A DNA stretch of 64,000 nucleotides from Plantactinospora sp. BC1 (GTDB taxonomy: Bacteria; Actinomycetota; Actinomycetes; Mycobacteriales; Micromonosporaceae). Below, piece by piece: positions 1 through 64,000 of the stretch (its first letter is position 1; each line of letters begins with the position of its first letter). The notes beneath the pieces were generated by a model. It had not been told where the DNA came from. It was given only the letters and a program-made list of their open reading frames with translations, and made no database searches. Location: assembly GCF_003030345.1 (NCBI RefSeq), contig NZ_CP028158.1, forward strand, positions 1,612,001 through 1,676,000, written 5' to 3'. The position numbers were made by a program, and so were the translations under genes.

Positions 1-317
1 TAGATCGGGAAGTCGTCGGGCGGGAAGATCTCGCAGAAGGTGACCGGGGTCGGCAGCCCGGGGACCGCGCTCACCCAGCGGTCGTCCACCCCGAAGTCGC
101 GCAGCGCGCGGTGCACGTACTCCCCGAAGGGGTCGGCGCCGGTCCGGGTCACCAGGGCCACCCGCCGGCCGTGCCGGGCCGCCGCCACGGCGACGTTGGT
201 GGCGCTGCCGCCGAGAAACTTTCCGAACGTCTCGACGTCGGGCAGCCGGGCGTTGGTCTGGAGTGGATAGATGTCCACCCCCACCCGCCCCATGCTGACC
301 ACCTCGAACGAGGTCAC
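1..317 (-). CDS. iolC: 5-dehydro-2-deoxygluconokinase-like PfkB sugar kinase (partial, N-terminal part)
   Basis: Only the first ~105 codons lie in the window; the rest runs off the left edge. The visible part reads as a PfkB/ribokinase-family kinase: SMGRVGVDIYPLQ near the N-terminus (residues 8-20) and the substrate-binding GGSATNVAVAAARHG stretch (about 37-51), followed by an RTGADPFGEY loop. The opening closely resembles IolC, which phosphorylates 5-dehydro-2-deoxygluconate in myo-inositol catabolism, so an inositol cluster may continue to the left. I chose the GTG at 317 because the protein then begins VTSFEVVSMGR, as in the family; an ATG at 293 is the alternative. No strong ribosome site is visible. 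Family call is firm; IolC rather than another PfkB kinase is likely, not proven. Confidence 0.8.
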   Translation of the reverse strand, partial: MTSFEVVSMGRVGVDIYPLQTNARLPDVETFGKFLGGSATNVAVAAARHGRRVALVTRTGADPFGEYVHRALRDFGVDDRWVSAVPGLPTPVTFCEIFPPDDFPI

Positions 318-396
318 CGAATCATGTAACCCCGGTACGTACCGGACGGTCAATATCTGGCGTACCCGCAGCGACGCCCGGGCGTGGCGCCCGCCC

Positions 397-433
397 GGCG
401 GGCCGTGCCCCGGCGCGCGGAGCACGGCCCGCC
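397..433 (-). terminator. Hairpin terminator after the methyltransferase gene
   Basis: Perfect 12-bp inverted repeat, GGCGGGCCGTGC at 397-408 and GCACGGCCCGCC at 422-433, with a 13-nt loop. It starts six bases past the methyltransferase stop codon. There is no T-tract, as is common for actinobacterial terminators. Confidence 0.7.
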
Positions 434-438
434 CGGCC

Positions 439-1185
439 TCAGCGGTCGATCAGCACGAAGACGCCCCAGCCCAGATATTCCCGCTGGTATCTGACGTGCC
501 GGGCCGGCGCCGTGTCGAGTTCCGCGCGCAGCTCGGCGTGCAGCTCGTCGTCGGGGTTCTCGTCGAGCCAGCGCCGGAGGTTGAGCCACTGCGCCGCGCC
601 GTAGCGGTCCCAGCCGTCCTGGTCGGCGAGGACCATCTCCACCACGTCGGCGCCGAGCGCGGCGAAGCGTTCGACCGTCTCGGGCAGCGGCAGGAAGTCG
701 TCCCGACTGGTCGCGTGGCAGGCCTCGACGCAGTCCTGGTCGACCGGCTCGCGCCGCCAGTACGGCTCGCCGACCAGCATCATCCCGCCGGGGCGGAGGC
801 TGCGCCGCAGGAGTGCGACGGTGCCGGGGACCCCGTCGCCGATCCAGGTGGCGCCGAGGCAGGCGGCGACGTCGACCGGGGTGTCGGCGACGTACCCGGA
901 GGCGTCGCCGTGCACGAACGCGACCCGGTCGGCGACGCCGAGTTCGGCGGCCCGGGTCTCGGCCTGGCCGAGGAACACCGTGCTGATGTCCACCCCGGTA
1001 CCGCCGACGCCGTGGTCGCGGGCCCAGGTGCAGAGCATCTCGCCGGAGCCGCAGGCCAGGTCGAGCAGTCGGGAGCCGGGCGGGAGCCGCAGCGCCTCGC
1101 CCAGGGTGGCGAGCTTGCGGCTGTCGAACGGGTTGTGGATGCGGTGGCCGCTCTCCCGGATGGTGAGGCTACGTGGTAGGTCCAC
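439..1185 (-). CDS. Class I SAM-dependent methyltransferase, substrate unknown
   Basis: 248 residues with a Rossmann methyltransferase fold. Motif I is LLDLACGSGEML (about residues 39-50), an acidic GVDIS follows as motif II, and GDASGYVADTPVDVAACLGAT gives the SAM-adenine and post-II region. RPGGMMLVGEPYW is the motif III strand. The substrate is not apparent; the LACGSGE class includes small-molecule and ubiquinone/sterol-type C- or O-methyltransferases. The GTG start is preceded on the minus strand by AAGGAA eight bases away. It is followed by a strong hairpin and its leader carries one arm of a 14-bp inverted repeat, so it looks like a separately controlled single-gene unit. Confidence 0.85.
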   Translation of the reverse strand: MDLPRSLTIRESGHRIHNPFDSRKLATLGEALRLPPGSRLLDLACGSGEMLCTWARDHGVGGTGVDISTVFLGQAETRAAELGVADRVAFVHGDASGYVADTPVDVAACLGATWIGDGVPGTVALLRRSLRPGGMMLVGEPYWRREPVDQDCVEACHATSRDDFLPLPETVERFAALGADVVEMVLADQDGWDRYGAAQWLNLRRWLDENPDDELHAELRAELDTAPARHVRYQREYLGWGVFVLIDR

Positions 1186-1199
1186 TTCTGATGTTCCTT

Positions 1200-1291
1200 A
1201 CGTGCGAAGAGGTCATGGGGGTTGCTGCGGTCGTCCCGGGGTTGGTGGTCGGGGCGGGCGGGACCCTCATGAAATGCACCTCTTCGCACGT
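1200..1291 (-). promoter_or_regulatory. Long-spaced 14-bp inverted repeat in the methyltransferase leader
   Basis: ACGTGCGAAGAGGT at 1200-1213 recurs as an exact reverse complement, ACCTCTTCGCACGT, at 1278-1291, 64 bases apart. The inner arm ends 14 bases before the methyltransferase GTG. In RNA the arms could pair into a long stem that holds the ribosome-site region close; in DNA they could be two protein-binding sites. Both readings are inference. Confidence 0.5.
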
Positions 1292-1354
1292 CGCATCGGT
1301 ACGGACGCGGCCGACGCTAGGTCGCTGGCCGCACGCCGTCCAGCGGTTTTCGGC

Positions 1355-1786
1355 TCACTTGGCGAAGATCTGCGACTCGTCCCGGAACGCCTTGAACTCC
1401 AGCGCATTGCCGGCCGGGTCGCGGAAGAACATCGTCCACTGCTCGCCCGGCTCGCCCGCGAACCGCAGGTACGGCTCGATCACGAACTCGGCGCCGGCGG
1501 CCCGGATCCGGTCCGCGAGGGCGTGGAAGTCGTCGACCGGCAGGATGAGCCCGAAGTGCGGCACCGGTACGTCGTGCCCGTCCACCGGGTTGCGTCCCGC
1601 GTCGGCCTGCCGGGCCGCCGGTACGACGTGGGTCACCACCTGGTGGCCGTAGAAGTCCCAGTCGACCCACGCCTGCGCGGAGCGTCCCTCGGCGAGGCCG
1701 AGCACCCCGCCGTAGAAGTCGCGGGCCCGCGCCAGGTCGTCGACCGGGATCGCCAGGTGGAAGGCGGGACGGGTGGCCACGGTCAT
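1355..1786 (-). CDS. VOC-superfamily (glyoxalase/bleomycin-resistance fold) protein
   Basis: 143 residues with the paired beta-alpha-beta-beta-beta modules of the vicinal oxygen chelate superfamily. The first module begins RPAFHLAIPVDDLARARDFY, offering the usual metal-ligand His, and the second ends DPAGNALEFKAF, offering the usual metal-ligand Glu. Such proteins are lyases, isomerases, dioxygenases or drug-binding resistance proteins; the sequence alone does not choose. The open frame extends upstream to 1837, but I start at ATG 1786 because GGAGAGGAG lies just before it and the protein then begins MTVATRPAFHL, as in the family. It follows pxpC on the same strand but is not clearly in that operon. 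Confidence 0.85.
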   Translation of the reverse strand: MTVATRPAFHLAIPVDDLARARDFYGGVLGLAEGRSAQAWVDWDFYGHQVVTHVVPAARQADAGRNPVDGHDVPVPHFGLILPVDDFHALADRIRAAGAEFVIEPYLRFAGEPGEQWTMFFRDPAGNALEFKAFRDESQIFAK

Positions 1787-1876
1787 CTTCTGCTCCTCTC
1801 CGCCGGGCAGGCCCGGCCTCTGCTGCCATCCAAGCATGATCTTCCCGGCGGGGCCGAGGTAAGGGGTGCCGGCCGC

Positions 1877-2773
1877 CTACGGCCGTTTCGGCGGCGGCCG
1901 GTGGCGGGGCTCGACGATCCGGAACCGTACCGGCTTGCCGGGTGCCGCCTGGGCGACCTGCGGGAGGTCGTCCGGGTGCAGTACCCCGATCACCGGGTAG
2001 CCGCCCATGGTCGGATGGTCGGCCAGGAAGATCACCGGCGAGCCGGCCGACGGTACCTGCACCGCGCCGAGCACCACCCCCTCGCTGCGCAGCTCCCCGC
2101 CGACCCGGCGGGGCAGCGCCGGCCCCTCCAGGCGTACCCCGATCCGGTTGCTGAGGGTGGAGACCCGGTAGCACTCGCTGCCGAGGATGCGTACCGCGTC
2201 GTCGGTGAACCAGTCCGCCCGGGGGCCGAGCAGGACCCGCAGGGTCAGCTCCTCGGCCAGGGTGCCGGTCGGGGCGACGTCGACCGGGCCGGGCGGCCCG
2301 GGTGGCTCGCCCAGCGGCAGCCGGTCCCCGGCGGCCAGCGGCGCGGGGCCGAGCCCGGAGAGCAGGTCGGTCGAGCGGCTGCCGAGGACCGGCGGTACCG
2401 CGATCCCACCGGCGAAGGCGAGATAGCTGCGCAGCCCGCGCCGGGCGGCGCGAACCTCGACCCGGGCTCCGGCCGGCACCGAGACCGGGGCCGACCAGCT
2501 CGCCGGCCGGCCGTCCACGGTGACCGGCGCCCAGGCTCCGGTCACCGCGACGGTGCCGGCCTGGCAGAACCGCACCGAGACACCCGTGACGGTCGTCTCG
2601 ATCGTCGCCGCCCCGGGCGGGTTGCCGACCAGCCGGTTCGCCAGCAGGTGCGCCGGCAGGTCGAGGGCGCCGGAACGCGGTACCCCGAGATGTGCGTGTC
2701 CGGGCCGGCCGAGGTCCTGCACGGTGCTGAGCGCGCCGGGCCGGAGGATCTCGACGAAACGTCCGCCGGTCAT
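1877..2773 (-). CDS. pxpC: 5-oxoprolinase subunit C (biotin-dependent carboxyltransferase family)
   Basis: 298 residues. The N-terminus EILRPGALSTVQDLGRPG and the segments VPRSGALD, SYLAFAGGI and ILGSECYRVS are characteristic of the PxpC/KipA (AHS2) family; the family C-terminus, HPTMGGYPVIGVL, is present. PxpA, PxpB and PxpC together hydrolyse 5-oxo-L-proline to L-glutamate at the expense of ATP in the cytoplasm. The ATG overlaps the pxpB stop by four bases (ATGA), so the two subunits are translationally coupled. The partner pxpA lies at the other end of the same leftward block, with a transporter in between, which ties uptake to hydrolysis. Length and motifs look intact. Confidence 0.93.
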   Translation of the reverse strand: MTGGRFVEILRPGALSTVQDLGRPGHAHLGVPRSGALDLPAHLLANRLVGNPPGAATIETTVTGVSVRFCQAGTVAVTGAWAPVTVDGRPASWSAPVSVPAGARVEVRAARRGLRSYLAFAGGIAVPPVLGSRSTDLLSGLGPAPLAAGDRLPLGEPPGPPGPVDVAPTGTLAEELTLRVLLGPRADWFTDDAVRILGSECYRVSTLSNRIGVRLEGPALPRRVGGELRSEGVVLGAVQVPSAGSPVIFLADHPTMGGYPVIGVLHPDDLPQVAQAAPGKPVRFRIVEPRHRPPPKRP

Positions 2774-3546
2774 GCCGGCGGCTCGCCGCGCCCGACACCG
2801 TGCGGCGCCCGCGCACCGCCCCGGCCGGTCCGCCCGCCGCGCCCGCCTGCGTCGGCGTCGGCGTCGGCGTCGACGGCCCCGTCGGCGTCGATGGCTCCGT
2901 CGGCGTCGACGGGCCGGAACCGGACCCGGGTGCCCGGGGTGAGCAGCGCGACCGGGTCCCGGTCCGGGTCGAAGAGGACCAGGTCGGTGCTGCCGAGCAG
3001 TTGCCAGCCGCCGGGCGAGTCCCGGGGATAGATCCCGGCGTAGCCGCCGGCCAGCGCGACCGAGCCGGCCGGCACCCGGGTCCGGGGCACCGAGCGCCGA
3101 GGCAGGTGGTAACGCTCCGGCAGGCCGGTCAGGTAACCGAAGCCGGGGGCGAAGCCGCAGAACGCGACCCGGTATTCCGGTGCGCTGTGGATCCGCCCCA
3201 CCTCCTGCTCGGCGACTCCCCAGTGCCGGGCCACCTCGGCCAGGTCGGCGCCGTCGTAGCGGACCGGTATCTCGACCAGCGGCCCGTCCGGCGGGCGGGC
3301 CGTGCCCGGCCGCCAGCCGGCGAGCCGCCGGGTCAGCTCCGCCGGATCGTCCAGCCCGTCGACGAGCACGGTGAGTTCACCGGGTACGACGTCCTGCACG
3401 CCGCCGAGTTCGCCCCGGTCCCGCCAGCGGTGCAGTCGTGCCACCAGCGCGGCGGTCTGCGCCGGCTCGGTCAGCTCGACCAGGAGCGCGCGCAGCCCCA
3501 CCGGAATGATCCGCACCGTCGCATCCGCCCCGTCGTACCGGCTCAC
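2770..3546 (-). CDS. pxpB: 5-oxoprolinase subunit B
   Basis: 258 residues of the PxpB/KipI (AHS1) family. Diagnostic segments are FCGFAPGFGYLTGLPE (about residues 130-145), VPAGSVALAGGYAGIYP and DSPGGWQLLGST. It forms the PxpBC module of ATP-dependent 5-oxoprolinase. Its ATG overlaps the livF-like gene by four bases and its stop overlaps pxpC, so transporter and enzyme are co-translated. The last ~45 residues are an unusual low-complexity tail, first Asp/Ala repeats encoded by a GTCGGCGTC-type repeat (about 2850-2920) and then Gly/Arg. Family members normally end near the preceding VRFRPV, so the tail looks like a local repeat expansion. Confidence 0.93.
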   Translation of the reverse strand: MSRYDGADATVRIIPVGLRALLVELTEPAQTAALVARLHRWRDRGELGGVQDVVPGELTVLVDGLDDPAELTRRLAGWRPGTARPPDGPLVEIPVRYDGADLAEVARHWGVAEQEVGRIHSAPEYRVAFCGFAPGFGYLTGLPERYHLPRRSVPRTRVPAGSVALAGGYAGIYPRDSPGGWQLLGSTDLVLFDPDRDPVALLTPGTRVRFRPVDADGAIDADGAVDADADADAGGRGGRTGRGGARAPHGVGRGEPPA

Positions 3547-4244
3547 AGCCCGAGGTACGAGCGGCGTACCTCGTCGGAGGCGGCCAGCTCGTCGGCCGGG
3601 CCGGCCATCACCACCTCGCCGGTCTGCAACACGTACGCCCGGTCGGCCAGCTCCAGCGCGGCCCGCAGGTTCTGCTCCACCAGCAGCATGGTGGTGCCGG
3701 CGCGGCGGATCTCGGCCAGCACCTCGAAGATCATTTTGGTGAACTTCGGTGAGATGCCGAGCGAGGGCTCGTCCAGCATCAGCAGCTTCGGCCGGCTCAT
3801 CAGCGCCCGGCCGAGCGCCACCATCTGCTGCTCGCCGCCGGAGAGCGTGCCGGCGCGCTGCCCGGCCCGCTCGGCGAGGACCGGGAAGAGGTCGTAGACC
3901 CGGGCCAGGTCCGCCTCCCGCTCCGTCGCGGTGCGGTGGTAGCCGCCGAGCAGCAGGTTCTGCAGCACCGTCTGGTGGCCGAAGAGCCGCCGTCCCTCCG
4001 GCACCAGCACCGCGCCCCGGCGGGCGATCCGGTACGCCGGCAGCCCGCTCACGTCCTCGTCGAGGAAGGTCACGCTGCCGCGTACCGGGCGGTGCAGTCC
4101 GGAGACCGCCGCCAGCAGGGTGCTCTTGCCGGCCCCGTTCGCGCCGACCAGCGCCACCAGTTCGCCGGCCTCGACCCGCAGGTCGACGCCGCGCAGCGCG
4201 ACGACCCCGGCGTAGTCCACGTGCAGATCCCGTACGGTCAGCAT
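3543..4244 (-). CDS. Branched-chain-amino-acid-type ABC importer, ATPase LivF, probably for 5-oxoproline
   Basis: 233 residues, a complete LivF-type ATPase: Walker A GANGAGKST (about 34-42), signature LSGGEQQ (about 135), Walker B LLMLDEP and the switch His region LLVEQN. It energises the LivH/LivM permease at the membrane. The start abuts the livG-like stop with no gap and its end overlaps pxpB by four bases. That coupling to 5-oxoprolinase subunits is the main reason to propose pyroglutamate, rather than Leu/Ile/Val, as cargo; the family itself transports many amino acids, amides and aromatic acids. Confidence 0.93.
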   Translation of the reverse strand: MLTVRDLHVDYAGVVALRGVDLRVEAGELVALVGANGAGKSTLLAAVSGLHRPVRGSVTFLDEDVSGLPAYRIARRGAVLVPEGRRLFGHQTVLQNLLLGGYHRTATEREADLARVYDLFPVLAERAGQRAGTLSGGEQQMVALGRALMSRPKLLMLDEPSLGISPKFTKMIFEVLAEIRRAGTTMLLVEQNLRAALELADRAYVLQTGEVVMAGPADELAASDEVRRSYLGL

Positions 4245-4967
4245 CTACAGCGCCTTCCCCAGGTACGCCTCGACCACCGTCGGGTCGTGCGCGACCTGCT
4301 CCGGGGTACCCTCGCTGATCTTCTGCCCGTAGTGCAGCACCACCACCCGATGGCAGAGCGGCATGATGACCTCCATTACGTGTTCCACCATCAGGATGGT
4401 GACGCCGCCCCGGTTGATGCCGCGGACGATCTCGACCGCCTCGCGCGCCTCGGTCGGGGTCAGTCCGGAGAGCACCTCGTCGAGGAGGAGCAGCTTCGGC
4501 TCGGTGGCCAGCGCCCGCCCCATCTCCAGCCGCTTCTTCCAGGCGGCGGTGAGCGACGCGGCCGGCGAGTCGAGCACCGGACCGAGCCCGGTCAGCTCGG
4601 CGACCTCGCCGGCCCGGCGCCGGGCGTCCCGCAGCCGGGGATGCCGGGCGAAGGCGGCCGTGGTGAGGTTGTCCAGCACGCTCATCGAGCCGAACACCCG
4701 CATCAGCTGGAAGGTCCGCCCCACCCCGGCCCGGGCGGCGCGGTGCGGCGGCCAGCCGGTGACGTCCCGGCCGTCGAACTCCAACCGGCCCGAGGTGGGC
4801 CGCTGGGCGCCGGCCACCATCGAGAAGAGCGTGCTCTTGCCGGCGCCGTTCGGCCCGATCAGCCCGACGATCGCGCCCTGCGCCACCTCGAAGCTGACGT
4901 CGCGGTTGGCCCAGAGGCCGCCGAACCGGCAGGAGAGGTTGTCGATCCTCAGCAGCGTTCCGGTCAT
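4245..4967 (-). CDS. Liv-type ABC importer, ATPase LivG
   Basis: 240 residues with Walker A GPNGAGKST near residue 37, Walker B LLLLDEV and the LivG-typical C-terminus TILMVEHVMEVIMPLCHRVVVL. The signature loop is weak: AAWKKRLEMGRAL stands where LSxGQQ(K/R)LE is usual, which occurs in some Liv-type ATPases. It pairs with the LivF-like subunit to drive the importer. There is no spacer between its stop codon and the livF start, and 19 bases separate it from livM, consistent with one leftward operon. Confidence 0.92.
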   Translation of the reverse strand: MTGTLLRIDNLSCRFGGLWANRDVSFEVAQGAIVGLIGPNGAGKSTLFSMVAGAQRPTSGRLEFDGRDVTGWPPHRAARAGVGRTFQLMRVFGSMSVLDNLTTAAFARHPRLRDARRRAGEVAELTGLGPVLDSPAASLTAAWKKRLEMGRALATEPKLLLLDEVLSGLTPTEAREAVEIVRGINRGGVTILMVEHVMEVIMPLCHRVVVLHYGQKISEGTPEQVAHDPTVVEAYLGKAL

Positions 4968-4986
4968 GGCGCCTCCTCGCGCGCGG

Positions 4987-6072
4987 TCATGCCTTCACCT
5001 CAGCAGATCCGGCCGGCTCCGCACCGGCTTTCCCGCCAGGGGTACGGCGCAGCCGCCGGCCGACCGGCGCCCAGAGCCGCTGCCCGATGGCGAGCAGGCC
5101 GCCCGGCTCGGTGATCGAGACGAGCACGATCAGCGCGCCGTAGAGCAGCAGGTCGATCGAGCGGCCGCTGCCGGAGAACTCCTGCCGGGTGACGTCCTGG
5201 ACGAAGACCAGTACCCAGGCGCCGAGCAGCGGCCCCCAGAACCGGCCGACCCCGCCGAGCACCGCCATCAGGGTGAACGACACCGACAGGTCCAGGCCGA
5301 GCCCGGAGGGCGGGTCGACGAAGAGGACGTACATCACGTAGTAGCCGCCGGCCAGCGCGGTGATCGCGCCGGAGAGCGCGGCGGCGGCGAGCTTGTAGCG
5401 GTGTACGTCGATTCCGACCGCCGCCGCGGCCTCCTGGTCGTCCCGGATCGCCCGGACGTAGTTGCCGGCCCGGCCGCGCAGGAAGAGCCAGACCGCCAGG
5501 GCGGCGAGGCAGAAGAAGCCGAGCGCCACGTAGTAGTACGGTCGCTTGTCCAGCAGCGAGAACTGGAGGTTGGCCAGCGAGGACTCGACGACCGGCAACT
5601 CCCAGCCGTTCGCCTGGCCGAGCCCGGGCAGGTTGGTGACCAGGATGAAGACGATCTCGGCGACCGCGATGGTGGCGATGGAGTAGTAGTGGTGCCGCAG
5701 CCGGAAGCAGGGCCAGCCGACGGCGGCGGCGAGCAGCGCGGCCAGCGGCAGCGAGAGCCCGATCGCCAGCCACGGCGACCAGCCCTGCCGGACCAGCAGC
5801 GCGGTGGTGTAGGCGCCGGTGCCGAAATAGAGCGCGTGCCCGAAGGAGATCTGCCCGGTGTAGCCGCCGAGCAGGTTCCAACCGGTCGCCGCGATCCCGA
5901 AGGTCAACGCCAGGATGCCGATGTTGTGTGCCGCCGAGTCCGCGAAGACCAGCGGGTACGCGGCCAGCACCGCCAGGATCAGCACGGCGGTACCCCAGGC
6001 CGGCAGCCGCCGGGCCGGTGAGGTGCCGAGCCGGGTCGGCGAGGGCCGGCGCAGTACGGTCGGGGCGCTCAT
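4987..6072 (-). CDS. Liv-type ABC importer, permease LivM
   Basis: 361 residues, strongly hydrophobic with about nine or ten membrane segments. It carries the family GGYTGQISFGHALYFGTGAY stretch (about residues 70-89) and the EAAAAVGIDVHRYKLAAAALSG coupling region (about 213-234) that contacts the ATPase. GAGGGGGGACG precedes the ATG as a strong ribosome site. It forms the substrate channel with the LivH-like protein. The first ~25 residues and the last ~30 are charged and cytoplasmic in character. Confidence 0.93.
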   Translation of the reverse strand: MSAPTVLRRPSPTRLGTSPARRLPAWGTAVLILAVLAAYPLVFADSAAHNIGILALTFGIAATGWNLLGGYTGQISFGHALYFGTGAYTTALLVRQGWSPWLAIGLSLPLAALLAAAVGWPCFRLRHHYYSIATIAVAEIVFILVTNLPGLGQANGWELPVVESSLANLQFSLLDKRPYYYVALGFFCLAALAVWLFLRGRAGNYVRAIRDDQEAAAAVGIDVHRYKLAAAALSGAITALAGGYYVMYVLFVDPPSGLGLDLSVSFTLMAVLGGVGRFWGPLLGAWVLVFVQDVTRQEFSGSGRSIDLLLYGALIVLVSITEPGGLLAIGQRLWAPVGRRLRRTPGGKAGAEPAGSAEVKA

Positions 6073-6094
6073 CGTCCCCCCTCGATCGGATTGG

Positions 6095-6955
6095 TCATCT
6101 GGTCCCCAGCAGTCCCTGCGGCCGTACCAGCACGACCACCAGATAGAGGGCGAGTGCGGCGGCGAGGGTGTAGCTCGGGGCGTAGAGCCCGACGACGCCC
6201 TGGGCGACTCCGACGAGCAGTCCGGCCAGGGCCGCCCCGGTGATGCTGCCGAAGCCGCCGAACGCGACCACCACGAAGGCCATCAGCACGAAACTCACCC
6301 CGGCGGTCGGTGAGGCGGAGTAGGAGTTCATCAGCAGCGCTCCGGCGACGCCGGTGGCCAGGCCGGCGATCACCCAGCAGAGGGCGTACATCCTGCGCGG
6401 GTCGATGCCCATCAGCGAGGCCGCCGCCGGGTCCTCCCCGGCGGCCCGTACGGCGCCGCCGAGCCGGGTCCGATTCATGAAGTACGCGACCGCGCCGGTG
6501 GCGAGCAGCGCGCCGACGGCCATGATGACCTGTGGCCCGCCGATCACCACCGGGCCGATCTCCCAGCGCAGCCCGGCGGCCCAGGGCCGGGGTACGGTCC
6601 GGGTGTTCGGGGTCCAGAGGAACTGGGCCAGTCCGCGCAGGAAGACCTGTAGTCCGAAGGTGACGATCACCTGGGCCAGCGGGGACTTGCCGAGCACCCG
6701 GCCGACCGCGCCGAAGTACATCAGCGCGCCGGTGAGCGCGATCGAGACCCCGGCGAGCGGGATGGAGAGCAGCGGGTCGAGGCCGAGCAGCGACCAGGCG
6801 AAGAACGAGGTGTACATGCCGAGCATGACCATCTCGCCGTGCGCGAAGTTGATCACGTCCATCACGCCGTAGATGAGGGTCAGGCCGACCGCGACCAGCG
6901 CGAAGACCGCGCCGATCAGCAGCCCGTTGACCACGGACTGGAGCAGGTCGGTCAT
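6095..6955 (-). CDS. Liv-type ABC importer, permease LivH
   Basis: 286 residues with about eight membrane segments. Family marks are LTLIYGVMDVINFAHGEMVM near the N-terminus and the EDPAAASLMGIDPRRMYALCWVIAG coupling helix in the middle. It is the second half of the permease and lies 22 bases upstream of livM on the same strand. A purine-rich GAGGGGG eight bases before the ATG fixes the start. Full length, no irregularity seen. Confidence 0.93.
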   Translation of the reverse strand: MTDLLQSVVNGLLIGAVFALVAVGLTLIYGVMDVINFAHGEMVMLGMYTSFFAWSLLGLDPLLSIPLAGVSIALTGALMYFGAVGRVLGKSPLAQVIVTFGLQVFLRGLAQFLWTPNTRTVPRPWAAGLRWEIGPVVIGGPQVIMAVGALLATGAVAYFMNRTRLGGAVRAAGEDPAAASLMGIDPRRMYALCWVIAGLATGVAGALLMNSYSASPTAGVSFVLMAFVVVAFGGFGSITGAALAGLLVGVAQGVVGLYAPSYTLAAALALYLVVVLVRPQGLLGTR

Positions 6956-6992
6956 GGCGCCGACCCCCTCGGCCGCCCGCCGGTCCGCCGGC

Positions 6993-8258
6993 TCACCGCT
7001 GTGCCTGGTTCATCGGCCAGATCGGCTGGACCGAGGAGAGGTCGGCCGGGAAGACCACCCGGTACTTCCCCTCGATCATCTGCTCGACCACCCCGGCGGC
7101 ACCGGTGTTCTGGCCCTTGTCGTCGAACGTGATCCCGGTCCACGGCATGATCGTCTTCTCGCCGGGGACGTTCAGCCCGCGCAGCGCGTCGCGGATCTTC
7201 GCCGGCTCGACCGACCTGGCGGTGTCGATCGCTTGCGCCAGCGTCAGTACGGCGGTGAAGGCCCGCGCGGAGTTCTCGGTCATCGGGGCGCCGTACCGCT
7301 GCTGGAACAGGTCCGCCACGGTCTTGGCCGCCGGCCGCTTCTCGGCGATCTCGCCGGACCAGGCCGCCCGGGTGGAGGCGCCGTTGGCGAGCGCGCCGAG
7401 CCCGGTGGCGAAGGCCGGGTCGGCGAATCCGGTGCCGTAGGCGAGCAGCGCCGGCGGGTAGTAGTCCAACTGGTCGAGCGTCTTCATCAGCTTGATCGCC
7501 GCGTCGGTGTAGGCGAGCACGAAGAGCACGTCCGGGTTCCTGCTCCGCACCTGCGCCACCTGGGAGCCGAGGTCGGCGGCGGTGGGGTCGAAGCCGACGT
7601 TGACGGTGACCGGCAGCCCGGCCTCGGCGGCGACCTTCTCGGTCACCCCGGCGCCGTCGTTGCCGAACTGGTCGTTGCTGTGGAAGACGCCGACCGAACG
7701 GATCTGGGCGCCGGCCGCCTGCCGGGCCTTCAGGTAGTCGAACATCGACCGGGCGAAGGTCTCGTCGGTCGGCCCGGTCCGGAAGAACCACTTCAGGCCC
7801 CGCTCGGTGAGCGCCACCGACGAGGACGCCTCGTTGACGAAGGGTACGCCGAGCCGCTCGGCCCGCTGGCTGGCGGTCAGCGTCACCCCGGACTGGTACG
7901 AGCCGATCACCGCGGCGACCTTCTCGCCGGTGACCAGCCGGTCGACCTCACCGGCACCGACCTCGGGCTTGCCCTGGGTGTCGCCGGTGATCAGCTTCAC
8001 CGGTGCGCCGCCCAGCCCGGGCAGTCCCTTGCCGGGCCCGAGCGGCAGGTCCAGCCCGGGATGGTCGTTGTTGACGACGTCCACGGCGAGTTCGGCACCG
8101 TGCAGTACGTCGGTGCCCTGGGTGGCGTTGGGGCCGCTGAGCGGCCAGAGACCGGCGAGCTTGACCTCGTCGGTGGCACCGGCGCCGTCGGATCCGCCAC
8201 AGCCGGCGAGCGCGGCGGCGAGGACGAGAGCGGCCGCGCCGCTGGTGATCCTGCGCAT
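6993..8258 (-). CDS. Substrate-binding lipoprotein of the Liv-type importer
   Basis: 421 residues, type I periplasmic-binding fold (LivJ/LivK, Peripla_BP_6). A signal peptide ends in the lipobox LAGC (about residue 19), so the protein should be lipid-anchored outside the membrane. The body begins EVKLAGLWPLSGPNATQG, the usual ligand-lobe start, and contains VAAVIGSYQSGVTL and FEVIGAP-like hinge regions. An upstream in-frame ATG at 8318 was rejected because it would bury the signal peptide; GAAAGG precedes the chosen ATG. Position between the secreted peptidase-like gene and the permeases, and coupling to pxpBC, suggest that it captures 5-oxoproline or pyroglutamyl compounds. Confidence 0.9.
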   Translation of the reverse strand: MRRITSGAAALVLAAALAGCGGSDGAGATDEVKLAGLWPLSGPNATQGTDVLHGAELAVDVVNNDHPGLDLPLGPGKGLPGLGGAPVKLITGDTQGKPEVGAGEVDRLVTGEKVAAVIGSYQSGVTLTASQRAERLGVPFVNEASSSVALTERGLKWFFRTGPTDETFARSMFDYLKARQAAGAQIRSVGVFHSNDQFGNDGAGVTEKVAAEAGLPVTVNVGFDPTAADLGSQVAQVRSRNPDVLFVLAYTDAAIKLMKTLDQLDYYPPALLAYGTGFADPAFATGLGALANGASTRAAWSGEIAEKRPAAKTVADLFQQRYGAPMTENSARAFTAVLTLAQAIDTARSVEPAKIRDALRGLNVPGEKTIMPWTGITFDDKGQNTGAAGVVEQMIEGKYRVVFPADLSSVQPIWPMNQAQR

Positions 8259-8342
8259 GGTCGAGCCTTTCTGGAGACGATGGCGAAGGCCCGGCGCCGT
8301 CCCGCTCGGGGCGCGCAACGGGGTCTTCGGGAGGCAGGTGTG

Positions 8343-8382
8343 CGGCCGGGCCCGGGGGTTGCCGGCACCCCGGGCCCGGCCG
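8343..8382 (-). terminator. Very strong hairpin between the peptidase-like gene and the binding-protein gene
   Basis: Perfect 15-bp stem, CGGCCGGGCCCGGGG at 8343-8357 and CCCCGGGCCCGGCCG at 8368-8382, loop of 10. It begins five bases after the peptidase-like stop. It may terminate or attenuate transcription, or protect an upstream mRNA end. Confidence 0.75.
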
Positions 8383-8387
8383 ACGAC

Positions 8388-9734
8388 TCAGGAGACGGCC
8401 GCGCCCGCGGCCTTCACCAGGGCGACGGTCTGTTCGATGGTCTGCGCGCGGTCGGACGCGAACGGCGGGTCGATGATGTCCAGCGGGTTCTGCGGGTAGA
8501 CGAGCGAGGAGATGTGCAGGTGTCCGCCGGGGACGTCGGTGGCGCCGAGGGCGAGCCGGAGCCGGTTCGACCGGTACATGCTCTCGTTGGAGAGGTAGTT
8601 CCCGCCGCCGCCGGCCTGGGCCTGGGCGCCCGGGGAGGGACCGTTGTCGTGGCAGGAGACCTTGGTCGGGTCCGGCCGGGTGTTGCCGGTCCACTCGCAG
8701 ATCCGCGGGTTGAGCGCCGTCGGCCAGGGCGTCGTGCCGGCGTCGATCATCGGCTGGTACGGCAGGGTCGTCTCGATGAACTCCGGGTTGCTGGCCGGCT
8801 GCGGCCAGTTCGTCACCTGCGGGACGAGTTCCGGCGTGCCCTCGTTGTTGTTGTCCGGGCTGCCGCCGCGCCAGGCGCCGGCCCACTGCTCGATGGCCAT
8901 CCGGGCCCGGCCGCCCTGGCTGATCGTCATGATCAGGTCGGCGCGTTCCCGGCTGTTCCGGGTCAGGTGCGGTCCGAAGGCGTCCTCGACGTAGCCGAGG
9001 TCGAAGCCGCTCCAGGTGACCGGCAGCGAGACCGCCTGGATCTGCACCAGCCGGTCGCCGACCCGGTACTCCTGCCCGTCCAGTTGCAGCGCGGACGCGC
9101 CGGACGGGTTGGAGCGGCGGATCTCCCCGTTGAGCTGGTACGGGTCGAAGCCGCTGACCAGCACCCGGGTCACCGAACGGCTGGTGGAGAAGTCAGTGGA
9201 GGAGATGCCCCGGGAGGCGTACTCGAAGGTCTTCAGCAGGGCGGCCCGGGCGGTGTCGGTGAGCCGGAACCGGGGTGTCCACTGTCGAAGGTCACGGGTG
9301 GCGGTGAGCCGCGACCAGTAGAGCGGGCGGTCGTCGTACCGCTCGATGCTGCCCATCCAGCGCTTGCCCTGGGCCCGTTCGACGGCGGTACGCCACAGTT
9401 CGGCGCCACGGGACCGGAGCAGCTTGTCGGCCTGGCCGACCGACCGTGCCCCGCACAGCTCGGCGGTGAACCGGGTGACGAACGGGGTGAAGCCGCCGAC
9501 CTCGATCAGCGTGCTCGGCACCTGCACCCCGCCCGGCTGGGCCGGGGTGTCGATCCGGGTCTCCTCGTACGTCGTCGGGAGGGTGCGGTCGTAGCACTCC
9601 CCCGCCGGTCCGGCCGCCCCGGCCGGCTGCGCCACGGCGGTGCCCGGCATCACCAGCAGGGCGGCACCGATGCTGGTGGCGGTGAGCAGCTTCAGCCGGC
9701 CGCGTACACTCTCAGTCAACTTCTGCACATCCAA
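8388..9734 (-). CDS. Secreted pyroglutamyl-peptidase-I-like protein with Ser in place of the catalytic Cys
   Basis: About 448 residues. After a Sec signal peptide (hydrophobic core then AVA-QP) comes ~150 residues of unrecognised sequence, then a C15 pyroglutamyl-peptidase-like domain. VLVSGFDPYQ and SNPSG match the family GFDPFGG and NPS; IMTISQGGRARMAIEQWA matches the catalytic-Glu segment (Glu ~282); GGHLHIS matches the GFIHIP catalytic-His segment. At the nucleophile, NYLSNESMY replaces the family's FVCNHLFYG, so Ser382 (codon TCC) stands for Cys. Classical Pcp is cytoplasmic and ~210 residues; this form is exported and twice as long. It could be an altered hydrolase or a pyroglutamyl-binding protein. 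Start chosen at TTG 9734, 12 bases after GAGGAAAGG; GTG 9728 is the alternative. Confidence 0.75.
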   Translation of the reverse strand: MDVQKLTESVRGRLKLLTATSIGAALLVMPGTAVAQPAGAAGPAGECYDRTLPTTYEETRIDTPAQPGGVQVPSTLIEVGGFTPFVTRFTAELCGARSVGQADKLLRSRGAELWRTAVERAQGKRWMGSIERYDDRPLYWSRLTATRDLRQWTPRFRLTDTARAALLKTFEYASRGISSTDFSTSRSVTRVLVSGFDPYQLNGEIRRSNPSGASALQLDGQEYRVGDRLVQIQAVSLPVTWSGFDLGYVEDAFGPHLTRNSRERADLIMTISQGGRARMAIEQWAGAWRGGSPDNNNEGTPELVPQVTNWPQPASNPEFIETTLPYQPMIDAGTTPWPTALNPRICEWTGNTRPDPTKVSCHDNGPSPGAQAQAGGGGNYLSNESMYRSNRLRLALGATDVPGGHLHISSLVYPQNPLDIIDPPFASDRAQTIEQTVALVKAAGAAVS

Positions 9735-9871
9735 GGTGATCTTCGACCTTTCCTCGACAGCGCGCCGCTTCCGCGTCTTTGGCCAACCAACCGGAAGGCG
9801 GAGCCGGCGCGTCACTGGGGTTGGGAGCGGCCGCCCGAGGCATCGGGTGGCCGCCGTTGAGGTGCGGGAGC

Positions 9872-9914
9872 CCGGTGACCGTCGGTCGGGTGGCAGCCCG
9901 GCCACGGTCACCGG
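9872..9914 (-). terminator. Hairpin downstream of pxpA
   Basis: 11-bp inverted repeat, CCGGTGACCGT at 9872-9882 and ACGGTCACCGG at 9904-9914, with an inner CGGG/CCCG stem. It lies about 30 bases past the pxpA stop and would separate pxpA from the peptidase-like gene. The 211-base gap otherwise holds nothing that I recognise. Confidence 0.65.
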
Positions 9915-9945
9915 TCCGGCGGTGGTGCCGGTGGTTTCCGGAGGA

Positions 9946-10707
9946 TCAGACGAACGAGGCGAGGCTGACGCCCGCCTCCTGTAGCGCGGTGTGCACCTGG
10001 CGGGCCAGCTGCACGGCGCCCGGGGTGTCGCCGTGCACGCAGATCGATCGGGCGCGTACCGAGACCGGGGCCCCGTCGACGGCGGCCACCTGCCCGGTGG
10101 TGGCCATCTTCACGCAGCGCCGGGCGACCGCGTCCGGATCGGTGACCAGCGCACCGGGACTGCCGCGTTTCGCCAGGCTGCCGTCGGACCGGTAGCCGCG
10201 GTCGGCGAACGCCTCCCGGACGGCCTTCAGTCCCACCTCGGCGGCCTGGCGAAGCAGTTGTGAACCGGGCAGGCCGAGGATCGGCAGGCTCGGGTCGTAC
10301 GCGGAGACGGCCGTGACCACGGCGGCGGCCTGCGCCTGGTCGGTCACGGTGCGGTTGTAGAGCGCGCCGTGCGGCTTGACGTACCGGACCCGGCCGCCCT
10401 CGCTGCGGGCGATCCCGTCGAGCGCGGCGAGTTGGTAGAGCACGTCGTCGGAGAGCCGGTCGGGTTCCATGTCGATGGCCCGGCGACCGAAGCCGGCCAG
10501 GTCGCGGTAGCCGACGTGGGCGCCGATGGAGACGTCCCGGCTGATCGCCTCGGCGCAGACCCGGCGCATGATCGTCGGATCGCCACCGTGGAAGCCGCAG
10601 GCGACGTTCGCGCTGGTCACGACGGAGAGCAGTGCCATGTCGTCGCCCAGCTCCCAGACGCCGAAGCCCTCGCCGAGGTCACTGTTGAGATCGAGGATCA
10701 CCGACAT
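9946..10707 (-). CDS. pxpA: 5-oxoprolinase subunit A (LamB/YcsF family)
   Basis: 253 residues, full family length. Diagnostic stretches are LDLNSDLGEGFG at the N-terminus (about 5-16), NVACGFHGGDP (about 34-44), GAHVGYRDLAGFGRR, VRYVKPHGALYN (about 107-118) and SICVHGDTPGAV near the C-terminus. PxpA is the third component needed with PxpBC to open 5-oxoproline to glutamate. It is the first gene of the leftward block and faces the GntR regulator across 130 bases. It is separated from the rest of the block by a hairpin, so it may be expressed more strongly than the downstream genes. Confidence 0.93.
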   Translation of the reverse strand: MSVILDLNSDLGEGFGVWELGDDMALLSVVTSANVACGFHGGDPTIMRRVCAEAISRDVSIGAHVGYRDLAGFGRRAIDMEPDRLSDDVLYQLAALDGIARSEGGRVRYVKPHGALYNRTVTDQAQAAAVVTAVSAYDPSLPILGLPGSQLLRQAAEVGLKAVREAFADRGYRSDGSLAKRGSPGALVTDPDAVARRCVKMATTGQVAAVDGAPVSVRARSICVHGDTPGAVQLARQVHTALQEAGVSLASFV

Positions 10708-10756
10708 CGCACCTCCTGCGGGACGTGGTGTACGTCGTGAGTTCAGGTTGGCAGAC

Positions 10757-10787
10757 TGTTGAACAATCCGTCAATGGTCATGTTGAC
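10757..10787. promoter_or_regulatory. Candidate operator in the pxpA/gntR divergent region
   Basis: The AT-richer 130-base gap holds the perfect palindrome TGTT-G-AACA (10757-10765) and a second inverted repeat, GTCAA (10770-10774) with TTGAC (10783-10787). Short palindromes in a divergent regulator gap are the usual GntR/FCD binding layout. Assignment to this regulator is inference. Confidence 0.45.
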
Positions 10788-10837
10788 TTGTAACTTCGTC
10801 GTAGCATGGACCTTCTCTCGATTGTGGGCCCGACGGT

Positions 10838-11563
10838 ATGAAGGACAATGACCGCGTGACGTGGCTGGCGAAGCTGCAGGACGACCGCTCGTTGATCACC
10901 CGGGCGAGCACCGCGCAGCGGGTGGCGGAGATACTGCGGGCGCGGATCACCGAGGGAGCCCTGCTACCGGGCACCCGGCTCTCCGAGGAGATGATCGGGG
11001 CGGCGCTCGGGGTCTCCCGCAACACCCTGCGGGAGTCGTTCCGGCTGCTGATGCACGAGCGGCTCGTCGTGCACGAACTCAACCGGGGGGTCTTCGTCCG
11101 GGTGCTCGACGTGCAGGACGTGGTGGACATCTACCGGGTCCGCCGGGTGCTGGAGTGTGCGGCCGTCAGCAACGCCCGCAACAGCCCCGCCGAGGCGATG
11201 GACGCGATCGAGGCCGCGCTGGTGGAGGGCGAACAGGCGGCGGCGCAGCAGCGGTGGTTCGACGTCGGCACCGCCAACATGCAGTTCCACCAGGCGATCG
11301 CCGGCCTGGCCGGCAGCCCCCGGATCGAGGAGATCATGCGGCAGGCGCTGGCCGAGATCCGGCTGGCGTTCCACGTGATGGCCGCGCCGCAGACCTTCCA
11401 CCAGCCCTATCTGGACCGGCACCGGGAGCTGCTGGAGCTGATCCGGGGCGGTGAGGTGGAACGGGCGCACGCGGTACTCGACGACTACCTGCGGACCGCG
11501 GAGCGGCAACTCGTCGACGCGTACGTCGACGGGGTGCCGGAGAGCGTGGCCGCACGCCGCTGA
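10838..11563 (+). CDS. GntR-family regulator, FadR/FCD subfamily, probably of the 5-oxoproline genes
   Basis: 241 residues. The N-terminal winged helix-turn-helix reads AEILRARITEGALLPGTRLSEE followed by LGVSRNTLRESFRLL (about residues 30-72). The C-terminal FCD all-helical ligand domain has VYxxR-type IYRVRRVLECAA and the His-bearing segments ANMQFHQAIAG and LDRHRELLELI, which in this family hold a metal and a carboxylate ligand. Transcribed divergently from pxpA, so the expected job is derepression when an acid such as 5-oxoproline binds. Start is ATG 10838; GTG 10856, with AAGGAC ahead of it, is an alternative that would trim six residues. Confidence 0.88.
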   Translation: MKDNDRVTWLAKLQDDRSLITRASTAQRVAEILRARITEGALLPGTRLSEEMIGAALGVSRNTLRESFRLLMHERLVVHELNRGVFVRVLDVQDVVDIYRVRRVLECAAVSNARNSPAEAMDAIEAALVEGEQAAAQQRWFDVGTANMQFHQAIAGLAGSPRIEEIMRQALAEIRLAFHVMAAPQTFHQPYLDRHRELLELIRGGEVERAHAVLDDYLRTAERQLVDAYVDGVPESVAARR

Positions 11564-11591
11564 CGGGGTGCGGGACGTCGGCGACCGGCCG

Positions 11592-13091
11592 TCAGACGAC
11601 GGTGTGCAGGGCGTACACCCCGTTGTCGGTGCCGACTCCGGCCGCGCCGCCGAGGGCGGACCAGGCGCTGCCGTTCCAGGCGGCGACGTGGTTCACCGCC
11701 ACCCCGCCGGCCCGGACGAAGAAGCCACCGGCGACGAGTCGTCCGCCCTGCACGGCCAGCGCGAGCACGATGTCCTCGGTGCCACCGCCCAGCGCGGCCC
11801 ACCGGGACCCGTCCCACCGGGCGACGTAGTTCGCCGCCGCGCCGCCCGCCTGGGTGAAGGTGCCGCCGACGACCAGCTCCGCGCCGAAGACGGTCAGCGC
11901 CCGCCCCTCGGCGTTGAGCCCGGCACCGAGGGCGACCCAGGCGCTGCCGGTCCACTCGGCCACGTAGTTCGCGGCGGTGCCGCCGGCCTGGGTGAACCCG
12001 CCCGTGGCGACCAGCGCGCCGTCCTGCACGGCCAGCGCCAGCACGTCGCCGTTGAAGCCGGTGCCGAGGGTCGACCACGCACCGCCGCTCCACCGGGCGA
12101 TTCCGTTCGCCGCCGTGCCGCCGGCCTGGCTGAAGCCGCCGCCGACGATCAGCGCGCCGTCGTGCACGGCCAGGTCCCAGACCGAGGGTACGTCCACACC
12201 GGCGCCACCGGGCCCGGCCAGTGCCCGCCATTCGGCGCCGTCCCACCGGGCGATGTGGTTGACGGTGACCCCGCCGGCCCGGAGGAACTGCCCGCCGACG
12301 ATCAGGTCCCCGTCGAAGACGGTCAGCGCGTCGACGAAGTCGAGCGAGTTGGTCATCACTCCGGTGCCGGAGGAGCCGGTCAACGCCGCCCAGCCGGTGC
12401 CGTCCCAGCGGGCGATGCCGTTCACCCGTACCCCACCGGCGGTGAGGAAGCTGCCGCCGGCGATCAGGTCGCCCTCGTAGACGACCAGTGCGGTGACCGA
12501 ACCGTCCGGTCCGGCGCCCGATCCGCCGCCCGGGCGTGACCAGGCGGAGCCGTTCCAGGTGGCGAGGTGGTCGACGGCGGCGCCACCGGCCCGGGTGAAG
12601 GTGCCGCCGGCGTAGAGGCCGGGAGCGGCGGCCGCCCGGGTGTCGGTGGCCGTCCAGCCGAAGCCGGAGGTGCGCCGGAGCGCGTCGAGGTCCCGGGTCG
12701 AGGCGTGCAGCACCCTTCCGGCGGCGTCCCGGACCCACAGCCGGAGGGCGCCGGCCGCCTCGGCGGGCAGCGGCAGCGCGACCAGGTTCGCCCCGGTGTC
12801 GAGCCGCCGGCCGGCGACCAGCGGAGTGTCCCGCCCGGCGTCGTGCAGGGAGACGGTCAACGCCGCGCTCGGGTGGCCCGGCCAGCGGACGGCGAGTTGC
12901 GGGGTCTCGACCTCGCCGACGGCGGGCAGCAGCGTCGCGTACAGCGTGTCACCGGTGGCGGCGGAGCTGGGTGGTGCCGACTCCTCGGCGGCGGAGACCG
13001 GCTGGTGCGGCGCGAGGCTCCAGGCGCAGACCGCCGCCAGTGCGATCACGGAGAGTCCCCGCCGTAGGGTGGATGTGCCGAATCCGGACAT
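11592..13091 (-). CDS. Secreted protein with seven GG-x-F-x-x-AGG repeats, likely beta-propeller
   Basis: 499 residues. A signal peptide (hydrophobic core about 12-28, PVSAAEE cleavage region) is followed by a ~110-residue beta-rich domain and then seven repeats of about 45-55 residues. Each repeat reads roughly L-I/V-x-G-G-x-F-x-x-A-G-G-x-x-x-N-x-I/V-A-x-W-(D/N)-G-x-x-W, for example LIVGGQFLRAGG and VARWDGSRWAALGGG. Similar repeats occur in Rax2/cortical-marker-type and other bacterial extracellular proteins. Seven units suggest a seven-bladed propeller; that is inference. No catalytic residues or anchor signal are visible. It is convergent with the GntR gene with a 28-base gap. Confidence 0.8.
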   Translation of the reverse strand: MSGFGTSTLRRGLSVIALAAVCAWSLAPHQPVSAAEESAPPSSAATGDTLYATLLPAVGEVETPQLAVRWPGHPSAALTVSLHDAGRDTPLVAGRRLDTGANLVALPLPAEAAGALRLWVRDAAGRVLHASTRDLDALRRTSGFGWTATDTRAAAAPGLYAGGTFTRAGGAAVDHLATWNGSAWSRPGGGSGAGPDGSVTALVVYEGDLIAGGSFLTAGGVRVNGIARWDGTGWAALTGSSGTGVMTNSLDFVDALTVFDGDLIVGGQFLRAGGVTVNHIARWDGAEWRALAGPGGAGVDVPSVWDLAVHDGALIVGGGFSQAGGTAANGIARWSGGAWSTLGTGFNGDVLALAVQDGALVATGGFTQAGGTAANYVAEWTGSAWVALGAGLNAEGRALTVFGAELVVGGTFTQAGGAAANYVARWDGSRWAALGGGTEDIVLALAVQGGRLVAGGFFVRAGGVAVNHVAAWNGSAWSALGGAAGVGTDNGVYALHTVV

Positions 13092-13212
13092 GCGCGCTCC
13101 CTCCGCCGGGCCCGCCCAAACCGGTCGGATCCTGCCAGGGAAAATACACCAGCATCAATGTCTGGGCAATTCGGCGAGCACCGGACGGGCGCTCGGCTCG
13201 GGGGCGACGGGT

Positions 13213-13360
13213 GGGGCGATCCAGCAGGCAGAACTCGTTCCCCTCCGGATCGGCGAGTACGACGAAGGGCTCGGTACCACGCTGCCCCACGTCGACCCGA
13301 CGCGCACCGAGAGTAATCAACCGGTCCAGTTCCTCGGCCGGGTCGCCTGCCGCAGCGCTC
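13213..13360 (-). pseudogene. Relic of a VOC/glyoxalase-like protein (C-terminal half only)
   Basis: Minus-strand translation gives AEELDRLITLGARRVDVG followed by PFVVLADPEGNEFCLLD, the classic C-terminal module of the small glyoxalase-like (PF18029-type) proteins with the metal-ligand Glu in NEFCLLD. There is no start codon or first module, because the metallophosphoesterase stop lies directly upstream, and no in-frame stop before the next gene. It is a truncated remnant in the 276-base gap, in which I see no other gene. Confidence 0.75.
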
Positions 13361-13367
13361 CGGCGGC

Positions 13368-14555
13368 TCAGCCGCGGCGCAGTGTCAGCAGGGTGATCTC
13401 GCTCGGCGCGAATATCCGCAGCGGCGGGCCCCAGAAGCCGGTACCACGGCTGGTGTAGAGCCGGGTCCGCCCGCCGTGCCGGGTCAGCCCCTGCACCGTC
13501 GGCTGGTCGAGCCGGACCAGCAGGTTGAACGGCCAGATCTGCCCGCCGTGGGTGTGCCCGGACAGTTGCAGGTCGACCCCGTGCGCCACCGCCGCGCCGA
13601 CCTGCTTCGGCTGGTGGGCGAGGAGCACCACCGGCAGCTCCGGGTCGGCGCCGGCCAGAGCGGCGGCGGGGTCGGGGCGGTGCCCGGGACGTCCGGACGA
13701 TCCGGCGGTCGCGTCGTCGACCCCGGCCACCACCAGCCGGGAACCGTTCCGCTCGACGACCAGGTGCCGGTTGTGCAGCGGCTCCCAACCGAGGTCCCGC
13801 ATGTGGTCGAGCCAGCCCTGCGCCTCGCCGAAGTACTCGTGGTTGCCGGTCACGTACGTCCGGGCGAGCCGGGCGCGCACCTCGCCGAGCGGCGCGGCCT
13901 GGGCCCGGCGTTGCGCGACGGTGCCGTCGGCGATGTCACCGGTGTGGCAGACGAGGTCCGCGTCGAGTTCGTTGACGGCCGCGACCACCCGGGCCGACCA
14001 GCCGGCCCGGTCGATCGGCCCGTAGTGGGTGTCGGTCAGCAGGACGATCCGCAGACCGTCCAGCCCGGCGCCGAGTCGAGCGATCGGCACCTCGACGCGG
14101 CGGATCCGGGGCAGTCGCATCGCCTCGACGTACCCCCAGGCCAGCAGCACCACCGAGACGGCCGCGACCCCGCCGGCGGTGATCCGGGACCGGGTGGGAT
14201 CGGCGACGCCGCCGACCGCGAGCCCGGCCCGCAGCAGGTTGCCGAGCACCGCCCAGACGAAGAGCACCCAGACCACGCCGAGCAGGGTGTCACCGGTCCG
14301 GGCCGCCCAGTCCCGACCCCGACCGTGCCCGAGGTACATCAGCACCGGAAACGCGGCCAGGGCCACCGCGAAGAGCGCCGTACCGGCGGCGAAGACCCCG
14401 GTGGGCCAGTGCGCACCGGCGGCGACCAGCGTCCACCAGGGCACGCCGAAGAGCAGCGCCAGGATGGCGGTCAGGGTCAGGCCGAACAGCAGTGGTCGCA
14501 GCAACCGCCGGGCGGGTGCGACCGGTACCGCGGGTGCCGCTTCGCTGGCTGACAC
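13368..14555 (-). CDS. Membrane-anchored calcineurin-like metallophosphoesterase (YkuE type)
   Basis: 395 residues. The N-terminal ~150 residues contain four hydrophobic segments; the rest is a calcineurin-like phosphoesterase with all metal motifs: LLTDTHYG, HTGDIADG, VTGNHEYFG, LLAHQP and SGHTHGGQIW. These bind a dinuclear metal centre and hydrolyse phosphomonoesters, diesters or nucleotide-lipid pyrophosphates. The C-terminus RLYTSRGTGFWGPPLRIFAPSEI is typical of the YkuE/LpxH-like group acting at the membrane. The exact substrate cannot be read from sequence. It is transcribed away from the DUF1992 gene. Confidence 0.9.
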   Translation of the reverse strand: MSASEAAPAVPVAPARRLLRPLLFGLTLTAILALLFGVPWWTLVAAGAHWPTGVFAAGTALFAVALAAFPVLMYLGHGRGRDWAARTGDTLLGVVWVLFVWAVLGNLLRAGLAVGGVADPTRSRITAGGVAAVSVVLLAWGYVEAMRLPRIRRVEVPIARLGAGLDGLRIVLLTDTHYGPIDRAGWSARVVAAVNELDADLVCHTGDIADGTVAQRRAQAAPLGEVRARLARTYVTGNHEYFGEAQGWLDHMRDLGWEPLHNRHLVVERNGSRLVVAGVDDATAGSSGRPGHRPDPAAALAGADPELPVVLLAHQPKQVGAAVAHGVDLQLSGHTHGGQIWPFNLLVRLDQPTVQGLTRHGGRTRLYTSRGTGFWGPPLRIFAPSEITLLTLRRG

Positions 14556-14763
14556 GGCGGGGAACTCCTCAGCTCGGTTGACCGGTGCTCCGGCTCCGCC
14601 GACGGCGTCCTCGCCGCCGGTGCGTGCAGCATGACACGGGCGGCGCCGCCTCGACCACGTTGCTGAGCGCCGGCACAGCGAGGGGCGCGGCGCGGCGTCG
14701 GCCTAGAATCGGTACCGGCGACATCCGCGCAGGCCGGCGGGGGCGGGACGAGGAGGACGATCG

Positions 14764-15150
14764 ATGCCGAGCAGGTACGAGTCCCGGATCGAACGCCAGA
14801 TCCGCGAGGCGCAGGAGCGCGGCGAGTTCGACAACCTCCCCGGGGCCGGCAAGCCGCTACCCGGACACGGCGGCACATACGACGAGAACTGGTGGATCCG
14901 GGACTGGGTACGCCGGGAGAACCTGACCGACATCGGGCCGGCCTCGCTGATGATCCGCAAGGAGGCCGAGGAGCTGCCGCAGCGGCTGGCCCGGGAGTCG
15001 TCGGAGTCGACGGTCCGGTCCGTCGTGACCGCACTCAACGAACGGATCGTGCTGGCCCGGCGCGGCCTGGTCGACGGGCCGCCGGTGGTGCTGCCGACCT
15101 TCGACGTCGAGCGGGTCGTCGAAGCCTGGCGCGAGCAGCGGCGCCGGTAG
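14764..15150 (+). CDS. DUF1992 (DnaJC28-like) domain protein
   Basis: 128 residues. The whole protein is one DUF1992 domain: ESRIERQIREAQERGEFDNLPGAGKPL, with the conserved IxxAxxxGxFdnLpGxGKPL pattern, then ENLTDIGPASLMIRK. The domain is found alone in bacteria and in the eukaryotic J-protein DNAJC28; its molecular role is unknown. The start is fixed by GAGGAGGA a few bases before ATG 14764. Possibly TAGAAT at 14704-14709 serves as a -10 box, but no convincing -35 is present. Confidence 0.9.
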   Translation: MPSRYESRIERQIREAQERGEFDNLPGAGKPLPGHGGTYDENWWIRDWVRRENLTDIGPASLMIRKEAEELPQRLARESSESTVRSVVTALNERIVLARRGLVDGPPVVLPTFDVERVVEAWREQRRR

Positions 15151-15387
15151 CGGCTCGGCCGGTCGGCCACCCGCCGGGCGCCCGGCCCTGGCCGCACCCC
15201 CACCGGACCGGCCCGCCGGTTCCCCGTCCCGGTGCCGGGGCGGGCGAACGCCACCGCCTCGGGGACGCACCGTCCACGTCGCAGCCCGCCGGACGATTCG
15301 ACGAACCATTCGGCATCGCTTCCGGGCCGAGTGTGCCGACACCGGCGCGACGCATTAGCCAGCCGAACGGACGTCTTGTCGTCGCCG

Positions 15388-15435
15388 CCGTACCGGCAAA
15401 GACATTGCGTCACCGTACCGGCAAAGACATAGCGT
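15388..15435 (+). repeat. 25-bp direct repeat, two copies
   Basis: A 23-base word beginning CCGTACCGGCAAAGACAT occurs at 15388-15410 and again at 15413-15435, with one mismatch (T/A). It lies in the 627-base gene-free gap 15151-15777, which also holds the two AACCGGTT operators and the promoter annotated below; I find no coding sequence in the gap. Confidence 0.7.
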
Positions 15436-15510
15436 CGGCCGTCGCTGAGTACCGGTATGCGCGGGTGCGCTCTTACGGGCCGCCGGGCCACGCGGCGAGC
15501 CGGCCGGTCC

Positions 15511-15522
15511 TAAACCGGTTCA
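15511..15522. promoter_or_regulatory. LacI-type operator 1, upstream of the sugar ABC importer
   Basis: TAAACCGGTTCA, an 8-bp perfect AACCGGTT palindrome with matching outer T/A. It is the exact reverse complement of the site at 15604. The centre CG and symmetry fit LacI-family operators; the regulator gene is not in the window. Confidence 0.6.
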
Positions 15523-15603
15523 CGGGCGCCGCCGTAGCCCCGCACAGACCGCCGTCCCCGGCATTCCGCTGCTGGTCACCTGGTACACACCGGACGTTGT
15601 GCC

Positions 15604-15615
15604 TGAACCGGTTTA
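15604..15615. promoter_or_regulatory. LacI-type operator 2, upstream of the sugar ABC importer
   Basis: TGAACCGGTTTA, the exact reverse complement of operator 1, 93 bases away centre to centre and 41 bases upstream of the -35 box. A pair of sites at this distance allows looping by a tetramer; that is inference. Confidence 0.6.
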
Positions 15616-15656
15616 CCCGCTTAACAGTTCAGCTCCGGCAAGGGGTTGTGACGTCG

Positions 15657-15685
15657 TTGACACCGCTGTAACCCGCGTGTACGTT
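15657..15685 (+). promoter_or_regulatory. Sigma70-type promoter of the sugar ABC importer
   Basis: TTGACA (15657-15662), 17-base spacer, TACGTT (15680-15685). Predicted start near 15692, leaving a leader of about 85 bases to the ATG at 15778. Confidence 0.6.
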
Positions 15686-15777
15686 CCCTGCAAGTCGCGC
15701 CGCCTATCCCACCCTCCCCGAGGCGCGCCACTACGCATCGCAATGTCAATGTGGACACCGAAAGGTGGGACGCGCAT

Positions 15778-17067
15778 ATGAGAAAACACGGATTGACCGG
15801 CGCCGCCCTCGTGCTCGCGCTGGCCGTGGCGGCGGGCTGCGGCGGAGGCGACGACGGGAGCGGCACCGACGGCGCCGTCACCGGTGAGATCACGGTGCTG
15901 ACCCAGCGCACCGACATCGTCGACACGGTCTTCCAGGACTACAAGAAGAAGTTCGAGGCGAAGTACCCCGGCACCACGGTGAAGTTCGAGGCGATCACGG
16001 ACTACGAGGGCGAGGTCCGGATCCGGATGAACACCAAGGAGTACGGCGACGTGCTCCTCATCCCCAACTCGGTCACCACCGACCTGCTGCCGACCTTCTT
16101 CGAGCCGCTCGGCACCGTTGCCGAGCTGGAGAAGAAATACCGCTTCGTCCGCACCGAGCAGCGCCTCGACGACAAGGTCTACGGCCTCACCATCACCGGC
16201 AACGCGCAGGGCTTCGTCTACAACAAGAGGGTCTGGCAGCAGGCGGGGGTCACCGCGCCGCCGAAGACGCCGGAGGAGTTCCTCGGCGCGCTGGCCGCGA
16301 TCAAGGAGAAGACCGACGCTATCCCGCTCTACACCAACTACAAGGACAAGTGGCCACTCGGCCAGTGGGAGGGCAACCGAGGCGGGATCAGCGGCGACCC
16401 GGACGCGGCGATCAAGCTGGCCAAGGACGACGCCCCGTGGGCGCCCGGCAAGGAACACCACATCATGGACTCGCTGCTCTTCGACGCGGTGCAGCGCGGG
16501 CTGACCGAGCCGGACCCGACGACCACCAACTGGGAGCAGTCCAAGGGCATGCTCGGCACCGGCAAGATCGCCACGATGATGCTCGGCTCCTGGTCGATCG
16601 TGCAGATGCAGGGTGCGGCCACCGACAAGGCGGACATCGGCTACCTGCCGTTCCCGACCCAGGTCGACGGCAAGTTCCACACCGTCATCAGCGGCGACTA
16701 CGACAACGGCATCAACATCAACTCGAAGAACAAGGCGACCGCGCGGGCCTGGATCGACTGGTTCGCCGAGGAGTCCAACTACGCGGTCGACCAGGGCGGC
16801 ATCTCGCCGGTGATCAGCCAGGCGATGCCGAGCACCCTGGCCGACCTGACCGCCGCCGGGACCGAGTTCATCGAGTACAACCCGGCGCCGAAGGGCGAGG
16901 AGGGGCTGGCCGACAAGATCGGCAATGCCGCCGAGATCGCGCTCTGGGACGGCACGTACCGGCAGCGGATCGTGGACGCGGCCCGGGGCGCGAAGAAGGA
17001 GACCAAGGAGCAGATCTTCGCCGACCTGAACAAGAAGTGGGCGGAGACGAGGTCGAAGGTCCGGTAG
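15778..17067 (+). CDS. Carbohydrate ABC importer, substrate-binding lipoprotein
   Basis: 429 residues, type I sugar-binding (SBP_bac_1/MalE-like) family. The signal peptide ends with lipobox LAVAAGC (about residue 19), so it is membrane-anchored on the outside. The body starts GEITVLTQRTDIVDT, with the family GFVYNKRVWQQAGV and WPLGQWEGNRGG segments. It delivers a mono- or oligosaccharide to the two permeases that follow; the sugar cannot be deduced. ATG 15778 is chosen over 15751 because AAGGTGGG lies before it and the signal peptide begins there. No ATPase gene is present nearby, so the transporter must borrow a shared one such as an MsiK-type subunit. Confidence 0.92.
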   Translation: MRKHGLTGAALVLALAVAAGCGGGDDGSGTDGAVTGEITVLTQRTDIVDTVFQDYKKKFEAKYPGTTVKFEAITDYEGEVRIRMNTKEYGDVLLIPNSVTTDLLPTFFEPLGTVAELEKKYRFVRTEQRLDDKVYGLTITGNAQGFVYNKRVWQQAGVTAPPKTPEEFLGALAAIKEKTDAIPLYTNYKDKWPLGQWEGNRGGISGDPDAAIKLAKDDAPWAPGKEHHIMDSLLFDAVQRGLTEPDPTTTNWEQSKGMLGTGKIATMMLGSWSIVQMQGAATDKADIGYLPFPTQVDGKFHTVISGDYDNGININSKNKATARAWIDWFAEESNYAVDQGGISPVISQAMPSTLADLTAAGTEFIEYNPAPKGEEGLADKIGNAAEIALWDGTYRQRIVDAARGAKKETKEQIFADLNKKWAETRSKVR

Positions 17068-17096
17068 GGCACTGCCCTCGGATCCGCGTACCACCC

Positions 17097-17131
17097 GGGG
17101 CGGGCGGGTGACGGTGTCACCCGGCCGCCCC
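17097..17131 (+). terminator. Attenuator-like hairpin between binding protein and permease
   Basis: 15-bp stem with one G/G mismatch: GGGGCGG + CGGGTGAC (17097-17112), loop GGT, GTCACCCG + CCGCCCC (17116-17131). Such hairpins after ABC binding-protein genes lower downstream expression or stabilise the upstream message, giving more binding protein than permease. Confidence 0.7.
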
Positions 17132-17187
17132 GCGCCACCGGCACGACGACGTACGGTCCGGCTCGACCCGGAAGGTTTGCGTTCCCC

Positions 17188-18153
17188 ATGGCAACTCCGA
17201 CGAACACCGCGAGTCGGTTCCCCGGGTCGGCCGGCGCGGCGCTGCGGCAACGGCTCGGACCCACCGGCCCGCGCCGGCCGGTGCCGCGCCGACGGAAGCC
17301 CCTCACCCCCTATCTCTTCCTGCTGGTGCCGGTGGCGCTGCTCGCGGTCTTCACCTACGTCCCGGTCGTCAACATGTTCGGCTACAGCGTCACCTCGTGG
17401 AACGGCCTGAGCCCGACCAAGGAGTTCGTGGGCGGCGGGAACTACGTCGAGATCGCCACCCGCCCCGAACTCTTCGAGGTGCTCCGGGTCAGCCTCTACT
17501 ACATCGGCGCGTCGGTGCTGCAGATCGCGCTGGCGCTCTACTTCGCCACCGTGCTGAGCTTCAACGTCAGGTTCCGCAACCTCTTCAAGGGGATCATCTT
17601 CTTCCCGTACCTGATCAACGGCGTCGCCATCGCGATGGTCTTCCTCTACTTCTTCCAGCCCGGCGGCACCCTCGACTCGGCACTGCGGGTCTTCGGCCTC
17701 GGCAACCTGTCGCAGCAGTGGCTCGGCGACCCCGAGGTGATCAACTATTCGCTCGCCGGTACGTCGGTCTGGCGCTACCTCGGGCTGAACTTCGTACTCT
17801 TCCTCGGCGCGATCCAGTCGATCCCGGCCCAGCTCTACGAGGCGGCGGAGATCGACGGGGCGAACCGGTGGCACCAGTTCCGCTACCTGATCCTGCCCGG
17901 CATCCGGCCGATCGTCGGGCTCTCGTTCATCCTGGCGATCTCCGGGTCGCTCTCGGTCTTCGAGATCCCGTACATCATGACCGGCGGCGCGAACGGCAGC
18001 GAGACCTTCGTGATCCAGACCGTCGACATGGCGTTCAAGTACTACAAGGTCGGGCTCGCCTCGGCGATGGCCGTCGTACTCCTCGTGATCATCCTGCTGC
18101 TCACCTGGATCCAGCGCCGGGTCGTGCCCGAGGAGAAGGTGAACCTGACGTGA
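17188..18153 (+). CDS. Carbohydrate ABC importer, permease 1 (MalF-like)
   Basis: 321 residues with six membrane segments (first about 40-62) and the inner-membrane EAA loop YEAAEIDGANRWHQFRYLILPGI (about 217-239), which docks on the ATPase. It pairs with the next gene to form the sugar channel. The ATG is preceded by GGAAGG. Its TGA overlaps the GTG of permease 2, so the two are coupled. Family length and topology are normal. Confidence 0.93.
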   Translation: MATPTNTASRFPGSAGAALRQRLGPTGPRRPVPRRRKPLTPYLFLLVPVALLAVFTYVPVVNMFGYSVTSWNGLSPTKEFVGGGNYVEIATRPELFEVLRVSLYYIGASVLQIALALYFATVLSFNVRFRNLFKGIIFFPYLINGVAIAMVFLYFFQPGGTLDSALRVFGLGNLSQQWLGDPEVINYSLAGTSVWRYLGLNFVLFLGAIQSIPAQLYEAAEIDGANRWHQFRYLILPGIRPIVGLSFILAISGSLSVFEIPYIMTGGANGSETFVIQTVDMAFKYYKVGLASAMAVVLLVIILLLTWIQRRVVPEEKVNLT

Positions 18154-19049
18154 GCCTGACCGCCCTCCGCTCCCCCGGCACGCCACCCCGGCGACGGCCC
18201 CGGGCCGGCACCCCGCTCGGCACGTTCGGCGCCCGGGTCGCGGTGACCCTCAAGTACGTCTCCCTGGTCGTCGCCTCCCTGGTGGTGCTGGCGCCGCTGC
18301 TGGTCCTGCTGATGGCCTCGCTGAAGACCAACGACGAGTTCATCAACGGGGCGCCGTTCGACCCGCCCGGCAACTGGTTCAACCTCGACAACTACGTCAC
18401 GGCGTTCACCCAGGGCGGCATGCTGCGGGCCTTCGTCAACACCTCGGTCATCCTGGCCGTGTCGCTGGCCGGTACGGTGCTGATCGGCTCGATGGCGGCG
18501 TACGCCCTGGACCGGTTCGAGTTCCGGTTCCGCAAGACCATCATCATGCTGTTCCTGCTCGCCACCCTGGTGCCCGGGGTGACCACCCAGGTGGCGACCT
18601 TCCAGGTGGTGAACGGTCTCGGGCTGTTCAACACCAGGTGGTCGGCGATCGTGCTCTTCCTCGGCACCGACATCATCTCGATCTACATCTTCCAGCAGTT
18701 CCTCCGGGGGATTCCCCGGGAGCTGGACGAGTCGGCCGCCCTGGAGGGCGCCAACCACTTCACGATCTATCTGCGGATCATCCTTCCCCTGTTGAAACCG
18801 GCGATCGCGACCGTCGTGATCATCAAGGGGATCACCATGTACAACGAGTTCTACATCCCGTTCCTCTACATGCCCGACCGCGACCTCGGGGTCATCTCCA
18901 CCTCGCTGTTCCGCTTCAAGGGGCCGTTCGGGGCGCAGTGGGAGGTCATCTCGGCCGGGGTCATCCTGGTGATCGTCCCGACTCTGATCGTCTTCCTGCT
19001 GCTGCAACGCTTCATCTACAACGGGTTCACCAGCGGGGCGACGAAGTAG
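18150..19049 (+). CDS. Carbohydrate ABC importer, permease 2 (MalG-like)
   Basis: 299 residues, six membrane segments, EAA motif ESAALEGANHFTIYLRIILP in the second half. GTG at 18150 is chosen because GTGA overlaps the preceding stop and the protein then starts VSLTALRSPG, about 30 residues before the first membrane helix. A longer reading to 17397 runs through the previous gene and is a shadow. With the binding protein and permease 1 it completes the membrane part of the importer. Confidence 0.92.
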   Translation: MSLTALRSPGTPPRRRPRAGTPLGTFGARVAVTLKYVSLVVASLVVLAPLLVLLMASLKTNDEFINGAPFDPPGNWFNLDNYVTAFTQGGMLRAFVNTSVILAVSLAGTVLIGSMAAYALDRFEFRFRKTIIMLFLLATLVPGVTTQVATFQVVNGLGLFNTRWSAIVLFLGTDIISIYIFQQFLRGIPRELDESAALEGANHFTIYLRIILPLLKPAIATVVIIKGITMYNEFYIPFLYMPDRDLGVISTSLFRFKGPFGAQWEVISAGVILVIVPTLIVFLLLQRFIYNGFTSGATK

Positions 19050-19111
19050 CCGGAGCGACGGTCCGGCCGGCCAGCGGCGGCACCGGGTCCGACCGGCGGT
19101 ATCGTCGTGCG

Positions 19112-19966
19112 GTGCGTACGGACAGTGTCGGCAGCTCCGCCCGGGTGCCCCGGACGTTGCGGGTCACCACCCGCAACGCCAGCTTCCAGCAGTGGTCGGC
19201 GCTGCTGACCAACCGCACCAAGCGGCAGCGGGCCGGCGAGTTCCTGGTGCAGGGCGTCCGGCCGATCACCGTGGCGGTCCGGCAGGGCTGGCCGGTGCAC
19301 GCGCTGCTGCACCCGGACGGCGTGCCGCTGTCCCGGTGGGCCCGGGACCTGCTCGACCAGACCACCGGCAACCGGGTCGCGGTCGCCCCCGACCTGCTGC
19401 ACGAACTCGGCGGCAAGGACGAGGAGCTGCCGGAACTCGTCGCCGTGCTGGGTCTGCCGCCGGACCGGCTGGACCGGATCCCGGTCGGGCCCGACGCACT
19501 GGTGGTGGTCTTCGACCGGCCGACCGCACCGGGCAACATCGGCACCCTGGTCCGCTCCGCCGACGCGTTCGGCGCCGCCGGGCTGGTGGTGGTCGGGCAC
19601 GCCGCCGACCCGTACGACCCGAGAGCGGTCCGGGCCAGCACCGGCTCGCTCTTCGCGGTGCCGGTGGTCCGCACCGGTTCGCACCGGGACGTACTCGACT
19701 GGGTGGCCGCGCTGCGCGAGCGCGGGTTGCCGGTGCAGATCGTCGGCACCGACGAGGCCGGCGAGGTCGAGATCGCCGAACACGACCTCACCGGCCCCAC
19801 CGTGCTGCTGGTCGGCAACGAGACCTCCGGGCTCAGCGCGGCGTGGCGGCAGTCCTGCGACCGGATGCTCCGGATCCCGATCGCCGGATCGGCGAGCTCG
19901 CTCAACGCCGCGACGGCGGGCACCGTCGCCCTGTACGAGGCGTCCCGACAGCGCCGCCGGGTCTGA
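19112..19966 (+). CDS. SpoU/TrmH-family RNA 2'-O-ribose methyltransferase
   Basis: 284 residues. An N-terminal substrate-binding domain (TNRTKRQRAGEFLVQGVRP) precedes a trefoil-knot SPOUT catalytic domain with all three motifs: APGNIGTLVRSADAFGA (motif 1 with the catalytic Arg), LLVGNETSGLS (motif 2) and IPIAGSASSLNAATAGTVALYEA (motif 3). It methylates a ribose 2'-OH of rRNA or tRNA using SAM. Which nucleotide is unknown. The GTG at 19112 gives the shortest full family-like protein; no strong ribosome site precedes it, so the start is uncertain by about 20 residues. Confidence 0.9.
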   Translation: MRTDSVGSSARVPRTLRVTTRNASFQQWSALLTNRTKRQRAGEFLVQGVRPITVAVRQGWPVHALLHPDGVPLSRWARDLLDQTTGNRVAVAPDLLHELGGKDEELPELVAVLGLPPDRLDRIPVGPDALVVVFDRPTAPGNIGTLVRSADAFGAAGLVVVGHAADPYDPRAVRASTGSLFAVPVVRTGSHRDVLDWVAALRERGLPVQIVGTDEAGEVEIAEHDLTGPTVLLVGNETSGLSAAWRQSCDRMLRIPIAGSASSLNAATAGTVALYEASRQRRRV

Positions 19967-20057
19967 GGCGTTCGGAGGCGGATCGCCCGACCCGTCGCCG
20001 GTGTGCGCGGGGTCGCGGCGGTTGGCGTACGACGGCGGAGCCGATAGGTTCCCCGTT

Positions 20058-20585
20058 GTGCGGTATCTGGAGGTGGGCTGCCGAGTACTCCTCGCCGCGG
20101 TGTTCATCGTGGCCGTCGCCAACAAGGTCGCGTCCAGGGCCGCCTGGCGGGACTTCGTCCGGTCGCTGCGCGAGTTGCGGCAACTGCCGGAGGCTGCGGT
20201 GCGGCCGGCGGCGGTCGCGACGGTGACGGCCGAGGCGCTCGCCGCCGCGCTGTTTCTGGTGCCGCTGCGGGTGGCCGGCGTCCTCGGCTTCGCACTCGCG
20301 ATCGGTCTGCTCGCCGCCTTCACCGTCGTGATCGGACTGGCCCTGGCCAGGGGCAACCGCGCTCCCTGCCGGTGCTTCGGCGCCTCCAGTACCCCGCTCG
20401 GCATCCCCCACCTGGTGCGGAACCTGACCCTGATCTGTGTGGCGGCGCTGGGCGTGCTCGGACTGTCCACGGGGACCGCCCTCGACCCGGCGTACGCGAT
20501 GATCGCCGGCATCACCGGCCTGGTCCTCGGCATGTTGACGACGGCGGCCGAGGACATCGTCGCCCTGGTCAAACCGGTCCGGTAG
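20058..20585 (+). CDS. MauE/DoxX-like redox membrane protein
   Basis: 175 residues with four or five membrane helices and the MauE signature APCRCFGAS (about residues 107-115), a CxC pair in a loop. MauE-type proteins take part in disulfide formation or reduction for exported enzymes such as methylamine dehydrogenase; similar proteins occur widely without mau genes. No thioredoxin-like or DsbD partner lies next door, so its partner is unknown. GTG 20058 is chosen so that the protein begins VRYLEVGCRVLLAAVF, directly before the first helix. Confidence 0.82.
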   Translation: MRYLEVGCRVLLAAVFIVAVANKVASRAAWRDFVRSLRELRQLPEAAVRPAAVATVTAEALAAALFLVPLRVAGVLGFALAIGLLAAFTVVIGLALARGNRAPCRCFGASSTPLGIPHLVRNLTLICVAALGVLGLSTGTALDPAYAMIAGITGLVLGMLTTAAEDIVALVKPVR

Positions 20586-20731
20586 CCCGGCCGGCGACGA
20601 ACCCGGTCGGGGGCATCACGTTCGGCGGGCCGGGGCCAGCGACGCCGGGTACGCAGCGGGGTGGCACCTCCCGAGCGGTGGTGGTCGTAGCACCACAGAT
20701 CGGAGTCGGGCCGGTCGACCAGAATGGCGGC

Positions 20732-22036
20732 ATGGACCCCGCGACCAGCACCCGGCCACCACCGCACCGGCTCCGCCGCCGGCTCGTCCAGGGCGGCGAG
20801 GGGCTGCTGCTGGCCGTACTCTCGGTCAGCGCCAACATCGTCCTGCTGGTGCTCTCGGTGCTCTCCCTCGGCTTCACGGTGCTCGGCGTGGGCCTCCTCG
20901 CCTTTCCCGCGGTGACCGCCGTGGTACGCCACGTCGCCGGGCTGAACCGCAGGATCGCGGGGCGGTGGACCGGCCGGGAGGTGCCCAGCCCGTACCGGCC
21001 GGCGCCGGAGCGGACGACCGTCTGGGCCCGGTACCGGTGGGTGGTGACCGACCCGGCCACCTGGCGGGACCTGCTCTGGCTGCTCACGTCGATACCGGTC
21101 GGGCTGGTACTCGGGCTGCTGCCGGTCTGCCTGGTGGTCTACGGCCTGGAGGGGCTGCTCGGAGTGCCGGTGCTGCTCTGGGCCCTCGACGCCTGGTACG
21201 GCTACGGCGCGGTCTGGCCGGCCGACACCCTCGGCAAGGCGCTGCTGGCGCTGCCGCAGGGTGCGCTGATCCTGCTCTTCGGCGGTGTCGTCGGTGAGCT
21301 GATCCACCGGACGCACGCCGGCTTCATCCGGGCGCTGCTGGCGCCGACCCGGGCGGCGGCGCTGCACCGGCGGGTCCGGCAGCTCACCGAGAGCCGGTCG
21401 GAGGCCGTCGACGCGCAGGCCGCCGAGCTGCGTCGGATCGAGCGGGACCTGCACGACGGGGCCCAGGCCCGGCTGGTGGCGCTGAGCATGAGCATCGGGC
21501 TGGCCGAGGAGCTGATGAGCCGCGACCCGGCGGCGGCGCGGCGGCTGATGGCCGAGGCCCGGGAGGCCAGCGGGCAGGCCCTGGGCGAGCTGCGGGACCT
21601 GGTCCGGGGCATCCATCCGCCGGTACTCGCCGAACGCGGGCTGGCCGGTGCGATCCGGGCGCTCGCGCTGAAACTGCCGCTGCCGGTCGAGGTCGACGTC
21701 GAACTTCCGGGCCGGCCACTGGCCCCGGTCGAGTCGGCGGTCTACTTCACCGCCGCCGAGCTGCTGGCCAACGTCGCCAAGCACAGCTCCGCACGCAACG
21801 CCTGGGTACGGCTGCGGCACGGCGACGGCCGGCTGGTCATGGTGGTCGGCGACGACGGGGCCGGCGGGGCCGACCCGGCCGGCGGGACCGGCCTGCGGGG
21901 GATCGAGCGCCGGCTGGCCGCCTTTGATGGCACGATGTTCGTGGCCAGCCCGCCCGGCGGGCCCACGACCGTGACCATGGAGCTGCCGTGCGAGTTGTCA
22001 TCGCCGAAGACCTCGCCCTGCTCAGGGACGGATTGA
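20732..22036 (+). CDS. Sensor histidine kinase, NarX/DesK-type (HisKA_3)
   Basis: 434 residues. Three or four hydrophobic segments fill residues 25-65, 115-155 and 170-195 and form the sensor part. The dimerisation/phosphoacceptor domain has RRIERDLHDGAQARLVALSM with His241, and the HATPase domain has ELLANVAKHSSA (N box) and GDDGAGG then GTGLRGIERRL (G boxes). It autophosphorylates and passes phosphate to the response regulator, whose GTG start lies inside its last 16 codons. ATG 20732 is the first that keeps the membrane region intact. Confidence 0.92.
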   Translation: MDPATSTRPPPHRLRRRLVQGGEGLLLAVLSVSANIVLLVLSVLSLGFTVLGVGLLAFPAVTAVVRHVAGLNRRIAGRWTGREVPSPYRPAPERTTVWARYRWVVTDPATWRDLLWLLTSIPVGLVLGLLPVCLVVYGLEGLLGVPVLLWALDAWYGYGAVWPADTLGKALLALPQGALILLFGGVVGELIHRTHAGFIRALLAPTRAAALHRRVRQLTESRSEAVDAQAAELRRIERDLHDGAQARLVALSMSIGLAEELMSRDPAAARRLMAEAREASGQALGELRDLVRGIHPPVLAERGLAGAIRALALKLPLPVEVDVELPGRPLAPVESAVYFTAAELLANVAKHSSARNAWVRLRHGDGRLVMVVGDDGAGGADPAGGTGLRGIERRLAAFDGTMFVASPPGGPTTVTMELPCELSSPKTSPCSGTD

Positions 22037-22632
22037 CCCGGCTGCTCCAGGCGTTCGACTTCGAGGTCGTGGCCGCGGTCGACAACGGACCGGCGCTGCT
22101 GCCGGCGCTGGTCGAGCACCGTCCGGACGTGGCGGTGGTCGACGTACGGCTGCCGCCGACCTTCACCGACGAGGGGCTCCAGGCGGCGATCGAGGCCCGT
22201 ACCCGGATGCCGGGACTGCCGGTACTCGTGCTCTCGCAGCACGTCGAGCAGCTCTACGCCCGGGAACTGCTCGCCGACCGCAGTGGTGCGATCGGCTATC
22301 TGCTCAAGGACCGGGTCTCCAACGTGGGCCAGTTCGTCGACGCGGTGCGGCGGGTGGCGACCGGCGGCACGGTGATGGATCCGGAGGTCATCGCCGAACT
22401 GCTGGCGAACCGCTCCGGCGCGGAGCCGCTGCACGCGCTCACCGCCCGGGAGCGGGAGGTGCTCGGCCTGATGGCGGAGGGCCGGTCGAACGCGGCGATC
22501 GCGGGCCGGCTCTTCGTCACCGAGAAGGCGGTCAGCAAGCACATCAACAGCATCTTCAGCAAGCTGGGCATGCCGCCGTCGGAGGACGACAACCGGCGGG
22601 TACTGGCGGTGTTGGCGTACCTGAACGCCTGA
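21988..22632 (+). CDS. NarL/LuxR-family response regulator
   Basis: 214 residues. Receiver domain with acidic pair ED (7-8), phosphoacceptor Asp52 in VVDVRLPP and the Lys of LLKDRVS; C-terminal LuxR helix-turn-helix LTAREREVLGLMAEGRSNAAIAGRLFVTEKAVSKHINSIFSKL (residues ~149-191). It overlaps the kinase gene by 49 bases, a firm sign of a cognate pair. The P450 gene starts 157 bases downstream and may be a target, but there is no direct evidence. The GTG start follows GGAGCTG. Confidence 0.94.
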   Translation: MRVVIAEDLALLRDGLTRLLQAFDFEVVAAVDNGPALLPALVEHRPDVAVVDVRLPPTFTDEGLQAAIEARTRMPGLPVLVLSQHVEQLYARELLADRSGAIGYLLKDRVSNVGQFVDAVRRVATGGTVMDPEVIAELLANRSGAEPLHALTAREREVLGLMAEGRSNAAIAGRLFVTEKAVSKHINSIFSKLGMPPSEDDNRRVLAVLAYLNA

Positions 22633-22665
22633 GACCGTCCTATGTGACCAATGGAATTGATCAGT

Positions 22666-22677
22666 GTAGTTCGCTAC
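22666..22677 (+). promoter_or_regulatory. Small inverted repeat in the AT-rich P450 leader
   Basis: GTAG-TTCG-CTAC, either a UUCG-capped RNA hairpin or a short protein-binding palindrome. It sits in the only AT-richer patch (about 22640-22685) before the P450 gene, so it probably marks the promoter region. Confidence 0.35.
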
Positions 22678-22788
22678 TATCCGCCATCAGTGCCTTACCC
22701 GGCGCCGATGGCCGATCGGATCACCACGGTCAAGCCGATCGTCACCGACCGTCGCGCCGACCGCGCCCGCTCGACGGAGGGATCCGAG

Positions 22789-23994
22789 ATGACGGACAGC
22801 CGGCAGGTGACCGCCCGCCCCTACCCGTTCGCCGCCCCCGACCGGCTCAACCTCGACCCGCACTACGCCCGGCTGCGCCGCGACGAGCCACTGATCCGGG
22901 TGCAACTGCCCTTCGGCGAGGAGACCTGGCTCGCCACCCGCTACTCCGACGTCCGGGTCGTGCTCGGCGACGCCCGGTTCAGCCGGGCCGCCGGGGTCGG
23001 GCGCGACCAGCCCCGGACGATGCCCCGGCAACCGGATCTCGGCATGCTCGGCATGGATCCACCCGACCACACCCGGCTGCGCCGGCTGGTGGCGAAGGCG
23101 TTCACCGCCCGCCGGGTGGAACTGCTGCGCACCCGCGCCCAGGAGATCGCCGACGGGCTGGTCGACCAGATGGTCGAGGCCGGTCCCCCGGCCGACCTGG
23201 TGGAGCACTTCGCCACCCCGCTGCCGATCCAGGTCATCTGCGAGCTGCTCGGCGTCCCGTTCGCCGACCGGGACAGGTTCCACACCTGGTCGGAGGCGAT
23301 CGTCTCGACCACCTCGCTGAGCCCGGAGAAGATCCAGGAATACCTGGAGAGCCTCTGGGGCTACATCGGCGCGCTGGTCGCGGTCCGCCGTCGCGAGCCG
23401 ATCGACGACCTGCTCGGCGCGATGGTGCGGGCCCGGGACGAGAACGAGGACCGGCTCACCGAGCAGGAGCTGGTGCAGCTCGCCGCCGGCCTGCTCGCGG
23501 CCGGGCACGAGACGACCGTGACCCAGATCCCGAACTTCGTCTACGTGCTCCTACAGAACCCGGCGGAGCTGGCCCGGCTCCGCGCCGATCCCACGCTGAT
23601 CCCGAGCGCCGTCGAGGAGCTGATGCGCTACGTGCCGCTCGGCGCCGCCTCGGCCTTCCCCCGGTACGCGACGGAGGACGTCGAACTCGGCGGGGTACTC
23701 GTCCGGGCCGGCGAGCCGGTACTCCCGGCGATCGGCTCGGCCAACCGGGACGGTACGGTCTTCGCCGATCCGGACCGGCTCGACCTGGGTCGGGAGGTCA
23801 ATCCGCACGTCGGCTTCGGTCACGGTGTGCACCACTGCGTCGGCGCGCAGCTCGCCCGGATGGAGTTGCAGGTGGCGATCGGCACCCTGGTCGCTCGCCT
23901 GCCCGGACTGCGGCTGGCGGTGCCCGAGCCGGAGGTGCCGTGGAAGAGCGGCCTGCTGGTACGCGGACCGCTCGCCCTTCCGGTGGCCTGGTGA
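22789..23994 (+). CDS. Cytochrome P450
   Basis: 401 residues, complete soluble bacterial P450. The I-helix oxygen-binding motif is AGHETT (238-243), the K-helix ExxR is Glu277/Arg280, and the heme loop is FGHGVHHCVG (343-352) with Cys350 as thiolate ligand. It hydroxylates or otherwise oxidises an unknown substrate with electrons from a ferredoxin. ATG 22789 is chosen over the longer frame at 22651 because GGAGG lies eight bases before it and the protein then starts in the normal place. The stop overlaps the ferredoxin start. No reductase or other biosynthetic genes adjoin, so the substrate stays open. Confidence 0.94.
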   Translation: MTDSRQVTARPYPFAAPDRLNLDPHYARLRRDEPLIRVQLPFGEETWLATRYSDVRVVLGDARFSRAAGVGRDQPRTMPRQPDLGMLGMDPPDHTRLRRLVAKAFTARRVELLRTRAQEIADGLVDQMVEAGPPADLVEHFATPLPIQVICELLGVPFADRDRFHTWSEAIVSTTSLSPEKIQEYLESLWGYIGALVAVRRREPIDDLLGAMVRARDENEDRLTEQELVQLAAGLLAAGHETTVTQIPNFVYVLLQNPAELARLRADPTLIPSAVEELMRYVPLGAASAFPRYATEDVELGGVLVRAGEPVLPAIGSANRDGTVFADPDRLDLGREVNPHVGFGHGVHHCVGAQLARMELQVAIGTLVARLPGLRLAVPEPEVPWKSGLLVRGPLALPVAW

Positions 23995-24218
23995 GCGCCG
24001 CCTGGCGGGTCAGCGTCGACCCGCACCGCTGCATCGGCTCCGGGATCTGCGCCGGCATGGCGCCCGGGCACTTCCGGCTCGTCGACGGGCTCTCCACTCC
24101 GCTGGCCGAGACCGTCGACCCGGCCGACCCGGTGGTCGACGCCGCCGAGTCCTGCCCGGTCGAGGCGATCCTGGTGCGGGACGCGGAGGACCAGCGACTC
24201 ATCGCGCCCGAGGCGTGA
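23991..24218 (+). CDS. [3Fe-4S]-type ferredoxin, partner of the P450
   Basis: 75 residues. The cluster ligands are C-x5-C in RCIGSGICAGMAP plus the distal ESCPVEAI, the three-Cys pattern of actinobacterial P450 ferredoxins. The GTG start lies in the P450 stop (GTGA overlap), so the pair is co-translated and should carry electrons to the heme. A strong terminator hairpin follows, so P450 and ferredoxin close this transcription unit. Confidence 0.93.
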   Translation: MSAAWRVSVDPHRCIGSGICAGMAPGHFRLVDGLSTPLAETVDPADPVVDAAESCPVEAILVRDAEDQRLIAPEA

Positions 24219-24224
24219 CGCGGA

Positions 24225-24253
24225 CCGTCCGGCGCCCGGGTGGCGCCGGACGG
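24225..24253 (+). terminator. Terminator of the P450/ferredoxin unit
   Basis: Perfect 12-bp stem CCGTCCGGCGCC / GGCGCCGGACGG with the 5-base loop CGGGT, starting six bases after the ferredoxin stop. Confidence 0.85.
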
Positions 24254-24282
24254 GCTCGGCGAACCGGTCGACCGGGTCCCGC

Positions 24283-24320
24283 CCCGGCCCGGCCGACGGC
24301 CTGGCCCGGGTCGGGCCGGG
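24283..24320 (-). terminator. Terminator-like hairpin of the alpha/beta hydrolase gene
   Basis: CCCGGCCCG at 24283-24291 pairs with CGGGCCGGG at 24312-24320 across a 20-base loop, just past the stop of the leftward hydrolase. Confidence 0.5.
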
Positions 24321-24325
24321 CCTGG

Positions 24326-25177
24326 TCAGAGGAGCGCGTCGACCGGGGTCCTGATGAAGTCCAGCAGCGCCTGGTTGATCTCGTCGGCGTGCGTCCACGG
24401 GATGCCGTGCGGTGCGCCCTTCAGGGTGACGAGTTGGCTGTTGGGCATCGCGGCGTGCATCCGCTGCCCGGTCACCGGATAGGGCAGGACCCGGTCCGCG
24501 TCACCCTGGATGATCAGCACCGGTACGTCGATCCGGGGCAGGTCCTGCCGGAAGTCGGTCAGCCAGGCGGGGATGGAGGCCAGGGTGCCGATCGGCGAGG
24601 CGCTCACCGCCACGTTCCAGTTCATCCGGACCACCTCGTCGCTGACCCGTTTGCCGAGGTTCTCGTCGAGGTTGTAGAAGTCGTGCAGGAACGACGTCTG
24701 GTACTGGGCCCGGTCGGTGATCACGCTCTGCATGAAGCCGTCGAAGAGGCTCTGGTCGACGCCCTCCGGGTTGTCCTCGGTCTTGAGCAGGAACGGCGGG
24801 ATCGGCGAGATGAAGACGGCCCGGTTCACCCGGGCGGAGCCGTAGTTGGAGATGTACCGCGTCACCTCGCCGGTACCCATCGAGTGGCCGACCAGGATGG
24901 TGTCGGTGAGGTCCAACTCGTTCATCAGGATGCTCAGGTCGGCGGCGAAGGTGTCGTAGTCGTAGCCCACCGCCGGCTGGCTCGACGTGCCGAATCCCCG
25001 CCGGTCGTAGGTGATGGTCCGGTAGCCGGCGTTGAGCAGCGGGTTGATCTGCTTTTCCCAGGCCGAGCCGCTGAGCGGGAAGCCGTGGATGAGCACCACC
25101 GGCTGCCCGGCGCCGTGATCCTCGTAGTGCAGGTCGATGGGCGCGGAGTTCTCCACGCCGACAGTCAGATAGGGCAC
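24326..25177 (-). CDS. Alpha/beta hydrolase, non-heme chloroperoxidase/arylesterase-like
   Basis: 283 residues. Oxyanion region VVLIHGFPLSGSAWE (about 27-41), nucleophile elbow LVGHSMGTGE, an acid in IIQGDADRVLPY and the catalytic His in GAPHGIPWTH; the cap region lies between. These features match cofactor-free haloperoxidase/esterase relatives, whose natural substrates are small esters or lactones. Clear ATG, no signal peptide, so cytoplasmic. Divergent from another alpha/beta hydrolase across a gap that holds a near-perfect operator-like palindrome. Confidence 0.9.
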   Translation of the reverse strand: MPYLTVGVENSAPIDLHYEDHGAGQPVVLIHGFPLSGSAWEKQINPLLNAGYRTITYDRRGFGTSSQPAVGYDYDTFAADLSILMNELDLTDTILVGHSMGTGEVTRYISNYGSARVNRAVFISPIPPFLLKTEDNPEGVDQSLFDGFMQSVITDRAQYQTSFLHDFYNLDENLGKRVSDEVVRMNWNVAVSASPIGTLASIPAWLTDFRQDLPRIDVPVLIIQGDADRVLPYPVTGQRMHAAMPNSQLVTLKGAPHGIPWTHADEINQALLDFIRTPVDALL

Positions 25178-25254
25178 CCGACTCTCCCCTTCCCCCGTGG
25201 TTCGCCCGCCGGGCCCGGCGGCCGTCGACCGGCGGCTCAGTCACGGCACCTCGC

Positions 25255-25275
25255 CGACAATTGCGTAAATTGTCG
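25255..25275. promoter_or_regulatory. Perfect 8+5+8 palindrome between divergent hydrolase genes
   Basis: CGACAATT at 25255-25262, five-base centre GCGTA, AATTGTCG at 25268-25275. It is AT-rich in GC-rich surroundings and 78 bases from the leftward start. The size and symmetry fit a TetR- or MarR-type operator; no such regulator gene is adjacent. Confidence 0.65.
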
Positions 25276-25412
25276 ACTTTGCCGGCCTCGGTCAGCCTAT
25301 CGAGTCCGTCCCCGCCGCACCGATGGGATGGCGTAATTCCCACACCCGCAACGACCGCCAGCCGGAGATATTCGATGGTGGGCCGGCCGGGCCCGACCTA
25401 GGGTGGGCCGCG

Positions 25413-26177
25413 ATGACGCTCGCACACGATGTCGCCGGAAACGGCCCCGCCGTCCTCCTGCTGCACTCCTCCGTCTGTGACCGGCGGATGTGGGATCCGC
25501 AGTGGCCCACCCTGCTCGACGCCGGCTACCAGGTGATCCGCTGCGACTTCCGGGGCTTCGGCGAGACCCCGGTGCCGGACCGCCCCTACGCCGAGGCGCA
25601 GGACGTGCACGACCTGCTGGACTCCCTGCGGGTCGACCGGGTGGCGCTGGTCGGCGCCTCCTTCGGCGGGCGGGTCGGGTTGGAGGTGGCCGCCCGATGG
25701 CCGGACCGGGTGACCCGGCTGGCACTGCTCTGCGCCGGCATGCCCGGCCACGTGCCCGGCCCGGAGCTGCGGGACTTCGGCCGGCAGGAGGACGAACTGC
25801 TCGAGGCCGGCGACGTCGCCGGGGCCGTCGAGCTCAACGTCCGGACCTGGCTGGGGCCCGAGGCCGACGAGGCGACCCGAAATCGGGTACGCGAGATGCA
25901 GCGGCACGCCTTCGAGGTGCAGCTCGCCGCCACCGAGGAGGTTCCGCCCCTCGATCTCGGCGAGCCCGACCTCGGTAAGATCACCGCACCCTGTCTCGCC
26001 CTCTCCGGCCGGTACGACCTGCCGGACTTCCGGCAGATCGCCGCCCGGCTGCCCACACTGCTGCCCGACGCCCGACACCTCGAACTGCCCTGGGCCGGCC
26101 ACCTGCCCAGCCTGGAACGCCCCGCCGAGACGACCGCGCTGATCCTCGACTTCCTCGGCGAGACCCGGCCGGCCTGA
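25413..26177 (+). CDS. Alpha/beta hydrolase, second type
   Basis: 254 residues. The oxyanion motif LLHSSVCDRRMWDPQW (about 17-32), nucleophile elbow LVGASFGGRVGLE, acid in LSGRYDLPDF and His in LPWAGHLPSLERP make a complete Ser-Asp-His set. It resembles 3-oxoadipate-enol-lactonase and related small hydrolases, but the substrate is unknown. ATG 25413 replaces the longer 25323 reading because the protein then begins directly with the first beta strand. Its TGA overlaps the next ATG by one base, so hydrolase and methyltransferase are coupled. Confidence 0.87.
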   Translation: MTLAHDVAGNGPAVLLLHSSVCDRRMWDPQWPTLLDAGYQVIRCDFRGFGETPVPDRPYAEAQDVHDLLDSLRVDRVALVGASFGGRVGLEVAARWPDRVTRLALLCAGMPGHVPGPELRDFGRQEDELLEAGDVAGAVELNVRTWLGPEADEATRNRVREMQRHAFEVQLAATEEVPPLDLGEPDLGKITAPCLALSGRYDLPDFRQIAARLPTLLPDARHLELPWAGHLPSLERPAETTALILDFLGETRPA

Positions 26178-27088
26178 TGGGCGGGACGGAGCACCCGATG
26201 ATCTACCAGCACCCGCTGGCGTTCCTGCTCGGGTTGGAAGGTGTCGCCCTGCTGCGGGCCTTCGCCGGGGAGTACGACCGCGAGTTCACCGAGGCGCGCA
26301 TCCGCGAGATCCGGCACCTGCTCGACAGCCCCGCCCTCGCCGGTGCAGGTGTCGCCGCGAGCCGCGTCGACACGGTCGACGGCTACCGCGTCTGGTCGGC
26401 GACCTACGACCAACCGGGCAACGGGCTCCTGGAGGTGGAGGAGCCGGTCGTACGGGAGATCCTCGACGCACTGCCGCCCGGCACCGCGTTGGACGCCGCC
26501 TGCGGCACCGGCCGGCACACCGGCTATCTGGCGGCCCGGGGACACCGGGTGATCGGGGTGGACAGTTCCGCCGAGATGCTCGCCCGGGCCCGCGAACGGG
26601 TCCCCGACGCGGAGTTCCGGCTCGCCGACCTGCACCGGCTGCCGTTGCCGGACGACCACGTCGACCTCGTCGTCTGCGCGCTGGCCCTCACCCACCTGCC
26701 CGCGCTCGAGCCGGTGTTCGCGGAATTCGCCCGCGTCCTCCGCCCCGGCGGCCACCTCGTGATCTCCGACGCCCACCAGGAACGGGTGGCGCTGGGCTCG
26801 GTGCCACGGGTGCGTACCGGCACCGGGGAGCCCGGCCTGCTGCCGGCGTACCGGCACCGGGCCGGTGACTACCTGCGGGCGGCCCTGCCGCTCGGTCTTC
26901 GGGTACGGCGCTGCGAGGAGCCGCGCACCCGGGTGAATGCCGACGACGCCGGACCCGCCGCCGACGTCGTAATCGGCCCCTGGGACACCTGGCCCTGGTC
27001 GCTGCCGGGGATCGCACCGGCAGCGACCGCCGCCGTCGTCGACGACATGCCCACCCTGGTCGTCTGGCACTTCCAACTGGACGGGTGA
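26177..27088 (+). CDS. SAM-dependent methyltransferase (class I, Methyltransf_11/25)
   Basis: 303 residues. An ~85-residue N-terminal helical part is followed by the SAM domain: ALDAACGTGRHTGYLAARGHRV (motif I), GVDSSAEML (motif II), FRLADLHRLPLPDDHVDLVVCALALTHL and LRPGGHLVISD (motif III). Such enzymes act on small molecules, sterols or cofactors. ATG 26177 overlaps the upstream stop; ATG 26198, preceded by ACGGAG, would remove seven residues. The 3' end runs straight into a 27-bp tandem repeat whose first unit includes the last codons. Confidence 0.87.
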   Translation: MGGTEHPMIYQHPLAFLLGLEGVALLRAFAGEYDREFTEARIREIRHLLDSPALAGAGVAASRVDTVDGYRVWSATYDQPGNGLLEVEEPVVREILDALPPGTALDAACGTGRHTGYLAARGHRVIGVDSSAEMLARARERVPDAEFRLADLHRLPLPDDHVDLVVCALALTHLPALEPVFAEFARVLRPGGHLVISDAHQERVALGSVPRVRTGTGEPGLLPAYRHRAGDYLRAALPLGLRVRRCEEPRTRVNADDAGPAADVVIGPWDTWPWSLPGIAPAATAAVVDDMPTLVVWHFQLDG

Positions 27089-27200
27089 GGACGACACTTC
27101 CCACCGGACGGGTGAGGACGACACGTCCACTGGACGGGTGACGACGACACTTCCCACTCGACGGGTGACGACGGCACGTCCCACTGGACGGGTGAGGACG
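27081..27200 (+). repeat. 27-bp tandem repeat, about 4.5 copies
   Basis: Units beginning ACGGGTGA start at 27081, 27108, 27134, 27161 and 27188 (26-27 bp apart). The consensus continues GGACGACACTTCCCAC. The first unit contains the methyltransferase stop. It fills most of the 198-base gap between convergent genes; I see no gene there. Confidence 0.85.
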
Positions 27201-27286
27201 GCGCCGCCGTGACCGGGACGCGGATCGGGCGCGGGTCGACGCCGGGAGGGTCACCGATCCGCAGGGTGCCGGGGACCGGCGGGGAG

Positions 27287-28684
27287 TCAGGAGGGTCGGC
27301 GGAAGGCGCGGGCCAGCCGGCGGACGGCCTCGTCCATCAGCTCGGCCGGGGCGGCGGCGTAGCTGAGGCGCAGGTGCGCGGCCGGGGGTTCGGCGGCGTA
27401 CCAGGGACGGCCGGGAAAGACGAGGACCCCCTCGGCGGCCGCGGCGGCGGCCAGCGCGACGTCGTCGGTGCCCTCGGGCAGCCGGATCCACAGGTGCATG
27501 CCGCCGCGCGGAACGGGCTGCCCGGCGAGTTCGGGCAGATGCCGGCGGAGCGCGGTCAGCAGCGCCTCCCGACGGGTCCGCAACGCGGTACGCAGCATAC
27601 GGCGGTGCCGTGCCCAGGCGGGGGCGCTGACGAACTCCAGTGTGGCCTGTTGCAGTGGGCCGGCGACGAAGAGGTCGTCACGCAACCGGGCCGTACGCAG
27701 CCGGGCGCCGGCCGGGCCGCGGGCGCCGATGGCGGCCACCCGCAGCCCGGGAGCCGTCGACTTGGTCAGCGAGCGCAGGTGGACGACGTGTCCGTCGGGG
27801 TCGTCGGCGGCCAGTGGTGGCGGGCTCTCCCCGTCGATGGTGAGGTCGCGGGCGTAGTCGTCCTCGATCAGGAACGCGCCCGCGTCGCGTACGGCCTCGA
27901 CGACCCGGGTCCGGCGGTGCGCCGCCAGGGTCGCGCCGTGCGGGTTGGCGTGCAGCGGCTGGCAGTAGAAGAGCCGGGCGCCGGTACGGGCGAAAGCGGC
28001 GGCGAGCTGGTCGGGGCGTACTCCGTCGACGTCGACGGGCACCGGCACCACCCGCAGGCCGGCCGCCCGGGCGGTGGCCAGCGCACCCAGGTAGGTCGGC
28101 GACTCGACGAGCAGGGTGTCGCCGGGCGTGCCGAGTGCGCGCAGCGCCGTCGACAGCGCCGCCTGTCCCCCGGGGCAGATCACCATGTCGTCGGCGCGCA
28201 GCCCGCCGCCGGCCTCCCGGGCGAACCAGGCGCGCAGGTCCTCGCGCCCCTGCGCCGGTCCGCGCTGCCAGGAGGCGGGCTGCCGGGCGGCGCGGGTGAG
28301 CGCGGCGCCGAGCGCGGCGGTGGGCTGAAGATCCGCGTCGAGATAGCCGCCGGAGAGCGGGATCGCGCCCGCGGGCGGTAACGCCAGTAACGCCTGCATC
28401 TCCGCCTCACCCGGTCGGCTGGGGCCGAGCGCGACGGTCTGCCAGGAGAGGTCGGGTGCGGCCCGCCGCTGCGCCGGTTCGGCGACGAAGGTGCCCCGGC
28501 CGGATCGCGCCTCGACCAGCCCCTCCGCCACCAGCTGCCGGATCGCCTGGGCGACGGTGACCGGCGAGGCCTGGTGCCGGGCGGTCAGCTCGCGTACCGA
28601 GGGGAGCCGGGAGCCGGGGGCGGCGACAGTCACGAGGTGACGCAGATCTTGGATAACCCGCTCCGCGGCGTTACCGTAATTCAT
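27287..28684 (-). CDS. MocR-family regulator (GntR winged helix fused to aminotransferase fold)
   Basis: 465 residues. An N-terminal GntR helix-turn-helix (SRLPSVRELTARHQASPVTVAQAIRQL, about 25-51) is joined to a fold-type I aminotransferase domain with the PLP lysine in LRSLTKSTAPGLRVA and the phosphate/Arg regions LFYCQPLHANPHG and HLRLSYA. MocR proteins use PLP or amino acids as effectors. The ATG shares bases with the ATG of the divergent DMT exporter (CATG at 28682-28685), so the two are surely regulated together. The exporter is its most likely target, and the regulator may control itself from the same sites. Confidence 0.92.
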   Translation of the reverse strand: MNYGNAAERVIQDLRHLVTVAAPGSRLPSVRELTARHQASPVTVAQAIRQLVAEGLVEARSGRGTFVAEPAQRRAAPDLSWQTVALGPSRPGEAEMQALLALPPAGAIPLSGGYLDADLQPTAALGAALTRAARQPASWQRGPAQGREDLRAWFAREAGGGLRADDMVICPGGQAALSTALRALGTPGDTLLVESPTYLGALATARAAGLRVVPVPVDVDGVRPDQLAAAFARTGARLFYCQPLHANPHGATLAAHRRTRVVEAVRDAGAFLIEDDYARDLTIDGESPPPLAADDPDGHVVHLRSLTKSTAPGLRVAAIGARGPAGARLRTARLRDDLFVAGPLQQATLEFVSAPAWARHRRMLRTALRTRREALLTALRRHLPELAGQPVPRGGMHLWIRLPEGTDDVALAAAAAAEGVLVFPGRPWYAAEPPAAHLRLSYAAAPAELMDEAVRRLARAFRRPS

Positions 28685-28724
28685 GAAAGGACAGAGTAGC
28701 GTTACTGCCACCAGCACGGTAACG
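28668..28724. promoter_or_regulatory. CGTTAC repeats at the MocR/exporter start codons
   Basis: GCGTTAC(C/T)G occurs at 28668-28676 and 28699-28707, 31 bp (about three helical turns) apart, and an inverted GTAACG at 28719-28724. Direct repeats on one DNA face are the known MocR/PdxR binding pattern. They straddle both start codons. Confidence 0.55.
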
Positions 28725-29615
28725 GCGGAGCGGCTGGTCGGCCTCGTCCTCGGCGCCCTGGGCGTGCTCGCCTTCAGCATGTCGCTGCCGGCCACCCGGG
28801 TCGCGGTACAGCAGCTCGACCCGTGGTTCGTCGCCTTCGGCCGGGCCGTCGGCGCGGCGCTGCTGGCCTGGGCGTACCTGTGGATCACCGCCGCGCCGCG
28901 CCCCACCCCCGACCAGTGGCGACGGCTGTCGGTCGTCGCCCTCGGCGTCGTCGTCGGCTTCCCGCTCTGCACGTCGCTGGCGCTGGTCACCCAGACCTCC
29001 GCGCACGGCGCGGTCGTCATCACGGTGCTGCCCGCCATGACCGCCGTCTTCGCGGTACTGCGGGCCGGCGAGCGCCCCCCGCCGCTCTTCTGGCTCGCCA
29101 GCACCGCCGGGCTGCTGGCGGTGCTGGCGTTCCTCGTCGCCAGCGGTGCGGTGCACGGTGCCCTCTCCCCGGCCGACCTCCTCCTGCTCGCGGCGGTCGT
29201 ACTCTGCGGCCTCGGGTACGCCGAGGGCGGCGCACTCGCCCGCGAGTTGGGCGGCGCCCGCACGATCTGCTGGGCACTGCTGCTCTCGCTGCCGGTCACC
29301 GGCCCCGTCACGGTCGTCGTCGCGGTGGCCGATCCCCCGCGGGCCGACGCCGTGAACTGGTCGGCGTTCGGCTACCTCACCCTGGTCTCCATGTTTCTCG
29401 GCTTCTTCGCCTGGTACGCGGGCCTGGCCCGGGGCGGCATCGCACAGGTCGGTCAGATCCAGCTCGCCCAACCGGTGCTCACGCTGGTCTGGTCGGCACT
29501 GCTGCTCGGCGAGACCGTCACCCCGGCATCGATCGGGGCCGCGCTGGTGGTACTGACCTGCGTCGTACTGATCCAACGCACCCGGTCCCGCGCACCGGCC
29601 GTGCCGGGTCGTTGA
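28683..29615 (+). CDS. EamA/DMT-superfamily transporter
   Basis: 310 residues with ten predicted membrane helices in two EamA repeats (first about 12-140, second about 150-300); the second ends QIQLAQPVLTLVWSALLLGETV, the usual DMT closing motif. Such proteins export amino acids or related metabolites. Paired with a MocR regulator, which senses PLP-linked amino acid metabolism, an amino-acid efflux role is plausible but not shown. ATG 28683 overlaps the regulator start codon on the other strand. It ends 45 bases from a convergent glsB gene at a hairpin. Confidence 0.9.
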   Translation: MKGQSSVTATSTVTAERLVGLVLGALGVLAFSMSLPATRVAVQQLDPWFVAFGRAVGAALLAWAYLWITAAPRPTPDQWRRLSVVALGVVVGFPLCTSLALVTQTSAHGAVVITVLPAMTAVFAVLRAGERPPPLFWLASTAGLLAVLAFLVASGAVHGALSPADLLLLAAVVLCGLGYAEGGALARELGGARTICWALLLSLPVTGPVTVVVAVADPPRADAVNWSAFGYLTLVSMFLGFFAWYAGLARGGIAQVGQIQLAQPVLTLVWSALLLGETVTPASIGAALVVLTCVVLIQRTRSRAPAVPGR

Positions 29616-29652
29616 GAGTGGACCGTACCGTCCGCGCCGTTCCGGGACGGAT

Positions 29653-29671
29653 GCCGCGTCCTAGACGCGGC
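29653..29671. terminator. Bidirectional terminator hairpin between DMT and glsB-like genes
   Basis: GCCGCGTC-CTA-GACGCGGC, an 8-bp perfect stem whose loop is the stop codon of the leftward gene. A weaker CCGTCC/GGACGG pair lies at 29630-29650. Confidence 0.65.
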
Positions 29672-29927
29672 GCCCGTAGAGCCCTGCGGCCAGGCTGACG
29701 CCGATGGCGGCGAGACCGACCTGGAGGGCGAGTTCGATCCAGTCGATGCCGGGGGTCTCGGCAACGTCGAAGGCGGCGGCGAAGACCGTGCCGAGCAGGG
29801 CGGCGAGGATGCCGATGAGCAGGGTGAGCCAGATCGGGATGTTCTGCCTGCCGGGTACGACGAGCCGGCCGAGGGCACCGATGATCAGACCGATGATGAG
29901 GGCGGTGAAGATGCCGCTGATCTCCAT
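29661..29927 (-). CDS. GlsB/YeaQ/YmgE-family small stress membrane protein
   Basis: 88 residues, three membrane helices, with the family N-terminus GIFTALIIGLIIGALGRLVVPGRQNIPIW and Gly-rich second helix TLLIGILAALLGTVF. The family (transglycosylase-associated protein) is induced by envelope or general stress; the exact function is unknown. AAGGAGA lies just before the ATG. A SigB/SigF-like promoter can be drawn upstream, in keeping with stress control. Confidence 0.9.
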   Translation of the reverse strand: MEISGIFTALIIGLIIGALGRLVVPGRQNIPIWLTLLIGILAALLGTVFAAAFDVAETPGIDWIELALQVGLAAIGVSLAAGLYGRRV

Positions 29928-29965
29928 GCTGAGTCTCCTTCGCGTGTCGTTGAACCGGGGACGCA

Positions 29966-29991
29966 GTGCCCGTTGGCCGGCTCGCAGAAAC
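29966..29991 (-). promoter_or_regulatory. Possible SigB/SigF-type promoter of the glsB-like gene
   Basis: On the minus strand GTTT (29991-29988), 16-base spacer, GGGCAC (29971-29966). The -10 differs by one base from the GGGTAC/GGGTAT consensus. The implied leader is about 30 bases. Confidence 0.4.
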
Positions 29992-30112
29992 CTTCCGCCG
30001 GCCGGTACCCGCCTGCCGGGCGCCGCGTCCGGTCTGCCGCCGAGCCTCGCTCGACCCCTCCCCGGTTATCGCCGGGCACCCGCCGGCGGTGACGCGGTCC
30101 TATGCTGACCGG

Positions 30113-30550
30113 ATGCGAATCGCCTTCGGCGCCGACGACGAGAACGAGGCGACCAGAGCGGTGCTGGGCTACCTTTCCGAGCTCGGCGAGGTGGTTCGGG
30201 TCGGTGCCGACGCACCGTGGCCCACGATCGGCGCCGAGGTGGGCCGCGCGGTGACCGGGGGACGGGCGGACTTCGGCGTCGTGATGTGCTGGACGGGCAC
30301 CGGCACCGCGATCGCGGCGAACAAGATTCCCGGGGTACGGGCCGCACTCGCCTGGGAGCCGTGGATCGCGACCGGCGCGCGACTCTGGAACGACGCGAAC
30401 GTGCTGGCGCTGAGCCTGAAGCGGCTCGCCCCGGACGTCGCCGTCGAGGTCACCCGGGCGTTCTTCGCCACACCCCGGCCCGACCCCGACGAGGCCGGGA
30501 ACATCGCCCGGATCTCCGAGCTGGAGCCGGGGCAGAACCCGCCCCGGTGA
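30113..30550 (+). CDS. RpiB/LacA/LacB-family sugar-phosphate isomerase
   Basis: 145 residues. N-terminal MRIAFGADDENE stands where RpiB has its substrate Asp-His pair; the core has VVMCWTGTGTAIAANKIPGVRAA (the Cys-x-G-T-G phosphate/catalytic loop and the NK motif) and ARLWNDANVLALS. RpiB interconverts ribose- and ribulose-5-phosphate; LacAB-type and other C5/C6 isomerases share the fold. The usual second His is replaced in ADDENE, so the sugar may differ from ribose-5-phosphate. ATG 30113 begins the first beta strand. It stands alone between a leftward gene and a flavoprotein. Confidence 0.85.
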   Translation: MRIAFGADDENEATRAVLGYLSELGEVVRVGADAPWPTIGAEVGRAVTGGRADFGVVMCWTGTGTAIAANKIPGVRAALAWEPWIATGARLWNDANVLALSLKRLAPDVAVEVTRAFFATPRPDPDEAGNIARISELEPGQNPPR

Positions 30551-30611
30551 GCTGGTCCACCGGCCGGGCGCCCCGCTCCGGCCGTCCCTCTGCTGTGGAA
30601 GGTGACGCCGA

Positions 30612-31859
30612 GTGCCGGCACGGGGGTACGACGTCATCGTCGTCGGCAGCCGGGTGGCCGGTGCCGCGACCGCCATGTTGCTGGGCCGGCGGGGCCTGCG
30701 GGTGCTCGCGGTCGACCGGGCCCGGTTCCCCAGCGACACCCTCTCGACGCACCAGGTCCAGGTGCCGGGGGTCGCCCGGCTGCACCGGTGGGGTCTGCTG
30801 GAGCGGCTGGCGGCGGCCGGCACTCCGGCCTCCCGCGACATCCGGCTCGACACCGGCGACGTCGTACTCGCCGGCCGCTACCCCGGCTACCAGGGCGTCG
30901 ACGCCCTCTACAGCCCGCGCCGCACCCTGCTGGACGCGCTGCTGGTCGACGCGGCCCGCGAGGCGGGTGCCGAGGTGCGCGAGGGGTTCGACGTCGACGA
31001 ACTCGTCCGGGACCGGGACCGGGTGGTGGGGGTGCGCGGACGGCAGCGCGGCGGCTCCCCGGTGACCGAGACCGCGTCGCTGGTGATCGGCGCCGACGGC
31101 AAGCGTTCGACGGTCGCCGCCGGGGTACGGGCGGCCGTCTACCGGGAGCGCCCGGCGAGTACGTTCGCCTGTTACACGTACTGGTCGGGGGTCGCCGTCT
31201 CCGGCGGAGAGTTCTACCAGCGCCCCGGGCGTACCGTGGCGGTCTTTCCCACCAACGACGGCCTGACGATCGCCTACGTCGCCGGCCGGGCCACCGACTT
31301 CCCGGCGTTCCGGGCCGACGTCGAGGGCCAGTACCTAGGCACCCTCGACGGCTGCGGTGATCTCGGCGCCCGGGTCCGGGCCGGCGAGCGGGCCGAACGC
31401 TTCCGGCTGACGCCGGACGTGCCGAACGCGTTCCGGGTGCCGCACGGCCCGGGCTGGGCACTGGTCGGCGACGCGGGCCTGGTGATGGACCCGATCACCG
31501 GCCAGGGCATCGGCAACGCCTTCCGGGACGTCGAACTGCTGGTCGAGGCGGTCACCACCGGCCTGGACAGCGGCGGCCGGCTCGACGCCGAACTCGCCGG
31601 GTACCGGGCCCGCCGGGACGCCGCCGCCGCCCCGATGTACGACCTCACCCTCGACCTGGCCTCCTTCCGGCCGCCCCGCGCGGTGGACCGGGAACTCTTC
31701 GCCGCGCTCGGCGAACGGCCGGCCGCCGTCGACCAGTTCCTCGGGGTACTCTCCGGGGCCGTCCCGATGTCCCGGTTCCGTTCGCCGGGCAACCTGCTGC
31801 GGCTGCTCGGCCCCCGGGCCCTGGTCCGGATCGCCGCCGCCGACCTGCTGCGCCGGTGA
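30612..31859 (+). CDS. FAD-dependent oxidoreductase of the geranylgeranyl-reductase/PHBH group
   Basis: 415 residues. N-terminal Rossmann motif YDVIVVGSRVAGAATAMLLGRRG (6-28) binds FAD; LVIGADGKRSTVA is the DG motif, and GWALVGDAGLVMDPITGQGIGNAFRDVELL is the GD motif that holds the FAD ribityl. Enzymes of this group hydroxylate aromatics or reduce prenyl chains. Substrate unknown. The GTG start follows GGAAGGTGA. It is convergent with the ABC exporter cassette with only 12 bases between, so it is probably not part of it. Confidence 0.88.
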   Translation: MPARGYDVIVVGSRVAGAATAMLLGRRGLRVLAVDRARFPSDTLSTHQVQVPGVARLHRWGLLERLAAAGTPASRDIRLDTGDVVLAGRYPGYQGVDALYSPRRTLLDALLVDAAREAGAEVREGFDVDELVRDRDRVVGVRGRQRGGSPVTETASLVIGADGKRSTVAAGVRAAVYRERPASTFACYTYWSGVAVSGGEFYQRPGRTVAVFPTNDGLTIAYVAGRATDFPAFRADVEGQYLGTLDGCGDLGARVRAGERAERFRLTPDVPNAFRVPHGPGWALVGDAGLVMDPITGQGIGNAFRDVELLVEAVTTGLDSGGRLDAELAGYRARRDAAAAPMYDLTLDLASFRPPRAVDRELFAALGERPAAVDQFLGVLSGAVPMSRFRSPGNLLRLLGPRALVRIAAADLLRR

Positions 31860-31871
31860 TCCCCCGCCCGC

Positions 31872-33662
31872 TCAGCGGTAGGAGCGTTCCTGGATGGTGT
31901 ACAGCTCGGCGTAGAGTCCACCGGCCGCCATCAGCTCGTCGTGGTCGCCCGCCTCGACCAGCCGACCGGCCGACAGCACCAGGATGAGGTCGGCCATCCG
32001 CACCGTGGAGAACCGGTGCGAGACCAGCACGGTGATGGCGCCGGTCTTCGCGGCGGCCCGGCCGGCGCTGGCGGCGTAGCGGGCGAAGAGCCGGTGTTCG
32101 GCCTCGGCGTCCAGCGCCGCGGTCGGTTCGTCGAGGACCAGCAACAGCGGCGCCGGCCGCATCATCGCCCGGCCCAGCGCGATCTTCTGCCACTGCCCCC
32201 CGGACAGCTCCCGCCCGTCCCGGTGCGAGCCGCCGAGCGGGGTGTCCAGTCCCCGGTCCAGCTCGTCGACCAGGTCGACGCCCTCGGCCCGGTCCAGTGC
32301 GGCGAGCACGGCCTCGTCGGAGTCGACCCGGGGCAGGTCGCCGACCCCGACCGCCTGCCGGGCGGCGAGTTCGAACCGGACGAAGTCCTGGAAGCCGACC
32401 GCGATCCGGGCCCGCCAGTCGTCGAGCGGAAACCGGGCGATGTCGACGCCGTCGGCCTCGATCCGGCCCCGGTCCGGCTCGTACATCCGACTCAGCAGCT
32501 TGACCAGGGTCGTCTTGCCGGCGCCGTTCTCGCCGACCAGGGCCACCGTGGAGCCGGCCGGCAGCAGCACGTCCACGCCGTCGGCGACGGTACGCCCCGT
32601 GCCCGGGTAGTCGAACCCGACCTCGCGCAGCCGGATCCCGTGCCGCAGCCGCGCCGGTACGGCGGCGTCCGCCACCGGCCGGGGCGCCCGGGCGGTCAGC
32701 TCCCGCAGCCAGCGGAAGCCGGCCAGGGCCAGCGCCACCCGTTGCAGGTCCCGCAGCAGGCCCACCATGGCACTCACCTGCTGGTTGACCAGCGCCGCCA
32801 GCGCGATGACGAGTACCACGTCCCCGACGCTGCGCCGACCCGCCACCGCGTCGCGCAGCACCAGCAGCGCCGCAGCGGCGTACCCGAGGGCGAAGCAGGA
32901 CTGGCCGGCCGTACGCAGCAGCGCCGCCCTGATCTCCGCCGGCCACAGCTCGCGGATGGTGGCCCGCCACAGGGTGCGGTGCCGGCGGCGGATCTCGGCG
33001 GTCATCCCGGAGACCCGCAGTTCCTTGGCGGAGCGGGGGTCCGTGGCGAGGTCGAAGAGGTGCCGCGCGCGGCGGGCGGTCTCGGCCGTGCCGTCCCGGG
33101 CCCGGGAGAGCAGGATCTCCGCCCGCTGCCCGAGCAGCATCGGCGGTACGGCGGCCAGCGGCAGCAGGAGCAGCGCCGGATGGAGCCGGGCGAGCAGCAC
33201 GGCGGTGACGGCCACCGCGACGGCGGTACCGAGCCCGGACAGCAGTGACTCCATGCTGCGCCAGCCGACCCGCTGCAACTCCTGGGTGAGCGTCTGCATC
33301 CGGTCCGCGTAGTCGGGGCGCTCGTGGTGCTCGATCGACGGGGAGCCGGTGACCACGTCGATGAGCTGCCGGTCCTTGGTGAGGAGGTTGACCTCGCCGA
33401 GTTCGAAGTAGGCGATGTGCGCGAAGTGCCCGAGGGTGAGCGCCGCGACGGTCCCGGCCGCGGCGGCGCAGCCGGCGAGTACGGCGGTCGCCCGGTCGCC
33501 GCGCAGCACCGCGTCGGTCAGCGCGCCGAGCGCGGCGGCGACCAGCGGCAACGCGGCTGCCTCGGCCAGTTTGAGGAGTACCGCCAGGATCAGCTTGGCC
33601 GGCCGCTGCCGCCAGGAGAGCCGGACGAGTTCGACGCAGCCGCGTACCGTCTCGGTCATCAC
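31872..33662 (-). CDS. ABC exporter, fused permease-ATPase, subunit 2
   Basis: 596 residues. Six membrane helices in ~330 residues, then an ATPase with Walker A GENGAGKTTLVK, signature LSGGQWQKIALGRAM, Walker [14 protein letters not shown] and switch LVSHRFST. The SGGQWQ signature is common in exporters placed in actinobacterial natural-product clusters. Its ATG overlaps the preceding exporter gene by four bases, so the two should make a heterodimer. It is the last gene of the leftward cassette led by a sulfotransferase-like gene. Cargo unknown; a glycosylated or sulfated product of the upstream enzymes is the simplest idea. Confidence 0.9.
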   Translation of the reverse strand: MMTETVRGCVELVRLSWRQRPAKLILAVLLKLAEAAALPLVAAALGALTDAVLRGDRATAVLAGCAAAAGTVAALTLGHFAHIAYFELGEVNLLTKDRQLIDVVTGSPSIEHHERPDYADRMQTLTQELQRVGWRSMESLLSGLGTAVAVAVTAVLLARLHPALLLLPLAAVPPMLLGQRAEILLSRARDGTAETARRARHLFDLATDPRSAKELRVSGMTAEIRRRHRTLWRATIRELWPAEIRAALLRTAGQSCFALGYAAAALLVLRDAVAGRRSVGDVVLVIALAALVNQQVSAMVGLLRDLQRVALALAGFRWLRELTARAPRPVADAAVPARLRHGIRLREVGFDYPGTGRTVADGVDVLLPAGSTVALVGENGAGKTTLVKLLSRMYEPDRGRIEADGVDIARFPLDDWRARIAVGFQDFVRFELAARQAVGVGDLPRVDSDEAVLAALDRAEGVDLVDELDRGLDTPLGGSHRDGRELSGGQWQKIALGRAMMRPAPLLLVLDEPTAALDAEAEHRLFARYAASAGRAAAKTGAITVLVSHRFSTVRMADLILVLSAGRLVEAGDHDELMAAGGLYAELYTIQERSYR

Positions 33663-35617
33663 CGGTCACCGCCGTCCGGCGCCGTACCGCTGGGCTCGGC
33701 GGCGAACCGTTCGGCCTGCAACTGGAAGAGTTCGGCGTACCGGCCGTCGGCGCCGACCAGCGTCTCGTGGTCGCCCTCCTCCACCACCCGGCCGTCGGCG
33801 AGTACCACGATGTGGTCGGCGTGCCGCACGCTGGAGAAACGGTGCGAGATGAGCAGCGAGGTCACCCCACGGGTCAGCGCCACGAACCGGGAGAAGAACG
33901 CCGCCTCGGCCCGCACGTCGAGCGCGGCGGTCGGCTCGTCCAGGACGAGCAGCCGGGCACCGCACTCCACCCCGTAGAGGGCGCGGGCGATCGCCACCCG
34001 CTGCCACTGTCCACCGGAGAGGTCGACGCCGTCCGGGTAGGTGCGGGACAGCGGCGTCTCCAGGCCGGCGGGGAGCCCGTCGAGCAGGTCGGCCAGGTCG
34101 GCCCGGTGCAGGGCCCGCCGGATCCGGTCCGGGTCGCGCGGCGCGTGCACGGCACCGAAGGCGACGTTGTCGGCGATCGACAGCTCGTACCGGACGAAGT
34201 CCTGGAAGACCACGCCGATCTGCCGGCGCCAGGCCGCGACGTCGAAGTCGCGGATGTCGACGCCGCCGAACCGGACGGTCCCGGCGGTCGGTTCGTGCAG
34301 CCGGGCGAGCAGTTTCACCAGGGTCGTCTTGCCGGCTCCGTTGAGGCCCACCAGGGCGGTGCAGCGGCCCGCCGGCAGCGTCAGGTCCAGGTCGGTGAGC
34401 ACGTCGTGCCCGCCACCCGGGTAGCGGAACGTGACCCGGTCGAACCGGACGGTCGGCTCCGCCACGTCGGCCGGATCCGGCCCGTCGACGCGGGGGCGGC
34501 CGGCGTCGGGTCGGTCGCTGCGAACCCGGGCGGGCCCGGCCGGAGCGGCGGCGACCGGCGGGAGGGCGGCCGGGCCGGCGACCGGCGGGAGGGCGGTCGG
34601 CCTCATCGCGTGCTCGAACCGCGCCACGGCACCGGCGACGAGCATGCCGAACTGGCTCGGCGAGTCCGCCTCGGGGTAGTACTCGCCGAGCAGCAGCGCC
34701 GCGACCGTCGCCTGGAGGGCGAGCGCCAGCTCGGTGAGGGTGATCCCGGCGGTCGCGGCGTCCGCGATGGCCGTGAAGACCCCGACCGCGATCACCAGAC
34801 CGACCAGCGTGTACCCGAGATAGGGCCAGAGGTAGACCCGGCGGCGGGCCCGCCACACCGGCGCCAGCCAGTCCCGGTAGGTGCGCTCGTAGCGTTCGGC
34901 GAGCCAGCTGCCGAGCCCGAACACCCGCAGCTCCTTGGCGGCCCCCGGCCCGAGGACGAGCCCGCGCAGGTAACGCCCCCGCCGGATCAGCGGGGTCACC
35001 GCCACCCACACCTGCGAGTACTTCCGCAGGCCGCCGCGCTGACCGTACCGGAACAGCAGCGTGGTGACCGCCAGCAGCACCGCCGGGAGCCAGCCGACCA
35101 CGACGCCGACGAGCAGCGCGAATCCGGCCAGCCGGACGTACCGGGCCAGCAGGGCGAGCAGCCCGGCGCAGCCCATCCCCGGCGTCTCCCAGTTGCTCTC
35201 CAGCCGGCGGGCCGCGTCCGCGAGGGCGTCCAGCGCCGCCGGATCCTCCATCCGGGCGATCCCGGCGCCGCCGAGCGCCGCGCCGATGACCCGGTCGTGC
35301 ACGGCACCGTCCACCCGCAACCGGACGAGTTCGCCGAGCGCGACCTGCACCGGCGTGAGCGCCTGCTGGGCCAGGAACAGGGTCGCCGCCGCCGCGAACG
35401 CCGAGAGCAGCCCGGTCGCGGCCGGCGAGCCCGGGCCGGCGTCGATCGCCGCCGGAAGCCGCCCGACCATGACGCTGCTCGCGACGACGAACGCCACCGG
35501 CAGCACCCCGAGGGCCAGGTTGACGCCGATCAGGGCGCCGACCAGCCCCGGGCCGGCCGACCGCAGCTCGCCGAGGAGCAGCAGGCGCGGCCGGACCGCC
35601 TCCGCCCGCCAGCTCAC
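33659..35617 (-). CDS. ABC exporter, fused permease-ATPase, subunit 1
   Basis: 652 residues. Six-helix permease (first ~340 residues), a Pro/Ala/Arg-rich linker of about 50 residues with an LPPVAGPAALPPVAA repeat, then an ATPase with Walker A GLNGAGKTTLVK, signature LSGGQWQRVAIARAL and Walker [17 protein letters not shown] 35617 is chosen because GTGA overlaps the upstream stop; a frame to 37870 is a shadow of the next gene. It forms the probable heterodimer with subunit 2. The linker repeat is unusual for the family and may be another local repeat expansion. Confidence 0.9.
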   Translation of the reverse strand: MSWRAEAVRPRLLLLGELRSAGPGLVGALIGVNLALGVLPVAFVVASSVMVGRLPAAIDAGPGSPAATGLLSAFAAAATLFLAQQALTPVQVALGELVRLRVDGAVHDRVIGAALGGAGIARMEDPAALDALADAARRLESNWETPGMGCAGLLALLARYVRLAGFALLVGVVVGWLPAVLLAVTTLLFRYGQRGGLRKYSQVWVAVTPLIRRGRYLRGLVLGPGAAKELRVFGLGSWLAERYERTYRDWLAPVWRARRRVYLWPYLGYTLVGLVIAVGVFTAIADAATAGITLTELALALQATVAALLLGEYYPEADSPSQFGMLVAGAVARFEHAMRPTALPPVAGPAALPPVAAAPAGPARVRSDRPDAGRPRVDGPDPADVAEPTVRFDRVTFRYPGGGHDVLTDLDLTLPAGRCTALVGLNGAGKTTLVKLLARLHEPTAGTVRFGGVDIRDFDVAAWRRQIGVVFQDFVRYELSIADNVAFGAVHAPRDPDRIRRALHRADLADLLDGLPAGLETPLSRTYPDGVDLSGGQWQRVAIARALYGVECGARLLVLDEPTAALDVRAEAAFFSRFVALTRGVTSLLISHRFSSVRHADHIVVLADGRVVEEGDHETLVGADGRYAELFQLQAERFAAEPSGTAPDGGDR

Positions 35618-37830
35618 CGGGTCGCCCCGTCCAGCGCCGGCAGCGCCGACCGCAACCGGTAGGCGTACGGCAGCGCCCGGAGGAAGAGCCGGACCTCGTC
35701 GCGGACCCGCGCGTGCACGCCGGCGGCGAACCGGGTACCCGCCGCAGCCCGGCTCCGCTGGTCGGGCGGTTGGTCGGCGGGCGCCGGTGCCAACCCGAGT
35801 TCGGTGTCGATCTCGCCGATCAGTCGACGGGTCCGGGCCGCCTTCGCGGTGACCCGGCCGGCGAGTTCGACCGCCGTCGTGGCGCCGTCCGCGAGGACCG
35901 GACCGGCCCAGCGGCCGTCGGACCAGCCGGCCTCCCGCTCCAGTACGGCGATCGCGGCGGCCCGCTCGTCGGCGGTCAGGGTACGCAGTCGTCGCCGGGT
36001 CGACCTGACGTCCATGAACGCGATGATTCCCTCCGGGACGAGTACCTGCACGCAGGCGGTGAGCACCGGTGCCGGCAGTGGACGGCGCTCCCGCAGCAGC
36101 CGGGCGGCGGTACGCAGCAGCGCGGCGGCCGGGGTGGCCTGGTCGGCGTACCAGCGGGACCGCAGCCGGGTCAGCGCCCGCCCGGCCGCCGGCACGCCGA
36201 TCCGGGCCTCGACGGTCGAGAGGAACCGCAGGTGCGCCACGGCCCGCCCCCGGTACGCCAACCCGTCCCGGAACAGTTCGGCGGCGAGCCGCCCGGTCGC
36301 GTCGGGCAGGTCCCCGTCGAGCCGGGCCAGGCCGTAGCGGCCGAAGGCGTCCGGGTCGAAGCGGTCCGGTGAGGTCTCCGCGTACCCCCGCCGCACCTCT
36401 TCGAGCAGCCGGTTGACCAGGTCGCCCTCCCGTTCCTGCCGGTGCGCCAGGAACGGGCCGGTGTGCCGTGGCCCGCGCTCGTGCAGCAGGAAGGCGGCAC
36501 CGGACTCGCGCGGCCGCAGCCGCCCCCCGGTGCTGACGACCAGGCTGAGCGCGAGCGCGAAGTCCTCGTTGCGTCCGTGCCGGACCGCGAACTCGACCCC
36601 CTCGTCGGTGCCGCTGGTCACGAACGCGCCGCCCCGGAACTTCCGAGACCCGCCGGCCAGCGCCGCCTGCCGGACGTGCCGCACCGGCGGATCGCTGTCG
36701 CAGACGTCGATGCTGCGCTCCGAGGCCACGAAGAACCGTTCCAGCAGCAGCGCACTGCGCCGGTCCGGATGTCCGGTGTACGCGGCCGAGACCAGGGTCG
36801 GTTCGGTCTCCTCCAGGATGCCGAGCAGGTCGGTGGGGTACGCCCGCAGTGCCGCCCGGGTCGTCCGGCCGGTCAGCCGCCCGGCGAGCAGCCGCCCGGC
36901 CGGCAGTGCGCTGCCCCGCTCCCCGGTCGTGGCCGTACCGGCATCCGGCCGGGCGGTCCGCTCGACGTCGCGTACCACCGCCTCGGCGGCGCGGCGCTGC
37001 TCGGGGAGCGGGACGTCGAGCGCCGCCGGCCGTACGTCGTCGTCGCAGACCAGTACCCGCCGGCCGGCGGCGGAGAGGATCGCCCAGTTCCGCTGTTCGG
37101 CGGCGGACCCCGCCCAGGTGCCGTCGGCCCGCCAGGCGCCGAGCAGTCGGTCGAGGACCGGCCGGTCGACGTCCCCGCCGGGAAGGCTCCGCTCGAACGC
37201 GGCCCGCACGGCGTGCTTCTCCGCCGGCCCGACGTAGCGGATCCGCAGGCCCGCCGATCCGGCCTCGTGCACCACGGACCGGACCCGGGGCCGGTGCACC
37301 GGACCGGAGTCGTCGTAGACCACCACCTCGACGTGTTGCCGCCCGAAGCGGCGCAGGTTGTCGTGCAGGGCGGCCAGGCAGCCGGCGAGGGTGTCGGGGC
37401 GGTCGTGGGTGATCACTGCGATCCGGTCGATCCGCCCCGGCCAGGGCCGGTACGGCACCGCCCGCCCCGCAACGACCCGGTCCGCGAGGTCGTGCACGAG
37501 CGACCGGGGCAGCGCCGGAGTCACCGTCGAGGCGTCGCTGAGCCGGTATTCCCGGCCGCCCCGGGGCGTCACGAAGAGCTGCCGCCCGCCGTACAGGGCA
37601 AGCTGGTCGAGCAGCACGAACAGCTCGGCGGCGACGCGGGCGTCGGGTACCCGGACCACCGCCTCGCCGCGCGCACCCGCCAGCAGTTCCACGGCCTCGC
37701 CGTGGTCGCGCAGTCGGGTCGCCAGCTCGGGTGCGAGCACGCCGGCCAGGCAGGTCCAGCCCCGGATCCGCCGCAGCACCGCGTTCACCAGCGCGGCGTG
37801 CGGGGGTACCGTCGATCCGGTCACCGTCAT
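35614..37830 (-). CDS. Large GT-A-like glycosyltransferase with an unrecognised C-terminal half
   Basis: 738 residues. Residues 1-130 are an unassigned alpha/beta region. A GT-A-type core follows: IDRIAVITHDRPDTLAGCLAALHDNL (134-159), a strand plus VVVYDDSG (169-176) and a DxD-like VLVCDDDVRP (259-268). The ~470-residue remainder contains HGRNEDFALAL, which resembles the GT2 acceptor-site ED motif, and a long helical tail. This would be a transferase acting in the cytoplasm with metal and nucleotide-sugar, but donor and acceptor are unknown. ATG overlaps the upstream gene by four bases and the stop overlaps the exporter. It is far longer than typical GT2 enzymes. Confidence 0.7.
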   Translation of the reverse strand: MTVTGSTVPPHAALVNAVLRRIRGWTCLAGVLAPELATRLRDHGEAVELLAGARGEAVVRVPDARVAAELFVLLDQLALYGGRQLFVTPRGGREYRLSDASTVTPALPRSLVHDLADRVVAGRAVPYRPWPGRIDRIAVITHDRPDTLAGCLAALHDNLRRFGRQHVEVVVYDDSGPVHRPRVRSVVHEAGSAGLRIRYVGPAEKHAVRAAFERSLPGGDVDRPVLDRLLGAWRADGTWAGSAAEQRNWAILSAAGRRVLVCDDDVRPAALDVPLPEQRRAAEAVVRDVERTARPDAGTATTGERGSALPAGRLLAGRLTGRTTRAALRAYPTDLLGILEETEPTLVSAAYTGHPDRRSALLLERFFVASERSIDVCDSDPPVRHVRQAALAGGSRKFRGGAFVTSGTDEGVEFAVRHGRNEDFALALSLVVSTGGRLRPRESGAAFLLHERGPRHTGPFLAHRQEREGDLVNRLLEEVRRGYAETSPDRFDPDAFGRYGLARLDGDLPDATGRLAAELFRDGLAYRGRAVAHLRFLSTVEARIGVPAAGRALTRLRSRWYADQATPAAALLRTAARLLRERRPLPAPVLTACVQVLVPEGIIAFMDVRSTRRRLRTLTADERAAAIAVLEREAGWSDGRWAGPVLADGATTAVELAGRVTAKAARTRRLIGEIDTELGLAPAPADQPPDQRSRAAAGTRFAAGVHARVRDEVRLFLRALPYAYRLRSALPALDGATR

Positions 37831-38906
37831 CGCCGCGCCGTGCCCCGACCGGCCGGCGCGGCCGCCGCACCGCCCCAGGCGACCGGGTCCTCCGGCGAGA
37901 GGCAGGCCGGATGGCTGAGCAGGGCGCGATAACTCTCCATACTGGACGACACCGCGTGCTGGGCGACCGGCGGCAACGTGCGGGGATCGCACGGCACCGG
38001 ACGGGACGCGTAGAGGCGGGTCGCCGTCCAGGCGCGGCCGACCCACCGGCGTCCCTCGTCGCGGTCCAGGCCCTCCTCGAACCACCGGCCCGGCGGCTGC
38101 CACGGCCCGGTCACCATGCGCTCGTCGAAGCGGACCGCCAGCCGGTCACAGACCTCGGCGATCCGTCGCGGCCGGGTCTGTAGGTCGCCGAAGTCGACGA
38201 CGGCGAGCTTACGGACGCCCGCCCGCGTCAGCGCGGCGACGAGGTCGACCGCGCGGAGCCAGCAGAGCACGCCGACCCGGAAGATGGCCCGGTTGAACCA
38301 CTCGGTGTCCGAGGCACAGCCCTGCCGCTGCGGCTGCACGTCGTAGAGGTCGCCGATCAGCCGGTGCACCGGACGGAAGTCGCGGGTCCGCCGCAGGTAT
38401 GCCAGCACGTCCTGCCAGCAGCCGCGCACCCCGGAACGGACGATCGGGAAGTCGGCGCAGGCGGCGACCGCGTACCGGTCGAGCAGCCGGGCCGTCTCCC
38501 GCCGTCCGACCGGGACGCCGGTGCGTTCGACCAGCTTGTCGCGGAGCAGTTCCCGGTTGCCGAGTACGGCGAGCAACTCCGAGGCGACCTGTTGCACCGG
38601 GTCCCGGACGACGACCAGGAACCGGTCGTACGGGGCGAAGAGCTCGTCGGGATGGTCGGGCAGGAACGCGGCCTGCTCCTTGACGTACGGCAACCGGCCC
38701 GGCGCCTCCCGCTCGACCTCGCGCAGGGCCCGGAACAGCCCGTCCCGGCCGTCCTCCAGCAGTCGGGACCGGAGTACCGCGGCGACGTCCGGGCTCTGGC
38801 CCATCATCCGGGCGACCGCGTTGGAGCCGCCGCGCGGCACCGAGATCTGTAGGACCTTCGGGCTCATCGGCCCACCGCCGGCGGGCACAGCCATGGTGCG
38901 TCGCAC
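37827..38906 (-). CDS. Sulfotransferase-like protein, first gene of the export cassette
   Basis: 359 residues. The N-terminus has a PAPS-loop-like strand-loop-helix, VLQISVPRGGSNAVARMM, and a second motif FLVVVRDPVQQVASELLAV fits the 3'-phosphate-binding RDP...S of sulfotransferases; together they suggest a PAPS-dependent fold. Several sulfotransferase-like proteins lack activity, and the 5' loop departs from the TxRSGT consensus, so the activity is open. The reading starts at GTG 38906; ATG 38894 or 38867 are possible and no clear ribosome site decides. It is coupled to the glycosyltransferase gene (ATGA). Confidence 0.7.
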   Translation of the reverse strand: MRRTMAVPAGGGPMSPKVLQISVPRGGSNAVARMMGQSPDVAAVLRSRLLEDGRDGLFRALREVEREAPGRLPYVKEQAAFLPDHPDELFAPYDRFLVVVRDPVQQVASELLAVLGNRELLRDKLVERTGVPVGRRETARLLDRYAVAACADFPIVRSGVRGCWQDVLAYLRRTRDFRPVHRLIGDLYDVQPQRQGCASDTEWFNRAIFRVGVLCWLRAVDLVAALTRAGVRKLAVVDFGDLQTRPRRIAEVCDRLAVRFDERMVTGPWQPPGRWFEEGLDRDEGRRWVGRAWTATRLYASRPVPCDPRTLPPVAQHAVSSSMESYRALLSHPACLSPEDPVAWGGAAAAPAGRGTARR

Positions 38907-39033
38907 ACCCGTCTCACGCTCCCCCGTGACACCCGCGCGACGGCCTGACCGGCGTCGGCGGCAAACACCGAGACGATCTATGCGAGTCTATGTACCCCGT
39001 TCGACGTCCGTCCATGCGTTAAGCTCCGGTCAC

Positions 39034-40179
39034 ATGGCCGTCGATGATCGGAAGTCCCCCGGGTCCGCCGCCGAGGAGCCCGTGCTGTCGGCCGCCGTGA
39101 TGACACACCCGAGGCGGCTACCCCAGGCCCGCGCGGTCGCGGCCGGTCTCGCCCCGCTGGATGCCGCGCTCGCCGTCGACCCGGAGCCGGACGGGCCGCC
39201 GAGCACCGTCCGCAGCGCCCGGCTGGCCTACGCCGCCGTCTCCCCGGCGGCCACCCACCATCTCGTGGTGCAGGACGACGTCCGGCTGCCGGCCGGCTTC
39301 GCGACCGCGGCCCGGCAGAGCCTGGCCCGGCAGCCCCGGGCGGCGGTCAGCTACTTCGTCGAGTGGGGCTCCCGGACCGCGTCGCTGGTCCGGTTCGCGG
39401 CGCTGACCGGCGCCTCCTGGGTGCCCATGGTGAATCCGTACGTGCCGACCCAGGCCCTGGCGCTACCGGCCGAGACGGCGCGCGAGTTCGCCGCCTTCCT
39501 CTCCACCCAGCCGGAGACCGGCAGGGCCGACGACGAACTGGCGCTGGACTTCCTCCGCCGGGCCGGGGTGCCGTGCCTGGTGACCGTGCCGAACCTCGTC
39601 GAGCACGACGACCGGTCCAGCCTGATCGGCAACCACGACCACGGCGTGCGGCTCTCCGCCTGCCTCCTCCCGGACGGTCCCGGGCCGGCCGGCGAGACCG
39701 CGCCGCTCACCGGGCCGGTACTCGACGTACCGGCGATGCTGCCCTTCCTGGCCTGGACCGACGGCACCGCCACCACCATCGACACCACGGACGGCTCCTA
39801 CTCGACCCGGCTGCCCACCGGCCGGGTGCTCGCCGCCGAGGGCTGGGACGAGACCGGGCTGACCGGCGCCTACCGGGCGGCCGTCGACGGGATCCCGGCC
39901 GGCGACACGGTGCGCGCCGAGATCGGCGACCGGCACCTCTACGCGCTCTGGCAGACCTCGGTGGCGATGGGAGCGGTACTCCGCAGCACCTGGCCGGGCA
40001 CCGCCGCGCGGCTGGCGGCCCGCCTGGAGACCCCGCTGGTCGAGCGCGCCCTGCGCACCATGGGCCCGGGGGCACTGCGGACGTTCCACGACTTCGACCT
40101 GTTGACCGGCCGCGAGGAGGAGTTGGCCGCGCTGGTCCGCACCGGCCTCCGGCACGGCGCCGCACGACCGCCTGGCTGA
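39034..40179 (+). CDS. Small GT-A-like transferase, divergent from the cassette
   Basis: 381 residues. It opens with VLSAAVMTHPRRLPQARAVAAGL (17-39) and has HHLVVQDDVRLPAGF (75-89), then WVPMVNPYVPTQALALP and DDELALDFLRRAGVPCLVTVPNLVEHDD. The [AI]-x-TH-x-R and x-DDVR-x-P signatures match the same positions in the large transferase across the cassette, so the two appear to be related GT-A-like enzymes. Donor and acceptor are unknown. ATG 39034 begins the protein; TCTATG repeats at about 38979-38993 may mark the shared promoter. Its 127-base divergent gap with the sulfotransferase gene suggests joint control. Confidence 0.6.
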   Translation: MAVDDRKSPGSAAEEPVLSAAVMTHPRRLPQARAVAAGLAPLDAALAVDPEPDGPPSTVRSARLAYAAVSPAATHHLVVQDDVRLPAGFATAARQSLARQPRAAVSYFVEWGSRTASLVRFAALTGASWVPMVNPYVPTQALALPAETAREFAAFLSTQPETGRADDELALDFLRRAGVPCLVTVPNLVEHDDRSSLIGNHDHGVRLSACLLPDGPGPAGETAPLTGPVLDVPAMLPFLAWTDGTATTIDTTDGSYSTRLPTGRVLAAEGWDETGLTGAYRAAVDGIPAGDTVRAEIGDRHLYALWQTSVAMGAVLRSTWPGTAARLAARLETPLVERALRTMGPGALRTFHDFDLLTGREEELAALVRTGLRHGAARPPG

Positions 40180-40285
40180 CCGGCGCGGCAGCGGCGCGGC
40201 GAGGCGGTCGGGCTGACCGGGGCGGTAGCGGCGCGGCGAGGCGGTCGGGCTGACCGGCGCGGCAGCGGCGCCGCGAGGCCGTCGT
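40175..40285 (+). repeat. 37-bp tandem repeat, three copies
   Basis: Units start at 40175, 40212 and 40249, each GCTGACCGG-GCGG(C/T)AGCGGCGC-type with CGAGGCGGTCGG. The first begins in the last codons of the transferase gene, as at 27081. It fills the 109-base convergent gap. Confidence 0.85.
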
Positions 40286-40288
40286 TCG

Positions 40289-40453
40289 CTACCGGCTGCG
40301 CCGGGCGACCCGCACGCCGTAGGCGATCGTGCCGACGACGAGCAGCACGCCGATGAGCTGGAGGCCGGGCGAGTCGTCGGCTCCCCCGTACAGCACGGCG
40401 GCGACGCCGAGGGCGACGACGAGCAGGGCGACGACGACGAGGACGTACTTCAT
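40289..40453 (-). CDS. Two-helix small membrane protein
   Basis: 54 residues, MKYVLVVVALLVVALGVAAV then a short GGADDSPGLQ loop and a second helix LIGVLLVVGTIAYGV, ending VARRSR. The positive C-terminus suggests both ends lie inside. GGAGAA stands before the ATG. No family recognised; it resembles small actinobacterial membrane proteins of unknown role. Confidence 0.7.
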   Translation of the reverse strand: MKYVLVVVALLVVALGVAAVLYGGADDSPGLQLIGVLLVVGTIAYGVRVARRSR

Positions 40454-40565
40454 GGGTTCTCCGTTCCGGGGCCGGACCCTCCGCCGATCCCGACGGTGCG
40501 CGGGTCGACGTGGTCGGTCTGTTCGGTGTGTTGGGCGCCTGGCAGGCGGGCGGCGCCACGACGGT

Positions 40566-40772
40566 TCATTCCTCGACCCACTCGAGCAGGTCACCGGGCT
40601 GGCAGCCGAGCACCCGGCACATGGCCTCCAGGGTGCTGAACCGGACGGCCTTGGCCCGGCCGTTCTTCAGCACGGCCACGTTCGCCGGGGTGAGCCCGAC
40701 CCGCTCGGCGAACTCACCGACGCTCATCTTGCGCTTGGCCAGTTCGACGTCGATGCGCACGACGATGGGCAT
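40566..40772 (-). CDS. XRE/Cro-C1 helix-turn-helix regulator
   Basis: 68 residues, one HTH_3 domain: LAKRKMSVGEFAERVGLTPANVAVLKNG (about 11-38), recognition helix in ANVAVLKNGR, then FSTLEAMCRVLGCQPGDLLEWV. The form, with CQPGDLLE at the end, is the one normally found beside DUF2975 membrane proteins. The ATG overlaps the DUF2975 stop (TGATG), so the two are coupled; the pair may act as membrane-linked sensor and regulator, which is inference. Confidence 0.92.
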   Translation of the reverse strand: MPIVVRIDVELAKRKMSVGEFAERVGLTPANVAVLKNGRAKAVRFSTLEAMCRVLGCQPGDLLEWVEE

Positions 40773-41251
40773 CAGATCACCGCTTCCATGTCGGTCCGCA
40801 GCGTGGTGGCCTGTCGCAGCAGCGCACGCATCACGACCATCAGCAGTCCGAGCACGGCGACACCGATCGACATCAGGAAGAGCAGCAGAGGTAGCCCGGG
40901 GTCGTCCGACCTGAAACCGACGTAGAGGAGCACGCCGACCAGGACGATCCAGGCGGCGGCGATGGCCCAGAGGATCGCGTCCACCCAGGCCAGCGACGCC
41001 TCACTGAAGATGCGGTCGTTCTTGACCATGGTGAGCAACTTCCAGGTGGCCACGATCACCACCTGGACGCAGAGCACCCAGAAGACCGAGACGGCGGTCA
41101 TCGGCCACCTCAGGTACGCGAGTTCCGGGGACTGCTCGGCCATGTACGCGAACTGTCCGGGCAGCGAGAAGGTCTGGAACATGACCAGCACCCCGAACAG
41201 CAACACCAGGAGGACTCGGAGTGGGGCGACCGCTCGATGTTCGGTAAACAT
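40772..41251 (-). CDS. DUF2975 membrane protein
   Basis: 159 residues with four membrane helices (about 10-32, 48-72, 88-112, 120-145). The layout and the MVKNDRIFSEASLAWVD loop after helix 2 are characteristic of DUF2975. The molecular role is unknown; the gene is almost always followed by a small XRE regulator, as here. ATG start; the stop overlaps the regulator start by one base. Confidence 0.9.
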   Translation of the reverse strand: MFTEHRAVAPLRVLLVLLFGVLVMFQTFSLPGQFAYMAEQSPELAYLRWPMTAVSVFWVLCVQVVIVATWKLLTMVKNDRIFSEASLAWVDAILWAIAAAWIVLVGVLLYVGFRSDDPGLPLLLFLMSIGVAVLGLLMVVMRALLRQATTLRTDMEAVI

Positions 41252-41282
41252 GCATCGACTATCACTCGCTACCTATCGAATG

Positions 41283-41687
41283 TCAATAGGCTTGGAGTCG
41301 TCCGGGCGCCGGGGAACGGTCGACAGGGTGTGGGAGGGGCCGGCCGACGACGTCGTACTCCACCAGCACCGGGGCGTGCTCGGAGCCGGTTCGGGAGCTG
41401 AACGGGTCACCGGGGGGGGCACGCAGCCCGGCGCGGTCCGGGGTGCTGCCCCGGTTGCCGACCTCGATCAGGCAGGCGTGCTCGTCGATCACGATGGTGA
41501 TGTCGACCGTGCTCTCCGGCTCGGCGTGCACCACCGCGTTGGCGCATGCCTCGCTGATGAGTACGGCGAGGTGCCCGCAGGCCTCCTCGGTCGCGTCGGT
41601 CAGGCTCAGCAGGGTGGTGAGGACGTGACGGGCGCGGGTCACCGAGGACGGCTGCCGCGGAAGCGACAGCGTCGTGGTCACGCGCAT
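41283..41687 (-). CDS. RsbW/anti-sigma-type serine kinase (HATPase), C-terminally degenerate
   Basis: 134 residues. The N-terminal part is a normal Bergerat ATPase of the anti-sigma-factor kind: SVTRARHVLTTLL, N box ISEACANAVVHAE (45-56) and ACLIEVGNRG (71-80), where the usual D-x-G-x-G is weakened. Downstream of an eight-G run (41412-41419 on the plus strand), the expected GRGL-x-L-V G2 box is missing, and none of the frames supplies it. It may be a truncated or decaying kinase or a domain that binds its partners without full ATP turnover. It faces a STAS gene and lies near a SpoIIE-type phosphatase, the normal partners. A SigB/SigF-like promoter precedes it. Confidence 0.72.
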   Translation of the reverse strand: MRVTTTLSLPRQPSSVTRARHVLTTLLSLTDATEEACGHLAVLISEACANAVVHAEPESTVDITIVIDEHACLIEVGNRGSTPDRAGLRAPPGDPFSSRTGSEHAPVLVEYDVVGRPLPHPVDRSPAPGRLQAY

Positions 41688-41775
41688 TCCGCAGCTCCTT
41701 CTCGGTCCAGCCGTGACCCCGCTGGACCTGGGTCACAGGCTGGCCGGGATGTACAGGTCGTGATTGTGATCAAAA

Positions 41776-41800
41776 CTACCCGAGGTTGCCGAGCTGAAAC
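41776..41800 (-). promoter_or_regulatory. SigB/SigF-type promoter of the anti-sigma-like gene
   Basis: Minus strand GTTT (41800-41797), 15-base spacer, GGGTAG (41781-41776), very close to GTTT-N14-16-GGGTA(T/C). The leader is about 80 bases. It suggests that the alternative sigma factor controlled by this module drives its own regulator. Confidence 0.6.
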
Positions 41801-41894
41801 GGTCAGGGTGCCGACTCACGGTACGGCTCGCCGGCGGCGGTTCGGCCGTCGGCCGCATAGGGTGGGTTCGGATCATCGGAGTGGGGAGGCTGTC

Positions 41895-42260
41895 GTGAAT
41901 CTGCTGGTGGCGGTCCGGCCAGGCCGGGGTTGCACCGTACTGGAGGTGGCCGGTGACCTGGACATGGCGACGTCTCCACAGCTGCGCGACAGCCTGCAAC
42001 AACTCGTCGACGCAGGGCACCGCCAGGTGGTGGTGGACCTGTCCGGGGTCGGATTCATGGATTCCAGTGCGCTGGGCGCACTGGTGGTGATGTTCAAGGC
42101 GTTCCGTGACCTCGGCGGCCGGTTGTGCGTCGCCGCGGTGCAGCCGGCGGTGCGGAGCGTGCTGACGATCACGTCGGTCGACCAGGTGCTCCGCGTCTAC
42201 GACAGCGTGCAGGCGGCTGAGGACGACGTGCCGACCGAGGACGGCACCGCACGCGGGTAG
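41895..42260 (+). CDS. STAS-domain anti-sigma-factor antagonist
   Basis: 121 residues, complete STAS domain: CTVLEVAGDLDMATSPQLRDSL, VVVDLSGVGFMDSSALGALVVM with the phosphorylatable Ser of DSS (56-58), then LCVAAVQPAVRSVLTIT. Unphosphorylated antagonists sequester RsbW-type kinases and free sigma. GGGGAGG five bases before the GTG supports this start over the long upstream frame. Divergent from the kinase-like gene, and followed by the phosphatase gene on the other strand, so all three partner-switching parts lie in 2.4 kb. Confidence 0.92.
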   Translation: MNLLVAVRPGRGCTVLEVAGDLDMATSPQLRDSLQQLVDAGHRQVVVDLSGVGFMDSSALGALVVMFKAFRDLGGRLCVAAVQPAVRSVLTITSVDQVLRVYDSVQAAEDDVPTEDGTARG

Positions 42261-42323
42261 CACGGGCACCCGGGTGGCACCGGCACGGGCACCGCACCCG
42301 GGATGGCGCGCGGGCAGCCGGGG

Positions 42324-42374
42324 CGGTACGGCAGCCGGGACGGTACGGCAGCCGGGGCGGTACGGCAGCCGGGA
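42324..42374 (+). repeat. 17-bp tandem repeat, three copies
   Basis: CGGTACGGCAGCCGGG(A/G) starting at 42324, 42341 and 42358, in the convergent gap between the STAS and phosphatase genes. Confidence 0.85.
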
Positions 42375-42376
42375 CG

Positions 42377-43633
42377 TCAGTCGGGCAGCGGCGTGCTGAC
42401 CCGGGTCTGGTCGGCCCCGGCGCTGGTTCGCCGGTTCTCGCCGTGCCCGCCGTGCCAGTCGAGGATCAGCAGGGTGGCGTCGTCGGCCAGGGTCGGTCCG
42501 CTGACCTCGATCACGGCATCGGCCAGCGCCCGGACGGCCTCGCGCGGGTGCAGTTCGACGAACGACCGCAACAGGGCCGGCAGGTCGAGGCTGGCGGCGT
42601 TGCGCTCCCGCATGCCGTCGGTGAGCACCACCAGCCGGTCACCGGGTCGCAGCGCGAGTTCACCGGCGCGGTAACCGGCCTCGGCGAACATGCCGAGCGG
42701 GAAGTTGCCCGGCAGCGGCAGCGGCCGGGTGGCACCGTCGCGGACCAGCAGCGGCGGCACGTGTCCGGCGTTGACCAGGGCGCAGACCCCGGTGCGCAGG
42801 TCGAGCCGGCCGAGCAGCGCGGTGATGTAGCTGCCGGGCACGATGGCGTCCTCGGCCACGGCGGCGTTCGCGGCCTCGGCCTGCTCCACCAGGCCAGCCG
42901 CGCGGCGGCGGCTGTTACGCAGGCTGCCCACGCCCAGGGTGGCGGTCAGCGCGCTGGTCACCCCGTGTCCCATCGCGTCGGTGACGCTGAAGTGCAACAG
43001 GTCGCGGGCGAGGCTGTAGTCGAAGGTGTCCCCGCCGATGCTGGCGGCCGGTTCGAGCCAGCCGGAGAGGGTGAAGGCACTGGCCTCACAGGTGAACGCG
43101 CCGGGCAGCAGGCGGCGCTGGATCTCCGCCGACAGGGTGAACGGGGTGGTGCGCTGCCCCCATTCGAAAAGGTCGGTGTGCCGCCGGTTGGCGATCACCA
43201 CGAAGGCCAGCGCGTGCGCCGTACGGGCGATCTCCGCCAGCGCGGCCTCGGCGGGTTCCTCCGGCAGCACCATCTCCAGCAGGCCGATCGCCTCACCCCG
43301 GTCGGTCACCGGCGCCAACACCGTCCAGCCGTCGGGCTTCCCGGCGACCTGCACCGTCTGGCTGCGTAGCGCCTGCTCGGCGGGACCGCCGTCGAACGGC
43401 ATCACCGTGGCGGTCTCGTCACCGTTGCGGCGCCCCTCGCCGGTGCCCCCGATCGGCACGTGAGCCAGCCGAACCAGCGCCCGGCCGCTGAGGTCCGCGA
43501 TCAGGAACGTGACCGTACGCGCCCCGAGCGCCATACCAAGTTCCCGGGTGACCGCCTCGACCGCCTCGACCGGCGAGGCGTTCTCCGCCGCCTCCAACAG
43601 GTCGGCGAGAACCTGCCCTCGACTAGTCTGCAC
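42377..43633 (-). CDS. GAF-SpoIIE serine phosphatase of the partner-switching module
   Basis: 418 residues. An N-terminal GAF-like sensor domain (about 15-155) is joined to a PP2C/SpoIIE phosphatase domain: IQRRLLPG, SIGGDTFDY and SVTDAMGHGVTSALTATL carry the metal-binding Asp/Gly residues, and LVVLTDGMRERN and DDATLLIL complete it. It should dephosphorylate the STAS protein and so turn on a sigma factor when its GAF ligand is sensed. The GTG start is nine bases after the stop of a GT4 gene on the same strand, so the two may be co-transcribed. A soluble protein, no signal peptide. Confidence 0.9.
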   Translation of the reverse strand: MQTSRGQVLADLLEAAENASPVEAVEAVTRELGMALGARTVTFLIADLSGRALVRLAHVPIGGTGEGRRNGDETATVMPFDGGPAEQALRSQTVQVAGKPDGWTVLAPVTDRGEAIGLLEMVLPEEPAEAALAEIARTAHALAFVVIANRRHTDLFEWGQRTTPFTLSAEIQRRLLPGAFTCEASAFTLSGWLEPAASIGGDTFDYSLARDLLHFSVTDAMGHGVTSALTATLGVGSLRNSRRRAAGLVEQAEAANAAVAEDAIVPGSYITALLGRLDLRTGVCALVNAGHVPPLLVRDGATRPLPLPGNFPLGMFAEAGYRAGELALRPGDRLVVLTDGMRERNAASLDLPALLRSFVELHPREAVRALADAVIEVSGPTLADDATLLILDWHGGHGENRRTSAGADQTRVSTPLPD

Positions 43634-43642
43634 GCCGGAAGC

Positions 43643-44920
43643 CTACGAGACCGACCGCGACGGGTTCGACGACCCTGCAACCGGAGGCAGTCGGGCCGGG
43701 GGTGGGGTGCCGGCACGCCCGGCCAGCGATCGGCGCATCGAGTCGACCAGCGCCCGGGCGGAGTCGGACCAGCCCGGCACCGGGAAGCCGGCGGCGGCCG
43801 GCGGCAGCGTACCGCCCAGCGCGGAGCCGACCAGTTCGGTCAGCCGGCCGGCGTCGGCCAGCGGATAGAAGTGCGCGTGCCCGTCGACCGTCTCGCGCAG
43901 CGGCGCGATGTCGGTGCAGATCACCTCGCAACCACAGGCCAGCGCCTCCAGCGGGCCGAGGTGGTTGCCCTCGTTGCGGGAGGCGACCAGCAGGGCGGCG
44001 GCACCGGAGTAGAGCGCGGCCAGGGTGTCGTCGTCGATCCTGCCGGTGAAGACCACCGAGCCGGCTGCGGGCGCGTCGCGGAGCAGCGCGACGACCTCCG
44101 CACGCGCCTCGGCGTACCCGCCGACCACGACGAGCCGGGCGCCGGCCGGGAACCGGGGCGCGGCGTCCAGCCAGCGGGCGAGCAGCCAGTCGAACCGCTT
44201 GATCGGACCGGCGAGCCCGACGTAGAGGCAGTACGGGCCGGAGAGCGCGTATTCGGCCCGCACGGCGGCCACCTCGGCGGCGGGGCGCCGGTGGAACGTC
44301 TCCGTGCGTACCGCGCACGGCACCAGGTCGATCCGGTCGGCCGGGACACCGAGCAACTCCACCAGGTCGTGACCGGTCGCCCGGGACACCGCCACGATCC
44401 GGGTGGCATCCGCCGCGAGCACCCGGTTCAACGCCCGGAAGTAGCGCTGGAACGGCCCGCCCCGCCCGTCGTCCCAGTCGGCGAGCGCGGCGAGTTCGGC
44501 CCGGACCGCCGTCCACTGCGCGGCACCGAAGTGCCGGACGAACTGCTCCCGGCCGTAGTCGTGCTCGGGGAAGCGCAGCCGGGTCAGGTCGTGCACGGTG
44601 AAGCTGTACGGAACCGGACAGTGCCGGTCCACGGTGTAGTGGGTGGTGTGGTAGAGGTCGAATCCGCCCGTCTCCAGCAGGCCGCGCAGTTCGGCGCTGC
44701 GGCGTACGAAGCCGTCCGGCTCGGTGGCCACGAGCAGCCGTACCGGTGCCGTCCCGACCGCCTCCCGCGCCGACGTGACCTGCACCGGGTCGACGAAGGC
44801 GGTCAGCCGTGGCGTGTCGCCGGCCCCGGCCGACACGGCCAGCTCGCGCAGCAGGTTGGTGCCGTAGCGGGCGATCCCGGTCTGCTGGTTGGCGCGAACA
44901 TCGACAAGGATTCGCGTCAT
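43643..44920 (-). CDS. GT4-family glycosyltransferase
   Basis: 425 residues, GT-B fold. The N-terminal acceptor domain begins ILVDVRANQQTGIARYGTNLL; the donor domain has YCLYVGLAGPIKRFDWLL, VVVGGYAEARAEV, a DDDTLAALYSGAAALLVASRNEGNHLGPLEALACGCEVI segment with the catalytic E-x7-E-like motif (NEGNHLGPLEA), typical of GT4. It transfers a sugar from a nucleotide donor to an unknown acceptor, as in polysaccharide or glycolipid synthesis. A related GT4 lies at 49764-50906. A Pro/Ser-rich ~30-residue tail ends the protein. Confidence 0.9.
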   Translation of the reverse strand: MTRILVDVRANQQTGIARYGTNLLRELAVSAGAGDTPRLTAFVDPVQVTSAREAVGTAPVRLLVATEPDGFVRRSAELRGLLETGGFDLYHTTHYTVDRHCPVPYSFTVHDLTRLRFPEHDYGREQFVRHFGAAQWTAVRAELAALADWDDGRGGPFQRYFRALNRVLAADATRIVAVSRATGHDLVELLGVPADRIDLVPCAVRTETFHRRPAAEVAAVRAEYALSGPYCLYVGLAGPIKRFDWLLARWLDAAPRFPAGARLVVVGGYAEARAEVVALLRDAPAAGSVVFTGRIDDDTLAALYSGAAALLVASRNEGNHLGPLEALACGCEVICTDIAPLRETVDGHAHFYPLADAGRLTELVGSALGGTLPPAAAGFPVPGWSDSARALVDSMRRSLAGRAGTPPPARLPPVAGSSNPSRSVS

Positions 44921-44970
44921 GCCGCCTCCCCCGCGCCGTACGTCTCCACCGGATCAGTCGATGTCGACCG

Positions 44971-44990
44971 ATGTAGTCAGATGATTACAT
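44971..44990. promoter_or_regulatory. Inverted repeat in the GT4/STAND divergent gap
   Basis: ATGTA at 44971-44975 and TACAT at 44986-44990 with a 10-base centre, in the 76-base AT-richer gap, seven bases before the STAND GTG. Candidate operator or promoter core only. Confidence 0.35.
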
Positions 44991-44996
44991 GACGAA

Positions 44997-47657
44997 GTGG
45001 ACCTCGACGACTACTTCGTTTTCGGTGCCGCCGGACCGTACCGGCGCAACGAGGTGTTCACCGACCGGGAGGACTACACCCGGATGCTGTTGAACCGGGC
45101 CCGGGACCTGGCGGCCGAGCCGCTCGGCACGGCGGACCTGCTCGACTTCGGCCGGCCCGCGCAGAACGTGATCGTGATTCACGGCCAGGGCGGCATCGGC
45201 AAGACCACACTGGTCAACCAATTCTGCGCCGAGCTGACCGGGTCGTCCGCGCCGGAGTTGCCGAAGCGGCGAATGGTCGCCAGTTTCGACTTCGCCGACG
45301 GCAGCAACCTCGGCTTCGAGACCGTCGTGCTGCGGGTCCGCGCGGCGCTGGGCAGGCTCGGCCGGCCGTTCACCGCCTTCGACACCGGCCTGTCGGTCTA
45401 CTGGGAACTCAAGCATCCGGGCGTCAGCCTGACCGACTTCGTCGAACGCAGCGGCTTCCTCGGCCAGGAGGATCGGGAGCAGACGGCGCAGCAGATCGCC
45501 GGGGTCGTCGACGAACTGCTCGGCTCGGTGGCGGTGGTGGAGGTCGGCTACCGGATGGCCTCCGGGCTGGTACGCCGGCTGCGCGAGGCCACCGAGGTGC
45601 GCCGGCTCCAGCGCGAGTTCCCGCCGTTCGCCCTCATCCTCAAGGAGAACGACCCGGACCGGATGCTCGGCTACCTGCCGATCCTGCTCGCCTGGGACAT
45701 CGAGCGGATCCGGGCCAGACGGCCGGCGCTGGCCGTCTGCCATCTGGACACCTTCGAGGCCGTGCAGGGACTGCCCCGGGAGAAGGGGCTGCTGGAGGAC
45801 CTGCTCGCCCGGATGGTCTACCTCATGCCCAACGTGCTCTTCGTGGTAACCAGCCGGCGCCCGCTGCGCTGGCACGACCCGGTCCGCGCGGTCACCCTGA
45901 CCTACGGCGGCACCCAGCGCTGGCCGCGTCTCGCCGGGGCGGACGGGCGCGGCGACCAGCACGCCCTCGCCGGGCTCACCCCCGACTACGCCGACACCTT
46001 CCTGCGGGAGAGGCTGACGGTCGCCGACGGGGAACCGGCGATCGAGGAGGCGGTACGCCGGCGCATCGTCGACGCCTCGGCGGGCTCCCCGCTCTATCTG
46101 GAACTGTCGGTCAGCCAGTACCGCAGCGCGGCGCTGCGCGGAGAGCGGCCGGACCCGGCCCAGTTCGGCGGTCCGCTGCCCGAGCTGGTTCTGCGGATCA
46201 TGCGCGACCTCTCCCCCGCCGAACGCAACCTGCTGCGCGCCTCGGCACTGCTGGCGGCGTTCGACGCCGACATCCTCCGCGCGGTGCTGCCGGACGTGGC
46301 GATGGCGACGATCCACCGGTTCCTCACCAACAGCTTCGTCCGGCACGCGGCGGGCACCTGGCCGGAGTACCGGATCCACCAGACCCTCCGGCAGAGCATC
46401 AACGCCTGCGACGAGTACACCGACGACGGCTGGGTCGGCGCCGAGCGCGCCGAGCGGGCGGCCCGGGCGACGGCCCGGGTCACCGAACTCGGCCTGGAGG
46501 TGTGGCGACCCGACGACGGCGACACCGTGGTCTCCGCGCAGCGCAGCCAGTGCGCGGTGGCGGCGATGCTGCTGGTCCTACAGGCGGCGGTCGAGCACGA
46601 GCTGCTCCCGGACCGGCTGGGTGACCTGACCTACACGCTCAGCCAGCTCGGCCACTGGCAGGTGCTGGCCGCGCTGCCGCCCGCCGACGGTGCCGCGCCG
46701 GCACTGCGCCGGCTGGTCGAGGCGGCCCGGCTGGCGTCCACCGCGCAGGTCGACGCCCGCCCCAGGTACCAGCGCCTCAAGACGCTGGCGCAGGCGCCGT
46801 GGCAGCACCCCTACGACGCGTACGTCGCCTACGAACTCGGCTCGCTGACCCAGTCGACCGGCCACCACGCCGAGGGCGACGCGTTCTTCGCCTCCCTGGA
46901 GCAGGCCGGTCCGCTGCTGCGCAGCGCTGGTGCGTGGGGCCGGGCCGGGGTGGCGCTGCGCCGCAGCCGGCTGGCCGAGGTACTCGGCTACGCGCCCCCG
47001 TCGGCCGGCCAGCCGCTGGAGGACGCCCGGACCTGGGACCTGCTCGGGCACGTCTACCAGCACGGCGGCGACTTCACCCGGTCGGCCGGCTTCTTCCGGC
47101 AGGCCCTCGACCAGGCCCGGGCCACCGGCGCGCCGCTGTGGGGGGCGCGGGCCGCCCGGCACCTGGCCCTGGCCACCATGTGGACCGACCCGGAACTCGC
47201 GGCGTCGATGCTGCCGGAGGCCCGGGAACTCAACCAGTCGCTGGGTGACCTGATCGGGCTCGCCCAGTGCGACCTGGCGGCGGCGGTCGCGGCGGCCGCC
47301 CGGGGCGACCGCGCGGAGGTGGACGAGCTGCTCGCCCGCGCCCACCGGCTGACCGAGGAGTCCGGGGTGGTCGGCCAGCTGCTGCCGGTCGACGCGATCA
47401 CGGTACTCGCGGCGCTCGCGACCGACCGCCCGGAGCTGGCCCGGACCGCGGCGGCCGCGCTCGCCGCCGACGCCCGGGCCGACCAGCTCGCCCCACCGGT
47501 CTGGGCGGCGGTCGCCGGCCTCTGGCTCGGCGACGACGAGCTGCACGACTTCGCGGCGGTCGGCTGGTACGACTCGGCCGAGCTGGCGCGGGAACGCTGG
47601 CGCGGACCGCTGCGGATGCTCCGGGCCCGGCGGGCATCGGCCGAACCAGGTGGATGA
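44997..47657 (+). CDS. STAND-class P-loop NTPase with C-terminal TPR-like helical repeats
   Basis: 886 residues. A short N-terminal region leads to Walker A VIHGQGGIGKTTLVNQF (60-76), Walker B near LAVCHLDTFEAV and the sensor Arg stretch VVTSRRPLRW, followed by LTPDYADTFLRERL and a winged-helix-like region; the final ~300 residues are alpha-helical repeats of TPR type. STAND proteins are oligomerising switches that sense a ligand or protein through the C-terminal repeats; no effector domain is attached here, so output must go through partners. The start is GTG 44997; ATG 44989 is out of frame. Its end overlaps the phosphotransferase gene by eight bases. Confidence 0.85.
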   Translation: MDLDDYFVFGAAGPYRRNEVFTDREDYTRMLLNRARDLAAEPLGTADLLDFGRPAQNVIVIHGQGGIGKTTLVNQFCAELTGSSAPELPKRRMVASFDFADGSNLGFETVVLRVRAALGRLGRPFTAFDTGLSVYWELKHPGVSLTDFVERSGFLGQEDREQTAQQIAGVVDELLGSVAVVEVGYRMASGLVRRLREATEVRRLQREFPPFALILKENDPDRMLGYLPILLAWDIERIRARRPALAVCHLDTFEAVQGLPREKGLLEDLLARMVYLMPNVLFVVTSRRPLRWHDPVRAVTLTYGGTQRWPRLAGADGRGDQHALAGLTPDYADTFLRERLTVADGEPAIEEAVRRRIVDASAGSPLYLELSVSQYRSAALRGERPDPAQFGGPLPELVLRIMRDLSPAERNLLRASALLAAFDADILRAVLPDVAMATIHRFLTNSFVRHAAGTWPEYRIHQTLRQSINACDEYTDDGWVGAERAERAARATARVTELGLEVWRPDDGDTVVSAQRSQCAVAAMLLVLQAAVEHELLPDRLGDLTYTLSQLGHWQVLAALPPADGAAPALRRLVEAARLASTAQVDARPRYQRLKTLAQAPWQHPYDAYVAYELGSLTQSTGHHAEGDAFFASLEQAGPLLRSAGAWGRAGVALRRSRLAEVLGYAPPSAGQPLEDARTWDLLGHVYQHGGDFTRSAGFFRQALDQARATGAPLWGARAARHLALATMWTDPELAASMLPEARELNQSLGDLIGLAQCDLAAAVAAAARGDRAEVDELLARAHRLTEESGVVGQLLPVDAITVLAALATDRPELARTAAAALAADARADQLAPPVWAAVAGLWLGDDELHDFAAVGWYDSAELARERWRGPLRMLRARRASAEPGG

Positions 47658-48720
47658 GCAACAGGTGGACGAGCGGCAGGCGGACGAGCGGCCGGCAGGC
47701 GAGCGGCCGGCAGGCGAGCGGCCGGCAGGCGAGCGGCCGGCAGGCGAGCCACCGGCGGATGAGTGGTCGGCGGGCGAGCCACCGGCGGGCGCGCGGAGGG
47801 CGAGCGTGCCGCCCTGCGGGCCGCTCGACCTGAGCGACGCGGCGACGCCGTCGGCCGGCGAGCTGCCGGGCGAGGTGGTCGACGCGCTGGTCCGGGCGGC
47901 GGCGCGCAGCCCCGCCTACGACGGTCCGGCGCCGGACCGTACCGGCGTGGCCGTGGTGCCGGGCCGCCGTACCCTGATCAAGGTGCAGCACCGTCGGCAC
48001 GAGACGCTGGCGGTCTGCCTCGGCTACGAGCGGGTACGCGTCGCCGCCGGCATCCCGGCACCCGCCCTGCTCGACCACGGCGAGATCCTGGCCGGCGGCG
48101 AACGCCGGTGGTGGACCGTGCTGGAACGGGTACCGGGGTCGCACGGCGGCGCCGGTCCGCTGCTGCCCCGCCGCCAGCGGGCGGTCTGCGCGGCGATGCG
48201 CCGCTGGCACGACCGGGCACCGGTGCTCGGCCGTCGGCTGGACGCCCCGGGCACCGCCGCGATGTTCTTCGGCGAGATCCGGCTACGCGACCCCGCGTGC
48301 GCGCTGCGCCTGGTGGCGGCGCTCGACCGGGCCTGCCACGGGGCGCCGATGACGGCGATCCACGGCGACATGGCGGTCGGGCACAACGTGCTGTTCACCG
48401 GTAGCCGGCTGCGGGCCGTGCTCGACCCGGGCGCCATCCAGGTCGGGCCGCCCATGCTCGACCTGGCCTGGTGCATCGCGGTCGACCTCGGTCTCGGCGG
48501 CACCGTGGAATCGGCCGTCGCCGGTTACGGCGCGGGGGTCGACCACGAGCAGCTCGACCGGCTGCTGCCGCTGATGCTGGCCCGACGCCGGTTCGACCTG
48601 CTCAACCAGCGCCGCCCGGCGGCCGCCCGACGGCTGGCGGTGCAGTTGCGGGCCCGTCGGCCGGAGCTTTTGACCTGGCTGCCGGCGCCGGATCCGATGC
48701 CGTCCGGTACGCACCGCTGA
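47650..48720 (+). CDS. Aminoglycoside-phosphotransferase-fold kinase with repetitive N-terminus
   Basis: 356 residues from GTG 47650. Residues 2-46 are nine pentapeptide repeats of the type DERPA/GERPA. The kinase-like part has TLIKVQHRRHETLA (ATP-lysine), the catalytic loop AIHGDMAVGHNVLF (HGDxxxxN) and VLDPGAIQVGPPMLDLAW as the metal-binding loop (DPG rather than DFG/DWG). The fold includes antibiotic, choline, homoserine and methylthioribose kinases; substrate unknown. The real start could lie after the repeats, for example the GTG just before PPCGPLDLSD. Overlap with the STAND gene shows a common transcript. Confidence 0.78.
   Translation: MDEQQVDERQADERPAGERPAGERPAGERPAGEPPADEWSAGEPPAGARRASVPPCGPLDLSDAATPSAGELPGEVVDALVRAAARSPAYDGPAPDRTGVAVVPGRRTLIKVQHRRHETLAVCLGYERVRVAAGIPAPALLDHGEILAGGERRWWTVLERVPGSHGGAGPLLPRRQRAVCAAMRRWHDRAPVLGRRLDAPGTAAMFFGEIRLRDPACALRLVAALDRACHGAPMTAIHGDMAVGHNVLFTGSRLRAVLDPGAIQVGPPMLDLAWCIAVDLGLGGTVESAVAGYGAGVDHEQLDRLLPLMLARRRFDLLNQRRPAAARRLAVQLRARRPELLTWLPAPDPMPSGTHR
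47656..47790 (+). repeat. In-frame 15-bp tandem repeat, nine units
   Basis: Units of 15 bases from 47656: four identical GAGCGGCCGGCAGGC copies (47686-47745) with diverged ones on both sides. They encode (D/G)E-x-x-(A/V) pentapeptides, so gain or loss of units keeps the frame. Confidence 0.9.
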
Positions 48721-49705
48721 CCGCGCCGTGCCGAGGCTCGACCGCTGGCAGCCGTACCGTACGCGCCAGGCCCTCGCGGAGCGGAACCGGCCGCCACGCC
48801 GGCAGCAGCGCGCGGAGCCGACGGATGTCGGCGACCACGGTCGGGCTGTCCGACACCCGGGTACGGGCCGGATCGCGCGCGACCGTGCCGGAGAGCCCGA
48901 GCACCTCCAGGATTCCGGCCACCACCTCCCGGCCGGTGCTGCCCCGACCGGTGCCGACGTTCACCCGGCCGGTGGCGCCCCGGGCCAGCAGCGCCACGAC
49001 CGCGTCGGCGGCGTCCTCGACGAAGACGTAGTCGCGTACCGTCCGCAGGTCGCCCAGGTGCAACCCGCCACCGGCCCGGGCCTGGGCGATCGTCGTCGGG
49101 ACCAGATGGTCGGCGGTCGGGGCCGGGCCGTAGAGGTTGAAGAGCCGGACCGAGAGCGCGGCCACCCCGTGCCGGGCCGCGTGCCGGTGCACCAGCCGCT
49201 CCCCGGCCAGCTTGGTCTCGCCGTAGACGGTGCACGGCGCGCACCGGGAACGTTCGGAGAGCGGCCCGGTGGAGTCGGCGTAGACGGCCGCGGAGGAGGC
49301 GAAGACGAACCGCCGGGGACGGTGGGCCCGCCAGGCGGCGAGCAGGCTGGCCGTACCGGAGACGTTCACCCGGGCGGTCTCCTCCGGATCGCGCTCGCAG
49401 TCCGGGATGAAGTGCTTCGCCGCCAGGTGGACCACGGCCCAGGGCCGTACGGCACGGTGCAGCTCGGCCACCGTGTCGGCGTCGCAGATGCTCGCCCGGT
49501 GGTGCACCACCCCGGCGTCGTCGGCGAACGCGTGCAGCCGGCGCAGCGTGCCCGCGCTGCCGTCGTCGAGGATGGCGACCGACTGGCCGGCGGCACGCAG
49601 CCGCCGGACCACGGCGATGCCCAGAAAGCCGGCTCCGCCCGTGACGAGCACCGGAGAACCGGCGACGGTCACCGGGCGGGCCGTGCTGGCGCGACCCGGC
49701 CCCAT
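48602..49705 (-). CDS. NAD-dependent epimerase/dehydratase (extended SDR)
   Basis: About 367 residues. N-terminal cofactor motif VLVTGGAGFLGIAVVRRL, CDADTVAELHRAV, VVHLAAKHF, FVFASSAAVYA with the active-site Ser, VYGETKLAGE (YxxxK) and RLFNLYGP: a UDP-glucose 4-epimerase-like sugar-nucleotide enzyme. Start uncertain: ATG 49744, ATG 49705 (used) or GTG 49672, which gives MTVAGSPVLVTGG; no clear ribosome site. The C-terminal ~40 codons overlap the convergent phosphotransferase gene by 119 bases, and the last ~25 residues (Pro/Ala-rich) look like run-on sequence. It should feed activated sugars to the flanking GT4 enzymes; that is inference. Confidence 0.82.
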   Translation of the reverse strand: MGPGRASTARPVTVAGSPVLVTGGAGFLGIAVVRRLRAAGQSVAILDDGSAGTLRRLHAFADDAGVVHHRASICDADTVAELHRAVRPWAVVHLAAKHFIPDCERDPEETARVNVSGTASLLAAWRAHRPRRFVFASSAAVYADSTGPLSERSRCAPCTVYGETKLAGERLVHRHAARHGVAALSVRLFNLYGPAPTADHLVPTTIAQARAGGGLHLGDLRTVRDYVFVEDAADAVVALLARGATGRVNVGTGRGSTGREVVAGILEVLGLSGTVARDPARTRVSDSPTVVADIRRLRALLPAWRPVPLREGLARTVRLPAVEPRHGAVSGAYRTASDPAPAARSKAPADGPATAPPAVGRPPGGAG

Positions 49706-49763
49706 GCCAGGAAGGATAGATGGCCATGCATTCGTTCGCACCATGTCCAGTGAGGTGGCGGCG

Positions 49764-50906
49764 GTGATCCGGGTGCTGGTGGACGGGCGGATCGACGCTC
49801 CCGACGGCATCGGTCGCTACACCCGCTGCACCGTCGCGGCGCTGCGGTCCGCCGGTCGGATCCGGCTCGACGTCCTGGCGCCGACCGGGACACCCCGGTA
49901 CGGCTCGGCGGAGGCGGACGAGCTGCTCGACGCCGCCCGACGCTTCGACGCGGACGTGATCCACCTGTTCGACTACCGGATCCCGTGGCCCGATCCCGGC
50001 ATCCCGCTGGTGGTGACCGTGCACGACGTCGTCCGGCTGCTCGATCCCGGTCTCTGCTATTCGGACCAGGCGTTCGCCGCGCGGTTCGGTGCCGCCGACC
50101 TCGCGGCGCTGCGCCGGGCGGTGGCGGAACTGCGCGTACTGACCCCGCCGGCACCGGCCGCCCGGACGCGCCCCGCCTCGGCCCACGAGGAGTACTACGG
50201 CCTGATGATGGCGCACCTCGCGGCGACGGCGGCCCGGATCGTCGTACCGACCGAGACGGTCGCCGGGCAGTTCCGGGCCAGCGTACGGGCGGACGCGCCA
50301 CTGCGGGTCAGCTCCTGGGGCAGCGACCATCTGCTGGCCGCACCGGCACCGCCGGACGGGGCGGTACCGCCGCTGCACGGGTTCGTCCTCTACGTCGGGC
50401 TGGCCCGGGCGCACAAGCGGATCGGTGCCGTGCTGGACGCGTACGCCCGGACGACCAGCCGGCGTCGCGGCGTACCGCTGGTCCTGGTGGGCGGCGACTT
50501 CGCGCCCGGCGGTACCGGTGCCGATCAGGTCGCCGAGCATCCGGTCGGCACCGACGCGGTGCTGCTCGGCGCAGTCCAGGACGGCGCGTTGCAGGCGCTG
50601 TACCGGCGGGCCGGTGCCGTGGTCAGTCTCTCGGCCAGCGAGGGTTTCGGGTTTCCGCCGCTGGAGGCGCTGGCTGCCGGGGCGCCGGTGGTCGCCGCCG
50701 ACATCCCCACCTACCGGGAGCTGCTCGGCGCGGCGGCGCGGCTGGTCGACCCGGACGACGTGGAGGCGACGGCCCGGGCGATCGACGAGTCCCTCGCCGC
50801 CGGCCCACCCCCGGCGGCGGCCGGTGTCGCTCCCCGGTCCTGGGCGGCGCACGGGCGGACGCTGGTGGAGCTCTACCGGGAGGCGGTGCAGGAGCGGGCA
50901 CGGTGA
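49764..50906 (+). CDS. GT4-family glycosyltransferase, second
   Basis: 380 residues, GT-B fold: IRVLVDGRIDAPDGIGRYTRC at the start, FVLYVGLARAHKRIGAVLDAY, a donor motif VSLSASEGFGFPPLEALAAGAPVVAADIPTYREL with the E-x7-E pair. GTG 49764 is chosen over ATG 49743 because GAGGTGG lies five bases before it and the resulting MIRVLVDGR N-terminus lines up with MTRILVDVR of the other GT4. Divergent from the epimerase. Middle residues include HEEYYGLMMAHLAATAARIVVPT, as in GT4 proteins. Sugar and acceptor unknown. Confidence 0.88.
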   Translation: MIRVLVDGRIDAPDGIGRYTRCTVAALRSAGRIRLDVLAPTGTPRYGSAEADELLDAARRFDADVIHLFDYRIPWPDPGIPLVVTVHDVVRLLDPGLCYSDQAFAARFGAADLAALRRAVAELRVLTPPAPAARTRPASAHEEYYGLMMAHLAATAARIVVPTETVAGQFRASVRADAPLRVSSWGSDHLLAAPAPPDGAVPPLHGFVLYVGLARAHKRIGAVLDAYARTTSRRRGVPLVLVGGDFAPGGTGADQVAEHPVGTDAVLLGAVQDGALQALYRRAGAVVSLSASEGFGFPPLEALAAGAPVVAADIPTYRELLGAAARLVDPDDVEATARAIDESLAAGPPPAAAGVAPRSWAAHGRTLVELYREAVQERAR

Positions 50907-50984
50907 AGGGATCGGCTCGGGGCGCCGCCGGTGGTGCCGAACGGGCGTGCGCCACCCCGCTTCGCCGGTGGCAGGATCTATCGG

Positions 50985-51884
50985 ATGGAGCAGGTTCTGC
51001 CATCCGAGGCCGCCGGGCTGCTCGCCCGGGCTCGTCGGGTCGTCGTCTTCACCGGTGCCGGGATGTCGGCCGAGAGCGGCGTACCGACCTTCCGGGACGA
51101 CCTCACCGGGTTGTGGGCCCGCTTCGCTCCGGCGCGACTCGCCACCCCGGAGGCGTTCCACGCCGACCCGGACCTGGTGTGGGGCTGGTACGAGTGGCGG
51201 CGCGCCCGGGTACGCCGGGCCGAGCCGAATCCGGGGCACTTCGCCATTGCCGCCCTCCAGGCGCTGGTCCCCGACACGGTGGTGGTGACCCAGAACGTCG
51301 ACGACCTGCACGAGCGGGCCGGCTCCGCTTCCCCGGTGCACCTGCACGGCAGCCTCTTCGCTCCCCGGTGCATCGCCGCGGCCGCCCACCCGGCCGCCCT
51401 GACGGAGCCGGAGGACGGCGGGACCGTCGATCCGGGCGAGGACGCCGGGGCCGTCGATCCGGGCGAGGACGCCGGGGCCGTCGATCCGGGCGAGGACGCC
51501 GGGGCCGTCGATCCGGGCGAGGACGCCGGGGCCGTCGATCCGGGCGAGGGCGGCCGGCTGCCGCCGCCGCGCTGCACCCGCTGCGGTGCGCTGGTCCGGC
51601 CCGGCGTGGTGTGGTTCGGCGAGGCGCTCCCGGAGGCGGCGTTGAGCGCGGCGATCAGGGCCGCCGCCGGCTGCGACGTACTGCTGGCGGTCGGCACCTC
51701 CGGGGTCGTCTATCCGGCCGCCGAGATCCCCGGGATCGCGGCACGCTCCGGTGCCACCGTGATCCAGGTGAACCCGGAACCGACGCCGCTCGACCCGGTC
51801 TGCGCGATCAACCTGCGCGGAACCGCGGCCGAGGTGCTCCCCGCCCTCATCGCCGCCGCCCGGCAGTACAGCGGAAGCACCTGA
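50985..51884 (+). CDS. Sir2-family NAD-dependent deacylase with a repeat-split zinc module
   Basis: 299 residues. NAD-binding motifs FTGAGMSAESGVPTFRD (22-38), TQNVDDLHERAG (102-113) and the catalytic HLHGSLF (His121) are intact, as are VGTSGVVYPAAEIP and IQVNPEPTP. The zinc module is altered: Cys129 is followed by AAAAHP rather than a second Cys, then 45 residues of five 9-mer repeats (VDPGEDAGA), then RCTRC (Cys197, Cys200). Three Cys instead of four may mean His135 or a weak site. It removes acyl groups from lysines in the CobB class; no partner gene is evident. ATG 50985 begins the first helix. Confidence 0.88.
   Translation: MEQVLPSEAAGLLARARRVVVFTGAGMSAESGVPTFRDDLTGLWARFAPARLATPEAFHADPDLVWGWYEWRRARVRRAEPNPGHFAIAALQALVPDTVVVTQNVDDLHERAGSASPVHLHGSLFAPRCIAAAAHPAALTEPEDGGTVDPGEDAGAVDPGEDAGAVDPGEDAGAVDPGEDAGAVDPGEGGRLPPPRCTRCGALVRPGVVWFGEALPEAALSAAIRAAAGCDVLLAVGTSGVVYPAAEIPGIAARSGATVIQVNPEPTPLDPVCAINLRGTAAEVLPALIAAARQYSGST
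51414..51548 (+). repeat. In-frame 27-bp tandem repeat inside the sirtuin gene, five copies
   Basis: Exact 27-bp period from 51414; three central copies are identical. Encodes (D)AGAVDPGE units. Near-identity of copies indicates recent expansion. Confidence 0.95.
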
Positions 51885-51910
51885 TCCGCCGCGCGTGCTG
51901 AGCGGTGGTG

Positions 51911-52381
51911 TCACATGACGTAGGTGAGGCTGACCCAGAAGACCAGCGCCGAGGCGGCGAGCAGCCCGCCGAGGGTGGTACCGGTCATGATCAGCGCTGG
52001 GGCGATCCGGACCCGGTCCCGGAGCAACAGGTAGACGCCGATGGCGGCGATGAAGGCGATCACGGCGAGGTAGACCACGAAGAGGAAGCTCACGGTGACG
52101 ACGGCCGCCGAGCCGGCGGCGGCCACACCGGCCCGGCGGGGACCGAGGTCGCGGCGGAAGACCGGATAGGCGACGGCGGCGGCGAAGAGGGCGACGAATC
52201 CCAGCACCGCCGGAAGCGCCACGCTGGCGAGGAGAAGCATCAGCAGGAAGCTCCCGGTGACGCCGACCGCGACGGCCACGGCGGCGTGACGCGGCCCGAG
52301 GGCGCGCGGTGGGACCAGGTAGCCGACGGCGCCGGCACAGACGGCGGTGGCGCCGATGAGGAGCGCGAGAGACGAGTCCAC
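51911..52381 (-). CDS. Five-helix membrane protein of unknown function
   Basis: 156 residues with about five membrane helices separated by short PPRALGPRH, FRRDLGPRR and RDRVRIAP loops. The near-repeat (P/R)-x-LGPR(H/R)-A after helices 1 and 3 hints at internal duplication. No family recognised. GTG 52381 is chosen over ATG-like readings upstream because GGAAGGCAGG precedes it and the helix starts at once. It is convergent with the sirtuin gene with a 26-base gap. Confidence 0.7.
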   Translation of the reverse strand: MDSSLALLIGATAVCAGAVGYLVPPRALGPRHAAVAVAVGVTGSFLLMLLLASVALPAVLGFVALFAAAVAYPVFRRDLGPRRAGVAAAGSAAVVTVSFLFVVYLAVIAFIAAIGVYLLLRDRVRIAPALIMTGTTLGGLLAASALVFWVSLTYVM

Positions 52382-52501
52382 GGCCTGCCTTCCGATCCGG
52401 TGTCCTCGGACGATGGGAATCGTACGAAAGCCGCGCACCCCCGCAGGTCCCCGCCCGGGCGTCGCCGGCCACCCGGCACCGCACTCCCCGGCCGCGCACC
52501 G

Positions 52502-54307
52502 CTAGGAAACCGGTGCCGACCGGATCGCGAGTACGGCCTGCACGAGTGCGGCGTGGGTGAGGGTCTGCGGATAGTTGCCGAGGTGGGCGCCGGTCACCGG
52601 GTCCATCTCCTCGGCGTAGAGACCCAACGGGCTCGCCCGGTCGAGGAGTGCCCGGAACAGCTCGACCGCCTCGGCCCGCCGCCCGGTGCCGGCGAGCGCC
52701 TGGACCAGCCAGAAGGAGCAGGGCAGGAAGGCCGCCTCGGAGCCGGGCAGGCCGTCCCGGCCGGGCGGGTAGCGGTAGAGCAGCGGACCGCCCGCGCCCA
52801 GGTCGCTCCGGATCGCCTCGATGGTGCGCTCCACCCGGGGCGAACCGGCGTCCTCGATGCCGAGCAGTGGGAGTACCAGCAGCGCGGCGTCGACTTCCCG
52901 GGATCCGTAGCCGCGGACGTAGTTGCCCCGCTCGGGGTCGACGCCGTGCACCCGCACGTCGTCGACGATCGCCTGTCGGGCGTCGCGCCAGCGTCGCCGC
53001 TGCCGGTCCGGGATCGGATGGGTCTCGGCGATCCGCAGCGCCCGGTCCAGCGCGAGCCAGCCCATCAGCTTGGAGTGCACCTGCTGGGTGGGGTGGCGCA
53101 GCTCCCAGATGCCGGCGTCGGGTTCCGGCCAGCGCCGGGCGACCACGTCGGCGAAGCCGCGTACCGCCCGCCAGGTCTCGGCGTCGAGGCGGTGTCCGCC
53201 CCGCGCGTATACCCAGCCGGCGTCGACGATCCAGCCGTAGCCGTCGAGCTGGTGCTGGCCGGCGGCACCGTTGCCGACGCGTACCGGGATGCTGCCGGCG
53301 TAGCCGGGCCAGCCGTCGAGCTGCCGCTCCGCCGGCACCCGCAGTCCGTCCAGGGTGAACAGTGCCGGCAGGCGCGGTCGCTGCAACCGGCTGGCCCGCA
53401 ACAGCCAGGCGAGGAAGCCCCGGGCCTGGTCGGGCTTGCCGACGCCGAGGAAGGCGGCGATGCCGATGCTGGCGTCCCGGGGCCAGACGTAGCGGTAGTC
53501 CCAGTTCCGTACCCCGCCGGGCTGCTCCGGCAGCGAGGTGGTCGGCGCGGCGACCGGGGCATGCGACGGCGAGTGGGTCAACAGCCGCAGGGTGAGCAGG
53601 CTACGCGCCACCGCGTCCCGGAACGGCAGTTCGGGGTCGAGGTCGGCGACCCAGGTCCGCCAGTACGTCTCGTCGGCGCGCAGCAGTTCCCAGGCCGCCT
53701 CCGGATCCACCTGGACCAGTGGTTCCCGGTGGGCCACCACCAGTACGAAGGTGACCGGCCGGCCCGGGTGGACGGTGATCGGGGCCGGCCGGCCGGCTTC
53801 GACGACCGGCCCGGGAGCGCAGCTCAGCGAGACCGCGAGTCCATTCCACTCGCAGACCGAGACCGGCCCGTGCCGTCGTGTCCGGGGCGGCCGGTGGCCG
53901 GCGCCGAGCCGGGGGTCGAACTCGACGACGGCGTCGGCGGGGCCGCCCTCGGCGTGGAGGCGCCGGACCAGCAGGGTCGTCGGCAGCAGTCGACCGGTGA
54001 CCTCGGCGACCATCCCCTCGGTGAGGGTGAGGCGTCGCTCTCCGATCGCCCAGGTGGTCCGCAGGGTGGTGCTGTCCGGCCGGTACCGCCGCTCGACCAG
54101 CTCGGCGGGTCGGGCCGGGCCGATCCGGTAGGTGCCGGCCGCCGGACCGCCGACGAGCCTGCCGAACAGGGGCGCGCCGTCGAAGCGGGGTACGCACATC
54201 CAGTCGATCGCGCCGGCGCTGGAGACCAGGGCCGCCGTGCGGGTGTCGCCGAGCAGCCCGTAGTCCGCGATCGGCGGTGCCGGCCCGGCCGCGCCGACCG
54301 GGCTCAT
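52502..54307 (-). CDS. Glycoside hydrolase family 15 (glucoamylase/trehalase-like)
   Basis: 601 residues. N-terminal beta-sandwich (PPIADYGLLGDTRTAALVSSAGAIDWMCVPRFD, typical of actinobacterial GH15) precedes an (alpha/alpha)6 barrel with GGVRNWDYRYVWPRDA, the substrate-binding region, and catalytic acids placed around WELRHPTQQVHSKLMGWLALDRA and YAEEMDPVTGAHLGNYPQTLTH. No signal peptide, so it acts on cytoplasmic alpha-glucosides; relatives in actinobacteria include a trehalase. ATG overlaps the upstream membrane-protein stop by four bases (ATGA). Substrate trehalose or maltooligosaccharide cannot be separated by eye. Confidence 0.9.
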   Translation of the reverse strand: MSPVGAAGPAPPIADYGLLGDTRTAALVSSAGAIDWMCVPRFDGAPLFGRLVGGPAAGTYRIGPARPAELVERRYRPDSTTLRTTWAIGERRLTLTEGMVAEVTGRLLPTTLLVRRLHAEGGPADAVVEFDPRLGAGHRPPRTRRHGPVSVCEWNGLAVSLSCAPGPVVEAGRPAPITVHPGRPVTFVLVVAHREPLVQVDPEAAWELLRADETYWRTWVADLDPELPFRDAVARSLLTLRLLTHSPSHAPVAAPTTSLPEQPGGVRNWDYRYVWPRDASIGIAAFLGVGKPDQARGFLAWLLRASRLQRPRLPALFTLDGLRVPAERQLDGWPGYAGSIPVRVGNGAAGQHQLDGYGWIVDAGWVYARGGHRLDAETWRAVRGFADVVARRWPEPDAGIWELRHPTQQVHSKLMGWLALDRALRIAETHPIPDRQRRRWRDARQAIVDDVRVHGVDPERGNYVRGYGSREVDAALLVLPLLGIEDAGSPRVERTIEAIRSDLGAGGPLLYRYPPGRDGLPGSEAAFLPCSFWLVQALAGTGRRAEAVELFRALLDRASPLGLYAEEMDPVTGAHLGNYPQTLTHAALVQAVLAIRSAPVS

Positions 54308-54780
54308 CGGGCCTGGAGGAGCAGCCCGAGGACGGCCCCGTAGAGGAGGTGCACGGCCACCGTGACCGTCGGGGTCTGCATCCCGTAGTTCAGGGCGAGC
54401 AGGCCGGGCGGCTCCAGCACCGCCGTACTGGCCGGGCCGGCCCTGGCCGAGGCCATCCGGGGATGTACGCCGGGCAGCAGCGGCAGCAGTACCGTCAGCG
54501 CGATGCCGACGTGCACCATGCCGAGCAGCGCGCCGAGCCACCAGGTGGCCCGTCCGAGCAGGGCGAACGTCGCGGCGTAGCCGAGCGCGAACCCCTGACC
54601 GGTCAGCAGGTGGATGAAGAACCCGGCCACCCGGGCCCGGTCGGGGTCCTCGGTGACCAGGGTGCCGAGGATCAGCGGCAGGTCGACCCGGGTGAGCCCG
54701 GCGAGTTGCGCGGCGATCATCGCCGCGGTGAGCGCGGCGGTGGCCACCACCCCGAAGAGTGCCCATCCCGCCCAGTCCAT
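54304..54780 (-). CDS. Four-to-five-helix membrane protein coupled to the GH15 gene
   Basis: 158 residues with about four membrane helices; GFFIHLLTGQGFALGYAATFALLGRATWWLGALLGMVHVGIALTVLLP forms the central pair. No family recognised with confidence. Start is ATG 54780; a GTG at 54810 would add ten polar residues and neither has a strong ribosome site. Coupling by ATGA to GH15 suggests a joint role, but there is no sugar-transport motif. Confidence 0.7.
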   Translation of the reverse strand: MDWAGWALFGVVATAALTAAMIAAQLAGLTRVDLPLILGTLVTEDPDRARVAGFFIHLLTGQGFALGYAATFALLGRATWWLGALLGMVHVGIALTVLLPLLPGVHPRMASARAGPASTAVLEPPGLLALNYGMQTPTVTVAVHLLYGAVLGLLLQAR

Positions 54781-54978
54781 CTCAGCCGGCGCGGCCGACC
54801 GCCGGGACACGCCGGCCGGGCCCGGTCGCCGGGGCGCGTACCGGATCGACCATCGACCTGCCTCCTGCCTCCTGCGCGGGGATCGCGGCGCAGCGGGGCG
54901 CCCGGCGCCTCGACACGCACCCGACCCGAATTCGTCCGGATATCTACCGTATGCGGCAGCGTGCTCCCGGACGGTACG

Positions 54979-55023
54979 GCTCGCCGGGCGAGCACCGGGG
55001 AACGGCAGCTCGGTCCGGCGAGC
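54979..55023 (-). terminator. Terminator of the arabinose operon
   Basis: GCTCGCCGG at 54979-54987 pairs with CCGGCGAGC at 55015-55023; a competing small hairpin GCTCG-CCGGG-CGAGC (54979-54993) is possible. It lies directly after the permease stop. Confidence 0.6.
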
Positions 55024-55026
55024 GAG

Positions 55027-56289
55027 TTACCGGGAGGCTCCGGCGCGGCGCTTGGTCCAGACGTCGAAGGCCACCGCGGCGAGGAGTACGGCGCCCTTGA
55101 CCAGCATCACCCGCTCGCTCGGCGCGCCCATCAGCGACATGCCATTGTTGATCACGCCCATGATCAGGCCACCGGTGATCGCCCCGACCACCTTGCCGAC
55201 GCCACCCTGCACGGCCGCCCCGCCGATGAACGCCGCCGCGATGGCGTCGAGTTCGAAGGCGTTGCCGGCGGTCGGGCCGGCCTGGTTGAGCCGGCCGGCG
55301 AAGATGATGCCGGCGAGCGCGGAGAGCACGCCCATGTTGACGAAGATCCAGAAGATCACCGACTTGACCTTGACGCCGCTCAGGGTCGCGGCCTGGAGGT
55401 TGCCGCCGACGGCGTAGATCTGCCGGCCGAAGACGGCCCGGCTGGTCAGCAGCGAGTACGCCAGGATCAGCCCGGCGAGCAGGATCAGCACCCAGGGCAG
55501 GTTCTTGAACCGGGCCAACTGCACGATCACCGTCATCACCACGACGCCGGCCAGGGCGAGCTTGAGGACGAAGAGCGGCAGCGGCTCGACGGTCTGCTGG
55601 TAGCCGAGCCGGGCCATCCGGCCGCGCCACTGCACCAGGACGATGCCGGCCATCGCGGCGATCCCGACCAGCAGGCTGAACAGGTCGGCGCCGCCCAGCG
55701 GGCCGAGCCCGACGTTGCCGAGGTAGCCCTCGGTGAAGCCGTTGGCGAGGGTACGCACCGGGTCCGGGAACGGGCCGATGCCCTGGTTGCCGAGGACGGT
55801 CAGGGTGAGCGCCCGGAAGAGCAGCATCCCGGCCAGGGTCACGATGAAGGCCGGGATGCCGAAGTAGGCGATCCAGAAGCCCTGCCAGGCACCGATCAGG
55901 CCGCCGACGACGAGGGTGATCAGCAGGGCCAGCGGCCACGGTACGTCGTGTTCCACCATCAGCACGGCCGCGACCGCCCCGGTGACCGCCACCACCGAGC
56001 CGGCGGAGAGGTCGATGTGCCCGGCGATGATGATCAGGATCATGCCGATCGCCAGGATCAGCACGTACGAGTTCTGCACGACGATGTTGGAGATGTTCTG
56101 CGGCTGGAGCAGGGCCCCGTCGGTCAGCACCGAGAAGAGCAGCACGATCAACGCGAAGGCGACGTAGATGCCGCTCTGCCGCAGGTTGATCGACAGCCGT
56201 CGGCCGGGACCGCCGGCCGGGGCGGACGGTTCACCGAGACCGGGGCCGCTCACCGCGACATCGGCGTTGGTGGGTGCGGTGGCGCTCAT
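55027..56289 (-). CDS. Multiple-monosaccharide ABC importer permease (GguB/MmsB/XylH type)
   Basis: 420 residues with about ten membrane helices. It has IGMILIIIAGHIDLSAGSVVAVTGAVAA (family GxDLSVGSxxA) and TLSGVKVKSVIFWIFVNMGVLSALAGIIFAGRLNQAGPTAG followed by ELDAIAAAFIGGAAVQGGVGKVVGAITGGLIMGVINNGMSL, both diagnostic of CUT2 permeases. Six bases from the ATPase stop. With the ChvE-like protein it should import arabinose and perhaps xylose or galactose. Last gene of the operon; a hairpin follows. Confidence 0.93.
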   Translation of the reverse strand: MSATAPTNADVAVSGPGLGEPSAPAGGPGRRLSINLRQSGIYVAFALIVLLFSVLTDGALLQPQNISNIVVQNSYVLILAIGMILIIIAGHIDLSAGSVVAVTGAVAAVLMVEHDVPWPLALLITLVVGGLIGAWQGFWIAYFGIPAFIVTLAGMLLFRALTLTVLGNQGIGPFPDPVRTLANGFTEGYLGNVGLGPLGGADLFSLLVGIAAMAGIVLVQWRGRMARLGYQQTVEPLPLFVLKLALAGVVVMTVIVQLARFKNLPWVLILLAGLILAYSLLTSRAVFGRQIYAVGGNLQAATLSGVKVKSVIFWIFVNMGVLSALAGIIFAGRLNQAGPTAGNAFELDAIAAAFIGGAAVQGGVGKVVGAITGGLIMGVINNGMSLMGAPSERVMLVKGAVLLAAVAFDVWTKRRAGASR

Positions 56290-56295
56290 CGAGGT

Positions 56296-57912
56296 CTACT
56301 CCTGTCCGTTCGTCGGTCCGCTCGGACGTCCGGCGGCGTCCGCCGGGTCGGGGTCGTCCGAGGTGGTGCGGGCGTCGCCGTGGTCGGCCTGGCCCTTGGT
56401 CATGTACCGCATCAGGTGTTCCTGGGTCGCCTCCGCGCGGGGCACCTCGGCGGTGACCCGGCCGGCGGAGAGGGTGTAGATGCGGTCGCAGAGGCCGAGC
56501 AGCTCGGGCAGCTCCGACGAGATGACCAGGATGGCCTTGCCCTCGTCGGCGAGCCGGTTGATGATCGAGTAGATCTCGTACTTGGCGCCGACGTCGATGC
56601 CCCGGGTCGGCTCGTCGAGGATCAGCACGTCCGGATTGGTGAAGATCCACTTCGAGAGTACGACCTTCTGCTGGTTGCCGCCGCTGAGCTTGCCGGTCAC
56701 GCTCAGCACGCTCGGCGCCTTGATGTTCATGCTGGCCCGGAACTCGTCGGCGACCTGGAACTCCCGGTGGTCGTCGACCCAGCCGCGCCGGGCCAGCCGG
56801 CTCAGACCGGCGGCCGAGACGTTCCGCTTGATGTCCTCGATCAGGTTGAGGCCGTACCGCTTGCGGTCCTCGGTCGCGTACGCGATGCCGTGCCGGATCG
56901 CGTCCCGCACCGACCGTACGGTGATCTCCCGACCGTCCTTGACCAGCCGGCCGGAGATGTCCGTCCCGTACGACCGCCCGAAGACGCTCATCGCCAGCTC
57001 GGTACGGCCGGCCCCCATCAGCCCGGCCAGCCCGACGATCTCGCCGCGCCGCAGCGTGAGGTTGGCGTTCGAGACCACCACCCGGCCGTGCTGGTTGGGG
57101 CTGTGCACCGTCCAGTCCTCGATCCGCAGCACCTCGCTGCCGATCCGCGGCTCGCGCGGCGGGAACCGGTGGTCGAGGTCCCGGCCCACCATCCCGGAGA
57201 TGATCCGGTCCTCGGTCACCACGTCGGTGGCGGGGTCCAGGGTCTCGATCGTCCGGCCGTCCCGCAGGATGGTGATCCGGTCGGCGATCGCGGCGATCTC
57301 GTTCAGCTTGTGCGAGATGATCACGCAGGTGATGCCCTGGTCGCGCAGGCCGCGCAGCAGGTCGAGCAGGTGCGCCGAGTCCCGGTCGTTGAGCGCGGCG
57401 GTGGGCTCGTCGAGGATGAGCAGCCGGACCCGCTTGGAAAGCGCCTTGGCGATCTCGACGAGCTGCTGCTTGCCGACGCCGATGTCGCTGACCTGGGTCA
57501 CCGGGTTCTCGTGGAGTCCGACCCGGGCCAGCAGCTCGGCGGCCTCGTGGTTGGTCCGGTTCCAGTCGATCAGCCCACGGCTGGCCCGCTCGTTGCCGAG
57601 GAAGATGTTCTCGGCGATCGAGAGCTGCGGGCAGAGCGCCAGCTCCTGGTGGATGATGACGATGCCGCGCCGCTCGCTGTCCCGGATGTCGGCGAACTCG
57701 CAGGGCTCGCCGTCGAAGGAAATCTCCCCGGAGTACGAGCCGTGCGGGTAGACCCCGGAGAGCACCTTCATCAGGGTGGACTTCCCGGCGCCGTTCTCGC
57801 CGCAGATCGCGTGGATCTCACCCCGGCGCACCGAGAGGCTGACCTCGTGCAGCGCGCGTACCCCGGGAAAGGTCTTGGTGATGTCCCGCATCCGCAGAAT
57901 GTCGTCGGTCAT
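56296..57912 (-). CDS. Multiple-monosaccharide ABC importer ATPase (GguA/MmsA/XylG type, two ABC domains)
   Basis: 538 residues with tandem ATPase domains, as in CUT2 importers. The first has [16 protein letters not shown] and [28 protein letters not shown]; the second has [17 protein letters not shown] (degenerate Walker A), [12 protein letters not shown] and [18 protein letters not shown]. It energises the GguB-like permease. The ~30-residue tail after [10 protein letters not shown] is polar and low-complexity. Located 114 bases downstream of the binding-protein gene, the rest in tight order. Confidence 0.93.
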
Positions 57913-58026
57913 GCCAATGGATCGCCTTTTGGGTCGGTGGGTGGGCCGGGGGCGCCGGTGTCGGGGCCGGCATGGTGCGGCGGGCGCCTCGCGGGGATCG
58001 GACCCGGGGCGACCGCCGCGACCGTA

Positions 58027-59154
58027 CTACTGGAGCTGCTCCGGCTTGTAGTAGCCGGTGTCGATCAGCGCCGCCTTGTAGTTGGCCTTGTTGACGATCA
58101 CCGGGTCGAGCAGGAAGGAGGGCACGACCTTGTTGCCGTTGTCGTAGTCCTTCTCGTTGTTGACCTCGGGCTTGCTCCCCTTGAGCACCGCGTCGGCCAT
58201 CTTGATCGCCACCTCGGCGAGCTGCCGGGTGTCCTTGTAGATGGTCGAGTACTGCTCACCGGCGATGATGGACTTCACCGAGGCGACCTCGGCGTCCTGC
58301 CCGGTCACGATCGGGTACGGCTGCCCGGTGGTGCCGTAGCCGTTGCTCTTCAGCGCCGACAGGATGCCGATCGACAGCCCGTCGTACGGCGAGAGCACGC
58401 CGTCGACCTTCACCCCGCTGCTGTACGTCTTGGTCAGCAGGTCCTCCATCCGGCGCTGGGCGGTGCCGGCGTCCCAGCGCAGGATCGCGACGGTCTTGAA
58501 GTCCTTCTGCCCGCTCTTGACCACCAGGGTGCCCTTGTCGATGTACGGCTGGAGCACCGACATCGCGCCGTTGAAGAAGAAGGTGGCGTTGTTGTCGTCC
58601 GGCGAGCCGGCGAAGAGTTCGATGTTGAACGGGCCCTTGGCGGTGCCGTCGCTGCCGTCCTCGTTCTTCAGCTTCAGCCCGACCAGCAGCGAGGTCGCCT
58701 GCTGCACCCCGACCTTGAAGTTGTCGAAGGTGGCGTAGTAGTCGACGTTCGGGCTGTTGCGGATCAGCCGGTCGTACGCGATGACCGGGATCTTGTTGTC
58801 CGCCGCGTTCTGCAACTGGGTGGTGATGGCGGTGCCGTCGATCGAGGCGATGATCAGCACCTTGGCGCCCTTGGTGATCTGGTTCTCGATCTGGGCCACC
58901 TGGGTGGGGATGTCGTCCTGGGCGTACTGGAGGTCGACCTTGAAGCCGAGCTTCTCCAGGCCCGCCTTGACGTTGTTGCCGTCGTGGATCCACCGCTCGG
59001 AGGACTTCGTCGGCATGGTGACCCCGACGAGCGCCCCGGCGTTGTCGCCGGAGCCGGCCTCCTGGTCCACGGTCTTGGTGCTCGATCCGCACGCGGTGAG
59101 CGCGACGGCGAGCGTGGCGGCGCTGGCCACCGCCGCGAGCCGGACGAATTTCAT
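58027..59154 (-). CDS. ChvE-type multiple-monosaccharide-binding lipoprotein
   Basis: 375 residues, type I CUT2 binding protein. The signal peptide ends with lipobox VALTAC (about 20), giving an anchored lipoprotein. [29 protein letters not shown] and [29 protein letters not shown] match ChvE, which binds arabinose, galactose, glucose and related aldoses. ATG 59154 is set by GGAGG five bases before it; the longer frame to 59250 is rejected. Between araA and the ATPase/permease genes on one strand, so arabinose is the probable cargo. Confidence 0.93.
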
Positions 59155-59296
59155 CTGGTCCTCCATTTCCTGGTACGGCGTGCGGGTCCCGGTCCGCCGC
59201 CGGCCCGGGTCACGGGACGGTCGGCGGGCCGGTGCGGGTGACGGTCTCACGGCCGCCCGGGCGACGTGCCCCCGGGTGCGTGCCCCGCCGGTCGGG

Positions 59297-60814
59297 TCAG
59301 CCCCGGCCGGGCAGACCCTGGGCGAGTCGGTGGTATGCCTGGTTCCAGCGCAGCCGGTCCCGGAAGTCGGCGGTCGTGGTCCGCTCGTCGATCAGCACCA
59401 GCTCGGTGTGCAGCATGTCGGCGAAGTCGCGCAGCGTGGCCGAACCCACCGCCTGGGTCAGCACCGTGTGGTGCGGCCCCCCGGCGGTGAGCCACGACTC
59501 GGCCGAGGTGCTCAGCGACGGCGCCGGCTTCCACACCGCCCGGGCGACCGGGAGCCGGGGCATCGGCTCGTCCGGCGGCACCACCTCGATCTCGTTGGCG
59601 ACGAGGCGGAACCGCTCGCCGAGATCGGCCATCCCGATCACCACCCCGGGGCCGGGGGTGGCGTCGAAGACGAGCCGGACCGGATCCTCACGGCCGCCGA
59701 TGCCGAGCGGATGGATCTCGCAGGACGGGCGGGCGCTCGCGATGCTGGGGCAGACCTCCAGCATGTGCGCGCCGAGGATCTTCGGCTCGCCCGGCCCGAA
59801 GTGATAGGTGTAGTCCTCCATGAACGAGGTGCCCCGGGGCGATCCGGCACCCATCGCCTTGACTGCGGCGAGCAGGGTCGAGGTCTTCCAGTCGCCCTCG
59901 CCGCCGAAGCCGTAGCCGTCGGCCATCAGCCGCTGTACGGCGAGTCCGGGCAGTTGCCGCAGCCCGCCGAGATCCTGGAAGTTCGTGGTGAACGCCCCGA
60001 ACCCGCCGTCGACGAGGAACTCCCGCAGGCCCGCCTCGATCCGGGCCGCGTACCGCAGCGACTCGTGCCGGTCGCCGTCCTTGGCCAGCTCCGGGGCGAG
60101 CCGGTAGGTGTCGGCGTACTCGCCGACCAGGCGCTCGACCTCCTGGTCGGCGACCCGGTCCACCACCTCGACCAGGTCGTTGACCCCGTAGGTGTTCACC
60201 GAGACGCCGAAGCGCAGCTCCGCCTCCACCTTGTCGCCCTCGGTGACGGCGACGTCGCGCATGTTGTCGCCGAACCGGGCCAGCCGGAGGTTGCGCAGGT
60301 GCGCGTAGCCGAGCGCGGCGCGGGCCCACTCGTCGATCCGGGTCACCACGGTCGGGTCGGAGGCGTGTCCGGCGACGGTCTTGCGGGCCAGCCCGAGTCG
60401 GGTCTGGATGAAGCCGAACTCCCGGTCACCGTGGGCGGCCTGGTTGAGGTTCATGAAGTCCATGTCGATGGACTCCCAGGGCAGCGCCTCGTTGAGCTGG
60501 GTGTGCAGGTGCAGCAGGGGCTTGCGCAGCGCGTCCAGGCCGGTGATCCACATCTTGGCCGGCGAGAAGGTGTGCATCCAGGCGATCACGCCGAGGCAGC
60601 CGGGGTCGGCGTTCGCCTCCAGCAGGACCGCGCGGATCGCCGACGCCTCGGTGAGGACGGGTTTCCAGACGATGTCCGCGACGATCTGACCCGAGCCGGT
60701 GAGCGTACGCAGGATCTGCTGCGACTGGGACGCGACCTGGTCGAGGGTCTCCGGACCGTACAGGTGCTGGCTGCCGGTGAGGAACCAGATCTGCGGATGC
60801 GTGGCCGGCGGCAT
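59297..60814 (-). CDS. araA: L-arabinose isomerase
   Basis: 505 residues, family length ~500. It begins [19 protein letters not shown] and has [68 protein letters not shown] and [30 protein letters not shown], holding the catalytic Glu (GEGDW, MEDY) and metal His residues. It converts L-arabinose to L-ribulose in the cytoplasm. ATG 60814 with AGGAGAGG before it is preferred over 60874. First gene of the leftward operon with the importer; araB and araD are not in the window. Confidence 0.95.
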
Positions 60815-60886
60815 GTCCACCTCTCCTACTTGGGGCATGGCTCCTGCCAGCCCCGACGGTCTGGTCGCGATCACGTCGCGAGCCGA

Positions 60887-60914
60887 GTGTTACCGCTAAC
60901 ATTGGAGCAGTCAA
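60887..60914 (-). promoter_or_regulatory. Promoter of the arabinose operon with a LacI-type operator
   Basis: Minus strand: TTGACT (60914-60909), 16 bases, TAACAC (60892-60887). The operator TGTTACCGCTAACA (60888-60901) lies in the spacer and -10: arms TGTTA/TAACA and a CG centre, as in LacI-family sites. A bound repressor would block polymerase. Confidence 0.65.
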
Positions 60915-61073
60915 ACCGTACACCGTAACGCTTCAGTAACGGGAGACCGGGGAATCCGCAGGTAGTACGTCGAGGCGTCGAGCGGTCGATCCGGCACGTC
61001 GAACGGTCGACGTGAATGGCTTCGACACCCCGCCTCGATGCCTTTCGGCGCTCGGTCCCGGGTCGTTCGGCGC

Positions 61074-61619
61074 TCAGGCCCGGGGTGTCGCCGGGTCGGG
61101 CGGGAACGGCGCCGAGGCGTCGTACTCGTGGTGCGCCACGACCCGGAACCCGTTGCGCAGCAACAGGGCCGCCGTGACACCCTGGCCCGCCACCCGGTTG
61201 CGCCGGAACGTCCCGTCACTGATCTGCCGGCAGCCGCAGGAGGGGCTGTAGTCCTGGAGTACCGCCCCTGCCGCCCCGGTGGCCCGGGCGATCCGCAGGG
61301 TCCGCCGGGCACCCGCCAGGTACTCCTCGGTGACGTCCTCGCCCCGGTGGGTCAGCACCCGGGCACGGCCGTCCAGGACGTCGAAGCCGTCCCCGCCGAC
61401 GATCTCCGCACGGTCGCGCGGGGTCGGCAGCCCACCCATCACCTCCGGGCAGACCAGTCGGACCCGGGCGTCGGCGGCGGGCGCGACCTCCTCCTTCGCG
61501 GCGCCGCCGTCGTAGGCGCACCGGGTGCCGGCCAGGCAGGCGCTCATCAGGAACGGGGCGCCGCCCTCCGGCACGGGCCCGGACGGTCGGTCGTCGTCAG
61601 CACCGGTTGCGGCGTCCAT
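61074..61619 (-). CDS. DUF523 protein, TudS (thiouracil desulfidase)-like
   Basis: 181 residues. All DUF523 marks are present: LMSACLAGTRCAYDG with two Cys, VCPEVMGGLPTPRDRAEI and VLQDYSPSCGCRQISDG with the distal Cys, then GQGVTAALLLRNGF. Family members with known activity hold a [4Fe-4S] cluster on three Cys and remove sulfur from 2-thiouracil; others are uncharacterised. GGAGG lies seven bases before ATG 61619. Alone on its strand; 160 bases from the araA promoter. Confidence 0.9.
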   Translation of the reverse strand: MDAATGADDDRPSGPVPEGGAPFLMSACLAGTRCAYDGGAAKEEVAPAADARVRLVCPEVMGGLPTPRDRAEIVGGDGFDVLDGRARVLTHRGEDVTEEYLAGARRTLRIARATGAAGAVLQDYSPSCGCRQISDGTFRRNRVAGQGVTAALLLRNGFRVVAHHEYDASAPFPPDPATPRA

Positions 61620-61689
61620 ATCCGGTCCTCCGCGGTTCGCTCGACAGCTCGGCACGGAACAGCGCGATCCGGTAGCGATTCTAGGCGGC

Positions 61690-61775
61690 GCAACCGACAT
61701 CAGGCCGGACCCGGACGCCCAGGCCGGGCAACCGACGTCACGCCGGGCAAGCAACGTCAGGCGGGGCAGCGACGC
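61690..61775 (+). repeat. Degenerate 19-bp repeats in the DUF523/copper-protein gap
   Basis: The word GCAACCGAC or a close variant begins at about 61690, 61729, 61747 and 61765 with a 18-19 or 39-base step (GCAACCGACGTCACGCC type). They lie in the 384-base gene-free gap 61620-62003 before the Cys-rich gene; nothing else is recognised there. Confidence 0.5.
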
Positions 61776-62003
61776 CGCGACCGGGCGACCGAGCGGGCGG
61801 CGGGAGCGGCCGGCACCGAGGGGACACCGGGGACCAGAGCACGGGTACGAAGTCGAGGGGCGCCCAAACGGGGCAGCTCGACAGTCCCAGCCGGCGAGAC
61901 TGCCCGCCCGGTCGCGCCCCGAATGAACCTCGGCGGCACCGGGTATCGGCAGGTGGACGGCCCACGAACGCGGAGCCGACCGCCGACGCGAGGAGGCGCG
62001 GAG

Positions 62004-62411
62004 ATGACTGCCGCCACCCGACCCATGCTGGCCACGTACCCAGGAGAGATCAACCTCGACCGCGACCTGCTGGCCAGGTCGATCGACGCGCTGCTCGCCT
62101 GCGCCCAGGCCTGCACCTCGTGCGCGGACGCCTGCCTGAGCGAGGCGGACGTCGCCCAGCTCGTCAAGTGCATCCGGACCGACCTGGACTGCGCCGACGT
62201 TTGCTCCGCCACCGCCCGGGTGCTGTCCCGGCACACCGGCTACGACGCGAACCTCAGCCGCAGCCTGCTCGAGGCGTGCGCGACCGCCTGCCGGTCCTGC
62301 GCCGAGGAGTGCGAGCGGCACGCCAAGATGCACGAGCACTGCCGGATCTGCGCCGAGGCGTGCCGGGTGGCCGAACGGGCCTCCCGGGAGCTGCTCGCGG
62401 CAATGGGCTGA
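62004..62411 (+). CDS. Cys-rich four-helix-bundle protein (DUF326, copper-storage-like)
   Basis: 135 residues. Fourteen Cys in helical C-x3-C and C-x2-C patterns, for example LLACAQACTSCADAC, DCADVC, LLEACATACRSCAEEC and HCRICAEAC, separated by four helices. This is the layout of Csp/DUF326 proteins, which store or buffer Cu(I) through thiolates lining the bundle. No Tat or Sec signal is visible, so it would be cytosolic. GGAGG lies before the ATG. No copper-regulator or transporter gene is adjacent. Confidence 0.88.
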   Translation: MTAATRPMLATYPGEINLDRDLLARSIDALLACAQACTSCADACLSEADVAQLVKCIRTDLDCADVCSATARVLSRHTGYDANLSRSLLEACATACRSCAEECERHAKMHEHCRICAEACRVAERASRELLAAMG

Positions 62412-62627
62412 CACCCGATTCGTCCCCGGGACCCGACCGAGCGGACGGTCGTCCGGGCACTGTCCACTTCGTCCCCGTCGCGCCGAACACCCTGAGTCAG
62501 TACCCATGTACTATCACCGGACGACTGCGGCGGGCACTACCCGACCACCGGACCCCTTGGAGGGGCCTCGGGCGCACTGGTCTCGCCTCGCTAGGATCCG
62601 CACAGGGCGAAGCGGAAGTGGGTTGGG

Positions 62628-64000
62628 ATGCAGCCAGTGGGTCCGTACCAGTTCATCGAGGCGGTCAGCCTCTGCCAGGTCGGCAGCGTCTGGTCCGCCA
62701 TCGACGGGCAGGGCAACTCGTACACGGTGGCTGTGCTGGACGCCGCCGTCGCGAGTGACCAGCGCTGGCGGGACGCCTTCGTCGGCACCGCGCACGCACT
62801 GGCGCAGCCCGGTTCGAGCGGTCCCCGTTACGTGCACGCAGAATTCGCCGCCCCCGCGCCCTGGGTCGCCTACGCCGCCAGCGAGGCCAACGGCGCCGAG
62901 CGGCTGTTCGCGGCGCTGGGCATGGAGTGCCGGCCCGCCCAGGAGCAGCTCGGAGACGACGAGTCGCCGACCATGAAGACCGCCGTCGTCGCGCCGAACG
63001 CCACCGGCTCGACGGACGGCTCCGGCTCGACCGGCTCCGTGACGGCCGACGACGAGGAACTGGCCAGCCCCACCACCCGGCTCACCCCGGGCGTGCCGCC
63101 CCCGACCCCCTGGCAGGCCGGGCCACCACAGTCGACGCCGCCGGTGAACGCCACCCCGACGTCGGCGCCGCCGCACCAGACCTCGGCACCGCCGCACCAG
63201 ACCTCGGCGCCGCCGCACCAGACGTCGGCACCACCGCACCAGACCTCGGCACCACCGCACCAGATCTCCACTCCGCCGTACCAGAGTTCGGCGCCGCCCT
63301 ACCAGAACTCCGGGCCGCCCTACCAGGTCTCGGTACCGCCGGACTCCATCTCCGGGCCGCCGCAGCCGCTCCCCGAGATGCCGCAGGCGTACCCGGCCGA
63401 CCCGTCGCCGAGCCCGTCCGGATACGACCCGCTCTATTCGCCGGTGCGGCACATCGTCCCCTCCGAACCGAAGCCGCGCCGCAACCGGCTCTGGATCGGC
63501 ATCGCCGCACTCGTCGTGCTGCTCCTGGTCGGCGGTGGGACGATCTTCGCCCTGGCCGCCAACGGCGACGACCCCGAGCCGCGACCGACCGCTGCCCCCG
63601 AGTCGGTCAGCCCCACCCCGTCCGCCGTGGCGATCCCCACCGCCCCGCCGGTCGCGCCGGGCAAGGAGCCGCCGAAGGAGGTGAAGTGGCCGGCGGACTG
63701 GCCGAAGTTCAATCCGAGTTTCCCCTTCCACACCCTCGAACTCGAAGGTCTCGGCTTCCCGCTCAAGACTCCGCAGGCCTGGCAGTGCACGCCGGCCGGA
63801 CAGGCCGAGGGGTACGCGAAGTACAACTGCGGGGTACCGCCGGGTTCGGGGCCGGAGATCGGCGGCGAGTTGGTGGTCCGGTCCTGCTCGCCGTGCGACG
63901 GCGACTCGCGCTACCGGATGCGCCTGGCCGAGGAGGCCTGGGGGCTGCAATGGAACCGCGCCGGAGGGTCCGCCCTCTACGCCGAGTCGTTCCATCTTGA
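62628..64000 (+). CDS. Membrane protein with pseudokinase-like N-terminus and Pro-rich repeats (partial)
   Basis: 457 codons visible; the gene runs off the right edge. Residues 3-40 (GPYQFIEAVSLCQVG, VWSAIDGQGN, VAVLDA) mimic a Ser/Thr-kinase N-lobe, but the Gly-rich loop is degraded and the ATP-lysine of AVK is Leu. Residues ~178-233 are tandem heptapeptides of the type TSAPPHQ/SAPPYQ. A single membrane helix LWIGIAALVVLLLVGGGTIF (about 288-310) follows, then an external domain with WPADWPKFNPSFPF and several Cys. It resembles unstudied actinobacterial membrane proteins. ATG 62628 has a modest GGTTGGG upstream. Confidence 0.7.
   Translation, partial: MQPVGPYQFIEAVSLCQVGSVWSAIDGQGNSYTVAVLDAAVASDQRWRDAFVGTAHALAQPGSSGPRYVHAEFAAPAPWVAYAASEANGAERLFAALGMECRPAQEQLGDDESPTMKTAVVAPNATGSTDGSGSTGSVTADDEELASPTTRLTPGVPPPTPWQAGPPQSTPPVNATPTSAPPHQTSAPPHQTSAPPHQTSAPPHQTSAPPHQISTPPYQSSAPPYQNSGPPYQVSVPPDSISGPPQPLPEMPQAYPADPSPSPSGYDPLYSPVRHIVPSEPKPRRNRLWIGIAALVVLLLVGGGTIFALAANGDDPEPRPTAAPESVSPTPSAVAIPTAPPVAPGKEPPKEVKWPADWPKFNPSFPFHTLELEGLGFPLKTPQAWQCTPAGQAEGYAKYNCGVPPGSGPEIGGELVVRSCSPCDGDSRYRMRLAEEAWGLQWNRAGGSALYAESFHL
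63159..63326 (+). repeat. In-frame 21-bp tandem repeat, eight units
   Basis: Five near-identical units (63159-63263) encoding TSAPPHQ, then three diverged units (I/S/N)S(T/A/G)PPYQ. Forms the flexible extracytoplasmic or cytoplasmic Pro-rich linker before the membrane helix. Confidence 0.9.

Follow-up and report, generated by a model that had tools for sequence, protein, structure and literature searches.

The locus occupies positions 1877 to 11563 of the window, the whole 64,000-nucleotide stretch of DNA from the soil actinomycete Plantactinospora sp. BC1 that was analysed, and its features are collected in Table 1. A first-pass annotation had placed a PxpABC trio, a Liv importer and a GntR regulator together in one divergent locus, and family profiles identify every one of these genes. 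The stop/start overlaps it described along livF, pxpB and pxpC are also present in the sequence, as GTGA at livF/pxpB and ATGA at pxpB/pxpC. Two starts in the open reading frame list are probably too early, those at 9911 for the C15-like gene and 8318 for the gene of the binding protein (SBP). For the former, TTG 9734 or GTG 9728 are the candidate starts.

Table 1. Features of the Plantactinospora sp. BC1 locus, in window coordinates. Profile cut-offs are given in parentheses after the scores.
Feature	Position	Strand	Basis
GntR/FCD regulator, likely PxpR	10838..11563	+	Pfam GntR and FCD; divergent from pxpA
Putative PxpR-type operator GGATTGTTCAACAGTCT	10753..10769	-	15/17 identity to the C. 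glutamicum operator in the available text of PMC13274462
pxpA, 5-oxoprolinase subunit A	9946..10707	-	PF03746, 334 bits; NF003814, 360.5 bits (226)
Secreted C15-like protein, Glu-Ser-His replacing Glu-Cys-His	8388 to ~9734	-	Start uncertain
GC-rich hairpin between C15-like gene and SBP	8259..8387	-	Folding
SBP, Peripla_BP_6 lipoprotein, lipobox LAGC	6993..8258	-	Pfam and sequence
livH-type permease	6095..6955	-	PF02653
livM-type permease	4987..6072	-	PF02653
livG-type ATPase	4245..4967	-	PF00005 and PF12399
livF-type ATPase	3543..4244	-	PF00005; best NCBIfam models LivF/UrtE, under equivalog cut-offs
pxpB	2770..3546	-	PF02682; TIGR00370, 153.6 bits (145.55)
pxpC	1877..2773	-	PF02626 (CT_A_B), 295.3 bits (25); TIGR00724, 274.6 bits (230.2); NF045499, 206.9 bits, under its equivalog cut-off (500)

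The 5-oxoprolinase is encoded as the separate subunits PxpA (LamB/YcsF), PxpB (CT_C_D) and PxpC (CT_A_B), and a PF03746 search finds a single copy of pxpA in the 8.33-Mb genome. The importer has the composition of the HAAT/Liv type, with a Peripla_BP_6 SBP, two BPD_transp_2 permeases and two ATPases. This is the same subunit make-up as E. coli LivJ/LivK-LivHMGF.

A site like AGATTGTTCAACAATCT lies between the divergent gntR and pxp genes, the arrangement that marks a PxpR regulon. The chance expectation for such a site is 0.02 per window at three or fewer mismatches. Searched across the 8.33-Mb genome with up to two mismatches, GGATTGTTCAACARTCT matches only at this operator, and the reversed control of the pattern also gives one match. 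At other loci, relatives of the GntR/FCD regulator likewise adjoin a site of this type. According to the available portion of PMC13274462, PxpR of C. glutamicum is a 5-oxoproline-sensing repressor.

The ten-gene order, which the first-pass annotation had suggested seeking elsewhere, is kept in six of seven Plantactinospora genomes. The seventh (G204) has gntR<>pxpABC and lacks the C15-like gene, the SBP and the liv block. Outside the family, genome G261 carries the same ten genes in rearranged form, as pxpBA, the C15-like gene with gntR on the opposite strand, and SBP-livHMGF-pxpC. Scanning a 20-kb stretch of G261 for up to five mismatches to the C. glutamicum operator found only three places, 4863 (five mismatches), 8876 (three) and 9824 (three), one before each unit. 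The site preceding pxpB is the weak one, with its five mismatches.

Genes for the C15-like protein are found more widely. Among 80 named loci, 31 lie within 10 kb of pxpA, pxpB or pxpC and 49 have no pxp gene in that range. The 31 linked loci come from 13 genera in Actinomycetota and Bacillota, and pxp linkage placed as a label on the tree requires nine changes. Their transporters are PxpT in ten, Liv ABC in two and TRAP in one, never two kinds together; the other 18 have none of these three kinds. We also searched 600 nt upstream of C15-like genes for strong PxpR-type sites, using a threshold of 18 bits. These precede only 7 of 68 high-GC C15-like genes, compared with 22 of 2086 control windows, a set that includes true pxp promoters. 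At low GC the figures are 3 of 11 loci against 11 of 339 control windows, with a matrix that assumes a high-GC background. No site reached 18 bits in the C15-like loci of Lentzea, Amycolatopsis, Streptomyces or Actinoplanes. In G020 a PxpR-type site precedes a C15-like gene located apart from pxpABC, and in G083 and G150 the C15-like gene is divergent from a PxpR-like gene, again with a site. It is highly probable that the C15-like protein belongs to the 5-oxoproline route.

The first-pass annotation had called this protein secreted and pyroglutamyl-peptidase-like. Its kinship with C15 and its signal-like N-terminus bear this out, but the cysteine that defines the peptidase is replaced. Alone, the protein scores below the Pfam cut-off (17.2 against 22.7 bits, E = 0.0054), and no NCBIfam model matches it. 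Pfam C15 is reached at E ≤ 0.01 by 57 of 81 family members, and hhalign of the family against four canonical actinomycete PCPs gives a probability of 91.9 (E = 7e-7, 181 columns), so that the relationship to Peptidase C15 extends across the whole domain. The closest PDB match of the family profile has an E value of only 0.034. At the triad places Glu and His are each present in 81 of 81 sequences, and serine occupies the place of the nucleophilic cysteine in all 81; L061, outside this set, has proline there. A first alignment register that put S, V, A or N at the cysteine place was dropped, as the PDB profile match and hhalign pair YLSN with YVCN. Because the nucleophilic cysteine is absent we have not filed the protein as a C15 member, and with serine at that place in all 81 aligned sequences peptidase activity cannot be transferred from homology. 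Numbered on window:8388-9623:-, the aligned triad candidates are Glu245, Ser345 and His370. A GFDP..NPSG segment matches the canonical N-terminal motif GFEPFGG..NPSW. A signal-like N-terminus is seen in 77 of 80 family members, and most have paired cysteines that probably form disulphides. The family also has a conserved extra N-terminal region with a DDRPLYW motif. No canonical C15 is found in the BC1 genome at E ≤ 0.001.

Motifs, motif order and the Glu and His of the triad are thus shared with pyroglutamyl peptidase I (C15, clan CF), as far as it is described in the accessible part of PMC12445089; serine for cysteine, export, the extra region and the probable disulphides set the Plantactinospora protein apart. 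The same text gives clan CF cysteine nucleophiles only. These alignments would fit either an extracellular branch of the C15 fold that uses serine or a pseudoenzyme that binds without cleaving, and we put the chance that the protein is a hydrolase using serine at about even.

The pseudoenzyme reading would have the protein, its cleavage activity lost, bind 5-oxoproline or pyroglutamyl peptides extracellularly for capture or sensing, the rest of the route being unchanged. Cysteine peptidases are usually inactivated by a Cys-to-Ser exchange, and here the defining cysteine has gone. Moreover, the family profile scores P. furiosus PCP entries with serine at the aligned place (four among the matches listed) at 16.2 bits, above 1iof at 13.9. 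Yet triad residues often drift in pseudoenzymes, and the retention of Ser, Glu and His in every one of the 81 sequences exceeds the needs of a binding protein. We consider loss of activity unlikely.

The protein might instead be an active hydrolase of another lactam, amide, gamma-glutamyl or cell-wall peptide substrate, with a product that feeds 5-oxoproline. New invariant residues (N346, E347, R351, R356 and H368) lie beside the motifs, and H368, H370 and E347 could form a metal site. These new residues, the DDRPLYW region and the fusion of the G261 protein to DUF2891 hint at a specialised role, and in the set of 80 no Streptomyces or Amycolatopsis locus has a pxp gene within 10 kb. Against this, the GFDP..NPSG segment, the counterpart of the canonical N-terminal motif, is kept, and a different substrate seems rather doubtful.

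The cargo of the importer can be considered similarly. Liv-type families are named after branched-chain amino acids, and the SBP might carry these, glutamate or another acid, its place in the operon reflecting chance or shared regulation. Its more distant relatives (31–41% identity) lend this some weight, as none of the 14 stretches examined is pxp-linked, two of them being short contigs or pieces. Over the further SBP neighbourhoods covered (7 of 10 order matches and 8 of 14 class matches), G261 is the sole pxp-linked case. However, the importer is nested within the pxp operon in six genomes, and it is linked to pxp again in G261 with its own PxpR-like site. The G261 SBP is 72% identical to that of the window, so that for this SBP clade the independence of pxp genes and transporter that would have undone the proposed route is not what we find. 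Fourteen other SBP genes in the same genome exceed the Pfam cut-off, which also counts against this alternative. The closest PDB match of the SBP is 8wch_A (E = 1.1e-83). We compared the SBP with E. coli LivJ (about 22% identity) at Glu226, Ser79, Ala100 and Thr102, which we take to be ligand-pocket residues. The acidic Glu226 is replaced by Tyr or Thr, depending on the alignment, a loss shared by SBP relatives and paralogues without pxp linkage, and the other three are Ser, Ala and Ser. This comparison may be loosely suggestive of a ligand other than those of LivJ. A cargo other than 5-oxoproline is improbable. No NRAMP gene is found in the BC1 genome at E ≤ 0.001. Four of the seven genus genomes have NRAMP genes elsewhere (G200, G202, G203 and G204), so another importer is possible there.

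Internal repair of spontaneous 5-oxoproline as the sole function, with unrelated neighbours, would suit the bare gntR<>pxpABC of G204 and is very improbable indeed, since the exported protein and, in part, importers recur with pxp genes in two phyla.

We therefore favor the reading that the locus is a PxpR-controlled operon for scavenging 5-oxoproline (pyroglutamate), with a probability of about 0.75; that 5-oxoproline is taken up and used through it is very highly probable. The first-pass annotation had proposed a single route with this cargo. The operator, the rearranged locus of G261 and the PxpT and TRAP transporters at other loci leave pathway and cargo well supported at the level of sequence, while the peptidase step does not follow from homology. 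By analogy with C. glutamicum, the GntR repressor would occupy the operator ahead of pxpA until freed by cytoplasmic 5-oxoproline. The exported C15-like protein would act on pyroglutamyl material outside the cell, most likely by removing N-terminal pyroglutamate, Ser345 serving as the nucleophile and His370 as the base, with Glu245 completing the triad. The lipoprotein SBP would bind the 5-oxoproline, LivHMGF would carry it inward, and PxpABC with ATP would open the ring to give glutamate. More tentatively, and at slightly less than even odds, the family may constitute a serine-nucleophile branch of extracellular pyroglutamyl peptidases in Actinomycetota and Bacillota that feeds dedicated importers, the Plantactinospora partner being an ABC-type 5-oxoproline importer.

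Many proteins and peptides carry pyroglutamate, glutamate closed into a ring, as an N-terminal cap, and it arises spontaneously from glutamine. The locus presents an apparently complete and testable route from external pyroglutamate to glutamate, and the Cys-to-Ser exchange in 81 of 81 sequences offers a test of a nucleophile switch in a cysteine-peptidase fold moved to the oxidising exterior. The use of external pyroglutamate by bacteria has scarcely been examined, according to the part of PMC13274462 available. The pxpR<>pxpTABC cluster of C. glutamicum described there has the same divergent GntR regulator, a near-identical operator, pxpABC and a linked transporter. That transporter is however the NRAMP/APC-type PxpT where Plantactinospora has an ABC importer, and the available text reports no secreted peptidase-like gene in the C. 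glutamicum cluster. The TRAP receptors DctP6 and DctP7 of B. pertussis similarly provide capture of 5-oxoproline by a binding protein near a 5-oxoprolinase gene, but with TRAP transport and a eukaryotic-type oxoprolinase (same source, in part). The Plantactinospora locus suggests that unrelated transporters may fill the same role. A limited literature search found neither a Liv-type 5-oxoproline importer nor a secreted serine C15 protein.

Given the hairpin between the C15-like gene and the SBP, a single continuous transcript is likely rather than certain. The hairpin may restrict read-through after the C15-like gene, and is possibly a partial terminator or stabiliser. A strong GC-rich hairpin is present in all six genus loci folded. 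That of the window is unexceptional against 100 base shuffles (z = −1.5, 8 of 100 as low); the other five have z from −2.2 to −5.6, with none of 100 shuffles as low in each case.

The genes and arrangement of the island are as the first-pass annotation described them. The source genome is a single contig of 8.33 Mb with one copy of pxpA. On the minus strand pxpA is followed by the gene of the C15-like protein (a secreted relative of pyroglutamyl peptidase I), the SBP gene (whose product carries the lipobox LAGC), livH, livM, livG, livF, pxpB and pxpC, with a GTGA overlap at livF/pxpB and an ATGA overlap at pxpB/pxpC; a GntR/FCD gene is divergent. The order from gntR to pxpC is identical in this and five other genomes of the genus, and two of the genus genomes share the whole island with P. 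mayteni and P. alkalitolerans. The C15-like gene occurs in six of the seven genus genomes. The seventh, G204, lacks the C15-like-SBP-livHMGF block and carries gntR<>pxpA-pxpB-pxpC, so these six genes sit as one unit between pxpA and pxpB, with insertion and loss both compatible. In another genome (G203) an insert separates livM and livH; by eye its product is TnpB-like, with a CxxC...CxxC zinc ribbon. A DUF5122-type beta-propeller gene adjoins gntR, and all five further genus loci fetched keep it next to the island. There is also a hairpin 3' of the C15-like stop codon in all six genus loci folded, differing in sequence; against shuffles that of the window is unexceptional (z −1.5), and the signal is clearer in the other five.

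For C. glutamicum, PMC13274462 reports a divergent GntR repressor, PxpR, that targets agattgttcaacaatct and has a KD of 726 nM for 5-oxoproline. The window contains a match, GGATTGTTCAACAGTCT, identical to this operator at 15 of 17 positions and located 46–62 bases before pxpA. With three mismatches allowed, shuffling predicts 0.02 such sites for the window. With the pattern GGATTGTTCAACARTCT and up to two mismatches it is the single match in the whole genome. That pattern is matched in 14 of the 20 genomes searched; a reversed control gave one match in the source genome and two across all 20. In G020 the C15-like gene lies away from pxpABC and has a PxpR-type site some 80 bases upstream of its start, while pxpABC is on a separate contig with its own site. 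The C15-like genes of G083 and G150 adjoin a PxpR-like gene, with a site. By a weight matrix built from ten pxp-promoter sites, 7/68 high-GC C15-like genes have a strong site in the 600 nt upstream, compared with 22/2086 control windows that include true pxp promoters (L183, whose upstream region is short, was excluded, and 11 low-GC loci were tallied separately). In G012 the C. glutamicum operator is matched perfectly directly before a gene that is proA by eye. ProA is gamma-glutamyl phosphate reductase, and gamma-glutamyl phosphate is a source of 5-oxoproline.

Among 394 genomes of the class, 15 have the SBP at E ≤ 1e-60, the source genome included. The best other match (about 71% identity) is in G261, a genome of a different family, whose 20 kb locus L249 contains all ten genes in a changed order: pxpB-pxpA; the C15-like gene (57%) and gntR (67%), which are encoded on the other strand; and SBP-livHMGF-pxpC. 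The search for the island's gene order in other genomes, as proposed by the first-pass annotation, gives five further genus genomes with the same order and G261 with the genes rearranged. Only three places in L249 come within five mismatches of the C. glutamicum operator. This locus, with its ten genes rearranged and a PxpR-like site before each unit, is the strongest single argument that the importer and the C15-like protein would belong to 5-oxoproline use. No pxp genes were found around distant SBP relatives (31–41% in the tables) in 14 stretches, seven each from the order and class searches, two of which (L074 and L075) are shorter than 8 kb. The C15-like gene of L249 encodes an exported-looking fusion of the C15-like domain to DUF2891, a hint to the function of the latter.

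Coordinates of features in the window and in the loci compared
Feature	Stretch	Position	Strand	Remark
Island	window	1877–11563		
Hairpin	window	8259–8387	−	
C15-like gene	window	8388–about 9734	−	residues numbered on 8388 to 9623
PxpR-type site	window	10753–10769	−	
DUF5122-type gene	window	11592–13091	−	
Insert, TnpB-like	L089 (G203)	about 2500–3880		
PxpR-like site	L249 (G261)	4863		5 mismatches; before pxpBA
PxpR-like site	L249 (G261)	8876		3 mismatches; before C15-like gene
PxpR-like site	L249 (G261)	9824		3 mismatches; between gntR and SBP
C15-like–DUF2891 fusion	L249 (G261)	6399–8828	−	
PxpR operator	L139 (G012)	1501–1517		before proA-like gene

In the single route proposed initially, pyroglutamate is released outside, imported as 5-oxoproline and opened to glutamate. 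Regulation and synteny lend strong support to this pathway and to the probable importer cargo, whereas the claim about the enzyme has to be corrected for the Cys-to-Ser exchange. A pxp operon with a linked transporter and PxpR is already known. What differs here is the transporter type and the secreted, Ser-bearing C15-like partner. The transporter of C. glutamicum is the NRAMP-type PxpT, whereas that of Plantactinospora is a Liv-type ABC importer.

A scan of named genomes with the C15-like profile gave at least 596 stretches. At least 516 of these are relatives, from which the best 80 loci were taken forward. In 31 of these 80, pxpA, pxpB or pxpC lies within 10 kb. For a single pxpA in a genome several megabases long, simple arithmetic predicts well under one of 80. 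The 31 loci represent 13 genera (counted from titles), including the Bacillota Fictibacillus and a Pseudogracilibacillus bin; 12 are Lentzea or group with it. Ten of them have a PxpT-like NRAMP gene, one TRAP DctM and two Liv, the latter both Plantactinospora; no locus has two kinds together, and in 18 none of these three kinds was within reach. The order in Streptoalloteichus and Pseudokineococcus is C15-like-PxpT-pxpA-pxpB-pxpC, with divergent gntR in Streptoalloteichus. At L201 a PxpT-like gene directly follows the C15-like gene, with pxp absent within 10 kb. There is no NRAMP match in the source genome, G201 or G205, and the NRAMP genes of G200, G202, G203 and G204 lie on different contigs from pxp or at a distance from it, scoring 206–359 bits compared with 64–81 for PxpT-like proteins. 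The Liv importer therefore appears to do the work of PxpT in Plantactinospora.

We also compared the SBP, one of 16 Peripla_BP_6 matches in the genome (15 above cut-off, itself among them), with E. coli LivJ. Ser79, Ala100 and Thr102, which we take to be the carboxylate side of the pocket, become Ser, Ala and Ser, and Asp121 and Tyr202 are kept. The place of Glu226, which presumably pairs with the ammonium group, is taken by Tyr or by Thr in different alignments. Such a pocket fits a carboxylate ligand lacking a free alpha-amino group, like 5-oxoproline, but the evidence is weak, since Glu226 is also missing in SBP relatives not linked to pxp and in the seven paralogues compared.

The C15-like protein of the window alone falls under the Pfam C15 cut-off, but 57/81 family members match at E ≤ 0.01. 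The family profile finds 14 PDB sequences at E ≤ 10, the best at E = 0.034, and every one of them is a pyrrolidone carboxyl or pyroglutamyl peptidase. Alignment by hhalign to four canonical actinomycete enzymes (probability 91.9, E = 7e-7, 181 columns) places Glu75 at Glu245, the Cys of YVCN at Ser345 (YLSN) and His162 at His370; in the P. furiosus enzyme Glu, Cys and His form the triad. Ser345, Glu245 and His370 are each present in 81/81 sequences; Asn346, Glu347, Arg351, Arg356 and His368 are also invariant. L061, outside this set, has Pro in place of the Ser. The four best-scoring PDB sequences listed also have Ser here; presumably they are P. furiosus enzymes in which the Cys was mutated to Ser. 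No canonical C15 enzyme was found at E ≤ 0.001 in the seven genus genomes. A review (PMC12445089) describes clan CF as comprising C15 only, with a Glu, Cys, His triad. In the C15-like family Ser replaces the defining Cys, so we do not file the protein as C15, although it may well work like one.

The N-terminus of the window protein is signal-like, as in 77/80 relatives (the best 80 of at least 516, by a simple hydrophobicity rule). Cys10/Cys57 co-occur in 71/81 sequences and Cys309/Cys324 in 55/81, the pattern expected if these pairs form extracellular disulphides. The rule misses L182 (with a short open frame upstream), L218 and L223. In the last two the C15-like gene adjoins gntR<>pxpABC and encodes the Ser without a recognisable signal peptide; these are possibly cytoplasmic variants.

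Within the order the C15-like gene occurs in 15/200 genomes, the source included, and pxpA in 173/200. No pxp gene lies within 10 kb in 49 of the best 80 loci of at least 516 relatives, among them every Streptomyces, Amycolatopsis and Actinoplanes locus. A tree built from 82 sequences needs nine changes of the linkage label, of which starred branches force eight; after shuffling the mean is 26.3. Linkage thus tracks kinship yet has changed repeatedly, and gain and loss are both compatible. In Fictibacillus (L175, L177, L178 and L181) a fam14 gene adjoins PxpT and pxpBC, the L175 member matching Pfam D-Glu_cyclase. One contig of Actinoplanes sp. TFC3 has two near-identical C15-like genes (L168 and L198), oppositely oriented and separated by about 22 kb, either a duplication or an assembly artefact.
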